NCBI GenBank assembly: GCA_948466335.1
Contig: CAOKAE010000013.1
Location: 1 to 46,569, forward strand
Length of the DNA stretch: 46,569 nucleotides
Reading direction: 5' to 3'
Source: an uncultured Coriobacteriia bacterium
GTDB lineage: Bacteria; Actinomycetota; Coriobacteriia; Coriobacteriales; QAMH01
Both the position numbers and the translations under genes were made by a program. The notes under the pieces were generated by a model, which saw only the letters and a program-made list of their open reading frames with translations, was not told the DNA's origin and made no database searches. This document shows positions 1 to 46,569 of this stretch, in pieces. How positions within the stretch are numbered: position 1 is the first letter of the stretch; each line of letters starts with the position of its first letter.

Positions 1-141
1 CAAGCGCATGGTGGTCGACTTTCCGGCACCGTTCGTGCCGACGAAGGCCACGAAGTCACCATCCGGTATGGTGAAGCTGACCCTGTCCAGAACGGCCAAT
101 TCGCCATCGTAGGATGCGCTTATGTCCCTGAACTCTATCAT
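1..141 (-). CDS. ECF/ABC transporter ATP-binding protein, N-terminal fragment
   Basis: Only the first 47 codons lie in the window; the gene runs off the left edge. The visible part begins with a typical ABC beta-strand region and reaches an intact Walker A motif (GTNGAGKST), so it is an ATPase subunit. Its ATG (141-139) overlaps the TGA (140-138) of the upstream S-component/ATPase fusion in an ATGA arrangement, which implies translational coupling and one operon. It is probably the second ATPase of an energy-coupling-factor importer; a T-component would be expected further left. Fold certain, substrate inferred from the tryptophan context. Confidence 0.85.
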
Positions 142-1634
142 GCCAGCACCTCCTTACATGTTTCGACGGCCTCGGACACGCTGCGCGCCGTCGGTCCCGC
201 GTGCAATCCGCGTCCTATCAGGCGATTTACGAGAGTCGTGGAGCGCGGGCAATTCACCCCGATCGAGAGCAGCTCGTCGGAATGGGCGAGGACTTCGGCG
301 GGGGTGCCGGCGAATCTCACCTGCCCGTCTTGCATGATGAACAGCAGATCGGAATGGCTGGAGAGCAACGCGATCTTCTGTTCGACGACTATGACGGTGG
401 TCCCGTTTTCCCGCGCGTACTGTCTGAGCAGGTCGAAGACGGCTACGGAAGACGCCGGGTCGAGCTCGGCGGTGGGCTCGTCCAGCACCAGGATATCGGG
501 CTTGAGGGCGATGACCGACGCTATGGCGACCTTCTGCTTCTGGCCACCCGAGAGGCTGTCTATGGACCGGTCGCGCAGGTTGGCGATTCCCATGGAGTCG
601 AGCGCCTCGACGAGGCGCGCTTCGATCTCGTCTTTGGGGACGCCGAAGTTCTCCATGCCGTACAGCACCTCATCCTCGACGACGGAGGACACCATCTGGG
701 AGTCGATGTCCTGGCAGACGCTACCCACCTTGCGCGATATGTCGGTCAAGCTGGCGACGGTCGTGTCGAGGCCGCATACCGTGGCGCTACCGTACACATC
801 TCCCGGATAGCAGTGCGGGATTATGCCATTGAACGCGTAGGTCAGCGTGGACTTTCCCGAGCCTGCGGCACCGGTGATTCCGACGAAGGCGCCTCTCGGG
901 ATCTCGATGTCTATGCCTTGCACCGCAAGGCCCGCGCCCTCCTGATAGCGAAAGCCGAAGTCCTTGAGGGCTATCGCGAGGTTGCTGGCATCACCTTCGG
1001 CCCCGGATGCGGGCTTGCGGACCGCGGCGTCGACCTCGATGCCCGCGTTCGCTTCGAGGGTGGCGCGTTTCTCCGCGGCGCCGTGGACCTGCTTTTTCAG
1101 CACCTTGCGAAGGGGTACGGTCAGAATCGCCACCAGCACGCAGTTGAGCGCAGCCGTTCCGAACACCATCACGGCATAGGTGGCGAGCGTCACCGGTAGG
1201 CTCAAGCCGTTCAGCGCCACGCCGACGATCAAGGCGAACGTGTAGCCCGAGACGACCGTCGACAAGAACGTGGTCACCAGCGGATTGAGGTCAAGGTGCT
1301 TTCCGATGCGCATGGGTATGTGTATGAGCAGGCCGCATGCGAGCGCACCGAGCAGCTCGGAGGCGATGTTGACCCACGGCGTCGCGTTCAGCATGGGAAT
1401 CTGGCACATGAGCCCCGCAAGCAGGCCGATGATGATGGATTGCCCGATGTTCGGCCGAACCAGGATGATTGCCAGGCAATACATGGCGATGATGAAGTTC
1501 GGCTTCATTCCCGCAAAGCTCAGGAAGCTGGCCACGGTCAGTTTCAGGACCGCACCGGCAGCTAGGAGCACCGCAATCAGAATCAGATCCTGAATGGTAA
1601 GCTCCGATTTCGTTCGGCCGTGCGCGTGCATCAT
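138..1634 (-). CDS. Fused ECF transporter S-component (TrpP-like) and ATPase
   Basis: 498 residues. Residues about 14-180 hold five or six hydrophobic segments resembling the tryptophan-type substrate-binding (S) proteins of ECF importers. After a linker at about 185-218, residues 220-460 form a complete ABC ATPase with Walker A GAAGSGKS (255-262), signature LSGGQKQK and Walker B ILVLDEP. S-components are usually separate small membrane proteins, so the fusion to an ATPase is uncommon. It lies 61 bp downstream of a TrpB2-type gene and under the same trp attenuator, so the likely cargo is tryptophan, indole or a related compound. The start has GGGAGA 4 nt upstream; Met2 is an alternative start. 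The ABC half is certain, the S-component identity is from resemblance, and the substrate is inferred. Confidence 0.8.
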
Positions 1635-1695
1635 GGTCTCCCTCTCTTTCGATAGGGGCGAGCACGGCTGGCACGCTCGCCCCTATTCGCCTGTC

Positions 1696-3102
1696 TTACT
1701 GGATACCCTCGATATGGGGAATAGTGGCGAAGCCGACCTCGAGTTCCTCGTCGGTGGGGATGTGGTCGGTCATCTCGCCGCGGTTGTAGGCCTCGTAGGC
1801 GTACATGTCGAAGTAGCCCGTGCCCGTGAGTCCGAAGAGGATGGTCTTGGCCTCGCCGGTCTCGGCGCACTTCCTGGCCTCCTCCATGGCCTGGAAGATC
1901 GCATGGGCGCTTTCCGGGGCCGGCAGGATGGTCTCGAGGCGGGCGAAGTCCTCGGCTGCCTTGAAGACGTCGGTCTGCTTGACCGCGACGGCATCCATGT
2001 AGCCATCGTGCTTGAGCTTCGAGACGATGGGGCTCATGCCGTGGTAGCGCAGGCCGCCGGCGTGGTCGGGGGAGGGCAGAAAGCCGCTGCCGAGCGTGTA
2101 CATCTTGACGAGCGGACAGGTCTGGCCTGTGTCGGCGAAGTCATAGGCGTACTTGCCGCGGGTGAGCGAGGGACAACTCGCGGGTTCGACGGCGATGAAC
2201 TGCGTGTCGGGCTTGTCGCCGCGCAGCTTGTCGCGCATGAACGGCGCAATGAGTCCTCCGAGGTTGGAGCCGCCGCCGGCGCAGCCGATGACGATGTCGG
2301 GATACTCGCCCAGTTCCTTCATGGCCTCGTAGCTTTCCAGGCCGATGATGGACTGATGCAGCACGACCTGGTTGAGCACGCTTCCGAGCTGGTAGCGGCC
2401 CTTGTTCTCGGGCACGTTGAGGGCGAGCTCGACGGCCTCGGAAATCGCCGTGCCGAGCGAACCGGTCGAGTCGGGGTGCTCGGCGAGCATCTTCTTGCCG
2501 ATCTCGGTTGTGTCGGAGGGCGAGGGCGTGACCGTCGCGTTGAAGGTCTGCATGATGGAACGGCGGAAGGGCTTTTGCTCGTAGGAGCACTTCACCATGA
2601 AGACGTCGAGGTCGACGCCGTAGTGGTCGGCCGCCTCGGAAAGCGCGGTGCCCCACTGGCCGGCACCGGTCTCGGTCGTGATCTTGTCGAGGCCCTGCTC
2701 CTGCGCGTAGTAGGCCTGGGCCAGCGCCGAGTTGAGCTTGTGCGAGCCGGACGTGTTGTTGCCCTCGAACTTGTAATAGATCTTGGCCGGCGTGTTGAGG
2801 TGGCGCTCGAGGTTGTAGGCCCGGCACAGGGGGGAGGGGCGGTACACCTTGTACATCTCCTGGACACCTGCCGGAATGTCGAAGTACGCGGTCTCGTCGT
2901 CGAGCTCCTGATCCACGAGCTTGTCGCAGAAGACCGGCGCGATGTCGTCATGCTCGGCTATCTTGCCGTTGGGCAGACGCATGGGTTCGGGCGGCTCGGG
3001 CATATCGGCGCGCAGGTTGTACCATTGCGTCGGAATCTGCTCCTCGCGAAGATAGAGCCTGTAGGGGATTCCCTCGGTCTGCTTCTGTGCCTCGTCTGCC
3101 AT
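1696..3102 (-). CDS. trpB: Tryptophan synthase beta chain, TrpB2 type
   Basis: 468 residues, the length of the TrpB2 (TrpB-like) branch rather than the roughly 400 residues of TrpB1. The PLP lysine lies in SGSHKLNSA (Lys122), and a phosphate-binding glycine-rich loop reads CAGGGSN. The family condenses indole with L-serine to give L-tryptophan, often without a TrpA partner; no trpA is present here. The start at 3102 was chosen because AAAGGAG lies 7 nt upstream; the frame stays open to 3129 without a better site. It is the first structural gene after the trp attenuator and is followed by the ECF transporter, so the operon looks like indole or tryptophan salvage. Very confident in the family; the physiological indole source is inferred. 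Confidence 0.92.
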   Translation of the reverse strand: MADEAQKQTEGIPYRLYLREEQIPTQWYNLRADMPEPPEPMRLPNGKIAEHDDIAPVFCDKLVDQELDDETAYFDIPAGVQEMYKVYRPSPLCRAYNLERHLNTPAKIYYKFEGNNTSGSHKLNSALAQAYYAQEQGLDKITTETGAGQWGTALSEAADHYGVDLDVFMVKCSYEQKPFRRSIMQTFNATVTPSPSDTTEIGKKMLAEHPDSTGSLGTAISEAVELALNVPENKGRYQLGSVLNQVVLHQSIIGLESYEAMKELGEYPDIVIGCAGGGSNLGGLIAPFMRDKLRGDKPDTQFIAVEPASCPSLTRGKYAYDFADTGQTCPLVKMYTLGSGFLPSPDHAGGLRYHGMSPIVSKLKHDGYMDAVAVKQTDVFKAAEDFARLETILPAPESAHAIFQAMEEARKCAETGEAKTILFGLTGTGYFDMYAYEAYNRGEMTDHIPTDEELEVGFATIPHIEGIQ

Positions 3103-3189
3103 TGCCCGCTCCTTTCCTTGAAGGCTCATCGCCCACGATCCACTTGCCGTTGTTCCTCACGCATCTCGCAATGTTTTCGGAAATAAAAA

Positions 3190-3215
3190 AAGGCCCCCGG
3201 ATTACCGAGGGCCTT
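3190..3215 (-). terminator. trp attenuator terminator hairpin
   Basis: On the minus strand an 11-bp stem (AAGGCCCTCGG / CCGGGGGCCTT, one mismatch, 4-nt loop) is followed at once by a run of seven T: an intrinsic terminator. It sits 87 nt upstream of the trpB start and 39 nt beyond the leader peptide stop codon. The left arm can instead pair with an upstream segment (3243-3254), giving a mutually exclusive antiterminator. Confidence 0.9.
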
Positions 3216-3254
3216 CAAAGTATGTAAAGAGAAGCGTGAAGTCCGATAACCCGA
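3197..3254 (-). promoter_or_regulatory. trp antiterminator pairing region
   Basis: In the minus-strand RNA the segment UCGGGUUAUCGG (3254-3243) can form 12 consecutive pairs, four of them G-U, with UCGGUAAUCCGG (3208-3197). The second segment contains the loop and inner arms of the terminator, so the two structures exclude each other. A ribosome stalled on the Trp codons at 3281-3273 would cover GCGTAGTC just downstream. That octamer could otherwise pair with GAC and ACGC near 3229-3242 and sequester the first segment. Pairings were read by eye; no folding energy was computed. Confidence 0.7.
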
Positions 3255-3338
3255 TTACGATATTCGACTACGCCACCACCAGGCACCGGCGAGTGCCTGT
3301 GCATTCACGTTCGTGCTATGTGCGTATGCGTAGTTCAC
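3255..3338 (-). CDS. trpL: trp leader peptide with three tandem Trp codons
   Basis: A 27-residue ORF starts at GTG (3338-3336) and ends at TAA. It has a good ribosome site, GAAAGGA (3350-3344), 5 nt upstream. Residues 20-22 are Trp-Trp-Trp, encoded TGG TGG TGG at 3281-3273. This is too short for ordinary gene calling, but it is exactly what a transcription attenuator needs: a short translated ORF with consecutive Trp codons directly followed by alternative hairpins and a T-run terminator. When charged tRNA-Trp is scarce, ribosome stalling would favour the antiterminator and expression of trpB and the transporter. The design is that of classical trp attenuation; the detail here is read directly from the sequence. 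Confidence 0.88.
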   Translation of the reverse strand: MNYAYAHSTNVNAQALAGAWWWRSRIS

Positions 3339-3362
3339 GTTCGTCCTTTCGGGTTGCGCCGT

Positions 3363-3389
3363 ACGGTAGCACAGATTTCCGTGGGTCAA
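3363..3389 (-). promoter_or_regulatory. Possible promoter of the trp leader
   Basis: On the minus strand TTGACC (3389-3384) lies 15 nt before TACCGT (3368-3363), which fits the actinobacterial TAnnnT -10 pattern, and the position suits transcription of the leader peptide 25 nt downstream. The spacer is short, so the call is tentative. Confidence 0.35.
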
Positions 3390-3460
3390 GACGAGAAATC
3401 TGATTTTATGAGAACAAGTGACCAAAATATGCCAGTAAACGGTAGAAATTTAAGGGTAAA

Positions 3461-3495
3461 CGTTCATTCTTGTCCTATAATGATTGCAATGAACG
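3461..3495 (+). promoter_or_regulatory. Promoter with flanking inverted repeat, upstream of the choloylglycine hydrolase
   Basis: A perfect -10 hexamer TATAAT (3476-3481) lies about 60 bp before the hydrolase start. It is centred in an inverted repeat, CGTTCATT (3461-3468) and AATGAACG (3488-3495), with a 19-nt spacer, which could be an operator for a dimeric regulator. No good -35 is visible. The surrounding 3400-3500 region is AT-rich compared with the rest of the window. Confidence 0.5.
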
Positions 3496-3540
3496 AATCG
3501 ATTCGCATGAGGAGGCTCGCGTGCGAGAGGGGAGACTCCC

Positions 3541-4491
3541 ATGTGTTCAGGAATCAGATTCACCGATAACGCCCAGAACATGTACTTCGCCCGCAATCTC
3601 GACTGGAGCGTCGGCTACGGCCAGAAGGTCGTCGTGACGCCGCGCGGCTACGCGCAGCCGTACGCCTTCGGCGAGAAGGAACAGAATCACTACGCGGTCA
3701 TCGGGCCGTGCATCGTCATCAATGACGTGCCGCTGTACTTCGACTGCGCCAACGAAGAGGGCCTTGCCATCGCGGGCCTCAACTTCCCCGGCTATTGTCA
3801 GTTCGAAGAAGGCCCGGTCGAGGGCAAGGTCAACCTTGCGGCGTACGAGTTCCCGCTGTGGGTCGCGCGCAACTTCAAGACCGTCGACGAGGTCGAAGCC
3901 GCGCTCGCCAACATCGCCATCGTCGCCAAGCCCGTGAACGACCAGTTCCCCGTGGCGCTGCTGCATTACCTCATCGGCGACAAGGAGCGCTCGATTGTCG
4001 TCGAGTATATGGCCGATGGCATGCACATCCATCACGATGATATCGACGTGCTCACCAACCAGCCGACCTTCGACTGGCACGTCGAGCACCTGCGCAGCTA
4101 TATGAACCTCACGCCGGAGTACACCGCCTCGGTGACGTGGGGCAAGCAGGAGCTCATGCCGTATGGCAGTGGTGGCGGCCTCGTGGGGCTGCCCGGCTCG
4201 ACCTACTCGCCCGATCGCTTCGTGCGTGTCGCCTACATCAATAGCCACTATCCGCAAAAGACGGGCGAGGCAGACAACGTCTCGAGGATGTTCCACACGC
4301 TTGCCGGTGTCGCGATGGTCGAGGGCGAGGCCAAGATGGACAACGGCGATTTCGAGAAGACGGTCTATACGGGCGGCATCTCGATGGCGACCAAGACCTA
4401 CTACATGAGCACGTATGAAGACCCCGCCGTCAAGGCATATCCCATGAGCGATGCAGATCTCGACGGCTCTGCGCTCCATACCTTCGGCTAG
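3541..4491 (+). CDS. Choloylglycine hydrolase family (bile salt hydrolase or penicillin V acylase)
   Basis: 316 residues, the usual length for this Ntn-hydrolase family, which cleaves the amide bond of conjugated bile acids or penicillin V. The protein begins Met-Cys, so removal of Met exposes the catalytic Cys2. Other expected active-site residues are visible: Arg18, Asp21 (ARNLDW), Asn81, Asn173 (TNQPTFDWH) and Arg226 (SPDRF). There is no signal peptide, so it is cytoplasmic, as is common for bile salt hydrolases of gut Gram-positives. AGGGGAG lies 6 nt before the ATG. It stands alone, with its own promoter and a terminator behind it. The family is certain; bile salt versus penicillin substrate cannot be settled by eye, although a gut setting favours bile salts. 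Confidence 0.88.
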   Translation: MCSGIRFTDNAQNMYFARNLDWSVGYGQKVVVTPRGYAQPYAFGEKEQNHYAVIGPCIVINDVPLYFDCANEEGLAIAGLNFPGYCQFEEGPVEGKVNLAAYEFPLWVARNFKTVDEVEAALANIAIVAKPVNDQFPVALLHYLIGDKERSIVVEYMADGMHIHHDDIDVLTNQPTFDWHVEHLRSYMNLTPEYTASVTWGKQELMPYGSGGGLVGLPGSTYSPDRFVRVAYINSHYPQKTGEADNVSRMFHTLAGVAMVEGEAKMDNGDFEKTVYTGGISMATKTYYMSTYEDPAVKAYPMSDADLDGSALHTFG

Positions 4492-4507
4492 GGCATTGGG
4501 CGTATAG

Positions 4508-4543
4508 AAAAGCCCCCGTCCGATTGCTCGGGCGGGGGCTTTC
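4508..4543. terminator. Bidirectional terminator
   Basis: The hairpin AAAGCCCCCG..CGGGGGCTTT, with an inner CCG/CGG extension, lies between the hydrolase and the convergent hybrid kinase. It has A-rich sequence on the left and T-rich sequence on the right, so it can serve both. Confidence 0.85.
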
Positions 4544-4561
4544 GTTTGCTTGGCGCGAAGC

Positions 4562-7500
4562 TTACTCCCCGTCGGTCTCCGAAAGCCACTTGCGCATGAT
4601 GGCGACAAGCGACTCGATTTCCATGGGCTTTGCCATGTGGTCGTTCATGCCCACCGAGCGCGCGTGCTTGACGTCCTCGGCAAAGGCGTCCGCCGAGAGC
4701 GCGATGATGGGGACCTCGGCGAGGTCGGGACGGTCGCAGCCGGCGGCGCGGATGGCGGTCGTCGCCTCGTAGCCGTTCATGACCGGCATCTGGATGTCCA
4801 TGAAGACGAGGTCGTAGTAGCCCGGGTCATGGCCGAGCAGCATGTCCACGGCGACCTGGCCGTTCTCGGCATGCTCGACCTCGGCGCCCGTGAGGCCGAT
4901 GATTTCCTCGCCGATGGCCGTGGCCATGATGTTGTCCTCGGTCAGCAGCACGCGATAGCCCCCGAAGGCGCAGTCCTCGAGCAACGCCTTGGGGTCGACC
5001 GTCTCGACGACCTCACCGCTCATGAGCTCCTTAATCACCTGGATGAGGCGCGAGCGGAACAGCGGCTTGGAGATGAAGGCGTCGACGCCGACCTCGCGGG
5101 CCTCCTGCTCGATCATGGACCAGTCGTAGCCGGATAGGATGATGATGGGCGGTGCCTGGCGGATTCTCTCGCGGATCGTGCGCGCGACCTCAAGGCCGCT
5201 CATGCCCGGCATGCGCCAGTCGAGGATGACGGCCTGGAAGGGATCATCCGAGGCATCGGCCTTCACCACGGCCTCTATGCCGGCGGGGCCGGACATCTCG
5301 TAGTGGGCCCGCATGCCGATGTCCTCGAGCAACGTGCAGGCGCCCTCGCAGGCGACGTCGTCATCATCGACGACGAGCACCTTGATGCCGGCAAGGTCGG
5401 AGAGGTCGACCTGCGCGCCGTCACGCAGCTTGAGATGGACCGTCACGGTGAAGGTGGTGCCCTTGCCGAGCTCGGAATCCACCTCCACGCTGCCGCTCAT
5501 CATGGAGACGACGCTCTTCACGATCGCCATGCCTAGGCCCGTGCCTTCGATGCCCGTGGTACGCGAGTCGTTTGCGCGGGTGAAGGGCTCGAAGATGGTC
5601 TCCATGAACTCCTTGCTCATGCCGCAGCCCGTGTCCGAGAACACGAACTCATAGCAGCCGCTGCCGTGTACGCGGCTTTCGAGCTCGGTGATGCGCATGG
5701 TGATGCTGCCGCCTTCGGGCGTGAACTTGATGGCGTTGCCCATGATGTTCACGAAGACCTGTTGCAGGCGCGTGAGGTCGCCGATGACGTGCTCGTGCTC
5801 TATGCCGATGACGTCCACGCGCAGGTCGAGGTTCTTGGCGACAATCTGCGGATGGACGATGGTGAGCAGCTTCTCGACCGAGTCGGAGAGCTCGAACTCC
5901 TCGTCGGTGAGGCCGATGGAGCCGGATTCGATCTTGGCCATGTCCAGCACCTCGTTGATGAGGCCGAGCAGGTGGTGGCTCGCCGAGGTGATGTTGGCGA
6001 GGCATTCGCGCACGCGGTCGGGGTCGTCGGCGTGCATGGAAGCGATGGCCGTGAGTCCCATGATGGAGTTCATGGGCGTGCGGATGTCGTGGCTCATGGA
6101 ATTGAGGAAGTCGCTCTTGGCCTGGGAGGCGTGCTCGGCTGCCTGGAACGCGTCCTCGAGGGCCTGGCGCGAGGCGAGCTCGGCGGCCTTTTGCCTGGTG
6201 ACGTCTTGCACGGTGACGAGGACGTCGGTGGGCAGGCCCCGGGCGTCACGGGCGATGCAGAGCGTGGAGACTTGCAGCCATGCGTCCTCGCCGTTGCACG
6301 AGACGCGGTATTCGCATTGCAGGTAGGGAACGTCCGGCGTGAGGTTCGCCTTGAGGTTGTCGACGTCGGAGAGCTCGAGGAGGGAGGCGATGTCGTTGTC
6401 GTTGTCGTTGGCCGCGTCCTTCCAGAACGCGCACAAGTCGCTGAACCTGCCGCGCGTGGGCAGGGAATCGTCGAGTCCGACGCGTTTCAGGTACTCGTAG
6501 CTGTCGTTGGCGAGGTCTATGGTCAGCAGGCGGTTGAAGAGGTTCGTGGAAGCGTCGATGATGCGCGTCGCCTCCTGTCGTTCGAGCAGCAGGCGGTCCT
6601 TCTGCTTGCGGGACTGCAGCACGAGGACGACGATGAAGAGGAGTCCGGCGAGCACGACGCCCGCCACGAGGATGATGCCCGCGCCATTGGCGGCGCTGAC
6701 CATGCTCTGGGTGACGGACTCGGGGAATATGCGCAGGATCATCCAGTCAAACGAGCTGAGCTTGGTCAGGCACGCGCTCCCGACTCCGGAGGAGGCGTTA
6801 TAGGTGAAGTTGACCGAGCTTCCCTGGGCGAAGTCCTGGGCGAGCTCGTCGGCGCTTATGTCGGAAAGCGACTCGGCGAGCTTCGAATCGAGGACGGAGT
6901 AATCGACTTCGTCGCTGGTGCTGGATTTGGCCAGTACGCTTCCCTGGCGATCGCAGAGGTAGGTGGCCGTCTGGACGCCGAAGAAGCTCGTCGTCATGTA
7001 TTGCGCCATCCTGTCCTCGTTGTAGACGCAGGCAAAGACGGCGACGGGCGTTCCCTGGTAGAGGATGGGGGCGTAGAAGGCGATGATGCGGTGCTCGTTG
7101 AAGGCGGCGTTCTCCACGGCGCACACGCCGCTTTGACCCTGCATACCCTTGACGTAGTACTCGCGGTCCGTGACCACCTCGGTGCGCCCGTCGATGTTAT
7201 AGGCCATGCCATCGGCGGTGATGAGGAAGGTGTAGTTGAACTGGGTCGAGTCGATGGTCTGGACCGCCTGGCGCGGGTCGACGTTCGGGCTCGTCAGGGT
7301 CTGGCTGTAGACTTTGGCGGCGGTCTGCACCGTGGCCAGTCCGTTGCTCAGAAGGTCGTTCACGCGCCGGGTGGTCTGCTCGGTCGTTCCCTCGAGATAG
7401 TCCGCGTTTTGCGACGTGATGCGGTTGGTGTTGACGTTCATGAAGACCAGGAGCGCGGCGATGACGATGACGATGGCGCCGCAGGCCGCGAGGATCCTGT

Positions 7501-7573
7501 TCCGGGTTATGTTGAGGGACTTGTCGATGTTCTTCATCCGGCGTTCCCAGCCCTTCAATTGGGGAAATGACAT
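4562..7573 (-). CDS. Hybrid sensor histidine kinase with extracellular sensor and two receiver domains
   Basis: 1003 residues. Order: N-terminal membrane helix (about 28-46), a roughly 250-residue extracellular region with Cache-like features, a second helix (about 300-322), a PAS-like region (about 340-455), and a HisKA domain with the phospho-accepting His in SHDIRTPMN (about residue 494). Then come an HATPase domain with GTGLGMAI and two receiver domains with acceptor Asp in VILDWRMPG (about 783) and [11 protein letters not shown] (about 923). It would sense an external ligand and run a phosphorelay, but no DNA-binding output or Hpt domain is encoded here. The start could instead be Met13; neither has a strong ribosome site. 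The gene is unlinked to an obvious target. Confidence 0.88.
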   Translation of the reverse strand: MSFPQLKGWERRMKNIDKSLNITRNRILAACGAIVIVIAALLVFMNVNTNRITSQNADYLEGTTEQTTRRVNDLLSNGLATVQTAAKVYSQTLTSPNVDPRQAVQTIDSTQFNYTFLITADGMAYNIDGRTEVVTDREYYVKGMQGQSGVCAVENAAFNEHRIIAFYAPILYQGTPVAVFACVYNEDRMAQYMTTSFFGVQTATYLCDRQGSVLAKSSTSDEVDYSVLDSKLAESLSDISADELAQDFAQGSSVNFTYNASSGVGSACLTKLSSFDWMILRIFPESVTQSMVSAANGAGIILVAGVVLAGLLFIVVLVLQSRKQKDRLLLERQEATRIIDASTNLFNRLLTIDLANDSYEYLKRVGLDDSLPTRGRFSDLCAFWKDAANDNDNDIASLLELSDVDNLKANLTPDVPYLQCEYRVSCNGEDAWLQVSTLCIARDARGLPTDVLVTVQDVTRQKAAELASRQALEDAFQAAEHASQAKSDFLNSMSHDIRTPMNSIMGLTAIASMHADDPDRVRECLANITSASHHLLGLINEVLDMAKIESGSIGLTDEEFELSDSVEKLLTIVHPQIVAKNLDLRVDVIGIEHEHVIGDLTRLQQVFVNIMGNAIKFTPEGGSITMRITELESRVHGSGCYEFVFSDTGCGMSKEFMETIFEPFTRANDSRTTGIEGTGLGMAIVKSVVSMMSGSVEVDSELGKGTTFTVTVHLKLRDGAQVDLSDLAGIKVLVVDDDDVACEGACTLLEDIGMRAHYEMSGPAGIEAVVKADASDDPFQAVILDWRMPGMSGLEVARTIRERIRQAPPIIILSGYDWSMIEQEAREVGVDAFISKPLFRSRLIQVIKELMSGEVVETVDPKALLEDCAFGGYRVLLTEDNIMATAIGEEIIGLTGAEVEHAENGQVAVDMLLGHDPGYYDLVFMDIQMPVMNGYEATTAIRAAGCDRPDLAEVPIIALSADAFAEDVKHARSVGMNDHMAKPMEIESLVAIMRKWLSETDGE

Positions 7574-7661
7574 TCACGTCATTATCCTTTATTTGGAGAT
7601 GTTGGTCGAGGTTTACTTGGTGCATCGTAGGACGAGAGGCATACTCGAGACGTCCCATTTT

Positions 7662-7716
7662 CTTTACAAGGACTTTACCTCTCCCTTACGTCGTTCGTAC
7701 GCGCGTTTCCTAGACT
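7662..7716 (+). promoter_or_regulatory. Pho-box-like direct-repeat array and promoter
   Basis: Four hexamers recur with an exact 11-bp period: CTTTAC (7662), CTTTAC (7673), CCTTAC (7684) and the weaker TCGTAC (7695). A -10-like TAGACT (7711-7716) follows the last repeat after 10 bp. OmpR/PhoB-type regulators bind direct repeats of this period, and in Pho promoters the box replaces the -35 about 10 bp before the -10. The downstream gene is a phosphate symporter, followed by a PhoB/PhoR-like pair, which supports phosphate control. Binding is inferred. Confidence 0.7.
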
Positions 7717-7757
7717 TTTCCGGGCAGGGGAGAGTGAACAAGAGAGGATATGGAGAC

Positions 7758-8798
7758 GTGAACGATATTGTGACGATCGCCTTGGGGCTTGCTGGTGGCC
7801 TGGCGATTTTCCTCTACGGCATGGGCACGATGAGCACGAGCTTGCAGGAGGCGGCGGGCGAGCGCATGCGCGCGATTCTTGCGACGGTGACGAAAAACCC
7901 GATCATGGGGGTCCTGGCCGGAGCGCTTGCGACTGCAGTGCTCCAGAGTTCGAGTGCCACGACGGTTATGGTCATCGGATTCGTGAGCGCGGGTCTCATG
8001 CGCCTGCCCCAGGCCATTCCCATCGTCATGGGGGCAAATATCGGCACTACCATCACGGCGCAGATCATCGCATTCAGATTGTCCGACTACATTCTCCTGT
8101 TCGTCGCAACCGGCTTTCTCATAATGACGCTTGCCAGGACAACACGCGTAAGACTATCGGGGCGTTCCGTGTTCGGGTTCGGTTTGCTCTTCGTCGGCAT
8201 CGAGACCATGAGCTCGGTCATGGGGCCCCTGGCGGAAAGCCCCGTTTTCGCCGAGCTGATTACCCAGGTAGCTGGTATGCCCGTTCTGGGTGTCGTGCTG
8301 GGCACGGTCATGACGCTCGTTGTGCAAAGCTCGAGTGCCACCATCGCGGTGCTCCAGGGCATTGCGGCGCAACCGGGTGTCGACGGATCGAGTGTCCTGG
8401 GCCTCGAGGGCGCCATTCCCATCTTGCTCGGTGACAACCTGGGCACTACCGTGACGGCGCTACTGGCCTCCATTGGACAATCACGCGATGCGAAGCGCGT
8501 CGCCTTGGCACATTGCATCTTCAACCTTTCGGGTTGTCTGCTCTTCGTGGGACTCGCCGGGCCTTTCGCGAGCTTGGTGGCAACCATTCCGCCGTCGGGT
8601 GATGGCATCGAGCTTATCGCGCGTCAGATTGCCAACGCCCATACGTGCTTCAACGTCATCATGACGTTCATTTGGCTACCGCTCGTGTCGCTCATGGTCA
8701 AGATCGTCATGCTCATTCTGCCCGAGCGTCCGAGTCGGCCGCGCCAGCTCGCGGGCACGCCGGGATTGCAGGTGTCCGAGGACACGCTCGTCGCGTGA
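7758..8798 (+). CDS. Na+/phosphate cotransporter, PNaS (NptA) family
   Basis: 346 residues from the chosen GTG, which has AGAGAGGA about 9 nt upstream; another in-frame GTG is at 7734, and longer versions would carry non-membrane sequence. The protein shows the inverted two-repeat design of the family: LQSSSATTVM with GANIGTTIT in the first half and VQSSSATIAV with GDNLGTTVTALL in the second, in a wholly hydrophobic chain. It lacks the C-terminal PhoU-like domain found in longer homologues. It imports inorganic phosphate with sodium. The Pho-box-like array upstream and the adjoining two-component genes suggest induction at low phosphate. Confidence 0.88.
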   Translation: MNDIVTIALGLAGGLAIFLYGMGTMSTSLQEAAGERMRAILATVTKNPIMGVLAGALATAVLQSSSATTVMVIGFVSAGLMRLPQAIPIVMGANIGTTITAQIIAFRLSDYILLFVATGFLIMTLARTTRVRLSGRSVFGFGLLFVGIETMSSVMGPLAESPVFAELITQVAGMPVLGVVLGTVMTLVVQSSSATIAVLQGIAAQPGVDGSSVLGLEGAIPILLGDNLGTTVTALLASIGQSRDAKRVALAHCIFNLSGCLLFVGLAGPFASLVATIPPSGDGIELIARQIANAHTCFNVIMTFIWLPLVSLMVKIVMLILPERPSRPRQLAGTPGLQVSEDTLVA

Positions 8799-8847
8799 TG
8801 GTCGTGCGCTAGAATGGGCGAGACGAGGAGAGGCGAAGGGAGGTCAC

Positions 8848-9573
8848 ATGGCAGGACGCGAAGACGTGCCGCTCGTGTTCTACGTCGAGGACGACGAGAA
8901 CATCCGCGACCTCACGCTATATGCGCTTCGCCAGGCCGGGTTCGAAGGTCGGGGCTTTTCCGACGCCGATGCCTTCTTTGCGGCCTGTGAAAGGGAAGTT
9001 CCCGATCTCGTACTTCTCGACATCATGCTTCCGGGAACCGATGGGCTGGGAATTCTCTCCTCACTTCGGTCCGATGCCCGCTTGGGGGACGTTCCCGTCA
9101 TAATGCTCACCGCCAAAGGAACCGAGTTCGACACCATTAGCGGTTTGGATGCCGGCGCCGATGACTACCTTGCCAAGCCCTTTTCCATGATGGAGCTCGT
9201 TTCTCGATCCAATGCGCTGTTGCGCCGTGCGCGCCGTTCATCCGTCGTGGCGCATGGCGAGTGCCTCGTTTGTGGCCCACTCGTCCTCGACGTGCGTGCG
9301 CATACGATCGAGATGGCCGGCAAGCCAGTCGATCTCACGCCCAAGGAATTCGACCTGCTCAAGGTGCTGATGCACAATCCGGGACATGCTCTCTCACGCG
9401 GCAAGCTCTTCGAGGCCGTGTGGGGATCGCAGTTCTTCGGCGCAACACGCACGGTTGACGTGCACGTGCAGACGCTGCGCCAGAAGCTCGATCGCGTCGC
9501 GCCGGGCGCGAGCTCGTTGCTCGAGACCGTTCGCGGCGTGGGATATCGTCTGCGTTGCGGAGACGATGCATGA
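8848..9573 (+). CDS. PhoB-like response regulator, OmpR family
   Basis: 241 residues. The N-terminal receiver domain has acidic residues VEDDEN, acceptor Asp58 (LVLLDIMLPG) and the Lys of YLAKPFS. The C-terminal winged helix contains the family signatures LTPKEFDLLKVL and RTVDVHVQTLRQKL. GGGAGG lies just before the ATG. It is 49 bp downstream of the phosphate symporter and overlaps the kinase start by ATGA, so the two signalling proteins are translationally coupled. The context makes phosphate sensing likely and makes it the obvious candidate to bind the array at 7662-7700. Several OmpR-type regulators look alike, so the PhoB name is by context. Confidence 0.88.
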   Translation: MAGREDVPLVFYVEDDENIRDLTLYALRQAGFEGRGFSDADAFFAACEREVPDLVLLDIMLPGTDGLGILSSLRSDARLGDVPVIMLTAKGTEFDTISGLDAGADDYLAKPFSMMELVSRSNALLRRARRSSVVAHGECLVCGPLVLDVRAHTIEMAGKPVDLTPKEFDLLKVLMHNPGHALSRGKLFEAVWGSQFFGATRTVDVHVQTLRQKLDRVAPGASSLLETVRGVGYRLRCGDDA

Positions 9574-10982
9574 ACGAGAACTTCCCGATGTCGCGTGGGC
9601 ATATCCGTCCACGCAGTCTCTCGCGCAGCATATTCACCGCGGTTCTCGCATTCACGTTGCTCGCCGTTCTCGCCACGGCCGTTGCCCTGGTCACCGTTGC
9701 CTATTTCTCCGAGGAGAAGCGGTCCGAAGACCTTCTGGTCGAGCGGGCGCGTTCGTGTGCCGAGACACTCGATTCGCGTGCTCCCGATTCGCGCATCGAG
9801 GTTCTCGAAGGGCAGTTTTCCGGTCCAGAGCGTTTCACGCTCGTCGATTCGACAGGGCAGGTCATCTTCGATACCGCAGTGCGTGATGGAGAGCTCGACA
9901 ATCATCATGAACGTCCCGAGATGATCGCCGCGGGGCATTCGGGCGAGGGCGTGCTGGTGCGTCATTCCGATACCCTGAACAAGGACATTCTCTACGTGGC
10001 CGAGCGTCTTTCCGATGGATGCTTCGTGCGCGTGAGCGAGGAACGCCTGTCGCTCCTGGCCTTTCTGGGTTCGATGGCCCTGCCCATGGGCGTCGTGCTC
10101 GTCTGCGCCGTGCTGCTTGTCATCGTGCTCTCGCGCCTTCTGACATCGCGCATCATGCGCCCCTTGAACGACTTGGATGTGAATGCCCCCCTCTCCGGGG
10201 AGGTCTACGAGGAGATGCGTCCGTTGCTTGTGCGCGTGAACGAGCAGCAGGAGCAGCTGAGGCAACAGAACGAAGAGCTCAAGAGGGCCGAGGGACTGCG
10301 ACGGGAGTTCTCGGCAAACGTCTCGCACGAGATGAAGACGCCATTGCAGGTGATATCGGGGTCCGCCGAGATGATCGCCGGTGGTCTGGTCGATCCCGAT
10401 GACATGCAGGATTTCGGGAATCGCATCTATCTGGAGTCCCAACGCTTGCGGGCGCTTATAAACGACGTTCTTACGCTTTCGCGTCTTGACGAATCATCGT
10501 TTGACGGTGCCGAGCGTGTGTCCGTCAACATGTTGGAGCTCGTGCGACGCTGTTGCGAGCGTCTCGCGCCTCTGGCACAGGCACATGACGTCGGGGTCAC
10601 GTGCGACGGCATCTGTCTGCATGCCATGGGAAACGAGCCGTTGCTCGAACAGGCGGTCTCGAACCTCGTCGAGAACGCCATACGCTATTCGGAAGACGGA
10701 GGCGCGGTCGATGTTCACGTTGAGGCATCCGGGGTGGCGGATGACCCCCAGGTGGTCGTGCGCGTGCATGACGAGGGCATCGGCATTCCAGACGATGATC
10801 GCGAGAAGGTTTTCGAGCGCTTCTACCGTACGGAGAAGAGCCGGTCGAAGGAAACCGGCGGTACGGGCCTGGGTCTCGCCATCGTGAAGCACGCCGCTCT
10901 TTACCATGGCGGGGATGTCGCTGTCGAAAGCGTTCTGGGCAAGGGGAGCACTTTCGTCTTGCGCTTGCCTGCACAGGCATAG
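9570..10982 (+). CDS. PhoR-like sensor histidine kinase
   Basis: 470 residues from ATG 9570, which overlaps the regulator stop (9571-9573). Topology: a short cytoplasmic tail, membrane helix at about 21-47, an extracellular sensor of about 110 residues, a second helix at about 160-185, a coiled-coil linker, then HisKA with His253 in NVSHEMKTPL and an HATPase domain with the N box (NAIRYSEDG), DEGIGIP and GGTGLGLAI. This is the class I layout of PhoR/VicK-type kinases. It should phosphorylate the adjoining regulator. The frame stays open five codons upstream, but the coupled start is preferred. Confidence 0.88.
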   Translation: MNENFPMSRGHIRPRSLSRSIFTAVLAFTLLAVLATAVALVTVAYFSEEKRSEDLLVERARSCAETLDSRAPDSRIEVLEGQFSGPERFTLVDSTGQVIFDTAVRDGELDNHHERPEMIAAGHSGEGVLVRHSDTLNKDILYVAERLSDGCFVRVSEERLSLLAFLGSMALPMGVVLVCAVLLVIVLSRLLTSRIMRPLNDLDVNAPLSGEVYEEMRPLLVRVNEQQEQLRQQNEELKRAEGLRREFSANVSHEMKTPLQVISGSAEMIAGGLVDPDDMQDFGNRIYLESQRLRALINDVLTLSRLDESSFDGAERVSVNMLELVRRCCERLAPLAQAHDVGVTCDGICLHAMGNEPLLEQAVSNLVENAIRYSEDGGAVDVHVEASGVADDPQVVVRVHDEGIGIPDDDREKVFERFYRTEKSRSKETGGTGLGLAIVKHAALYHGGDVAVESVLGKGSTFVLRLPAQA

Positions 10983-11063
10983 GGAAGGACATTCGTCGTG
11001 CGGATGTCGTGATGCAAAACGGTGTATCATGGCGGCACGGTTTTCCGATTGCGGGGAGATGCG

Positions 11064-11519
11064 ATGTTTCGGGTTCATGCAAAGTATCTGCTGCTCATAG
11101 CTGCTGCCGTGTGGTTCGTCGCGGGCGTCAACATCGCGCGCCTCGGCGTCATCGCCATCGGGGAGGGCACGATGCCCCTGTGGCTGCTCGTCGTCGGCAT
11201 CCCCGTCGTCTTCGTCGCGTTCCACACCATGTTCAGCAAGCTCGTCGGCAAGCATGCCGACCGCATCCGCGGCTACGGCGAGAATCACATGCACGTCCTG
11301 CGCTTCTTCGACGTGAAGGGCTACATCATCATGGCCATCATGATGGGTGGCGGCATCTCGCTGCGCGCCTTTGGCATCGTGCCGGGCTGGTTCGTCGCGT
11401 TCTTCTACACGGGGCTCGGTTGCGCGCTTGCCCTTGCCGGCATCGGCTTTCTCATCCATTACCTCAAGCGTGGTAGCCAGATCACCTGCCCGGTCACGAA
11501 GAAGATCCGCCTAGCATAG
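11064..11519 (+). CDS. Small four-helix membrane protein of unknown function
   Basis: 151 residues with four predicted membrane helices: about 8-28, 37-56, 87-107 and 112-135. A short polar HADRIRGYGENHMH loop lies between helices 2 and 3. The start at 11064 has GGGGAG 7 nt upstream. I do not recognise the family. It lies 81 bp after the kinase gene, with a possible -10 (TATCAT) in between, and may be independently transcribed. No catalytic motif is visible. Confidence 0.75.
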   Translation: MFRVHAKYLLLIAAAVWFVAGVNIARLGVIAIGEGTMPLWLLVVGIPVVFVAFHTMFSKLVGKHADRIRGYGENHMHVLRFFDVKGYIIMAIMMGGGISLRAFGIVPGWFVAFFYTGLGCALALAGIGFLIHYLKRGSQITCPVTKKIRLA

Positions 11520-11568
11520 GGATGGCCGTGCAAAGGCTTTCCGTGATTCCGTATCTTTGGAAGCTCCC

Positions 11569-11599
11569 TTGACTTAAAGTCAGCTTTAAGTGATACAAC
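11569..11599 (+). promoter_or_regulatory. MerR-type promoter
   Basis: TTGACT (11569-11574) and TACAAC (11594-11599) are separated by 19 bp. A perfect inverted repeat, ACTTAAAG (11572-11579) and CTTTAAGT (11584-11591), fills the long spacer. This over-long spacer holding the palindrome is the hallmark of promoters twisted into register by MerR-family activators. No merR gene is in the window. Confidence 0.82.
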
Positions 11600-11637
11600 A
11601 CGCTTGCAAGATTGACTCATGACCCAGGGGGACCATC

Positions 11638-12384
11638 ATGGCTAAGGTGCAGCAGACGGCAGGACGCGATACGCTCGGGAACTTCGCCCCGATGTTCGCC
11701 GAGCTCAACGACGACGTGCTCTTCGGCGAGGTGTGGAGCGATGACACGCTCGACCTCAAGACGCGTTCCATGCTCACGGTGACGACGCTCGTGGCCAAGG
11801 GGCTCGTGGACTCGTCCTTCGAGTACCATCTGACGAGCGCCAGGCAAAACGGCGTGAGTGCCCAGGAGATGGCGGCGCTGCTTACCCACGTGGCGTTCTA
11901 CGCCGGCTGGCCCAACGCCTGGGCGGCGTTTCGCATGGCGCTTCCGGTCTATGGCGACGAGCTCGAGGACGCGCAGCCTCGGGGCGGCCTGTTTGGACTG
12001 GGGCAGCCCAACGACGCCTACGCGCAGTATTTCACGGGACGTTCGTACCTCAACCCGCTCACCGACCCCGAGAAGACCCAGTTCGTGGCCAACGTCACCT
12101 TCGAGCCCGGCTGCCGTAACAGCTGGCACATCCACCACGCCGAGGAGGGTGGCGGGCAGATTCTGCTCGTGACCGATGGCCGTGGTTGGTATCAGGAGTG
12201 GGGTAGGGAGGCTCAGGAGCTGCATCCGGGCGATTGCGTGACCATCCCGGCCGGCGTGAAACACTGGCACGGCGCGGCCAAGGACAGCTGGATGAGCCAC
12301 GTGGCCTTCGAGGCCTGCGGTAGCGGCATGTCAAACGAGTGGCTCGAGCCGGTGAGCGACGAGGAATACGACAGGCTGGATTAG
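11638..12384 (+). CDS. Carboxymuconolactone decarboxylase-cupin fusion protein
   Basis: 248 residues. The first half (about 15-105) matches the CMD fold, with TLVAKGLVDSSFEYHLTSARQNGVS and a following helix of the kind seen in that family. It lacks the CxxC redox pair of AhpD-type members, so peroxidase activity is unlikely. The second half (about 140-225) is a cupin with metal-binding candidates in WHIHHAEEGGGQ, PGDCVTIPAG and KHWHGA. The ribosome site is GGGGGA. A MerR-type promoter lies directly upstream, and such CMD-cupin genes are often targets of MerR regulators responding to electrophiles; the reaction itself is unknown. Confidence 0.85.
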   Translation: MAKVQQTAGRDTLGNFAPMFAELNDDVLFGEVWSDDTLDLKTRSMLTVTTLVAKGLVDSSFEYHLTSARQNGVSAQEMAALLTHVAFYAGWPNAWAAFRMALPVYGDELEDAQPRGGLFGLGQPNDAYAQYFTGRSYLNPLTDPEKTQFVANVTFEPGCRNSWHIHHAEEGGGQILLVTDGRGWYQEWGREAQELHPGDCVTIPAGVKHWHGAAKDSWMSHVAFEACGSGMSNEWLEPVSDEEYDRLD

Positions 12385-12400
12385 AGGCCTAATCCAGCCT
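12373..12400. terminator. Hairpin spanning both stop codons of convergent genes
   Basis: A perfect 11-bp inverted repeat (AGGCTGGATTA / TAATCCAGCCT, 6-nt loop) contains the TAG of the cupin gene and the TAG of the diguanylate cyclase, which are only 4 bp apart. There is no T-run, so it may protect 3' ends rather than terminate by itself. Confidence 0.6.
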
Positions 12401-13738
12401 GCGTAGCGTGGCACGGAACTTGCCCGCGCGCTTGGCGACATAGAGCGCCTCGTCGGCTACCTGGTACAACTCGTCGAAGGTGACGGGAAAGCGCGTGGTG
12501 GCGGCCGCGCCGATGGTGATGGAGGGACATAGGTCGGCGGGGAAATCGGTTGGACGATCCGCCTCGGCGTAGAGGCCCGCCGATAGCTGGTCGAGCACGC
12601 GGCTCAGGGCCGGGTCGCTGCCCAGGCCGGCTGCGAAGATGGCGAACTCGTCGCCGCCGAGGCGGACGATGATGTCGTCCCTGCGCATGTTGCGAACGAG
12701 GAAGTTCGCAATCTCCTGCAGCACCCGGTCGCCCATCGGGTGCCCGAATCCGTCATTGACCTGCTTGAAATCGTCGACGTCCACGAGGAGCAGGCAGCAG
12801 CCGCCACGGCATTCCTCGCCGGAAAGCGCCTGCTCGATGCGCGTCATCGCGGCATTGCGGTTGAAGACGCCCGTGAGACCGTCCAGCTCCGCCATCTTGC
12901 GCAGGTTCGCCTCGCGCATGACCATGGCGTGCGTGTCGAGCAGACGTCCCACGTGGCGCAGCGGCAGGCCCGTGTCGTCGTCGAAGATGACGAAGGATTG
13001 GTAGCGACACCAGATGGGATTGCCCTCGTCGTCGGGCAGCGAGGTCTCGATGTCGATGAAGTCGCCCTTTTCGACGACCTCGTGCAGGGAACCGGCATCG
13101 TGGACTTCCAGGTCGATGTCGCAGGCCTTGTCGCAGCGCTTGCGCAAGATGAGGTCACCCGAGAGGGGAGGGCGCCTGAAACGTGCCTCGAAGTCGCCGA
13201 AGAGCTCGCCGGTCTGCTTCTGGCAGTCGATGTCGAAGACGACGTCGCGGGAGAGCATCGTCAGCATGTCTATGCGTTCCTCGGCGCGTTCGAGCTGGCG
13301 TTGGTTCTCCATCTTGTCGGTGATGTCGATGATGGTGACGTAGAACCAGGCCGTGCCATCGGCGTCGACCACGTAGCGCCCGCGGTCGTCGACCCAGCGC
13401 TCGATGAGGTCGGGACAATTGAGGCGGTAGGTCACCGCGTCGGTGTCTCCCACTCGTATCTGGGCGGTAATCTCGTCGGTGACGCGCTGGCGGTCATCGG
13501 GATGCACCATGCCAATGAAGGTGTTGCCCGTGATGGAGCAGAACTCCTCGTAGGTCTTGCAGCCGAACATGGCGAGCACGTCACGGCTCACGTAGTCGAT
13601 GGTGCCCTCGTCATCGGCGCGATAGCGAAATAGACCCCCGGGAATGCGGTCGAGGAACTCCTGCGACACCTCGTCCTCGATGACGCAGCCTTCATGGGAA
13701 CCGAGCTTTCCCTCGGTGACGCGATGAAATACGGTCAC
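12389..13738 (-). CDS. PAS-GGDEF diguanylate cyclase
   Basis: 449 residues, soluble. A PAS domain at about 30-140 (GLFRYRADDEG..IVDVTDK-type ending) and a second, degenerate PAS-like segment at about 170-280 precede a GGDEF domain at about 290-449. The active site reads RLGGDEF. An RxxD inhibitory site (RRDD) lies five residues before GGDEF, so product inhibition by c-di-GMP is likely. It makes c-di-GMP from two GTP. The start is GTG at 13738, with a purine-rich GGGGGT upstream. No other c-di-GMP gene is in the window. Confidence 0.87.
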   Translation of the reverse strand: MTVFHRVTEGKLGSHEGCVIEDEVSQEFLDRIPGGLFRYRADDEGTIDYVSRDVLAMFGCKTYEEFCSITGNTFIGMVHPDDRQRVTDEITAQIRVGDTDAVTYRLNCPDLIERWVDDRGRYVVDADGTAWFYVTIIDITDKMENQRQLERAEERIDMLTMLSRDVVFDIDCQKQTGELFGDFEARFRRPPLSGDLILRKRCDKACDIDLEVHDAGSLHEVVEKGDFIDIETSLPDDEGNPIWCRYQSFVIFDDDTGLPLRHVGRLLDTHAMVMREANLRKMAELDGLTGVFNRNAAMTRIEQALSGEECRGGCCLLLVDVDDFKQVNDGFGHPMGDRVLQEIANFLVRNMRRDDIIVRLGGDEFAIFAAGLGSDPALSRVLDQLSAGLYAEADRPTDFPADLCPSITIGAAATTRFPVTFDELYQVADEALYVAKRAGKFRATLRRLD

Positions 13739-13860
13739 GATGACCCCCGCTCCTGCCTTTGTGCATGCAACCTCACCATGGTACTACTTTGGCATACCGA
13801 GGATGTCCATGATGGAACGTTCGGGAGGAGATATCTGGGCCGTCATGCGTTGGAGCCGGG

Positions 13861-15138
13861 CTAGGACTCCTCGTTCGGAGCGTCGAGCTCGCGCACGGAG
13901 CGCGGCAGGTATGCGACCAGTCCCAGCAACAGGCAGGCGATACCGTCTACCACGAAGAACGGCGCGATGCCGATGACCTCGGCGAGCACGCCGCCGATGG
14001 CGATGCCGATGGGGCTCGCGAGCCCGAATACGGCGGTCAGAAGACCCATGGCACGCCCCATCTTCTCGTCGGGCACATGGCGTTGCGTGAGTGTCATGGT
14101 GGGGCCGTTGAACCAGGCGCAGACGGCGCCCATCAGCGCGACCAGGACCACGAACCAGATAAACGCGTCGGGTGGCAGAAGGCCGCAGGCCGCCGTGGTG
14201 GCGCCGACGCCGACGGCGGCGACGGCGATGAGGCCGGCAAGGCGCCTGCCGCCGCCCCAGGCGATTAAGACGCCCGAGCCGACGAGCATGCCGACGCCGA
14301 AGGCCGCCTCCACGATGGAGGCCATGTAGCCGTCCCCGGCGAAGTGATCGAAGGTCATGAGCGGGAACACGGCCGAAAGCGGGCTGAATATCATCATGCC
14401 CACGGTCACCATGGCGATGAGGAGGACGAGTCCGCGACTCTTCCCGACGGCCCGCGCGCCATCACGCAGGTTGGCGAGGACGTGCTGTTGCGCCGCGGCA
14501 GGATCGATCACCGTGGGGACCTTCGCGAGCAGAAGGCCGAATATGGCCACGCAGGCACCCGCGAAGTCGAGGAACATGACCGACGAGAACCCGAGCGTGG
14601 TGTAGAGGAAGATGCCGAAGGCCGGTGCCCCGATGGAGGCGACGGAGCCCAGGAGCTGGTCGAGCGTGTTGATGCGCAGCAGGTGCTTGTCGGGCACGAG
14701 CATGGGCATGGTCGCCATCATCGCCGGTCCGTGAAACGCCTGGCCCACGGCGCGGGCGATGCACACCACGAGGAGCAGTGCGATGGAGACGTCGCCGGCG
14801 AGGATGACGAGGCCCGCGATGAGCGAGACGATGCCGATGGCGCCGTCTGCGACGATCATGATGAGCTTGCGGTTGTGCTTGTCGGCCACGATGCCGCCGA
14901 AGGGGGAGATGAGGCCGACGGGAAGCATCACGCAGATCGTCATGACGGAGAGGACCAGGGCGCTGCCGGTGCTCTCGGTCACGTACCACACGACCGCGTA
15001 GCCCGCGGCATAGCTCGTGATCATCGAGACGGCCTGTCCGGCCCATATGACCGCGATGATGGAAAGCCAGTTTTTCTGCAGGGGCAGTCCCGCGGCACTC
15101 GTGGCGACGGTCGGCTGTTCGTCTTCTTTGGGCGTCAC
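13861..15138 (-). CDS. MFS transporter, probable drug efflux type
   Basis: 425 residues with 12 hydrophobic segments. The cytoplasmic loop between helices 2 and 3 carries the MFS motif as GGIVADKHNRK. The arrangement resembles MFS_3 pumps of the macrolide-efflux (Mef) type. The start is GTG at 15138, with GAGGAGGGG adjoining. It is transcribed toward the diguanylate cyclase but 122 bp away, and is divergent from the aldehyde dehydrogenase. The substrate cannot be inferred. Confidence 0.82.
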   Translation of the reverse strand: MTPKEDEQPTVATSAAGLPLQKNWLSIIAVIWAGQAVSMITSYAAGYAVVWYVTESTGSALVLSVMTICVMLPVGLISPFGGIVADKHNRKLIMIVADGAIGIVSLIAGLVILAGDVSIALLLVVCIARAVGQAFHGPAMMATMPMLVPDKHLLRINTLDQLLGSVASIGAPAFGIFLYTTLGFSSVMFLDFAGACVAIFGLLLAKVPTVIDPAAAQQHVLANLRDGARAVGKSRGLVLLIAMVTVGMMIFSPLSAVFPLMTFDHFAGDGYMASIVEAAFGVGMLVGSGVLIAWGGGRRLAGLIAVAAVGVGATTAACGLLPPDAFIWFVVLVALMGAVCAWFNGPTMTLTQRHVPDEKMGRAMGLLTAVFGLASPIGIAIGGVLAEVIGIAPFFVVDGIACLLLGLVAYLPRSVRELDAPNEES

Positions 15139-15278
15139 TGCCCCTCCTCACGTAGACGTACGCCATACGTTAAACGAAACGCCCGTGTGCTCGTCCCACA
15201 AGTTGGCAACGCATCGGGACATGACGCGTATTTTCTGTGCGCGTCCCATTTGACGCCATCCCATGCTTCGCGGGGGAG

Positions 15279-15314
15279 TACAATAGCAACAATGTGAACG
15301 GGCACAGGCGTGCC
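15279..15314 (+). promoter_or_regulatory. Promoter region of the aldehyde dehydrogenase gene
   Basis: A -10 hexamer TACAAT (15279-15284) is followed by a small hairpin GGGCAC-AGGC-GTGCCC (15299-15314) in the leader, 27 nt before the start. TTGACG at 15250-15255 is too far (23 bp) for a normal -35. Confidence 0.45.
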
Positions 15315-15340
15315 CACATTCAAGTCAAAGGAGGCTTTGA

Positions 15341-16795
15341 ATGAAGGAAGTTCAGCTTTTCATCAACGGCGAGTTCCTCGACAACGGCGATCGCGAGATG
15401 CGTGACAACATCAACCCCGCCACCGAGGAGGTCATCTCGCGTTTCCCCATGGCCACGCAGGCCGATGTCGATGCGGCCGTCGATGCGGCCTACGAGGCCC
15501 AGAAGTCCTGGGAGAAGGTCCCTGCCATCGAGCGTGCCGGCTACCTGATGGAGCTCGTCGAGCTCTTGCAGGAAAACCAGGAGCTCATGGCCCGCACCAC
15601 TTCCGAGGAAATGGGCAAGCCGCTCTCGCAGGCCATGGACGAGGCCGGTTGGCTGCCCGCCTACCTGCAGTACATGGCCGCGCAGGCACGCCACCTCAAG
15701 GGCCAGATCATCCCGTCGGACCGTCCCAACGAGAACATCTTCCTGTACAAGATGCCCATCGGCGTCGCCGGCCAGATCATGCCGTGGAACTTCCCGCTGT
15801 TCCTCATCGGCCGCAAGGTCGCCCCGGCGCTCATCGCCGGCTGCACCGTCGTGCTCAAGGCATCGTCGGACTGCCCCAACGGCGCCTACGAGTTTGCCAA
15901 GCTCGTCGAGAAGTCCTCGCTTCCCAAGGGCGTCATCAACGTCATCACCGGCTCCGGTGCGCTCACGGGCAATGCCCTTGCCTCCAACCCCAAGATCTCC
16001 ATTGTCACCATCACCGGTTCCACCGAGGTGGGCAAGAAGATCATGAAGGCCGCCGCCGACAACGTCACCAAGGTGTCGCTCGAGCTGGGCGGCAAGGCCC
16101 CCGTCATCGTCATGAACGACTGCAAGCTTGACGAGACGGTCGACAACGTGGTCGCCTCGCGCGTCATCAACACCGGCCAGGTGTGCAACGCCGCCGAGCG
16201 CGTCTACGTGCAGGAGGGCATCGCCGAGGAGTTCACCAAGAAGGTTATCGAGAAGATGAAGACCCTCACCTACGGTCCGGCCCTTGCCGGTGACTTCGAC
16301 ATGGGCTCCATGGTCAACAAGGCCCAGCAGGAGCATGTCGACGAGATGGTGCAGTCCGCCATCGCCGAGGGTGCCACGGTTGCCTGCGGCGGTCACAAGG
16401 CCCAGGTGGACGGCAAGGGCTTCTTCTACGAGCCCACGGTCATCACCGGCTGCACCCATGACATGCGCATCATGCGCGAGGAAATCTTCGGACCCGTGCT
16501 GCCCATCACCACCTTCAAGACGCTCGACGAGGCCATCGAGATGGCCAACGACAGCGTCTACGGTCTGACGAGCTCCATCTTCACCACGGATTACGACACG
16601 GTCATGCGCGCCATGAACGAGATCAAGTTCGGCGAGACCTACGTCAACCGCGAGCACTTCGAGGCCTTCCAGGGCTTCCACCAGGGCGTGCGCCAGTCCG
16701 GCATCGGCGGCGAGGACGGCGAGCTGGGCGTCGAGGAGTACCTCGAGACCCACGTGTGCTACGTCGACTGGGACACCGAGCGCAACAAGGCGTAA
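15341..16795 (+). CDS. NAD-dependent aldehyde dehydrogenase, lactaldehyde (AldA) type
   Basis: 484 residues, full length. It has the NAD-binding and catalytic features [16 protein letters not shown], the general-base Glu in LELGGKAP and the nucleophile Cys in [12 protein letters not shown]. The C-terminal stretch [22 protein letters not shown] closely resembles E. coli AldA, so lactaldehyde or glycolaldehyde is the likely substrate, giving lactate or glycolate with NADH. AAAGGAGG lies 7 nt upstream. Codon use is strongly biased (GCC, ATC, CTC, AAG), more so than its neighbours, which suggests high expression. It is single, with a terminator behind it. Confidence 0.88.
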
Positions 16796-16821
16796 GGGCT
16801 GTCACATATCACGCGTGACAG

Positions 16822-16850
16822 GGGAGCGTCCCATCCGGGGCGCTCCCTTT
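16822..16850 (+). terminator. Terminator after aldehyde dehydrogenase
   Basis: The hairpin GGGAGCGTCCC / GGGGCGCTCCC (one G-T pair, 4-nt loop) is followed by TTTCGTTTC. A weaker GTCAC..GTGAC repeat (16801-16819) precedes it. Confidence 0.8.
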
Positions 16851-16888
16851 CGTTTCGAAAGGACCGTGTGCCCGGGCATTTCCGCCGC

Positions 16889-16932
16889 GGGGGGGGGGGC
16901 GCTTGACCCCTCTTTCGCGTTTGTACTAGTCT
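16889..16932 (+). promoter_or_regulatory. Promoter of the LysR gene behind an 11-G tract
   Basis: A run of eleven G (16889-16899) ends 3 nt before TTGACC (16903-16908), with TAGTCT (16927-16932) 18 bp further on as a plausible -10. The start of the LysR gene is 25 bp downstream. A homopolymer touching a promoter can vary in length. Confidence 0.5.
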
Positions 16933-16957
16933 TCAAATAATCGTCAAGGGAGAGGTC

Positions 16958-17920
16958 ATGCGCATCGAGGCCTTGGAATGCTTTCATGAGATAATGAAAA
17001 GCGGCTCCATTCGCCAAGCCGCTACCAATCGCTACATCACCCAGCAGGGCCTGAGCAAGGTGGTTCAAAGTCTCGAGGCCGAGCTGGGCGTGCCCCTCTT
17101 CCAGAAAAGCGGACGCAACGTCATTCCCACCGCCCAGGGCATCATGCTGGACGAGTTCGCGCAGACGGTAATCGAGGATTACGAGGACCTGCGACAGCGC
17201 CTGAAGGCCCTCTCGGCCTCCGAAGGCGCGGAGACGTCCAGTGCCATCGTCCTCTGGACGACCCCCTTTGTGGGAAACGGTCTCTTCAACATGCTTCGCA
17301 CCGAGATGGACGAGGCTCAGGTGGGCGTCGACAGGCTTATGGTCCACGAATCGAGCTTCGAAAACATCATCGAATCCTTCAAGGCCGGTCATATAGACCT
17401 CGCCCTTCTCAACATGCGCGAAGACGATTATGCGCAGCTTAGATCCCACGTAAAGCCAGTGGTTCTTTTCACTTCCGAGGTGATGCTTATGGTGCCGCTG
17501 GATATCTACAGAACGCTTCCCGGAAAGACCGTCACACCGGATGTTTTCGCGACTCTTCCCATCGCCTACTACAACGATCACGTGCTCAATCGCCTGGTCA
17601 GTAAGTTCTGCGAGTTTGGCGTGAATCCGGAGACGGAATCAAGGCTGCTCAATCACACGACGAACATCTCGAACATCCATGCCATGGTGAACAAGGGCCT
17701 TGCGGTCACGTTCAGTGACACCTTCAGCCTTTCCGTGCGCAATGTCATGGAGGGCGCCGTTCCCGTTCCCCTGGACCCTCCTCAACGATTCATCGTGTGC
17801 TTCCTCGTCGATCCGGCACTGGGCGATTCCTCGCCCCAACGCAGATACATTTCCCGATTCAAGGAGATGCTCTACGACAATCACAGCGCCTTCATCAGGG
17901 ATTCCTTCATAAATCTCTAG
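16958..17920 (+). CDS. LysR-family transcriptional regulator
   Basis: 320 residues. The N-terminal winged helix spans about residues 1-62 (GSIRQAATNRYITQQGLSKVVQSLE, then LGVPLFQKSGR). An effector-binding domain of periplasmic-binding-protein fold follows. GGGAGAGG lies just before the ATG. The gene points into an MFS-molybdoenzyme cluster that starts 277 bp downstream on the same strand, so it most likely controls that cluster in response to its substrate. LysR regulators linked to molybdoenzyme-MFS loci are common in Eggerthellaceae. The target is inferred from position. Confidence 0.88.
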   Translation: MRIEALECFHEIMKSGSIRQAATNRYITQQGLSKVVQSLEAELGVPLFQKSGRNVIPTAQGIMLDEFAQTVIEDYEDLRQRLKALSASEGAETSSAIVLWTTPFVGNGLFNMLRTEMDEAQVGVDRLMVHESSFENIIESFKAGHIDLALLNMREDDYAQLRSHVKPVVLFTSEVMLMVPLDIYRTLPGKTVTPDVFATLPIAYYNDHVLNRLVSKFCEFGVNPETESRLLNHTTNISNIHAMVNKGLAVTFSDTFSLSVRNVMEGAVPVPLDPPQRFIVCFLVDPALGDSSPQRRYISRFKEMLYDNHSAFIRDSFINL

Positions 17921-18197
17921 GGGAGGAAGCGTTTTGCGGAGGGCAAGATGGCCGAATGGCCGTTAGCTATTCATTGTAGCGTCTTCGCATTCTTCTGAAT
18001 AACAACTAAAAGTTCATCTCCACCCTGAGAAAGGGCTGTTAGACACCGCTCGCGTCCCCTTCGTATCATGGACTTGCATCGATTGGACCAGGTCGCATGG
18101 CGTCAGCCCGCGAGGACCGGTCGTCTGCATGCATACCCGGGTTGCAGAGATATCTAGTTTGCGTAGCTTGACCCTTCCGATAAAGGAGTTGGTGCCA
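17921..18197 (+). promoter_or_regulatory. Intergenic region upstream of the molybdoenzyme cluster
   Basis: 277 bp without a gene. It holds a direct repeat ATGGCCGA-ATGGCCGT (17948-17963) and, close to the next gene, TTGCAG followed after 16 bp by TAGCTT. This is the expected place for LysR control, but no site is certain. Confidence 0.4.
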
Positions 18198-19436
18198 ATG
18201 CAATACAGCAAGGGTAGAAAGATTTCGGCGACTATAGGGGTTACCCTCATCCTGGCCACCGCAGCCGGTGGCACCTCGGTCTTCAATGCCGTGGTGCCCT
18301 TCCTGCTCGAGGGTATGCAGGTTGACTTGACTACGTTCATGATCGGACCCACGGTGGCGACGATCCTCTCGTTCGCCATGAGCGCCATCGGCATCAAGAT
18401 CATCGACATGATCACGCCAAAATGGTGCATGCTCATCGGCACGGTCTGCAGTGCCGGCACGATGTACATGATCGGCATCGCCACGTCGTTTCCGTTGTGG
18501 ATCATCGCCAATATACTGAACGGCATCGTGCTCGCCTTTGCCACCTATGCGGCTGCCGGCGGCGTCCTGGCGGTCTTCTGGGGCGAGAACACCCAGAAGG
18601 CGTTCGGCATCGTGGGTGGCCTTGCCGCCCTGCTCATCTCCGGCTGGCTTGCCCTGAGCTCGGCGTTGCTCGCCGTGATTCCCTATCCGCAGCTCTTTGC
18701 CTTCTACGCCATCGCCATCCTGGTCATCGGCGTCATCTGCAATCTGGTGCTCATAGGCAAGACGCCGCGTCACATCGTGAAGTCCGGAGAGGGGGAGGCC
18801 CCGACCGCCACGGGCGTCAATTCGGGATTCACCTTTGCCGAAACGCTGAAGAAGGGCGCTTCGATCTACTGCTTCCTCATCGCCATGTTCCTCGTGGCCT
18901 GGTGCGCCTCGGGCATCACTTCCTACTCGAGCGTCTACTTCACCTCCTTCGGCATGATGGCGACCACGGCCGCCCTCATGTTGAGCATCTACACGTTCAC
19001 CTCGGCCATCTTGAAGCTCGCGTCGGGCTTCATCATCAAGAAGCTGGGCGTGCAGAAGACGAGCTTCTTGATCTACCTGGGCTTTGCCGCGGGCATCGCC
19101 TGCATGCTGGTGTGGAGCTTCACGCAGATATTCCCGTTGGCCATTATCGGCATCGTGCTGTGCGCCTTCATCTCGTACTCCACCATGATTCCCGGCCTGT
19201 TCATCCCCGACCTGTTCGGCATGAGGGACTACACCGGCATCAACGCCGCCGGTCTTGCCGGGTACTACCTGGGCGCCGTCGTGGTCCTCTTCGGCCTCTC
19301 GCTGGTAATCAAGGCCCTCGGCTATTTCAACTCGTTCCTCGTGCTGGGCATCGCCGCCGTGGTGGCGCTGCTGTTCATGCTGGTGGCGGTCAAGTCGAGT
19401 CCCATGAAGGCCCTGAAGGACAAGTCCGACAAGTAG
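18198..19436 (+). CDS. MFS transporter, OFA-like
   Basis: 412 residues with 12 hydrophobic segments and a cytoplasmic mid-loop at about 195-225. It is of the oxalate/formate-antiporter-like MFS type, many of which move small carboxylates. The start at ATG 18198 was preferred to the upstream open frame because AAAGGAG lies 10 nt before it. It stands between the LysR regulator and the molybdoenzyme, with a second MFS gene downstream, so the pair may import the substrate and export the product of the enzyme. Substrate unknown. Confidence 0.83.
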   Translation: MQYSKGRKISATIGVTLILATAAGGTSVFNAVVPFLLEGMQVDLTTFMIGPTVATILSFAMSAIGIKIIDMITPKWCMLIGTVCSAGTMYMIGIATSFPLWIIANILNGIVLAFATYAAAGGVLAVFWGENTQKAFGIVGGLAALLISGWLALSSALLAVIPYPQLFAFYAIAILVIGVICNLVLIGKTPRHIVKSGEGEAPTATGVNSGFTFAETLKKGASIYCFLIAMFLVAWCASGITSYSSVYFTSFGMMATTAALMLSIYTFTSAILKLASGFIIKKLGVQKTSFLIYLGFAAGIACMLVWSFTQIFPLAIIGIVLCAFISYSTMIPGLFIPDLFGMRDYTGINAAGLAGYYLGAVVVLFGLSLVIKALGYFNSFLVLGIAAVVALLFMLVAVKSSPMKALKDKSDK

Positions 19437-19575
19437 TCGGCCTGCATCGTTCGATTGAAGTTCCGTTGTTCGGGGATTCTCGCCTCGAGGAGATAATCAC
19501 GTCCATTTTCCAAAGGGGGAGGTGGTTTTCGGGAACTACGGCAAGGGAAGTTCTGGATTTACGAAAGGAGAAAGA

Positions 19576-21792
19576 ATGGCAATCAAGAAGACAAGAACCA
19601 TGTGCACTACCTGCCATGCTCGCTGCGGTGTGATCGTACACTCGGACGAGAACAACATGATCGTCAAAGTGGAAGGCGATCCGAATAACATCAAGTCAAA
19701 GGGTGTTATCTGCGGCTCGGGCATGTCAGAGCGCGAGATCCACAACAACACCGAGAAGCGCGTCCTGTATCCCATGAAGCGCGTCGACTGGGATCCCAAC
19801 GGCGAGCGCAACCCGCAGAACCGTGGCAAGAGCGAGTTCGAGCGCATCAGCTGGGACGAGGCCATGGACATCATCGCCGCCGAGACTGTCCGCATTCGCG
19901 ACGAGTACGGCCCCGAGGCCATCATCACCGGCCAGGGTACCGGTCGCGTGGCCAATCACTGGCACTGCCGCCTGAACTCGTCCATCGGCCAGGAAGGTTG
20001 GTCGCTCGTCCCCACCCACGTGTGCCTGATGCCTCACATCCTTCCCAACGCCTTCACCCTGGGCGTCTTCAGCTCGGCCGCGGGCGACATGCGCAATTCC
20101 CATTGCGCCGTGCTGTGGGGTCAGAACCCCGCCATGGAGACGGCGTGGTACAAGGAGGTCTTCAAGAACCAGGCCGCCGGCATCACGAAGCTCATCGTCA
20201 TCGACGTGCGCTTCCATGACATGGCCAAGCACGCCGACATCGCCATCCAGCCGCGACCCGGCACCGATGCGGCCCTGGCCCTGGCATTCATCCACGAGAT
20301 TATCGAGCACAAGTGGTATGACCAGGACTATATCGAGAAGTGGACCTATGGCTTCGAGGAGCTGGCCGAGCGCGTGGCCGACTGGACGCCGGAGCGTGCC
20401 GCGGAAATCTGCCAGGTAGACGCCGACGACATTCGCAAGGCCGCCGAGTACATGGGCAACTGGGGACCGGTCGGCATGTGCATCGGCCTTGGACCCGGCT
20501 GCATGCACACCAACGCCATCCAGAACGGCCGAGCCATCGCCTGCCTCCAGGGCCTCCTGGGCCATCTGGACGTGAAGGGCGGCATCCCCATTCCGCTTTC
20601 CTTCTCGGTCATGCTGGATGACAAGATCACCCTGTGGGACTCCAGGAAGGATCCCGGCCGTGCCGACCTGTTCACCTTCGGTGGCGAGGAGCATCCGCTC
20701 TACAAGTCGTTCGGTCGCTCCAACGATCCCCATGCCGTCTTCGAGGCGATCATCAGCGGGGAGCCGCGGCCTATCAAGGCCTACATCGCCATCGCCAACG
20801 ACCCGCTGCTCTGCTACGAGAACACCAATCTCACCTACAAGGCCATGACGTCGCCGAACCTGGACTTCGTGTGCGTCAAGGACTTCTACATGTCGCCCAC
20901 GGCCCAGATCGCGGACATGGTGTTGCCTTCGGCCGACTGGTCCGAGCGCTATTCCTACGACGAGGAGCTGGACGGCAACACGCTGTTCACCTTCGACAAG
21001 GCCGTCGACCCGCCCGGCGAGTGCTGGGACGACTGGGAGTTCTTCCTCGAGTGGGGCAAGCGCATCGATCCCGAGCACTGGCCCTGGAACAACGTCCAGG
21101 AGATGGTGCTGTGGCGCCTGAAGGAGTTCTACGACTACGATCTCACCTGGGAGGAGTTCCAGGAGGAGCCCTACAGGTCCACCGAGCCCGGTGGCGAGGA
21201 GCACGAGTACGTCGAGAAGAAGTACGAGAAGGGCCTTTTGAGGCCTGCCGGACAGCTCGGCGTGCCCACTCCCAGCGGCCGCATCGAGTTCTGGTGCGAA
21301 TCGCTGGCCGCCTTCGGCTACGACCCGCTGCCCGACTTCGAGGAGCCGGCAGAGTCGCCCATATCCACACCGGAGCTGGCCGAGGAGTATCCGCTCATCG
21401 TCGTGACGGGTATCCGCATCTACTCGTTCTTCCACTCCGCGTGGACCAATGTTCCCTCCCAGCGCAAGCTCTATCCCGATCCCTTCGTCATGATCCATCC
21501 CGCCGATGCGCGCAAGTACGGAATCAGCGATGGCGAGTGGATGACGGTGGAGTCGCGCGTGGGCAAGATGATATCCAAGGCCCTCGTCACCCGCGAGATC
21601 AAGGAAGGCGTCATTGGCGTCCCGCGTCCCGGTTGGCGCGACGAATGCCCCGAACTGGGCCTTCCGGGCTATGGTTGGGACAAGGCCAATGGCAACATGC
21701 TGATTCCCTCCACGCCCGCCGAACCCGGTTACGGAGCCACTCCGATGCGCTCATCGCTTGTGAAAGTCTATCCGGGAAGGGGTGACCTGTAA
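19576..21792 (+). CDS. Molybdopterin oxidoreductase, acetylene hydratase / catechol dehydroxylase-like
   Basis: 738 residues, DMSO-reductase superfamily. The N-terminal [4Fe-4S] site is Cys10, Cys13, Cys17 and Cys46. The residue two after the fourth Cys, usually Lys in redox members (CxKG), is Ser here (CGSG). A Cys at 150 (THVCLMP) is a candidate Mo or W ligand. Length and cysteine spacing are close to acetylene hydratase and to the soluble catechol dehydroxylases of gut Eggerthellaceae. There is no Tat signal, so it is cytoplasmic. AAAGGAG precedes ATG 19576. The gene overlaps the following ferredoxin by one base. The family is certain; whether it dehydroxylates, hydrates or reduces is unknown. 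Confidence 0.85.
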   Translation: MAIKKTRTMCTTCHARCGVIVHSDENNMIVKVEGDPNNIKSKGVICGSGMSEREIHNNTEKRVLYPMKRVDWDPNGERNPQNRGKSEFERISWDEAMDIIAAETVRIRDEYGPEAIITGQGTGRVANHWHCRLNSSIGQEGWSLVPTHVCLMPHILPNAFTLGVFSSAAGDMRNSHCAVLWGQNPAMETAWYKEVFKNQAAGITKLIVIDVRFHDMAKHADIAIQPRPGTDAALALAFIHEIIEHKWYDQDYIEKWTYGFEELAERVADWTPERAAEICQVDADDIRKAAEYMGNWGPVGMCIGLGPGCMHTNAIQNGRAIACLQGLLGHLDVKGGIPIPLSFSVMLDDKITLWDSRKDPGRADLFTFGGEEHPLYKSFGRSNDPHAVFEAIISGEPRPIKAYIAIANDPLLCYENTNLTYKAMTSPNLDFVCVKDFYMSPTAQIADMVLPSADWSERYSYDEELDGNTLFTFDKAVDPPGECWDDWEFFLEWGKRIDPEHWPWNNVQEMVLWRLKEFYDYDLTWEEFQEEPYRSTEPGGEEHEYVEKKYEKGLLRPAGQLGVPTPSGRIEFWCESLAAFGYDPLPDFEEPAESPISTPELAEEYPLIVVTGIRIYSFFHSAWTNVPSQRKLYPDPFVMIHPADARKYGISDGEWMTVESRVGKMISKALVTREIKEGVIGVPRPGWRDECPELGLPGYGWDKANGNMLIPSTPAEPGYGATPMRSSLVKVYPGRGDL

Positions 21793-22130
21793 TGAAGAAG
21801 CGTGTTGACGGCGGCGGAATCGCCATGCTCCACGATCTGGACGATTGCACGGGCTGCTATGGCTGCGAGGCGGCATGCCGCGAGACGTGGCACTATCCCT
21901 TCGACGAGGACTGGATGCGCACCATTCGCCGCACCCCGTTCCTCGTGGACGGCAAGCTGCGCAACTACCACGTGGTGGCGCCGGTCCTGGACAAGTGCGC
22001 CCAGTGCTACGCCGAGGACCACACGCCCCTGTGCGTGAGCGGTTGTCCCGGCAAGGCCCTGATGGTGGGACCGCTCGAGATCATCATCGACGAGGCGAAG
22101 GGACGGCACTGCAACATCTATACGGCCTAG
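21792..22130 (+). CDS. Small two-cluster [4Fe-4S] ferredoxin-like electron carrier
   Basis: 112 residues. The first cluster motif is CTGCYGCEAAC (Cys19, 22, 25, 29). The second set lies in CAQCYAEDHTPLCVSGCPG. It is like a shortened DmsB with half the usual number of clusters. The start codon shares its A with the TAA of the molybdoenzyme gene (TAATG), so the two are coupled and it is probably the enzyme's electron-donor subunit. This argues for a redox reaction rather than a hydration. Confidence 0.85.
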   Translation: MKKRVDGGGIAMLHDLDDCTGCYGCEAACRETWHYPFDEDWMRTIRRTPFLVDGKLRNYHVVAPVLDKCAQCYAEDHTPLCVSGCPGKALMVGPLEIIIDEAKGRHCNIYTA

Positions 22131-22169
22131 CGGGGTAGAGGGCCGCGAGGCCCGAACATCCCGACATCC

Positions 22170-22201
22170 GCGTCCATCCGCGTTGCCGCGCGGATGGACG
22201 C
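22170..22201. repeat. Strong intergenic hairpin
   Basis: A perfect 13-bp inverted repeat (GCGTCCATCCGCG / CGCGGATGGACGC, 6-nt loop) lies between the ferredoxin and the second MFS gene, without a T-run. It may stabilise the upstream mRNA or tune expression between the two halves of the operon. Confidence 0.7.
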
Positions 22202-22274
22202 AAGGACCGCGAAGGCAGGGTTTTGCAGATGACAGTCGGCACACCTTGCCTTTACGCGCGTGTAAGGAGGAGTC

Positions 22275-23618
22275 ATGCAGACTACCAATGATAGCAGCAA
22301 TAAGCAGGAAGCGGCTGATGACAGGGGAAGCGGCCATTTCTTCGTGCGGGGTTGGATTCAGGTCGCCATTGCCTTTGTGGTCGCCATCGTGACCCAGGGT
22401 TTTGGCATCTATCATTTCAGCCTACTGCGCGTGCCCATGACGGAGGCCCTGGGGGCCCAGCCGGCAGAGGTCGCGTTAGGATTTTCCATCTACGCCCTCG
22501 CGGCAGGCTTCGCGAGCCTCATCGTGGGCGACGTCATCAACAAGATCAAGCTACGCGGATCCATGCTGTGCTCCGCGGTGCTTTTCTCGGGAGGCTTTCT
22601 CATCCTGGGACTCATGACCGAACTGTGGCAGGTCTACGTTGCCTACACGGTCATGGGAATCGGCTCTGCCCTGGGCGGCATGGTCATCCTCTCGGGCATA
22701 CCCAACAACTGGTTCAACAAGCGCCGTGGCATCGCCACGGCAATCGTATGGTCGGCCATGTTCCCCGGTTCGCTCATCGTGGGCCAGATCATTCCCATCT
22801 GCACGGCCTCCGGCCAGTGGCAGACGGCCCCGTTCGTCCTGGCGGCCATCGCGTTCGTCGTGCTGGTCCTGGGCTCCTTTGCCATGAGGTGGCGTCCCCA
22901 GGACGTCGGGTTGCTGCCTGACGGCATGAGCGAGGAGGAAGCGGCCAAGCAGGCCGAGTCGGCGGGCATGGCCAAGCTCGTGGGCCTGACCCGAGGCGAG
23001 GCGCTCAAGACCACCACGTTCTGGTTCATCGCCATCGCCTTCGCGCTCATCGGCATCGGCGAGCAGGGCCCGTTCCAGAACTTCCCAACCTACATCGTGG
23101 GCAACGGATTTGACCTGGGCGTGGCGGGCATGTTCATGACCGTGATCTCGCTGTCGGGCGTGGTGGGCAAGCTGGCGTCCGGCGTCATCATCGATGCCGT
23201 CGGGCCTCGCATCGCCTACTGCATCCTGAACACGCTGGCTGCGATTGGCCTGATCATCATCATATTCGTCGGCGACAACATCGTCTTGCTGTTCGCGAGT
23301 TCGATCCTGTTCGGCATAGCCCTGAGTTCCTCGGCCGTGTGCTTCTCCTCGGCCACTGCCATGTACCTGGGTCCCAAGCACTTCGGAGCCATCTACGGCT
23401 TCGTCTTTCTGGGTAAGCCGATTATGGACGCCATCGGCGTGCCCCTGGTGTCCGCGATCGCGGGTACCTCCATCGGTTTCTCGGGTGCTTTCGGCATATG
23501 TGCCGCTTTCGTCATCGCTTCCACGGTTTCGATGTTCCTGGTGCGCAAGAACAAGAAGCTCATCGCCATGGAAGAGGAAGCCGCCAAGGAGATGCAAGCC
23601 GAGATCGCCGAAGCCTGA
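22275..23618 (+). CDS. MFS transporter, OFA / monocarboxylate-like
   Basis: 447 residues with 12 hydrophobic segments and a charged mid-loop at about 215-245. AAGGAGGAG directly precedes the ATG. It is a second, clearly different MFS member of the same cluster (the first is at 18198). In the molybdoenzyme loci of Eggerthellaceae one or two such transporters usually accompany the enzyme. Between this gene and the next, GGCCCGCG (23636) and CGCGGGCC (23662) form a loose hairpin with a pyrimidine-rich loop. Confidence 0.83.
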   Translation: MQTTNDSSNKQEAADDRGSGHFFVRGWIQVAIAFVVAIVTQGFGIYHFSLLRVPMTEALGAQPAEVALGFSIYALAAGFASLIVGDVINKIKLRGSMLCSAVLFSGGFLILGLMTELWQVYVAYTVMGIGSALGGMVILSGIPNNWFNKRRGIATAIVWSAMFPGSLIVGQIIPICTASGQWQTAPFVLAAIAFVVLVLGSFAMRWRPQDVGLLPDGMSEEEAAKQAESAGMAKLVGLTRGEALKTTTFWFIAIAFALIGIGEQGPFQNFPTYIVGNGFDLGVAGMFMTVISLSGVVGKLASGVIIDAVGPRIAYCILNTLAAIGLIIIIFVGDNIVLLFASSILFGIALSSSAVCFSSATAMYLGPKHFGAIYGFVFLGKPIMDAIGVPLVSAIAGTSIGFSGAFGICAAFVIASTVSMFLVRKNKKLIAMEEEAAKEMQAEIAEA

Positions 23619-23830
23619 TCGCTGCCCCGTGGCCGGGCCCGCGCATCCCTCCCTCCCCCCACGCGGGCCTCGGCTACTCACGACATCGGTAGCGAGCGAT
23701 GTCCGCCGCCTCCTTCCAGTCAGGGCGGCGGGCATTCGCGTTACGGGAGATGGTGTCCGGGCGTCTCGATGCCCACGGGTCGCCATCGGTGGTCGTGGAA
23801 CGAGATGCTCATGGGGCGAAAGGAGTAGTT

Positions 23831-24055
23831 ATGAGTTGTGGATTTGCCTGCACGCTTTGCGGTAAGTGCAACAAGGGGAGCCAACCTGATGGGGGAGGGT
23901 CAAGGCTGTCCACCGCGCCACGAGGGCTTTGCGATGCGTGCGGCACGCTGAACAGACCCTCGGCCAAGGTCTGCGCGCAGTGCGGGGCCGAGCTCAAGGT
24001 TCCCGAGCGCAAGGTGTTCGTGCCGGGCCTGGACAAGTCGGACAACCCCGGGTAG
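23831..24055 (+). CDS. Small cysteine-rich zinc-ribbon protein
   Basis: 74 residues, chosen from ATG 23831 because AAAGGAG lies 5 nt before it. An N-terminal CTLCGKC with an earlier Cys3 and a zinc-ribbon pair CDACG..CAQCG give eight cysteines in all. The first set could bind a metal or cluster, the second is a typical rubredoxin-like zinc knuckle. It ends 6 bp before the DmsC-like gene, so the two are likely cotranslated. It has no recognised family; it may be a redox or assembly partner of the membrane protein. Confidence 0.75.
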   Translation: MSCGFACTLCGKCNKGSQPDGGGSRLSTAPRGLCDACGTLNRPSAKVCAQCGAELKVPERKVFVPGLDKSDNPG

Positions 24056-24061
24056 GCCGCC

Positions 24062-24877
24062 ATGGAAGAATTGTATGCGAGTGTCATCCTGGCCCTGGGA
24101 AGCGCGTTTCTGTTTCTAGGTGCCGGGTTCTTCACGGTCTTCGGGGTCGTGGTCGGCCAAATGCGACGCGAGGGCCTTGCGGTCGAGACCCTGGGAAAGC
24201 TCATGGTCCTTCCCTGGTCGGCCCTGTTGCTGGGCGCCATCGCCGTCGCCTTCGGCCTACAGGACCAGACGGCGGTGGTCGCGCGTCTTTGCGAGCACTG
24301 GCTTCCCTTTGGAACCGTCGCCTCCGTGGCGTGGGCAGTCGCCTTCGCGAGCGCCAGCGCGTACGTCGTCGCGCTCCTGGGAAAACGATGGGCACGCTAT
24401 GGGCGTATCGCGAATCTGGCCTGCGCGCTTTCCTGCGCCGTGCTCGTGGTCTCCATGGCCCTTTTCTTTGTGGGCGCGGATGTGCCTTGGAATCCTGTCG
24501 CATGCACTGCGACGGTCCTGGGACTGCCGTTCATTGCCGGCGGCGCGTACAGCGTCATGATTTGCGAAGGCTTGAACGGCTTTCAGGATGCGAAGACGGT
24601 TCGCAGGGTGCTTGCCCTGTGCCTGGCGGTGGGTGCGCTCCTGAGCCTCGGAGGATTCATCGTCTGCTTCCAGATGGCCCTGCAGGGCGAGACGCTGGCC
24701 GCGCTCGTCGATGCGGCCATGTCGCAGGTGACCCTGGCCATCTTCGCGTTGACGGCCGCCGCGGTGTTCTCGCTTCTGGCCCTGCGGTCGAAGGACACGG
24801 GCTATTACTCGACCATCGCCTTCGTCGCCTCGTTCATCGCATCACTCAGCGTCTTGATGGTGCTGTTCGCCGCCTAG
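24062..24877 (+). CDS. DmsC-like eight-helix membrane subunit
   Basis: 271 residues with eight hydrophobic segments, the number found in DmsC, the quinol-oxidising anchor of DMSO reductases. Sequence likeness is weak, so the call rests on topology and on position at the end of a molybdoenzyme cluster. It lacks an evident ribosome site and probably relies on coupling to the zinc-ribbon gene 6 bp upstream. If correct, electrons would pass from menaquinol through this protein to the small ferredoxin and the enzyme. Confidence 0.65.
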   Translation: MEELYASVILALGSAFLFLGAGFFTVFGVVVGQMRREGLAVETLGKLMVLPWSALLLGAIAVAFGLQDQTAVVARLCEHWLPFGTVASVAWAVAFASASAYVVALLGKRWARYGRIANLACALSCAVLVVSMALFFVGADVPWNPVACTATVLGLPFIAGGAYSVMICEGLNGFQDAKTVRRVLALCLAVGALLSLGGFIVCFQMALQGETLAALVDAAMSQVTLAIFALTAAAVFSLLALRSKDTGYYSTIAFVASFIASLSVLMVLFAA

Positions 24878-24940
24878 GGCCATGGCACAGGGAAGACGCG
24901 AGAGGGACGTCCCTTTTGTCTCGTCACCTCACCACAAAGG

Positions 24941-24964
24941 AAGGGCACCCCGCGGGGTGCCCTT
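24941..24964. terminator. Bidirectional terminator
   Basis: A perfect palindrome with 12-bp arms (AAGGGCACCCCG / CGGGGTGCCCTT) lies between the convergent DmsC-like gene and the GMP synthase gene. Confidence 0.85.
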
Positions 24965-24996
24965 CTTGGTTGGTTCAGCTTGCGAAGCCGCTTGCC

Positions 24997-25977
24997 TTAC
25001 TCCCACTCCACGGTGCCGACGGGCTTGGGCGTGAGGTCGTAGCAGACGCGGCAGATGCCCGGTACCTCGTGGGTGATGCGGTCGGTCATGGACTTCAACA
25101 GTGCCCAGTCCAGCTTGGGCACCTCGGCGGTCATGACGTCGACGGTGTTGATGGCGCGGATGATGGCGGGCCACTCGTAGGCACGCACGCCGTCACGCAC
25201 GCCGGTGGCGCGCATGTCGGGCACCACGGCGAAGTACTGCCAGGCGCCGACGCCCGCCGCTTCCATCTCCTCGCGCACGATGGCATCGGCCTCGCGCAGC
25301 GCCTCGAGGCGGTCGCGCGTGATGGCACCGAGGCAGCGCACACCTAGGCCGGGGCCGGGGAAGGGCTGACGCTCGACCATGGACTCGGGCAGGCCCAGCT
25401 CGCGGCCGACGACGCGCACCTCGTCCTTGAAGAGGAGCTTGACGGGCTCGACGAGCTCGAACTGCAGGTCCTCGGGCAGGCCGCCGACGTTATGGTGGGC
25501 CTTCACGCCGTCTTGGGACTCGAGGATGTCGGGATAGATGGTGCCCTGGGCGAGGAAGTCGACCTCGTCACCGACCTTGCGCGCCTCCTCCTCGAAGACG
25601 CGGATGAACTCGCCGCCGATGATCTTGCGCTTGGTCTCGGGCTCTTCCACGCCGGCCAGAAGGTCGAGGAAGCGGTCCGTCGCGTCCACGTAGACGAGGT
25701 TGGCGTCCATCTGGTTCTGGAGCACGTCGATGACCTGCTCGGACTCGCCCTTGCGCATGAGGCCGTGGTTGACGTGCACGCAGATGAGGTTCTTGCCGAT
25801 GGCCTTGATGAGCAGCGCGGCGACCACCGAGCTGTCGACACCGCCTGAAAGCGCGAGAAGCACCTTCCTGTCACCCACCTGCTCGCGGATCGCCGCGACC
25901 TGTTCGTCGATGAACGTCTGGGCGAGCTCGGGGGTCGTGATGCGTGTCATGTCGTCGGGTCGCTTGTTGGGGTCCAT
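24997..25977 (-). CDS. guaA: GMP synthase ATP-pyrophosphatase subunit, without glutaminase domain
   Basis: 326 residues. The PP-loop is SGGVDSS (about residues 45-51), followed by the family marks [28 protein letters not shown] and the C-terminal PVGTVEWE. It converts XMP to GMP using ATP and ammonia. The usual bacterial GuaA is about 520 residues because it begins with a glutamine amidotransferase domain; that domain is absent, as in two-subunit enzymes of archaea. The start at 25977 has GAGGAGG 6 nt upstream. The open frame continues upstream but encodes nothing amidotransferase-like. The glutaminase must be encoded elsewhere, or free ammonia is used. Confidence 0.88.
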
Positions 25978-26105
25978 GCGCTTCCTCCTCGAAGGTGTCG
26001 GTCTAGTCCATGGCGGTGATTCTATCGCATTGTCCGTCATGCGCCACGCGTGATGGGCGTGAAGTGACCGACTGGGGTGGCAGCATCGACGCAGGGCGGT
26101 TTGCG

Positions 26106-26146
26106 TGGCATATGCCATTCCATGTGCGGTGGGGAAAACATACAAT
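26106..26146 (+). promoter_or_regulatory. Palindrome and promoter of the hybrid kinase gene
   Basis: A 12-bp palindrome TGGCATATGCCA (26106-26117) lies in the -35 region of a promoter with -10 TACAAT (26141-26146), between the divergent guaA and kinase genes. It could be an operator. Confidence 0.4.
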
Positions 26147-26214
26147 GAGCGGAATGGCGCGCCGTGGCCGTGCGGCGTCACCGACCTCCATCGTGCGAAA
26201 GGGGAGATGCGTCG

Positions 26215-28983
26215 ATGTACCAGGGCGAGCTCACCATATATCTTTGCGGTCTCGATGACGAGAGCGTGGAGGCTCTCCGGGGCGTGCCCGCCCTCGCGCC
26301 CTTTACCCATGACCTCGTGTCCACACCGGATTTCGACGCGCACCAGGCAGCCGAGGCCGACCTCACGCTCGTGTCGCTGGGCATGGAGGTGGATACCTGG
26401 GTCCTACAGGATTTCCTGGAGGACAAGGACGACCACTGCGACGTCATCGCGCTCGTCGCTTCCGAGCGCTCGGCCGAGACGGTAGGGCTTCTGCCCGAGC
26501 TGTCCGATGTCTGGCCCGACGGCATGCCGGCAGACGAGCTCGTCTGGCGCTTCGAACGCTGGCAGCGCCTGCGCAAGGCCCGGGCGGACGCGCAGGAGAC
26601 CTCCCAGTTCCTCGAGGTCACCATCAATTCGATTCCCTGTCTCATCTGGTACAAGACCGCCGACGGCATTCACGAGAAGGTCAATGACAGCTTCTGCGAG
26701 ACGGTGGGCAAGGAAAAGGACGACGTGCAGGGACGGGGCCATGCCTACATTTGGGACGTCGAGGCCGACGATCCCGCCTGCATCGAGTCGGAGGCCCAGG
26801 TCATGGCCACGCGCAAGACCTGCGTCTCGGAGGAGGTCGTCCAGAGCGGCAAGGACACGAAGCTGCTCACCACCTACAAGTCGCCCCTCTACAACCTCGA
26901 CGGCACCGTGATGGGAACCGTGGGCGTCGCCATCGACGTGACGCAGGAAAGGGCCTACGAGCGCGACCTCCTGCAGAAGAACCAGACGCTCGAGTCCATA
27001 TTCAGGGCCATGGAATGTGGCGTACTCACCCATAGCCTGGACGGCACGCGTGTGATCGGCGTGAACCAGGCGGCGCTCTCCATCCTGGGATACGAATCCG
27101 AGGAAGACCTGCTCGCCCACGGTTTCGACATGGTGGCCGATTCCGTGGTCGACGAGGACAAGGAGATGCTGCGCGAGAAGTTCGCCACGCTCGAGAACGC
27201 GGGAGACAGCGTGAGCTTCGAGTACGGGGTGCGTCACACGGACGGCACCATCCTCCACGTCATCGGCAGCGCCAAGCTCGTCGAACAGGACGGGGAACTC
27301 TTCTACCAGCGCTTTTTGCTCGACTACTCCGACCAGAAGCGCGAGGAGGAGATTCGCGAACGTCGCCAGCAGTCCTTCATCCGCGCCCTGAGCGAAGATC
27401 ACCTCGTCATGTGCTCGTTCGACCTGGATACCGGCGAGGGCGAGCTCCTGCGCATCTCCGACGAGGCCGACGACGAGCTGCGCGACATATTCGGCGGCGA
27501 GCTCACCTACGAGGACGCCCTCAACAAGTACGTGAGCCAGCGCGTCCTGCCCGAGGACCAGGAGACGCTGCACGAGGCACTCGTGCGCGAAAAGGTTCTC
27601 GCCGAACTCGAGGAGCGCAAGCGGTGCACCGTCATGTTCCGTTCCCTGGTCGATGGCGTGATGGGATACAGGCAGGCCACGCTCGTGCGCGCCGGTTCGT
27701 GGGCCGATGACGCCGGCGACGATCACTTCATGGTCCTGGGCCTGCGCAACGTCGACCGCGAGACGCGCGAGGAGATAGAACGCAAGGAGCAGTTGGAGGA
27801 GGCGCTGCAGCGCGCCAATCGCGCCAACGAGGCGAAGAGCCTCTTCCTCTCCAACATGAGCCATGACATCCGCACGCCCATGAACGCCATCATCGGCTTC
27901 ACGACGCTGGCCACCAATCACCTCGACGATGTCGACCGCGTCGCCGATTACCTGGAGAAGATCCAGACGTCCAGCGCGCATCTGCTCGACCTCATCAACG
28001 ACATCCTCGACATGAGCCGCATCGAGTCGGGCAAGGCGTCGCTCGAGGAGAAGCCCTGCAACCTCGCCGAGATAATGGAGCACTTGAGCTCGATCGTGCA
28101 ACCCGAGGTCGACGCGAAGGGGCTGACCTATGCGGTGGACCTCTCCAACCTACGCGATTCGCTCGTCATGTGCGACGAGCTCAAGGTCAAGCAGGTCCTG
28201 CTCAACATCCTGGGCAACGCCGTGAAGTTCACGCCGTCCGGCGGCACCGTATCGCTTGTCGTAAACCAGGTCCCCTCGGCCATCGAGGGCAGAGACGATT
28301 ACACGATCACGATCGCCGATAGCGGCATCGGCATGGACGAGGCCTTCATCGAGCACATCTTCGACCCCTTCGAGCGCGAGCGCACCTCGACGCTTTCGGG
28401 TACGCAGGGTACCGGTCTGGGCATGGCGATTGCCAGACGTCTCGTCGACATGATGGACGGCAGCATCGAGGTCACGAGCGTGAAGGGGGAGGGTAGCACC
28501 TTTGCCGTGACGTTACCACTCACGAGGTTGGCCAATCCCGCCGAGCACGGGCACGACGACGCGCGTCGCGCCCCGCGCGAGCTCTCTGAGCGGCTGCGGG
28601 GCCTGCGCATCCTGCTCGTGGACGACAACATGCTCAACCGCGAGATCGCGACCACGTTGCTCGAGGACGCCGGATTCGAGGTTGACCAGGCCATAGACGG
28701 CAGGGACGCGATCGACCGGCTCTCGACGGCCGATCCCGGTCATTACCAGCTCGTGCTTATGGACATCCAGATGCCCGTCATGAACGGGTACGAGGCCGCG
28801 GCCATCGTGCGCTCCATGGACGACCCGGTTCTCTCGCGCATCCCCATCCTGGCCGTGACGGCGGACGCTTTCGACGAAGATCGCCAGAAGGCGCTCGACA
28901 GCGGCATGGACGGGCACATCGCCAAGCCCATCGAGATCGATGACCTGCTGTCGGCATTGGAGGGCGTGCTGCTCCCGGAATAG
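26215..28983 (+). CDS. Cytoplasmic hybrid histidine kinase with PAS domains and receiver
   Basis: 922 residues, no membrane helices. The first 115 or so residues look like a degenerate receiver fold (the acceptor position reads LVSLG, without Asp). PAS domains follow at about 125-245 and 255-380, and a further sensor-like segment at about 385-530. HisKA has its His at about 550 (SHDIRTPMN), followed by HATPase (GTGLGMAI) and a C-terminal receiver with Asp at about 848 ([11 protein letters not shown]). AAAGGGGAG precedes ATG 26215. No DNA-binding partner adjoins. It sits between two molybdoenzyme operons, so a role in sensing redox or aromatic ligands is possible but unproven. Confidence 0.87.
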
Positions 28984-29044
28984 GCATCATGGTCTTGCGG
29001 GTACAAAATGCCCCGCTCTAGCCATATGTCTATCCGTGCTGCGA

Positions 29045-29050
29045 TATAAT
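29045..29050 (+). promoter_or_regulatory. -10 box of the lipoprotein gene
   Basis: Perfect TATAAT, 36 bp before the lipoprotein start; no clear -35 at the right distance. Confidence 0.5.
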
Positions 29051-29086
29051 CGTCAATCATGTTTCGCACAAGGTAGGGAGACCAAC

Positions 29087-29479
29087 ATGGGCAAGAAACT
29101 TGTGGCCGTTCTCGTGACGATCGCCTGCGCGTGCACGCTGTGCCTTGCGCTCGTCGGCTGCGGTGGCGGCGACTCGAAGGCCAACTTCGTCGGCGCGTGG
29201 GAGCTCGAGACCATCGAGGACGCAGAGCTCGGCACGGTTGACGCGACCATCCTCAAGCAGATGAACATGCCCATTGACATGTCGCTCAACGAGGATGGCT
29301 CTGCCGACTTCGTCATGTTCGGCCAGAGCATCGACGCGACCTGGAAGGCCAACAGCGCCACGCAGATGACGCTCACGCTCGCCGGCGAGGGCGATGCCAT
29401 CTTCACGCTGGCCGAAGGCAAGCTCACGAGCGATGACGGCGAGACGACGATGATCTTCACACGTGGAGAGGCATCCTAG
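29087..29479 (+). CDS. Small secreted lipoprotein of unknown function
   Basis: 130 residues. A signal peptide (MGKK, then a hydrophobic core) ends in the lipobox LVGC with Cys25, so the mature protein is lipid-anchored on the outer face of the membrane. The rest (about 105 residues) looks like a small beta-rich domain with FVGAWELETIED at the start and a regular alternation of short strands, as in lipocalin-like or DUF-type surface lipoproteins. AGGGAGA precedes the ATG. It is monocistronic, with its own -10 box and terminator. Confidence 0.82.
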   Translation: MGKKLVAVLVTIACACTLCLALVGCGGGDSKANFVGAWELETIEDAELGTVDATILKQMNMPIDMSLNEDGSADFVMFGQSIDATWKANSATQMTLTLAGEGDAIFTLAEGKLTSDDGETTMIFTRGEAS

Positions 29480-29504
29480 CGCCTGCACGGCAATCTACCG
29501 TGGC

Positions 29505-29540
29505 AAAGGACCCGCCCGCATATCGTGGCGGGTCCTTTTC
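29505..29540 (+). terminator. Terminator after lipoprotein
   Basis: A perfect 12-bp stem AAAGGACCCGCC / GGCGGGTCCTTT with a 10-nt loop, followed by T-rich sequence. Confidence 0.88.
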
Positions 29541-29617
29541 GTTTCGCGTCGATTGAGACAGCCAAACTGCGGCGCATCCGCCTCGTCTTCCGGGTCGGGA
29601 AGGGGCAACGCGGGCGG

Positions 29618-29647
29618 TTGACAGCCATGACGGGCTGTGAATATATA
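29618..29647 (+). promoter_or_regulatory. Promoter with internal inverted repeat, DmsABC-like operon
   Basis: A consensus -35 TTGACA (29618-29623) and TATATA (29642-29647) are separated by 18 bp. ACAGCC (29621-29626) and GGCTGT (29633-29638) form an inverted repeat inside the promoter, a natural place for a repressor. The predicted transcript start (about 29654) favours the downstream ATG at 29685. Confidence 0.75.
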
Positions 29648-29684
29648 GAAGGATACCGACATGTTCGAGAGGGAGGGCGATTGC

Positions 29685-31835
29685 ATGAGCGGATCTGTTC
29701 GGGCAAGAAACGTCGATACGGAGGTCGAGACCATCGCGACGGTGTGCGGCGGTTGTCACAACACCTGTCCGATGTTCGTGGACGTACGTGACGGGCGCGT
29801 CACGTTCGCCCATGGCGTACCCGGTAACAAGCGCACGAACGGGGCGCTGTGCTCCAAGGGTCTGGCCGCAGCCCAGATTGCCCACGACCCGCGTAGGGTC
29901 ATCTATCCCATGCGCCGCGTGGGCGAGCGGGGAAGCGACCAGTTCGAGCGCATATCCTGGGACGAGGCCCTGGGCGAGCTTGCGGCCAAGATCAACGAGG
30001 CCGTGGCACAGTACGGCCCCACCTCCGTCTCGATCTGCCGCGGCCAGGCTTGTGGCTGGGGCTTCACCTACGACATGACGCAGCGCTTCGCCCATTGCGT
30101 CGGCACCGAGGTGGGCATGGGTGCGTCCGAGTGCTTCGTGCCTCGTGCGGTCGCCGAGGCCGTGACCTACGGCGGCATGCCGTCCTTCGTCGACTACCCC
30201 AACGTCGACCTCATGATCTTCTGGGGCAAGCAGCCCGCCTTCTCGTGCGCGCCGGCCATCAAGAAGATTTACGACGCCCAGGAGCGTGGCGCCAAGCTCG
30301 TCGTCATCGACCCGCTGCACTTCCATCTGGGCGCCCATGCCGACACCTTCATCCAGGTCGAGTCCGGTACCGATCTTGCCATGATGCTCGCCATGATTCA
30401 CGTCATCGTGAACGAGGGGCTGTGGGACCACGAGTTCGTCGACGAGTACACCAACGATCCGGGGCTTTCCAAGCTCGCCGCACACGTCAACGGCGACAAC
30501 AAGCTCGGCATCGCCTACACGCCGCAGTGGGCGGCCGGAATTTGCGGGGCCGATGCCGAGGCCATCATCGCGCTCGCCCGCGAGTACGCGACCACGCCGC
30601 GTGCCTCCATCACGTCCGGCCATGGTCTGGAAGGCCGCGTGAACGTCACGCAGACGACCCGTGCGCTCTGCATCCTGCGCACCATCACCGGTCACCTCGA
30701 CCGTGAGGGTTGCGACCTGTTCACGCAGAAGAGCCCGGCGCGCAACCCCAAGTTCACGCTCATCGACAAGGTGCTGCCCGACTACGAGCCGGCCGGCCCC
30801 ACGATGATGTTCCACGTGCCGCCCTACAATCCCGAGGACTCGCGCTTTCCGTTGCTCTTCGGTGGCCAGGGCCTGCTGCCCACGCCCGACGTGCTGCGCA
30901 CCATGGCCGAGGGCAAGATCAAGGTTGCCATCTTCCAGGGCGCCAATCCCGTGGTCACCCAACCGCAGCCCGATGTCACCATGGCGGCCCTCGCCAAGGT
31001 CGACTACATCGCGACCATCGACCCGTACCTGAGCGAGACGGCCAAGTGCGGCGATCTCGTGTTGCCCGCGGCCACGTATCTGGAGCGCACCGAGCCCGAA
31101 TGGTTCAAGTCCGATTCGTGGTTCCCGGAGATCACCCTGCGCCAGAAAGCGGTGCAGGTGGGGGAGGCCAAACCCGACACGCAGATCATGATCGAGCTCG
31201 GTCGCGCCTGCGGCTTTGACGAGGAGTTTCCCACCGAGGACATCACCTGGTACATCGACGAGTGCCTCAAGCCGTCCGGTATTACCTACGCGCAGCTACG
31301 CGAGCATCCGCACGGGCTCGAATACGGCACGGTCGAATACGAGAAGCACGTGGAGAGGGGTTTTCGCGCTCCCGGCGGCAAGGTCAACATCGTCTCCGAG
31401 GTGTTGCTCGACAATGGCTTCGACGGCCTTCCCAACTGGGAGGACAGCTCCGAATCTCCGCGCAGCAAGCCGGAGGTCGCCAAGGAGTATCCCTATGTCG
31501 TGTTCACGGGACGCTCCGGCCCCATGTACGTGCACGAGCAGCGCCGCACCATCCCGTGGCTGCGCGAGATGCAACCCGAGGCACGGGCGATGGTCAACAC
31601 GAAGCGCGCCGCCCAGCTCGGCATCGAGGACGGCGACTGGCTCAAGGTGAGCTCGCCGCGCGGGTCGATCACCATCAAGGCCGAGGTCACGCCCATACTC
31701 AAGGAGGACTGGGTGTACGTGCCCGGTGGTTGGGTCGATGCCAACTACAACTACCTGGGCATCGACGACGACCTCGACCCGATCTCCAGCCAGGCAAACT
31801 ACACGATGTGCCTCGGCACCATCGAGAAGCTGTAA
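29685..31835 (+). CDS. Molybdopterin oxidoreductase catalytic subunit, DmsA/PhsA-like, no Tat signal
   Basis: 716 residues, DMSO-reductase superfamily. [4Fe-4S] ligands are Cys21, Cys24, Cys28 and Cys56, followed by the usual electron-relay Lys58 (CSKG), unlike the other molybdoenzyme here. Cys150 (GASECFVPRA) is a candidate Mo ligand, as in polysulfide/thiosulfate-type enzymes. No twin-arginine signal precedes the cluster, so despite the DmsB- and DmsC-like partners the catalytic site should face the cytoplasm. ATG 29685 has GGGAGG 8 nt upstream; ATG 29661 is in frame but would leave almost no leader given the promoter at 29618. Substrate unknown. Confidence 0.87.
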   Translation: MSGSVRARNVDTEVETIATVCGGCHNTCPMFVDVRDGRVTFAHGVPGNKRTNGALCSKGLAAAQIAHDPRRVIYPMRRVGERGSDQFERISWDEALGELAAKINEAVAQYGPTSVSICRGQACGWGFTYDMTQRFAHCVGTEVGMGASECFVPRAVAEAVTYGGMPSFVDYPNVDLMIFWGKQPAFSCAPAIKKIYDAQERGAKLVVIDPLHFHLGAHADTFIQVESGTDLAMMLAMIHVIVNEGLWDHEFVDEYTNDPGLSKLAAHVNGDNKLGIAYTPQWAAGICGADAEAIIALAREYATTPRASITSGHGLEGRVNVTQTTRALCILRTITGHLDREGCDLFTQKSPARNPKFTLIDKVLPDYEPAGPTMMFHVPPYNPEDSRFPLLFGGQGLLPTPDVLRTMAEGKIKVAIFQGANPVVTQPQPDVTMAALAKVDYIATIDPYLSETAKCGDLVLPAATYLERTEPEWFKSDSWFPEITLRQKAVQVGEAKPDTQIMIELGRACGFDEEFPTEDITWYIDECLKPSGITYAQLREHPHGLEYGTVEYEKHVERGFRAPGGKVNIVSEVLLDNGFDGLPNWEDSSESPRSKPEVAKEYPYVVFTGRSGPMYVHEQRRTIPWLREMQPEARAMVNTKRAAQLGIEDGDWLKVSSPRGSITIKAEVTPILKEDWVYVPGGWVDANYNYLGIDDDLDPISSQANYTMCLGTIEKL

Positions 31836-31845
31836 GGGAGGCGCC

Positions 31846-32361
31846 ATGTTCTACGAACTCCACTTCGACGTCAACCGCTGCGCGCAGTGCTTTGCCTGCG
31901 AGGTCGCCTGCAAATCCGCCCATGACCTGCGTCCGCATGCGCAAGATGCGCCCGGCAGCACCGGTCCGCGCTATCGCGAGGTCATGACCACCTACGAGCG
32001 TGACGCGAGCTGCCCCATCCAGTACGTCTCGATGGCGTGCATGCATTGCGCCGAGGCGGCGTGCATGGCGGTGTGCCCGGCCAAGGCCATATACCGCGAT
32101 CCCGAATTCGGCGCCGTGCTCGTCGATTCGAGCAAATGCCTGGGCTGCCATTACTGCTCGTGGGCCTGCGAATTCGGCGCACCGCAGTTCGGTGCCGACG
32201 GTCTCATGCAGAAGTGCGACATGTGCATCGACCGCCTGCGCGATGGCCTCAAGCCCGCCTGCGTCGAGAACTGCTGTGGCGGTGCCATCACCATCGGTCC
32301 CGTAGGCGAGCCCGAGCGCGAGGTGCGCCAGCAGGCCGCCCAGCGCATGCCCCGCTCGTAA
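31846..32361 (+). CDS. DmsB-like four-cluster iron-sulfur subunit
   Basis: 171 residues with the four cysteine groups of the DmsB/NrfC family: CAQCFACEVAC (from Cys12), CMHCAEAACMAVCP, CLGCHYCSWACEFGAP and CDMCIDRL..CVENCCGGA. It would pass electrons from the membrane subunit to the catalytic subunit. It starts 10 bp after the molybdoenzyme stop, with AAGGGAGG as ribosome site, and is followed by the membrane subunit after 23 bp. Confidence 0.9.
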   Translation: MFYELHFDVNRCAQCFACEVACKSAHDLRPHAQDAPGSTGPRYREVMTTYERDASCPIQYVSMACMHCAEAACMAVCPAKAIYRDPEFGAVLVDSSKCLGCHYCSWACEFGAPQFGADGLMQKCDMCIDRLRDGLKPACVENCCGGAITIGPVGEPEREVRQQAAQRMPRS

Positions 32362-32384
32362 AGGCACGCGATGGAGAACGCTTC

Positions 32385-33362
32385 ATGAACGTTGGGGAAT
32401 ACAAGCTCAAGACGATGATCGTGGAGGAGCTGCCGCTCATCGCGTTCACGACCTGCGCGCCGGCGGCACTCGGCGTCGCCCTCGTGGCGCTCGTGGAGGG
32501 CATCGCCGCCTTCTCGTCCACGGGGCTGTGGTTCGGCGGCTGGCGCTTCGCGGCGCTTGCCGTCGTCTTCACGACGGTCGGCATGGTCGCGTCCGTGATG
32601 CACCTGGCCAGGCCGCTGCGTGCTCCGCGTTCGCTCTCGAACCTGCGAAGCTCGTGGCTTTCACGCGAGATCTTCGTCGTGTCGGCGTTTTGGGCCGTGC
32701 TCGTCGCGTGGTTGCTCCTCGCGCTCTTCGCATCGGGTACGCTCGCGTCCGTGGATGCATGGACGGCGCTGGTCCTGGGCTGGCTCTCGCTCTGTGCCTG
32801 CACCATCGCCTGCATCATGGGCGTGCTGCTCGTCTTCGTGATTGCGCGCGCCTACCGCGTGTCCGGTCAGCCGGGCTGGAATGGCCCCGAGGCGCTCTTC
32901 GAGCTGTTTGCCGTCGCGCTGCGCGTCGGCGTGCCGGCGGCGAGCTGTCTCGTGCTGCTCGCCTCGGAGTACATGGACATCCCGACATCGCCCTGGATTG
33001 CCGCCCTCGTCGCCCTCGTCTGCGTCGCCGTCGCGGCGTTTCTTGACAAGCGCGCGAGCGCTGCCCGGATGAGCAGGCTCAGGCGCGAGATCGATGCCGG
33101 CGCCAATCCCCATGGGCGCGTCCCCGTTGCCCTTGCCTGCGTCGTTTCCTGGCAGGCGGAGCGCGGTTACGGACTTGCCCTGAGCTTTTCGGCGGCCTGC
33201 TTCATCGTGCTCGCCTGTCTCGTGCCGGCGTTTCGGGCCATTGCCGTGGTGCTCGCCATGCTCTGCGCGCTTGTCGCCCAGGCCATGCTGCGCGCGGCGT
33301 TCTACGGTTTTTGCAATCCCGCCCGCGTCGCGACGAGATTTCCCGTGCGTCGTCAGGGGTAA
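32385..33362 (+). CDS. DmsC-like membrane anchor subunit
   Basis: 325 residues with about eight or nine hydrophobic segments. It has the order and topology of DmsC (menaquinol oxidation, membrane anchoring); the segment MHLARPLRAPRSLSNLRSSWLSREI after helix 2 is characteristic of that family. The ribosome site is GGAGAA. It is the last gene of the operon, followed by two ATGAGACA hairpins. No DmsD-type chaperone gene is present, consistent with the lack of a Tat signal in the catalytic subunit. Confidence 0.85.
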   Translation: MNVGEYKLKTMIVEELPLIAFTTCAPAALGVALVALVEGIAAFSSTGLWFGGWRFAALAVVFTTVGMVASVMHLARPLRAPRSLSNLRSSWLSREIFVVSAFWAVLVAWLLLALFASGTLASVDAWTALVLGWLSLCACTIACIMGVLLVFVIARAYRVSGQPGWNGPEALFELFAVALRVGVPAASCLVLLASEYMDIPTSPWIAALVALVCVAVAAFLDKRASAARMSRLRREIDAGANPHGRVPVALACVVSWQAERGYGLALSFSAACFIVLACLVPAFRAIAVVLAMLCALVAQAMLRAAFYGFCNPARVATRFPVRRQG

Positions 33363-33367
33363 CGAAA

Positions 33368-33398
33368 ATGAGACAGCGTCTTGGAGACGCTGTCTCAT
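33368..33398. repeat. ATGAGACA hairpin repeat, copy 1
   Basis: A perfect 14-bp inverted repeat (ATGAGACAGCGTCT / AGACGCTGTCTCAT) with a 3-nt loop, directly after the DmsC-like gene. It shares its ends with the copies at 33431 and 44078. Confidence 0.85.
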
Positions 33399-33430
33399 AA
33401 GGTGGTCAAAGCGAAAGGTATACCGATGGT

Positions 33431-33461
33431 ATGAGACAGGGTGTCAGGCACGCTGTCTCAT
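33431..33461. repeat. ATGAGACA hairpin repeat, copy 2
   Basis: A 13-bp inverted repeat with one mismatch (ATGAGACAGGGTG / CACGCTGTCTCAT), 32 bp after copy 1 and just before the 3' end of glnK on the other strand. It may act as a terminator between convergent operons. Confidence 0.85.
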
Positions 33462-33468
33462 CTTGCCG

Positions 33469-33807
33469 CTAGACTGCGTCGGTACCTTGCTCGCCCGTGC
33501 GGATGCGCACGACTTCCTCGACGGGGCTCACGAAGACCTTGCCGTCACCGACCTCGCCGGTGCGCGCCGTCTCGCAGATGACGTCGACGAGTTCCTGTGC
33601 CCGCTCGTCGTTGACGACGAGCTCGAACTTCACCTTGGGCACCATGTTTAGCAGCACCTCGGTACCGCGGTAGTACTCGCTCCAGCCGTGTTGGTTGCCG
33701 CAGCCCATGACCTGCGAAATCGTCATGCCCGAGATGTCCGCGCCGAAAAGGGCTTCCTTGAGGGGCTCGAGCTTTTCCGTGCGTACGATTGCCGTGATTC
33801 GTTTCAT
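33469..33807 (-). CDS. glnK: PII nitrogen regulatory protein, GlnK type
   Basis: 112 residues. It has the PII start MKRITAIVRTEKLEPLKEAL, a T-loop region and a C-terminal GDGKVFVSPVEEVVRIRTGE. It lies 13 bp after amt on the same strand, the classic amtB-glnK pair, where the protein blocks the ammonium channel when nitrogen is plentiful. The usual modification site Tyr51 is Val here (YYRGTEVLLNMV), so uridylylation or adenylylation at that position is impossible. Control would then rest on 2-oxoglutarate and ATP/ADP binding; a neighbouring Tyr46 remains. AAAGGA lies before the ATG. Confidence 0.92.
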   Translation of the reverse strand: MKRITAIVRTEKLEPLKEALFGADISGMTISQVMGCGNQHGWSEYYRGTEVLLNMVPKVKFELVVNDERAQELVDVICETARTGEVGDGKVFVSPVEEVVRIRTGEQGTDAV

Positions 33808-33820
33808 CGTCTCGTCCTTT

Positions 33821-35095
33821 CTAGTCGAGTCCCAGGTATGCGGGGTACGCGCTCTCGCCGTGCAGTGCGACGTCCAGGCCCGTCGCCTCGTCGTTTTCGT
33901 CCACGCGGGCCTTGCCGCGATAGACGGCCTTGACGATGAAGCCGAGTATGAGGCCGGCGACGATGACGAAGGCGAGCGTCACGAGGATGCCGAGAATCTG
34001 GCTTACCAGCAGGGAGGGATCGCCCGTGTAGAGCAGGCCCCCGAAGTCCGTCCACGAGAGCTCGGGCATGCAGAACAGGCCGGTGAGCACGCCGCCGACG
34101 ATACCGCCAATGGAGTGGCAGCCGAAGGCGTCGAGCGCATCGTCGTAGCCGAGCTTGCGCTTGAGGTACGAGATGGCGAAGTAGCAGCAGGGCGATACGA
34201 TGACGCCCATGACGATGGCCGCCCAGGGTTCGACGAAGCCGGCGGCGGGCGTGATGGCGACAAGGCCCGCCACGAGGCCCGTGCAGGCGCCGACGAGCGT
34301 GGGCTTGCCGACCTTCACGCGCTCGACGACGATCCACGACAGCATGCCGGCTGCCGAGGCCGCGACCGTGTTGAGCAGGGCGAGCGCCGCGATGCCGTCT
34401 GCCGCGAAGGCCGAACCGGCGTTGAATCCGAACCACCCGAACCACAGCAGGCCGGCGCCGAGCATGACGAAGGGCACGTTGTGCGGACGGTAGCTCATGA
34501 GACCGAAGCCCTTGCGCTTGCCGATGATGAGGCAGAGCATGAGGCCGGTCACGCCCGAGCTGATGTGCACGACGTCGCCACCAGCGAAGTCGAGCGCGCC
34601 GATCATGTCGCCGATGAGGCTTCCCTCGCCGCCCCAGACCATGTGCGCGAGCGGGGCGTAGACGAGCGGCACCCAGAGCACGATGAACAAGATGAGCGCG
34701 CCGAACTTCATGCGTCCGGCGACGGCACCGGTGATGATGGCCGTCGTGATCATCGCGAAGGCCAACTGGAAGCCGATGTTGACGATGGAGGGATAGACCG
34801 CGCCCTCCTCGTTGACGCTCGCCTCGGCGAACATGTCGGTGACGGCCGAGAAGCAGCCGATCTGGTCGATGCCGCCGAAGAAGGGCAGCGAACCATCACC
34901 ACCGTAGGCAAAGGACCATCCGAACAGTACCCAGATGACGCCGACGACGCCCATGGCACCCATGACCATCATCATGGTGTTGACCACGTTCTTGCGTCTT
35001 GAGAGGCCTCCATAGAAGAATGCCAGGCCGGGGCTCATGAGGAGCACCAGCATGGTACATATCAGCATGAAGGCAGTTGTTCCCGTATCAAACAT
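33821..35095 (-). CDS. amt: Ammonium transporter, Amt family
   Basis: 424 residues with about 11 membrane helices and no cleaved signal needed. Family marks include the N-terminal SPGLAFFYGGLSRRKN, the region DFAGGDVVHISSGVTGL with the first pore His, and DAFGCHSIGGIVGG with the second. It conducts ammonium or ammonia into the cell. Start 35095 has GGAAGG 5 nt upstream; an in-frame upstream Met (35149) lies inside the regulatory boxes and is unlikely. GlnR-like 11-bp boxes lie 47-73 bp upstream. Confidence 0.93.
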   Translation of the reverse strand: MFDTGTTAFMLICTMLVLLMSPGLAFFYGGLSRRKNVVNTMMMVMGAMGVVGVIWVLFGWSFAYGGDGSLPFFGGIDQIGCFSAVTDMFAEASVNEEGAVYPSIVNIGFQLAFAMITTAIITGAVAGRMKFGALILFIVLWVPLVYAPLAHMVWGGEGSLIGDMIGALDFAGGDVVHISSGVTGLMLCLIIGKRKGFGLMSYRPHNVPFVMLGAGLLWFGWFGFNAGSAFAADGIAALALLNTVAASAAGMLSWIVVERVKVGKPTLVGACTGLVAGLVAITPAAGFVEPWAAIVMGVIVSPCCYFAISYLKRKLGYDDALDAFGCHSIGGIVGGVLTGLFCMPELSWTDFGGLLYTGDPSLLVSQILGILVTLAFVIVAGLILGFIVKAVYRGKARVDENDEATGLDVALHGESAYPAYLGLD

Positions 35096-35141
35096 GTTTT
35101 CCTTCCTTTCCTCTCGACCATTCAATTTTTCGCCGTCCAAT

Positions 35142-35168
35142 GTTTCCATCGAGTTTCTGGGGTGTTAC
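35142..35168 (-). promoter_or_regulatory. GlnR-like direct-repeat boxes upstream of amt-glnK
   Basis: On the minus strand GTAAC (35168-35164), GAAAC (35157-35153) and GAAAC (35146-35142) follow each other with exactly 6 bp between them (11-bp period). This is the actinobacterial GlnR pattern gTnAC-n6-GaAAC. A weaker TTAAA lies one period upstream. The placement before amt-glnK fits nitrogen control; no glnR gene is in the window. Confidence 0.7.
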
Positions 35169-35200
35169 TTTGTGTTTAACGCTGCCGGGGAAGGAAGTTC

Positions 35201-35878
35201 GTGAATCGCGGGATTGCTGGTGAATTGAACCGTGCGGGGCTCGAGTTGCATCGCGACGAGGATGGCCTCGTGCTTGCGGGCGATGGCATGGAGCTGTGCG
35301 CGAGCTTCGACGACATGAAGCGGCGCCTGCGCCCCGATGCGCTCTCGGGCGAGCTGCTCGTGAAGGCCGCGCGTGTCAAGGGTGTTGCGGCTCCGACGCT
35401 CGTGGACGCGACGGCCGGCCTGGGACAGGACTCGCTCCTGCTCGCGGCTGCCGGTTTCGCGGTCACGCTCTTCGAGTGCAATCCGGTCATCGCCGCGATG
35501 CTTGCCGATGCGGTCGAGCGGGCGTGCGAAGACCCCCTGCTTGCCGAGGCGGCAAGTCGCATGCGGGTCGTCGAGGGCGACAGCGTGGCGGGCCTGCGCG
35601 GCCTCAGCGCGCCTCCCGACGTCGTCTACCTCGACCCGATGTTTCCCGGGCGCACGAAGAGCGCGGCGGTGAAGAAGAAGTTCCAGCTTCTGCACAGGCT
35701 CGAGGCGCCGTGCGATGACGAGAGGACCTTGCTCGACGCGGCAATAGCGGCGCGACCACGCAAGGTCGTCGTCAAGCGTCCGCTCAAGGGCGCGTGCATG
35801 GGCGGCGTCAAGCCCGACTACGAGCTGCGCGGCAAGGCGGTACGCTACGACTGCTTCGTCATCGCACGTGATTCTTGA
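35201..35878 (+). CDS. rsmJ: 16S rRNA (guanine-N2)-methyltransferase, RsmJ-like
   Basis: 225 residues. The SAM-binding motif is VDATAGLGQDSLLLAAAG (about 67-84). The RsmJ/YhiQ signature YLDPMFPGRTKSAAVKKK (about 146-163) carries the DP-x-(F/P) catalytic loop. E. coli RsmJ makes m2G1516 in helix 45 of 16S rRNA. The start is GTG with GGGGAAGGAAG upstream. It is divergent from amt and followed by a HIT protein gene. Confidence 0.85.
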   Translation: MNRGIAGELNRAGLELHRDEDGLVLAGDGMELCASFDDMKRRLRPDALSGELLVKAARVKGVAAPTLVDATAGLGQDSLLLAAAGFAVTLFECNPVIAAMLADAVERACEDPLLAEAASRMRVVEGDSVAGLRGLSAPPDVVYLDPMFPGRTKSAAVKKKFQLLHRLEAPCDDERTLLDAAIAARPRKVVVKRPLKGACMGGVKPDYELRGKAVRYDCFVIARDS

Positions 35879-35941
35879 CGCGAGCGGTCCACAGCGCGAA
35901 TATGATTGCCACGTTTTCCACGAATTCACTAAGGAGTGATC

Positions 35942-36301
35942 ATGAGTAGTGACTGCATTTTCTGCAAGCTCGTTGCAGGGGAGATTCCGTCCACGAAGGT
36001 GTACGAAGACGATTTCGTGTACGCGTTCGACGATATCGAGCCCGAGGCTCCCGTCCACGTGCTCGTCGTTCCCAAGACGCACTACCATGAGCTTAACGAC
36101 GAGGTGCCCGCAGAGGCTCTCGGTCACATCATGGCGGCGGTCCCCAAGGTCGCCAAGATCAAGGGCGTCGACGAATCGGGCTTCCGTTGCATCATCAACG
36201 TCGGTCCGGATTCCGCCCAGACCGTGCCGCACATGCACGTGCATGTCGTCGGCGGCGCCAAGATGGGCCGCGCCACCTTCGAGGGTTCCTGGCGCGAATA
36301 A
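35942..36301 (+). CDS. HIT family protein, HinT type
   Basis: 119 residues. It starts SDCIFCKLVAGEIPS and ends with the histidine triad PHMHVHVVGG. Members hydrolyse adenosine phosphoramidates and related AMP conjugates. AAGGAG lies before ATG 35942. It is monocistronic or cotranscribed with rsmJ (63 bp gap) and followed by a hairpin. Confidence 0.92.
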   Translation: MSSDCIFCKLVAGEIPSTKVYEDDFVYAFDDIEPEAPVHVLVVPKTHYHELNDEVPAEALGHIMAAVPKVAKIKGVDESGFRCIINVGPDSAQTVPHMHVHVVGGAKMGRATFEGSWRE

Positions 36302-36321
36302 ACACGTAAGCGCATGGTCGT

Positions 36322-36347
36322 CTACACCGTCTGCCGGAACGGTGTAG
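36322..36347 (+). terminator. Hairpin after the HIT gene
   Basis: A perfect 9-bp stem CTACACCGT / ACGGTGTAG with an 8-nt loop but no T-run; a probable 3'-end structure. Confidence 0.55.
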
Positions 36348-36508
36348 GCCGATAGAACTTCTTGCGCTATCATGCGCGAAACATGTTGCCGAGTGGTGGT
36401 GATACCCGCTTCGGGATTGCACGCGCAAACGCGAGGCTACATGTGGCATAGGGGTGCTCGGCGCCCTCACATACAGAGCTTGTATTCGAAGAGAAACGGG
36501 ACTCGCTT

Positions 36509-36775
36509 ATGACCTACAAGGAAAAGCTTCAACAGGCGAATAGGGAAGCGCTTGCCGCCGTCATCGGCCTGGGCGCGACCATCATCGTATGGGCGCTGCT
36601 CGGTTTCGGCGTGGCGCAAACGGGCATCGTGGTCTTCTCCACGCCGCTTTGGGTGATTACGGGTTGCTTCGGCACCTTCGTGTTCGCCGTCGTGATCGCC
36701 GTCGTGATGGCAAAGTTCGTCATGCACGACGTCGGACTCGAGGATGACGAGGAGGGAGCCGACAATGGAAGGTAA
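36509..36775 (+). CDS. Small two-helix membrane protein, YhdT-like
   Basis: 88 residues with two membrane helices (about 15-36 and 45-68) and an acidic tail. It is of the DUF997/YhdT type that precedes panF in many bacteria. It overlaps the following symporter by 11 bp, so the two are translationally coupled and probably act together. The ribosome site is weak (CGGGA). Confidence 0.8.
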   Translation: MTYKEKLQQANREALAAVIGLGATIIVWALLGFGVAQTGIVVFSTPLWVITGCFGTFVFAVVIAVVMAKFVMHDVGLEDDEEGADNGR

Positions 36776-38267
36776 TCCGCTCACGCTCATCCCCGTCCTC
36801 GTCTTTCTGCTCGTGACCTTTGCCGTCGTCATGGGCATCAATCGCCGTGCGGCTCTGCGTGGCGGCAACTTCGTCTCCGAGTACTTCATCGGCAACCGCA
36901 GCCTCGGCGGCTTCGTGCTCGCCATGACCACGATCGCGACCTACGGCTCGGTGAGCTCGTTTGTCGGCGGTCCCGGTCAGGCTTGGCAAATCGGCTGGGG
37001 CTGGGTGTACATGTCGGCCGTGCAGGTCACCGCGCTGTTCCTGCTCTTCGGCATTCTGGGTAAGAAGCTCGCGCTCATCAGCCGCAAGATCGGTGCCGTT
37101 ACCATCATCGACGTGCTGCGTGCCCGCTACAAGTCCGATGCGATCGCGAACGTCTCGGCGGTCATCATCCTGCTCTTTTTTGCCGCGATGATGGTGGCCC
37201 AGTTCGTCGGCGGCGCCAAGCTCTTCGAGTCCGTCACGGGCTATAGCTACGTGATCGGCTTGCTCATCTTCGGCATTGTCGTCATCTCGTACACGACCGT
37301 GGGCGGTTTTCGCGGCGTGGCGGTGACCGATGCCATTTGCGGCGTCATGATGATCGTCGGCATCGTCATCCTGGCAGCGGGCATACTCATTGCCGGCGGT
37401 GGCTACGAGAACATCATGCAGACCATCATGGCCGAAAACCCCGCCATGATGGATCCGCTTTCCGACGGAAACATGCCCATCGGCCTGTACGTGACCCAGT
37501 GGCTGCTCGTCGGCGTGCTCACCTTCTGCCTGCCCCAGTCGGTGGTGCGCTGCCTCGGCTTCAAGGACGAGAAGGCACTCAAGAACGCCATGGTCGTCGG
37601 CACGGTCATCATTGGGCTCATGATGATTTGCGTGACCGCCCTTGGCGTGTTGGCCAAGGGCGTGCTACCCGGCACGCTCGCGGAATACGGCGGCTCGGTC
37701 GACAACATCATCCCGCTCGCCATCATGGAGTCGCTGCCCGCTTGGCTCGCCGGCATCGCCATCGTCGGCCCCATCGCCGCGTCCATCTCGACGGTTTCCT
37801 CGTTGCTCATCAGTGCTTCCTCGTCCATCATCAAGGACATGTACATGCACCATTGCGATAAGCGGGGACATGAGGTCGCGGATACGAGGATATCGACCCT
37901 CTCGCGCATCTTTACATATGCCGTCGGCGTGCTCGTGCTCGTCATCGCCATCGCGCCGCCCGACGTCATATGGAAGATCAACATGTTCGCCTTCGGAGGT
38001 CTCGAAACGGCGTTTTGCTGGGCCTTCGTGATGGGACTGTTCTGGAAGCGGGCCCACGCCTGGGGCGCGTTTGCGTCGATGGCCGGAGGCGTGGTCGCCT
38101 ACTGCGTCACGATGGCGCTCGGCTTCAAGGTCTTCGATTTGCACCAGATCGTGATAGGGGCAAGCGTCTCGCTCGTGCTCATGCTCGTGTTCTCGTGGCT
38201 GGGCAACAGGTACGACCGTCAACGTGGCATCATCGACCAGCCCGACGGGGTGTTCTTCGTGGCTTAG
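36765..38267 (+). CDS. panF: Sodium:solute symporter, PanF (pantothenate) type
   Basis: 500 residues with about 13 membrane helices of the SSS family. Typical parts are SEYFIGNRSLGGFVLAMTTIATYGSVSSFVGGPGQAW near the N terminus and ISTVSSLLISASSSIIKDMY, which carries sodium-site Ser residues. The pairing with a YhdT-like partner is characteristic of the pantothenate permease PanF, so import of pantothenate with sodium is likely. AGGAGGGAG lies before ATG 36765. Its stop overlaps the 3' end of the convergent methyltransferase by 4 bp. Confidence 0.83.
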   Translation: MEGNPLTLIPVLVFLLVTFAVVMGINRRAALRGGNFVSEYFIGNRSLGGFVLAMTTIATYGSVSSFVGGPGQAWQIGWGWVYMSAVQVTALFLLFGILGKKLALISRKIGAVTIIDVLRARYKSDAIANVSAVIILLFFAAMMVAQFVGGAKLFESVTGYSYVIGLLIFGIVVISYTTVGGFRGVAVTDAICGVMMIVGIVILAAGILIAGGGYENIMQTIMAENPAMMDPLSDGNMPIGLYVTQWLLVGVLTFCLPQSVVRCLGFKDEKALKNAMVVGTVIIGLMMICVTALGVLAKGVLPGTLAEYGGSVDNIIPLAIMESLPAWLAGIAIVGPIAASISTVSSLLISASSSIIKDMYMHHCDKRGHEVADTRISTLSRIFTYAVGVLVLVIAIAPPDVIWKINMFAFGGLETAFCWAFVMGLFWKRAHAWGAFASMAGGVVAYCVTMALGFKVFDLHQIVIGASVSLVLMLVFSWLGNRYDRQRGIIDQPDGVFFVA

Positions 38268-39013
38268 AAACGTTGAAGTACGAGGTAGCAGTTCAGGTCA
38301 TCGTTGGGACCGTCGGCGTTGAAGCGCTCGACGAGATGAACCCGGTCGTTCACGTGCTCGATAAGCTCGTCGATTTCAGCGTTTGAGAAGCTATGACAAT
38401 AGCGCAGCACGGCAGGCTCGTTTTGCCAGCCGAGAAGCCAGTCACTCTCATCGAGCTTCAGGCCAGGATAGCGCTCGAGTGCGAGTTGTGTTGTTTGACG
38501 TGCTTTGTGACTTAAACGCTTGTCGTGCTCGAACTGCCAGAATGAGACAAGAATATAGCCGTTGATTTGTGTTTTATTAAGCATTGTATCTAAAAATGCT
38601 TCACGAGCTTCTTTACCGGGAATGTGATGCATGAGACCAAAAGCGCAGTTCAGGTCACATGCTGGTATATCGGCGAGTGCATCTTCCAGTTCATTGCTCC
38701 ATAAAGTAGATACAATGTCTAGATTGGTGAAGCGAAATTTGCTTTGGCTATCAAGAAGCGCGGGACATGAGTCGATGGCGTATACGGTCATCTGCGCATC
38801 CGTGTGTTGTTGTAAGAAGTCTTCGAAGCGCAGATTCCCGCAGCCAAAGTCGAGTACGGATAGTTCAGCTCCTACGAGCGTGCTGTCGAGTACACCGAGG
38901 CAACGCTCCCAACCATGCCAAGGGCGTGTGCGCGTGGAAGAAAATGACGCAGCGCAGCGTGCGTAGAAGTCACTGGTAAGTGTGTTGAGTATGTTGGCAG
39001 TTTCGCGGTTCAT
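38264..39013 (-). CDS. SAM-dependent methyltransferase, Trm9/ALKBH8-like
   Basis: 249 residues. Class I motif I is VLDFGCGN (53-60). Before it, FYARCAASFSSTRTRPW (about 16-32) strongly resembles the N-terminal F-S-x-T-R-x-x-P-W signature of eukaryotic Trm9/ALKBH8. Later, GLMHHIPG (127-133) and LVSFWQFEHD (155-164) match the HH and W-x-x-E/Q regions of that family. Trm9 methylates cm5U34 of tRNA, the product of Elp3, which is encoded divergently 34 bp away. The ATG follows a -10 box by 7 bp, so the mRNA may be leaderless. G+C is visibly lower than in neighbouring genes. The methyltransferase call is firm; the specific function is inferred. Confidence 0.75.
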   Translation of the reverse strand: MNRETANILNTLTSDFYARCAASFSSTRTRPWHGWERCLGVLDSTLVGAELSVLDFGCGNLRFEDFLQQHTDAQMTVYAIDSCPALLDSQSKFRFTNLDIVSTLWSNELEDALADIPACDLNCAFGLMHHIPGKEAREAFLDTMLNKTQINGYILVSFWQFEHDKRLSHKARQTTQLALERYPGLKLDESDWLLGWQNEPAVLRYCHSFSNAEIDELIEHVNDRVHLVERFNADGPNDDLNCYLVLQRF

Positions 39014-39020
39014 CTCCTGC

Positions 39021-39039
39021 ATTGTACGTGAGATACAAT
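39021..39039. promoter_or_regulatory. Palindromic divergent -10 pair for leaderless transcripts
   Basis: ATTGTA (39021-39026), which reads TACAAT on the minus strand, and TACAAT (39034-39039) on the plus strand form an inverted repeat with a 7-bp spacer. The plus-strand box ends 8 bp before the Elp3 ATG and the minus-strand box ends 7 bp before the methyltransferase ATG. Each transcript should therefore begin at or next to its start codon. No -35 boxes are visible. Confidence 0.7.
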
Positions 39040-39047
39040 CATGCATC

Positions 39048-40856
39048 ATGTACGAAGTGCTCGCAGACATAGTCGATGCCATACGCACGAAGGGGCCGCT
39101 TGACGCCCTCGAGCTCGGCCGGATTCTCAACGCCCACAACAAGCGGGTAGGGGGTGCGCAGCGCGCGTACTCCAAGAAGCGCATGCTGCCGTACTACCTC
39201 AAGCTCAAGGAGGAGGACCCGGATGCGTGGGCGGCGCTTGACATCGACGAGGAGCTCGAACGCCAGCTCTTCACGACGTTGCGCATGAAGCCCCGGCGCA
39301 CGGCGAGCGGCGTTGCCACCATTACCGTGATCACCAAGCCGCACGCATGCTCGGGGCATTGCCTGTACTGCCCCAATGACGTGCGCATGCCCAAGAGCTA
39401 CCTGCATCGCGAGCCTGCCTGCCAGCGTGCCGAGCGCAACTACTTCGACCCGTACCTGCAAGTGGCCTCACGCCTGCGCGCGCTCACGCAGATGGGACAC
39501 GCCTGCGACAAGATCGAGCTCATCATCTTGGGCGGCTCGTGGACTGACTACCCGGAGAGCTACCAGACCTGGTTCATGGCAGAGCTCTTCCGCGCGCTCA
39601 ACGAGGCGCCCGCTTCGTCCGAGGAGCTGAGGGTGCGGCGCGATCGCTATCGGGAGGTCGGCATCGACGGGCGCGACGAAGTGCTCGAGGCGCAGACGTG
39701 CGAGGTCCAGACTGCGGTCAACGAGGGTACGATCGACTACAACGATGCCATCGTGAAGCTCTATGGAGCAAAAAGCGCATGGGGGAGGGTCGCCGCGTGG
39801 CAGGCGGCGAGCTTCGACGAGCTTTTCGCGCAACAGCGCATCAACGAGAAGGCCGTCCATCGCGTCGTCGGTCTCGTCGTCGAGACGCGCCCCGAAACGC
39901 TCGATGCGCCTACGCTTGCGCGCTTGCGCGCACTCGGTTGCACGAAGGTGCAGATTGGCGTGCAGAGCCTACGCCCCGAGGTGCTGGCACTCAACAATCG
40001 TCCCGTTGACGAGACGGCCTTGCGTCGCGCATTCGAGTTGCTGCGTGTCTTCGGCTTCAAGATTCACACGCACTTCATGGTCAACCTGTACGGCTCGAGC
40101 ATTGTCGATGACGAGGCCGATTACGTGCGGTTCGTGAACGACGCGGCGTTTCAGCCTGACGAGGTCAAGCTCTATCCTTGCGTGCTCGTGGAGGGGACGG
40201 GGCTTGTCGAAAAGCACGGGAGCGGTCAGTGGCAGCCCTACGCGGAAAACGAGCTCGTCGAGTTGCTGGCACGCGATGTGCTCGCGACCCCTGCCTTCAC
40301 CCGCGTGTCACGCATGATTCGCGACATATCGGCGGTCGACATCGTGGCGGGGAGCAAGAAGACGAACCTGCGGCAGATGGTCGAGGCGTCGGACGTCCTG
40401 CGCGACGCCGCGGTGCGCGAGATTCGCTTTCGCGAGATTGCGGGAGATGAGGTCGAGCTGGACGAGCTTGCCCTCGAGGAGGTCGCCTACGAGACGACGA
40501 ACACGAGCGAGCGTTTCCTGCAATGGGTGACGCCACGGGGAAAGATTGCCGGTTTCCTGCGTTTGTCGTTGCCCCATGCGGAATACGTTTCCGCCCGTGC
40601 GGGCGAGCTTCCCGACGAGCTTGGCTGCGCGATGATTCGCGAGGTGCACGTGTACGGGCAGGTCGCGAACCTGCACCGTGCCGACGGCAGCGCCCAGCAC
40701 CTGGGACTCGGGCGTCAGCTCGTCGAGCGCGCCTGTGTCATCGCTCACGATGCGGGCTTCGGGCGCATCAACGTCATCAGCTCCGTGGGGACGCGGGACT
40801 ATTACCGCAGGCTCGGCTTTGGGGATGGGGATCTGTACCAGACGAGAGAGCTCTAG
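39048..40856 (+). CDS. Elp3-type tRNA uridine-34 carboxymethyl enzyme (radical SAM / acetyltransferase)
   Basis: 602 residues. The radical SAM part (about 90-400) has the cluster cysteines CSGHCLYC (101, 105, 108) followed by PND, with the Elp3-specific CxxC-PND/PGG context. The C-terminal GNAT-fold part (about 455-602) has the acetyl-CoA loop LGLGRQLVERA and DYYRRLGFG at the end. Elp3 uses SAM and acetyl-CoA to place a carboxymethyl group on uridine 34 of tRNA. Elp3 is uncommon in bacteria. ATG 39048 was chosen because of TACAAT 8 bp upstream (leaderless); the frame is open from 38982. The stop interlocks with that of murB in CTAG. Confidence 0.9.
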   Translation: MYEVLADIVDAIRTKGPLDALELGRILNAHNKRVGGAQRAYSKKRMLPYYLKLKEEDPDAWAALDIDEELERQLFTTLRMKPRRTASGVATITVITKPHACSGHCLYCPNDVRMPKSYLHREPACQRAERNYFDPYLQVASRLRALTQMGHACDKIELIILGGSWTDYPESYQTWFMAELFRALNEAPASSEELRVRRDRYREVGIDGRDEVLEAQTCEVQTAVNEGTIDYNDAIVKLYGAKSAWGRVAAWQAASFDELFAQQRINEKAVHRVVGLVVETRPETLDAPTLARLRALGCTKVQIGVQSLRPEVLALNNRPVDETALRRAFELLRVFGFKIHTHFMVNLYGSSIVDDEADYVRFVNDAAFQPDEVKLYPCVLVEGTGLVEKHGSGQWQPYAENELVELLARDVLATPAFTRVSRMIRDISAVDIVAGSKKTNLRQMVEASDVLRDAAVREIRFREIAGDEVELDELALEEVAYETTNTSERFLQWVTPRGKIAGFLRLSLPHAEYVSARAGELPDELGCAMIREVHVYGQVANLHRADGSAQHLGLGRQLVERACVIAHDAGFGRINVISSVGTRDYYRRLGFGDGDLYQTREL

Positions 40857-41770
40857 TCGTCGAAGCCCCACATGCGCACTTCGGGCTCGAGCATGACGCC
40901 CGAATCGGCGAAGACGGCGTTTTGCACGTCCTCGATGACCTGGCGCACGTCGCGGGCGCGTGCCGTGCCCATGTTGACGACGAAGCCGCAATGCTTGGTG
41001 GAGACCTGGGCGCCCCCGCAGGTGTGCCCGCGCATGCCGGCGTCATCGATGAGCTTGCCGGCGTAGTGGCCCAGGGGCCGCTTGAAGGTCGAGCCGGCGC
41101 TGCCGAGCTCGAGGGGTTGCTTCGCATTGCGTCGTTCGGCAAGGTCGTCCATGCGTGCACGAATCTGGGACGTATCCCAGGGAACGAGTTGGAGCGTCGC
41201 CTCGAGGATGATGTAGCCCTCGTCGCTCATCATGGAGTGGCGGTAGCGCCAGTCGGCCTCGCTCGCGGGTACGGTGACGACTTCGCCATCGGGGGTCAGG
41301 CAGCTCACCTCGGCGCAGACGTGCGCGAACTCGCCATCGTAGGCGCCGGCGTTCATGATGGCCGCGCCGCCAATGGTGCCGGGGATGCCGCTGGCGAATT
41401 CGTAGCCCGAAAGTCCTGCGGCGCAGGCTGCCTCGGCAACCTGCTCGTTGGTCGCTCCGGCCTTGGCGATGAGCCTGGTTCCCTCGATGCGGATGTCGGC
41501 GAAGTGCTCGCCCAGGCAGATGCACACGCCATCCAGGCCCTCGTCGGCGATGAGCAGGTCGCTGCCGCAGCCGATGACGTACCAAGGGGCATTGGCCGCG
41601 CGGCACGCCTCGAGCACCGCGACGAGCTCGTCGAGCGAAGCCACGGACACGAAGAAGTCGACCGGGCCACCCACCTTGAAGGTCGTGTGGGCGCTCATGG
41701 GTTCGTTGACGTGCAGACGCTCCTTGGCGATTGCGTCGCTGAGCAGCTGGGCCAATGCGTTTGTGTTCAT
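40853..41770 (-). CDS. murB: UDP-N-acetylenolpyruvoylglucosamine reductase
   Basis: 305 residues. FAD-binding features are HTTFKVGGPVDFF, VIGCGSDLLI and SGIPGTIGGAAIMNAGAYDGE. The catalytic part has WRYRHS, the proton-donor Ser in GSAGSTFKRP and the C-terminal Glu in LEPEVRMWG. It reduces the enolpyruvyl group to lactyl, giving UDP-MurNAc for peptidoglycan synthesis, with NADPH. The start at 41770 has AAGGAA upstream. The last base pairs of this gene and of Elp3 share CTAG (40853-40856), so the two stop codons interlock. Confidence 0.93.
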   Translation of the reverse strand: MNTNALAQLLSDAIAKERLHVNEPMSAHTTFKVGGPVDFFVSVASLDELVAVLEACRAANAPWYVIGCGSDLLIADEGLDGVCICLGEHFADIRIEGTRLIAKAGATNEQVAEAACAAGLSGYEFASGIPGTIGGAAIMNAGAYDGEFAHVCAEVSCLTPDGEVVTVPASEADWRYRHSMMSDEGYIILEATLQLVPWDTSQIRARMDDLAERRNAKQPLELGSAGSTFKRPLGHYAGKLIDDAGMRGHTCGGAQVSTKHCGFVVNMGTARARDVRQVIEDVQNAVFADSGVMLEPEVRMWGFDD

Positions 41771-41836
41771 GGAACGTTCCTTGCCATAGTCGAATTGCAT
41801 GTACGCATGATACCCGACAATGTCACGGGCATGAGC

Positions 41837-41842
41837 TACAAT
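41837..41842 (+). promoter_or_regulatory. -10 box upstream of the DUF4868-like gene
   Basis: TACAAT lies 38 bp before the start, in the gap between divergent genes; no certain -35. Confidence 0.4.
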
Positions 41843-41880
41843 ACCCGCCCACAACGACAATTGAAGCGAAGGGGTTTTCG

Positions 41881-42984
41881 ATGATCGCAGAGTACAAGAA
41901 CGACAAGGTCGCGCTTCTGAGCGCGCTCGAGCAGGCCGATGCCAACTTGCATGGCAACGTCGCCACCTATGCCGTCGTCGAGACCGAAGACCCCACCATG
42001 CCGTTCGAGATCTGCCTCGTGCACGAGCGCGGGGAGGAGAGCGATGCGGCGCGTCTGCTCAACGAGCGCCTTTTCGACCATGCGTTCCTCGACTTCGGCT
42101 ACAAGGAGGTGCGCAGCGAGGATAACCTCGAGGGCGTCATCTACGCGCCCGTCGAAGAGCTCTTCGGCGAGAGGACCTGCATTGGCGTGGCGCCGCGTTC
42201 GATGTTCGATGACGATTTGTCGCGTGTGCGCATGGCACGTGGCGCCGACGAGGACGAGGTCGAGGAGACTGATGACACGATGCGCTTCCTTCACTTCCTC
42301 AAGGCTGTCGATGGTCGCGTGATAGACGGCGCTCCCGCTCGCACGTTGGCGGCCGAGGATGTCACGCAGGTGTGCGGCCTGCTCTTCAAGTACGTGACCG
42401 GCGCCGGTAATGACACGCAATGCGTCGTCGCCTTCCAGCGCACGCAGCGCATGTGGATCCAGCAGAAGTCGAGCTACCTGCTCTTCGATGGCGCACAGGC
42501 CAAGCCGGAAGCCTTCTCGAGCCGTTCCATCCGCGTGGGCACGACCTTCGACTTCGTGCTTTTCGGCGACAACGTGTTCTTCCGCAACTTGCGCGCGCTC
42601 GAGATACTGTTCAAGTTCAATCGCCTCGTGAGCCAGCGCGCCAAGGACTACGCCGACACGTTCGATCCCATCGTCGCCGACTTCGAGAAGCTTGACGAGC
42701 GCATCGAGGCGAGCAGGGGCGTGGCGAACAAGCTGCTCAAGATGCAGCGCGAGGGTTCGCCCGTGGCCGAGCTCTCTCCCGAGGAGCTCGAGATGCGCGC
42801 CAACCGCATCGCGTACTACAGCCGCAAGCTCAAGTTCAACGAGGACGGCAAGATCATGCTCACCACCAATCGCGAGGTGAACGACTTTCTGCGCATGCTC
42901 AACGACGACTTTCTCGTCTCGCCGCTCACGCAGGAGGAGTACGAGGCTCGATCGAAGAAGCCGCTCAAACGCGACGAAGACTAG
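41881..42984 (+). CDS. DUF4868-like (KwaB-like) protein
   Basis: 367 residues, soluble, acidic. The second half (about 195-340) has the pattern I associate with DUF4868: basic residues and IQQKSSYLLFDG, an FDFVLFGDNVFFRNLRALEILFKF core, then a long helical stretch with RANRIAYYSRKL and a final DFLRMLNDDF. DUF4868 occurs in KwaB of the two-gene Kiwa antiphage system, but no KwaA membrane partner adjoins; the neighbours are murB and ilvE, so this may be an orphan with another role. GAAGGGG precedes the ATG. The gene interlocks with ilvE by CTAG (42981-42984). The family assignment is moderate; function unknown. Confidence 0.55.
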   Translation: MIAEYKNDKVALLSALEQADANLHGNVATYAVVETEDPTMPFEICLVHERGEESDAARLLNERLFDHAFLDFGYKEVRSEDNLEGVIYAPVEELFGERTCIGVAPRSMFDDDLSRVRMARGADEDEVEETDDTMRFLHFLKAVDGRVIDGAPARTLAAEDVTQVCGLLFKYVTGAGNDTQCVVAFQRTQRMWIQQKSSYLLFDGAQAKPEAFSSRSIRVGTTFDFVLFGDNVFFRNLRALEILFKFNRLVSQRAKDYADTFDPIVADFEKLDERIEASRGVANKLLKMQREGSPVAELSPEELEMRANRIAYYSRKLKFNEDGKIMLTTNREVNDFLRMLNDDFLVSPLTQEEYEARSKKPLKRDED

Positions 42985-44033
42985 TCGATTGTGACGACCC
43001 AGCCCTCGGGGCCTTCGATCTCGCCGCTTTGGATGCCGGTGAGCGTCTCGCGCAGCTTGGTCATTACCGGGCCAGGCTTCTCCATGCCGCTGATCTCGAT
43101 GACCTCGTCGTTGTAGGTGATCTTTCCGACGGGGCTGATGACGGCTGCCGTGCCGCACAGGCCGGCCTCGACGAAGTCACCGGCCTCGACCTCGCTCATC
43201 TTGACGGGGCGCTCGTCGACCTTCATGCCGAGCATGTCGCGGGCGACGACCACGAGCGAACGGCGGGTGATGGAGGGGAGGATGGAGTCCGTGTGGCTCT
43301 GGGGCACGACGAGCGTACCCTCCTTGTTCACGAAGATGATGTTGGCGCCGCCGGCCTCCTCGACGTAGGTGCGGCTCTGCGAGTCGAGATAGAGGTTCTC
43401 GGCGAAGCCGTTGGCATGGGCCTCGACGTTGGCCTGCAGGCTCATGGCGTAGTTGAGGCCGGCCTTGATGTTACCGGTGCCACGCGGGGCTGCGCGGTCG
43501 TAGGCGCTCACGCAGATGTGGATGGGCACGGCGCCGCCCTTGTAGTAGGGGCCGACGGGCGTGACGAGGATGCGGAACTGGTACTCGTCAGCGGGTTTGA
43601 CGCCGATGACCTTGCCCGACGCGAACATGAACGGACGGATGTAGAGCGTCGCACCACTGCCGAAGGGCGGAACCCAGGCCTCGTTGGCCTTGACGACCTC
43701 CTTGACGGCCTCGATGAAGCGCTCCTTGGGGAAGGGCGGCATGCAGAGGCGTTCGGCGGTCTCGTACATGCGGTCGGCGTTGAGGTCGGGGCGGAAGCAG
43801 ACGATGGAGCCGTCTTCGGTGGTGTAGGCCTTGAGACCCTCGAAGCACTCCTGGCAATAATGCAGGATACCGGCGCACTCGCTGATGGTGATGCTATGGT
43901 CGGGCGTAAGCTCGCCCGCACCCCAGGCGCCATCCTTGTACTCACAGACGTAGCTGAAATCGGTCTCCATGTAGCTGAAGCTCAGCTCGCCCCAATCCAG
44001 GTCCTTCTTCTGCGTCACGGTAATCATCTCCAT
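42981..44033 (-). CDS. ilvE: Branched-chain amino acid aminotransferase
   Basis: 350 residues, fold type IV PLP enzyme. It has YCQECFEGLKAY at the N-terminal part, the PLP Lys in TGNIKAGLNYA, the LDSQSRTYVEEAGGANIIF region and the late SPVGKITYNDEVIEI. It transfers the amino group between glutamate and the keto acids of Leu, Ile and Val. The start at 44033 has AAGGG 3 nt upstream (Met3 at 44027 is possible). It is monocistronic, between an aconitase-family gene and the DUF4868-like gene. Confidence 0.92.
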   Translation of the reverse strand: MEMITVTQKKDLDWGELSFSYMETDFSYVCEYKDGAWGAGELTPDHSITISECAGILHYCQECFEGLKAYTTEDGSIVCFRPDLNADRMYETAERLCMPPFPKERFIEAVKEVVKANEAWVPPFGSGATLYIRPFMFASGKVIGVKPADEYQFRILVTPVGPYYKGGAVPIHICVSAYDRAAPRGTGNIKAGLNYAMSLQANVEAHANGFAENLYLDSQSRTYVEEAGGANIIFVNKEGTLVVPQSHTDSILPSITRRSLVVVARDMLGMKVDERPVKMSEVEAGDFVEAGLCGTAAVISPVGKITYNDEVIEISGMEKPGPVMTKLRETLTGIQSGEIEGPEGWVVTID

Positions 44034-44077
44034 TTTCCCTTGGCCGCGCCTTATGCGTGACTATCGATTCTATGCCA

Positions 44078-44112
44078 AATGAGACAAATATGTCTGACAC
44101 ATTTGTCTCATT
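44078..44112. repeat. ATGAGACA hairpin repeat, copy 3
   Basis: A perfect 12-bp inverted repeat (AATGAGACAAAT / ATTTGTCTCATT) with an 11-nt loop, 3 bp beyond the stop of the aconitase-family gene. It shares ATGAGACA..TGTCTCAT ends with the two copies near 33400. It probably serves as the 3'-end hairpin of that gene. Confidence 0.85.
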
Positions 44113-44114
44113 AT

Positions 44115-46397
44115 CTACTTGTTCCTGTTGTAGTTGATGAGGCAGCCCGCCTTGACGATGGCGCGCTCCTCGTTCGTCATGCCGGCAATGGAAAGCTCGA
44201 TTTCGCGTGCCGCCCCATCGGCAATGACGAAGGCGCGGATGGAGTCGAGCTCGCCGTCGAGTGTCTCGCGGATGTTCGGGACGAAGACCCAATCGCCCAC
44301 ATGGAATACGTCGGCGCTGCCCGCATACTGGAAGGGGAGCATGCCCCAGTTCATGCAGTTGCTGCGATAGCGCTTGGTGGCGTATTCCTCGACGATGTTA
44401 GCCAGGGCGCCGAGCACGCGCTGGCAGCTTGCCGCCTGCTCGCGGGCCGAGCCGTCGCCGGGCTTGCGCGCGTAGATGGTCGAGCCGAGCTCGATGGCCT
44501 GCGTATCGATGTCCTCGAAGCCGTCGATGCCGTGGATGGCCTCGTAGACTTCGGCAAGTTCGTCGGGCGTGGCACCGGTCAGACGCGCCTGCTCGAAGTC
44601 ACGCACCTGCTTGGCGCGACGCACGTAGTCGGGGTCGCGGCGCGAGAGCGTGAACTCGGCAAGACCGAGCGGGTTGGAGCGATACGAAGAGGTCTCGCCG
44701 CTCGGGATGAGCTCGTCGGTCGTCGTGACCTCGTCCTCGATTTTCGAGACGATGCGCAGCAGGACATTATCGGCCAGCGGCTCGAGCTCGGGCCAGTCCT
44801 TGATGTTGGGGCCGTAGCGCAGCTCCTGCTCCTCGTGGGGCTTGCCATATCCCCAGTACACGCGGGACTGGTAGGCGCGGTCGTCGTAGTTGTAGGCGGG
44901 GATGTCGCCCCAGCAGTCGAGCTCGGTCGCACTCGTGAGCACACCGCCGTTGGCGGCAGTCGCGGCAATCGAGCGGGCGTCCATGAGCGCCACGGCGGCC
45001 ATCTGGCCGTTTTGCGGCTTTGAGCCCTCGCGATTGGGGAAGTTGCGCGTCGCATGGCGAATGGACAGCGCGTTGTGCGCCGGGGTATCGCCCGCGCCGA
45101 AGCAGGGACCGCAAAACGCCGTGCGCACGATGGCACCGGCATCCATGAGGTCGGCGAGCAGACCCTTGCGGTCGAGGTCGACGAAGACGGGCTGCGAGGA
45201 CGGGTAGACCGAGAGGTAGAACTCGTCATAGCCGGTCGATGCCCCCTTGAGGGCATGGGCGGCTTCGACGATGTTGGAGTAGGTGCCTCCGGCGCATCCG
45301 GCGATGACGCCCTGCTGGCAGGCGAGCTTGCCGTCGTTTGTCACCTTGTCGAGCAAACTGAAGTGCGCGCGCCCCTCGGCGACCTTCTCGGCGGCAATCT
45401 CGGTCTCGCGCAGGATGTCCTCGAGATTCTCGTAGAGCGCGTCGATGGTATAGGCGTTGGAGGGGTGGAAGGGGAGTGCGATCATCGGCTTGATGGCCGA
45501 CAGGTCGACTTCGACGAGGGCATCGTAATAGGCGACGCGCGCGGGCTTGAGCTCGTGGTAGTCGTCACCGCGCCTGTGCAGCTCGAGCCATGCCTTGGTG
45601 TCGGCATCGGTCTGCCAGACGCTTGACAGACAGGTCGTCTCCGTCGTCATGACGTCGATGCCGTTGCGGTAATCGGTGGGAAGCGAGGCGATGCCGGGGC
45701 CGACGAACTCCATGACCTTGTTCTTCACGAAGCCGGACTTGTAGACGGCGCTCACGATGGCGAGCGCGACGTCCATGGGGCCCACGCCGGGCTGCGGTGC
45801 GCCCGTGAGATAGATTGCCACGACATCCGGGTAGTCGACGTCGTAGGTGTCGCCGAGCAGCTGCTTGTCGAGCTCGCCGCCACCCTCGCCGATGGCCATG
45901 GTGCCGAGGGCGCCATAGCGCGTGTGCGAGTCGCTACCGAGAATCATCTTGCCGCAGCCAGCGAAGTTCTCTCGCATGAACTGGTGGATGACGGCGATGT
46001 GGGGCGGGACGTAGATGCCGCCGTACTTCTTTGCAGCCGAGAGACCGAAGAAGTGGTCATCGTCGTTGATCGTGCCGCCGACGGCGCACAGCGAGTTGTG
46101 GCAGCAGGTGAGGACGTAGGGCAGCGGGAAGCGCTCCATGCCGGACGCGCGCGCGGTTTGGATGATGCCGACGTAGGTGATGTCATGGCTCGCCATCGCG
46201 TCGAACTTGATTCTGAGGTGCTCGGGATCGCTCGTGACGGTGTGCGAGCTGAGGATGCCATGGGCAATCGTACCCTCCTTGGCGTGCGCCTTCTCCTCGG
46301 GCGTGACACCGAGCTGGTCGAGACGGGACTCCTCGCCTTCGGGGACGAGTTGCGTTCCGTCAACGAGATAGACTCCCTTTTCGGTGAGTTTGACCAT
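44115..46397 (-). CDS. Aconitase-family hydratase (YbhJ-like)
   Basis: 760 residues. It has the three [4Fe-4S] cysteines of the family, in GCAGGTYSN and the pair CGPC ([11 protein letters not shown]), plus [13 protein letters not shown] and a C-terminal swivel domain with [13 protein letters not shown]. The length and overall pattern resemble the less-studied aconitase-like YbhJ group rather than AcnA/AcnB or LeuCD, so the substrate could be citrate or another hydroxy acid. AAAGGATG precedes the ATG. It is divergent from a transporter start at 46515; no other TCA-cycle gene is in view. Confidence 0.85.
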
Positions 46398-46514
46398 AAA
46401 TCATCCTTTCAGTACGACACGATTCGGCATTTTGACGTGCGTTTTTGTTAGCCATGCCACACACGCAATGGTATAGTTAGCACTCGATTGTACTAAAGCG
46501 CTCTGGAATATCCT

Positions 46515-46569
46515 ATGGAACTTGGCCAAACACTTCCCATATGGAGCATCATTCCCTTCGCGGGCATGC
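46515..46569 (+). CDS. Transporter N-terminal fragment
   Basis: Eighteen codons before the window ends. The start ATG is preceded by GGAAT, and the encoded ELGQTLPIWSIIPFAGM is like the first helix of sodium:proton antiporter or citrate-type carriers. It is divergent from the aconitase-like gene, so a di- or tricarboxylate link is possible. Too short to assign. Confidence 0.5.
   Translation, partial: MELGQTLPIWSIIPFAGM

What the first reader, a model, noticed from the sequence alone, without database searches (positions are those of the whole stretch)
38264..40856. Trm9-like methyltransferase paired with bacterial Elp3: candidate mcm5U34 tRNA pathway
The divergent neighbour of the Elp3 gene encodes a class I methyltransferase. 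Its N-terminal FSSTRTRPW and later HH and SFWQFE regions match the Trm9/ALKBH8 family. In eukaryotes Elp3 (with Elongator) makes cm5U34 and Trm9 methylates it to mcm5U34. I know of no described bacterial route to mcm5U; bacteria usually make cmnm5U with MnmE/MnmG. Here the two steps appear encoded side by side with a shared promoter. Elp3 here has both radical SAM cysteines and a GNAT domain. No Trm112-like partner is visible, so the bacterial enzyme may work alone. The low G+C of the methyltransferase gene hints at transfer.
Basis: partly seen in the sequence, partly recalled or inferred. Interest (0 to 1): 0.85.

Follow-up and report, generated by a model that had tools for sequence, protein, structure and literature searches.

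The report
Bacterial Elp3–Trm9-like wobble-uridine tRNA modification pair
Many gut-type Actinomycetota lack the usual bacterial machinery for modifying the wobble base of tRNA and instead carry, side by side, relatives of the two enzymes that archaea and eukaryotes use to make the modified base mcm5U, a base not assigned to bacteria in the reviews I could read.

Summary
Window 38264-39013(-) encodes a 249-aa class I methyltransferase and 39048-40856(+) a 602-aa Elp3; 34 bp separate the start codons.

The Trm9 reading survives the tests I could run:
- A profile of 27 relatives finds yeast Trm9 (5CM2) first in the PDB (E=1.8e-6). A second bacterial set, also beside elp3, does so at 1.9e-20; the two sets align full length.
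- Four of five residues needed for yeast Trm9 activity map to residues invariant in 48 bacterial homologs. The fifth (Tyr) is Cys.
- In 398 genomes of the class, 245 have both genes, 3 only the methyltransferase, 4 only Elp3, 146 neither. Of 94 located pairs, 84 lie within 500 bp, 81 of them divergent.
- In a phylum sample, the six other Elp3+ genomes are exactly the six other methyltransferase+ genomes.
- MnmG is absent from 397 of 398 genomes, MnmE from all 23 tested. CmoB and Trm112 are missing from this genome; MnmA is present.

Best explanation: Elp3 makes cm5U34 and the Trm9-like enzyme methylates it to mcm5U34 without Trm112, MnmA probably giving mcm5s2U. The chemistry is inferred, not shown. 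The low-G+C transfer hint is not supported.

The parts
38264..39013 (-). Trm9-like class I SAM methyltransferase, 249 aa
   Evidence: best PDB match of its family profile is 5CM2 (Y. lipolytica Trm9), E=1.8e-6; AlphaFold2 model pLDDT 94.3
38918..38944 (-). FSSTRTRPW, residues 24-32; R28 invariant, aligns with yeast Trm9 R29
   Evidence: functional role of R29 from PMC5372719
38624..38629 (-). HH129-130, invariant; H129 aligns with yeast Trm9 H115
   Evidence: PMC5372719
38393..38404 (-). RYCH, residues 204-207; R204 aligns with yeast R241, C206 stands where yeast has Y243
   Evidence: RYxH also in the second bacterial set
38285..38296 (-). LNCY, residues 240-243; N241 invariant, aligns with yeast N271
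39014..39047 (.). 34-bp intergenic region with opposed TACAAT boxes (39034-39039 on +, 39026-39021 on -), probable divergent leaderless promoters
   Evidence: TANNNT begins 12-16 nt before the elp3 start codon in most divergent relatives; consensus match only
39048..40856 (+). Elp3, radical SAM plus GNAT, 602 aa
   Evidence: TIGR01211 390.6 bits; M. infernus Elp3 E=8e-77, D. mccartyi Elp3 5L7J E=2e-74
39348..39371 (+). Radical SAM CX3CX2C, C101 C105 C108, same spacing as D. mccartyi Elp3
39621..39827 (+). Insertion of about 67 residues (192-260) in the radical SAM domain, absent from solved Elp3s; Elp3s of the second set are shorter by a similar amount

Best explanation
The two divergent genes form a two-enzyme wobble-uridine pathway. 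Elp3 uses acetyl-CoA, SAM and a [4Fe-4S] cluster to carboxymethylate C5 of U34 (cm5U). The Trm9-like enzyme then methylates the carboxylate with SAM to give mcm5U34, as a single protein without Trm112. MnmA probably adds the 2-thio group in tRNA-Lys, -Glu and -Gln (mcm5s2U34). The pair stands in for MnmE/MnmG, which this class lacks. Shown: homology, conserved residues, gene linkage, joint presence and absence, absence of MnmEG, CmoB and Trm112, presence of candidate tRNAs. Inferred: the chemistry, the substrate tRNAs, independence from Trm112, and thiolation.
For: Family profile finds Trm9 5CM2 first among 177,635 PDB sequences, E=1.8e-6, next 9e-4. A second bacterial set beside elp3 hits 5CM2 first at 1.9e-20 over residues 25-222. 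The two sets align over full length, probability 99.7%. R28, H129, R204 and N241 are 100% conserved in 48 homologs and align with yeast R29, H115, R241 and N271, whose mutation strongly affects tRNA affinity and activity (PMC5372719). Elp3 keeps the radical SAM cysteines and K155, K338, E532 and Y585, equivalent to M. infernus K150, K266, Q461 and Y517 (PMC6367351). Co-occurrence 245/3/4/146, with joint absences inside genera that otherwise have both. 6 of 6 in the rest of the phylum sample. 92 of 94 pairs within 4 kb. Congruent trees, r=0.76, 0 of 2000 permutations. MnmG absent from 397/398, MnmE from 23/23. MnmA over cut-off in 22/23. tRNA-Lys(UUU), Glu(UUC), Gln(UUG), Arg(UCU), Gly(UCC) and Leu(UAA) present.
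Against: No nucleoside analysis exists. Direct similarity to Trm9 is modest (E=1.8e-6), and the fold search puts 5CM2 second among many class I methyltransferases with near-equal scores. Yeast Y243 is Cys here. Known Trm9s need Trm112. The window genome's MnmA match is below the family cut-off (206.6 against 237 bits). The yeast Trm9 sequence used for residue mapping was recalled from memory; its motifs match the residue numbers in the paper with a 2-residue offset in the C-terminal part.
Confidence: 0.82

Rival explanations
1. The methyltransferase works on the Elp3 product but makes or assists another end product, for example an ester intermediate on the way to ncm5U, or methylation of cm5s2U only.
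For: Linkage and co-occurrence fit any step after Elp3. In yeast trm9 mutants ncm5U accumulates, so the pathways are entangled (PMC3110198, title).
Against: The residues thought to orient cm5U in Trm9 are the ones conserved.
Confidence: 0.1
2. It is a methyltransferase of another tRNA position or another molecule, kept beside elp3 for a different reason; the Trm9 resemblance is that of the general class I fold.
For: The fold search is not discriminating; Pfam and NCBIfam give only sub-threshold generic methyltransferase models.
Against: Best PDB sequence match is Trm9 for two bacterial profiles, with shared N- and C-terminal motifs outside the SAM core. The near one-to-one association with Elp3 is hard to explain otherwise.
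Confidence: 0.06
3. A CmoM-like carboxyl methyltransferase acting on cmo5U34.
For: CmoM also methylates a wobble carboxylate (established knowledge); CmoA chains appear weakly in the profile search, E about 0.02.
Against: CmoB, which makes cmo5U, is over its cut-off in 0 of 13 genomes tested, including this one; Trm9 scores far better.
Confidence: 0.02

Closest known systems
Trm9-Trm112 (yeast, 5CM2) and the ALKBH8 methyltransferase domain
   Same: Class I fold, TRxxPW N-terminal motif, HH motif, RYxH and terminal N motif; works after Elp3/Elongator
   Different: Bacterial; no Trm112 found; the Y243 position is Cys; gene divergently paired with elp3
Archaeal elp3-trm9 (Haloferax, Sulfolobus; PMC2584109, PMC5372719)
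   Same: Single-subunit Elp3 plus Trm9 homolog; the genes are clustered in S. solfataricus
   Different: Archaeal; methylation is described as done by Trm9-Trm112 (PMC7694415); thiolation predicted through Tuc1 rather than MnmA
D. mccartyi Elp3 (5L7J)
   Same: Bacterial single-subunit Elp3 with CX3CX2C and GNAT domain
   Different: The Coriobacteriia Elp3 has an insert of about 67 residues and lacks the linker zinc cysteines; no methyltransferase partner is described in the passages of PMC6367351 read here
MnmE/MnmG with MnmC or MnmL/MnmM (bacterial xm5U34)
   Same: Same position and decoding role
   Different: Unrelated enzymes and chemistry; missing from this class

Membership tests
Elp3 | TIGR01211 above cut-off, radical SAM plus GNAT | tested here: met
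   390.6 bits against 350; Pfam Radical_SAM, Radical_SAM_C and Acetyltransf_1 above cut-off
Elp3 | [4Fe-4S] cysteines and acetyl-CoA hydrolysis residues | tested here: met
   C101/C105/C108, K155, K338, E532, Y585 invariant
Elp3 | Three zinc-binding linker cysteines of bacterial and archaeal Elp3 | tested here: not met
   M. infernus RCRCIRCRE aligns with AVREIRFRE; eukaryotic Elp3s lack them too (PMC6367351), so not decisive for membership
Elp3 | Makes cm5U34 | not testable with these tools
   Needs biochemistry
Trm9 | Closest relative is Trm9 rather than other class I methyltransferases | tested here: met
   5CM2 first in PDB sequence search for two profiles; the fold search alone is not discriminating
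Trm9 | Catalytic and tRNA-binding residues R29, H115, R241, Y243, N271 | tested here: inconclusive
   Four of five conserved; Y243 replaced by Cys. Yeast sequence recalled from memory
Trm9 | Trm112 partner | tested here: not met
   PF03966 not above cut-off in this genome; hits over cut-off in three other genomes are 23-26-residue stretches inside open frames of 320-448 aa. This is why the claim is 'Trm9-like', not 'canonical Trm9-Trm112'
Trm9 | Methylates cm5U34 to mcm5U34 | not testable with these tools
   Needs biochemistry
Trm9 | Clade with eukaryotic and archaeal Trm9 in a family tree | not tested
   Not enough reference Trm9 sequences at hand
CmoM | Genome makes cmo5U (CmoB) | tested here: not met
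   0 of 13 over cut-off
MnmEG route | MnmG and MnmE genes | tested here: not met
   MnmG in 1 of 398 genomes, not this one; MnmE in 0 of 23

The most novel reading that the evidence does not exclude
A large group of Actinomycetota makes mcm5(s2)U34, a nucleoside class so far assigned to eukaryotes and archaea, by a two-gene elp3-trm9 cassette whose Trm9 works without Trm112, coupled to a bacterial thiolase (MnmA), in place of the missing MnmE/MnmG route.
Probability: 0.7. Interest if true: 0.82.

Novelty: new variant of a known kind. Interest (0 to 1): 0.76.

Why it matters
A 2017 review states that no significant homologs of the eukaryotic Trm112-dependent methyltransferases, Trm9 among them, were detected in bacterial genomes (PMC5372719). 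A 2020 review assigns only cmnm5U, mnm5U and nm5U of this group to bacteria (PMC7694415). Bacterial Elp3 has had no described downstream step in the papers read here. If right, U34 chemistry is not domain-specific, bacteria can do without the MnmEG system by using an Elp3-Trm9 one, and a small single-chain Trm9 becomes available to study how Trm112 dependence arose. The prediction is checkable with one LC-MS run on a cultured strain.

Tried and rejected
Single-sequence phmmer of the methyltransferase against the PDB found nothing; a profile was needed. Pfam and NCBIfam gave only generic sub-threshold methyltransferase families. The fold search did not separate Trm9 from other class I methyltransferases. 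The genome-contig scan found only three relatives; whole-genome searches were needed. Transfer of the methyltransferase alone was rejected: both trees place it beside the same-genus copy, and family-wide G+C is about the same as elp3's. A CmoM role was rejected for lack of CmoB. Weak MnmG matches (about 40-60 bits, roughly positions 290-408) were rejected as other FAD enzymes, and MnmE matches as other GTPases; both are judgements from partial coverage and score. Papers on the Trm9-Trm112 structure (NAR 2015) and archaeal Trm112 (PMC6144793) were not held.

Full report
What is there. The methyltransferase gene runs 38264-39013 on the minus strand (249 aa) and elp3 runs 39048-40856 on the plus strand (602 aa). 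Their start codons are 34 bp apart. Elp3 passes the TIGR01211 cut-off and matches solved Elp3s at E of about 1e-76.

Is the methyltransferase a Trm9? Alone it matches only generic methyltransferase models. Relatives from the class (48 distinct, mostly about 40-45% identical) share a strict pattern that includes F16 Y17, F24, R28, W32, G34 W35, D55, G59 N60, R62, H129 H130, R137, W159, D191, W196, R204, H207, D234 G235, N241 and Y243. A profile of 27 of them ranks the yeast Trm9 chain 5CM2 first in the whole PDB (E=1.8e-6; next 9e-4; CmoA about 0.02). A search of the phylum found six more distant members outside the class. In four of them elp3 lies divergently on the same contig, up to about 1.6 kb away; in the other two the contig ends close to the methyltransferase start. 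Their profile hits 5CM2 first at E=1.9e-20 and runs into the C-terminal region, where most other hits listed cover only the SAM core. The two bacterial sets align over full length.

Active site. PMC5372719 lists yeast Trm9 R29, H115, R241, Y243 and N271 as needed for tRNA affinity and activity. They align with R28, H129, R204, C206 and N241 here; four of five are identical and invariant. The yeast sequence was written from memory; its motifs fall on the paper's numbers exactly at R29 and H115 and two residues early in the C-terminal part, so the C-terminal mapping rests on the RYYH and DNW motifs. The AlphaFold2 model is confident (pLDDT 94.3). Foldseek places 5CM2 second, but among many near-equal class I enzymes, so the fold alone proves nothing.

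Elp3. The radical SAM motif CX3CX2C (C101, C105, C108) has the spacing of D. mccartyi Elp3. K155, K338, E532 and Y585 correspond to M. infernus K150, K266, Q461 and Y517 (PMC6367351). It differs by an insert of about 67 residues (192-260) and by lacking the linker zinc cysteines.

Association. Among 398 genomes of the class, 248 have the methyltransferase and 249 Elp3: 245 both, 3 methyltransferase only (G342, G372, G378; in G378 the contig ends inside a partial elp3), 4 Elp3 only (G096, G199, G307, G387; in G199 elp3 starts 424 bases from a contig end), 146 neither. Fisher p is about 6e-100, not corrected for relatedness. However, both genes are absent together within genera that otherwise have both (G056 in g14, G112 in g26, G365 in g73, G259 in g68, and the less complete G351 in g57 and G011 in g109). 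Of 94 genomes with both positions listed, 81 are divergent within 500 bp (median 79 bp), 3 co-directional within 500 bp, 8 within 0.5-4 kb, 1 is 78 kb apart and 1 on different contigs. In the phylum sample Elp3 occurs in 18 class members and in exactly the six outside genomes that have the methyltransferase. The two gene trees agree (r=0.76, 0 of 2000 permutations) and both unite the window's gene with its own genus.

Pathway context. MnmG exceeds its cut-off in only one of 398 genomes and not in this one. In each genome only the top candidates were scored, but 9 of 14 control genomes were over the cut-off. MnmE is over its cut-off in none of 23, CmoB in none of 13. MnmA, the 2-thiolase, is over its cut-off in 22 of 23; the window's genome is the exception, with a full-length match at 206.6 bits against a cut-off of 237. 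Trm112 is not found in this genome. tRNAs with anticodons UUU, UUC, UUG, UCU, UCC and UAA are all present. Genomes without the pair and without MnmG show that neither system is indispensable in this class.

Expression. Each gene has a TACAAT box 13-14 nt before its start codon; the two boxes face each other and form an inverted repeat. A TANNNT starting 12-16 nt before the elp3 start is seen in most divergent relatives. This suggests leaderless divergent transcripts, so the shared-promoter remark is plausible, on consensus evidence only.

Transfer. The methyltransferase gene is low in G+C here (0.50 against 0.64 for elp3), but family-wide the means are 0.57 and 0.58 and the trees do not show a separate transfer. 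It evolves faster than elp3 (43% against 71% identity to the same-genus copy). Whether the cassette moves as a unit is open; both trees mix families.

Novelty. No paper found in the searched library describes a bacterial Trm9 or bacterial mcm5U. PMC5372719 says such homologs were not detected, and PMC7694415 assigns mcm5U to archaea and eukaryotes. The library is open-access only, so a description elsewhere cannot be excluded. The pathway kind is known; its bacterial, apparently Trm112-free form is the new part.

Noticed in passing
L080-L083 (G453, G465, G641, G429), also L079 and L084: A second, more Trm9-like bacterial family sits divergently near a more archaeal-type Elp3 (about 600 bits to TIGR01211) in six non-Coriobacteriia Actinomycetota with small genomes.
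   Followed up: partly
39621-39827 (+): Insert of about 67 residues in the radical SAM domain of Coriobacteriia Elp3, absent from solved Elp3s; role unknown, possibly a partner or tRNA contact.
   Followed up: no
G071:C8:4785-6713: The only full MnmG among 398 genomes of the class; possible contamination or a recent acquisition.
   Followed up: no
G000:C9:17345-18439: The window genome's only full-length MnmA match scores below the family cut-off (206.6 bits), while the same-genus genome G304 has both a strong and a weak copy; the strong copy may be missing from this assembly.
   Followed up: no
39021-39039: Inverted repeat ATTGTA-7-TACAAT formed by the two opposed -10-like boxes between the genes; could also be an operator.
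   Followed up: partly
G058:C4:255279-256079: A second, unlinked methyltransferase copy in a genome that also has the linked one.
   Followed up: no
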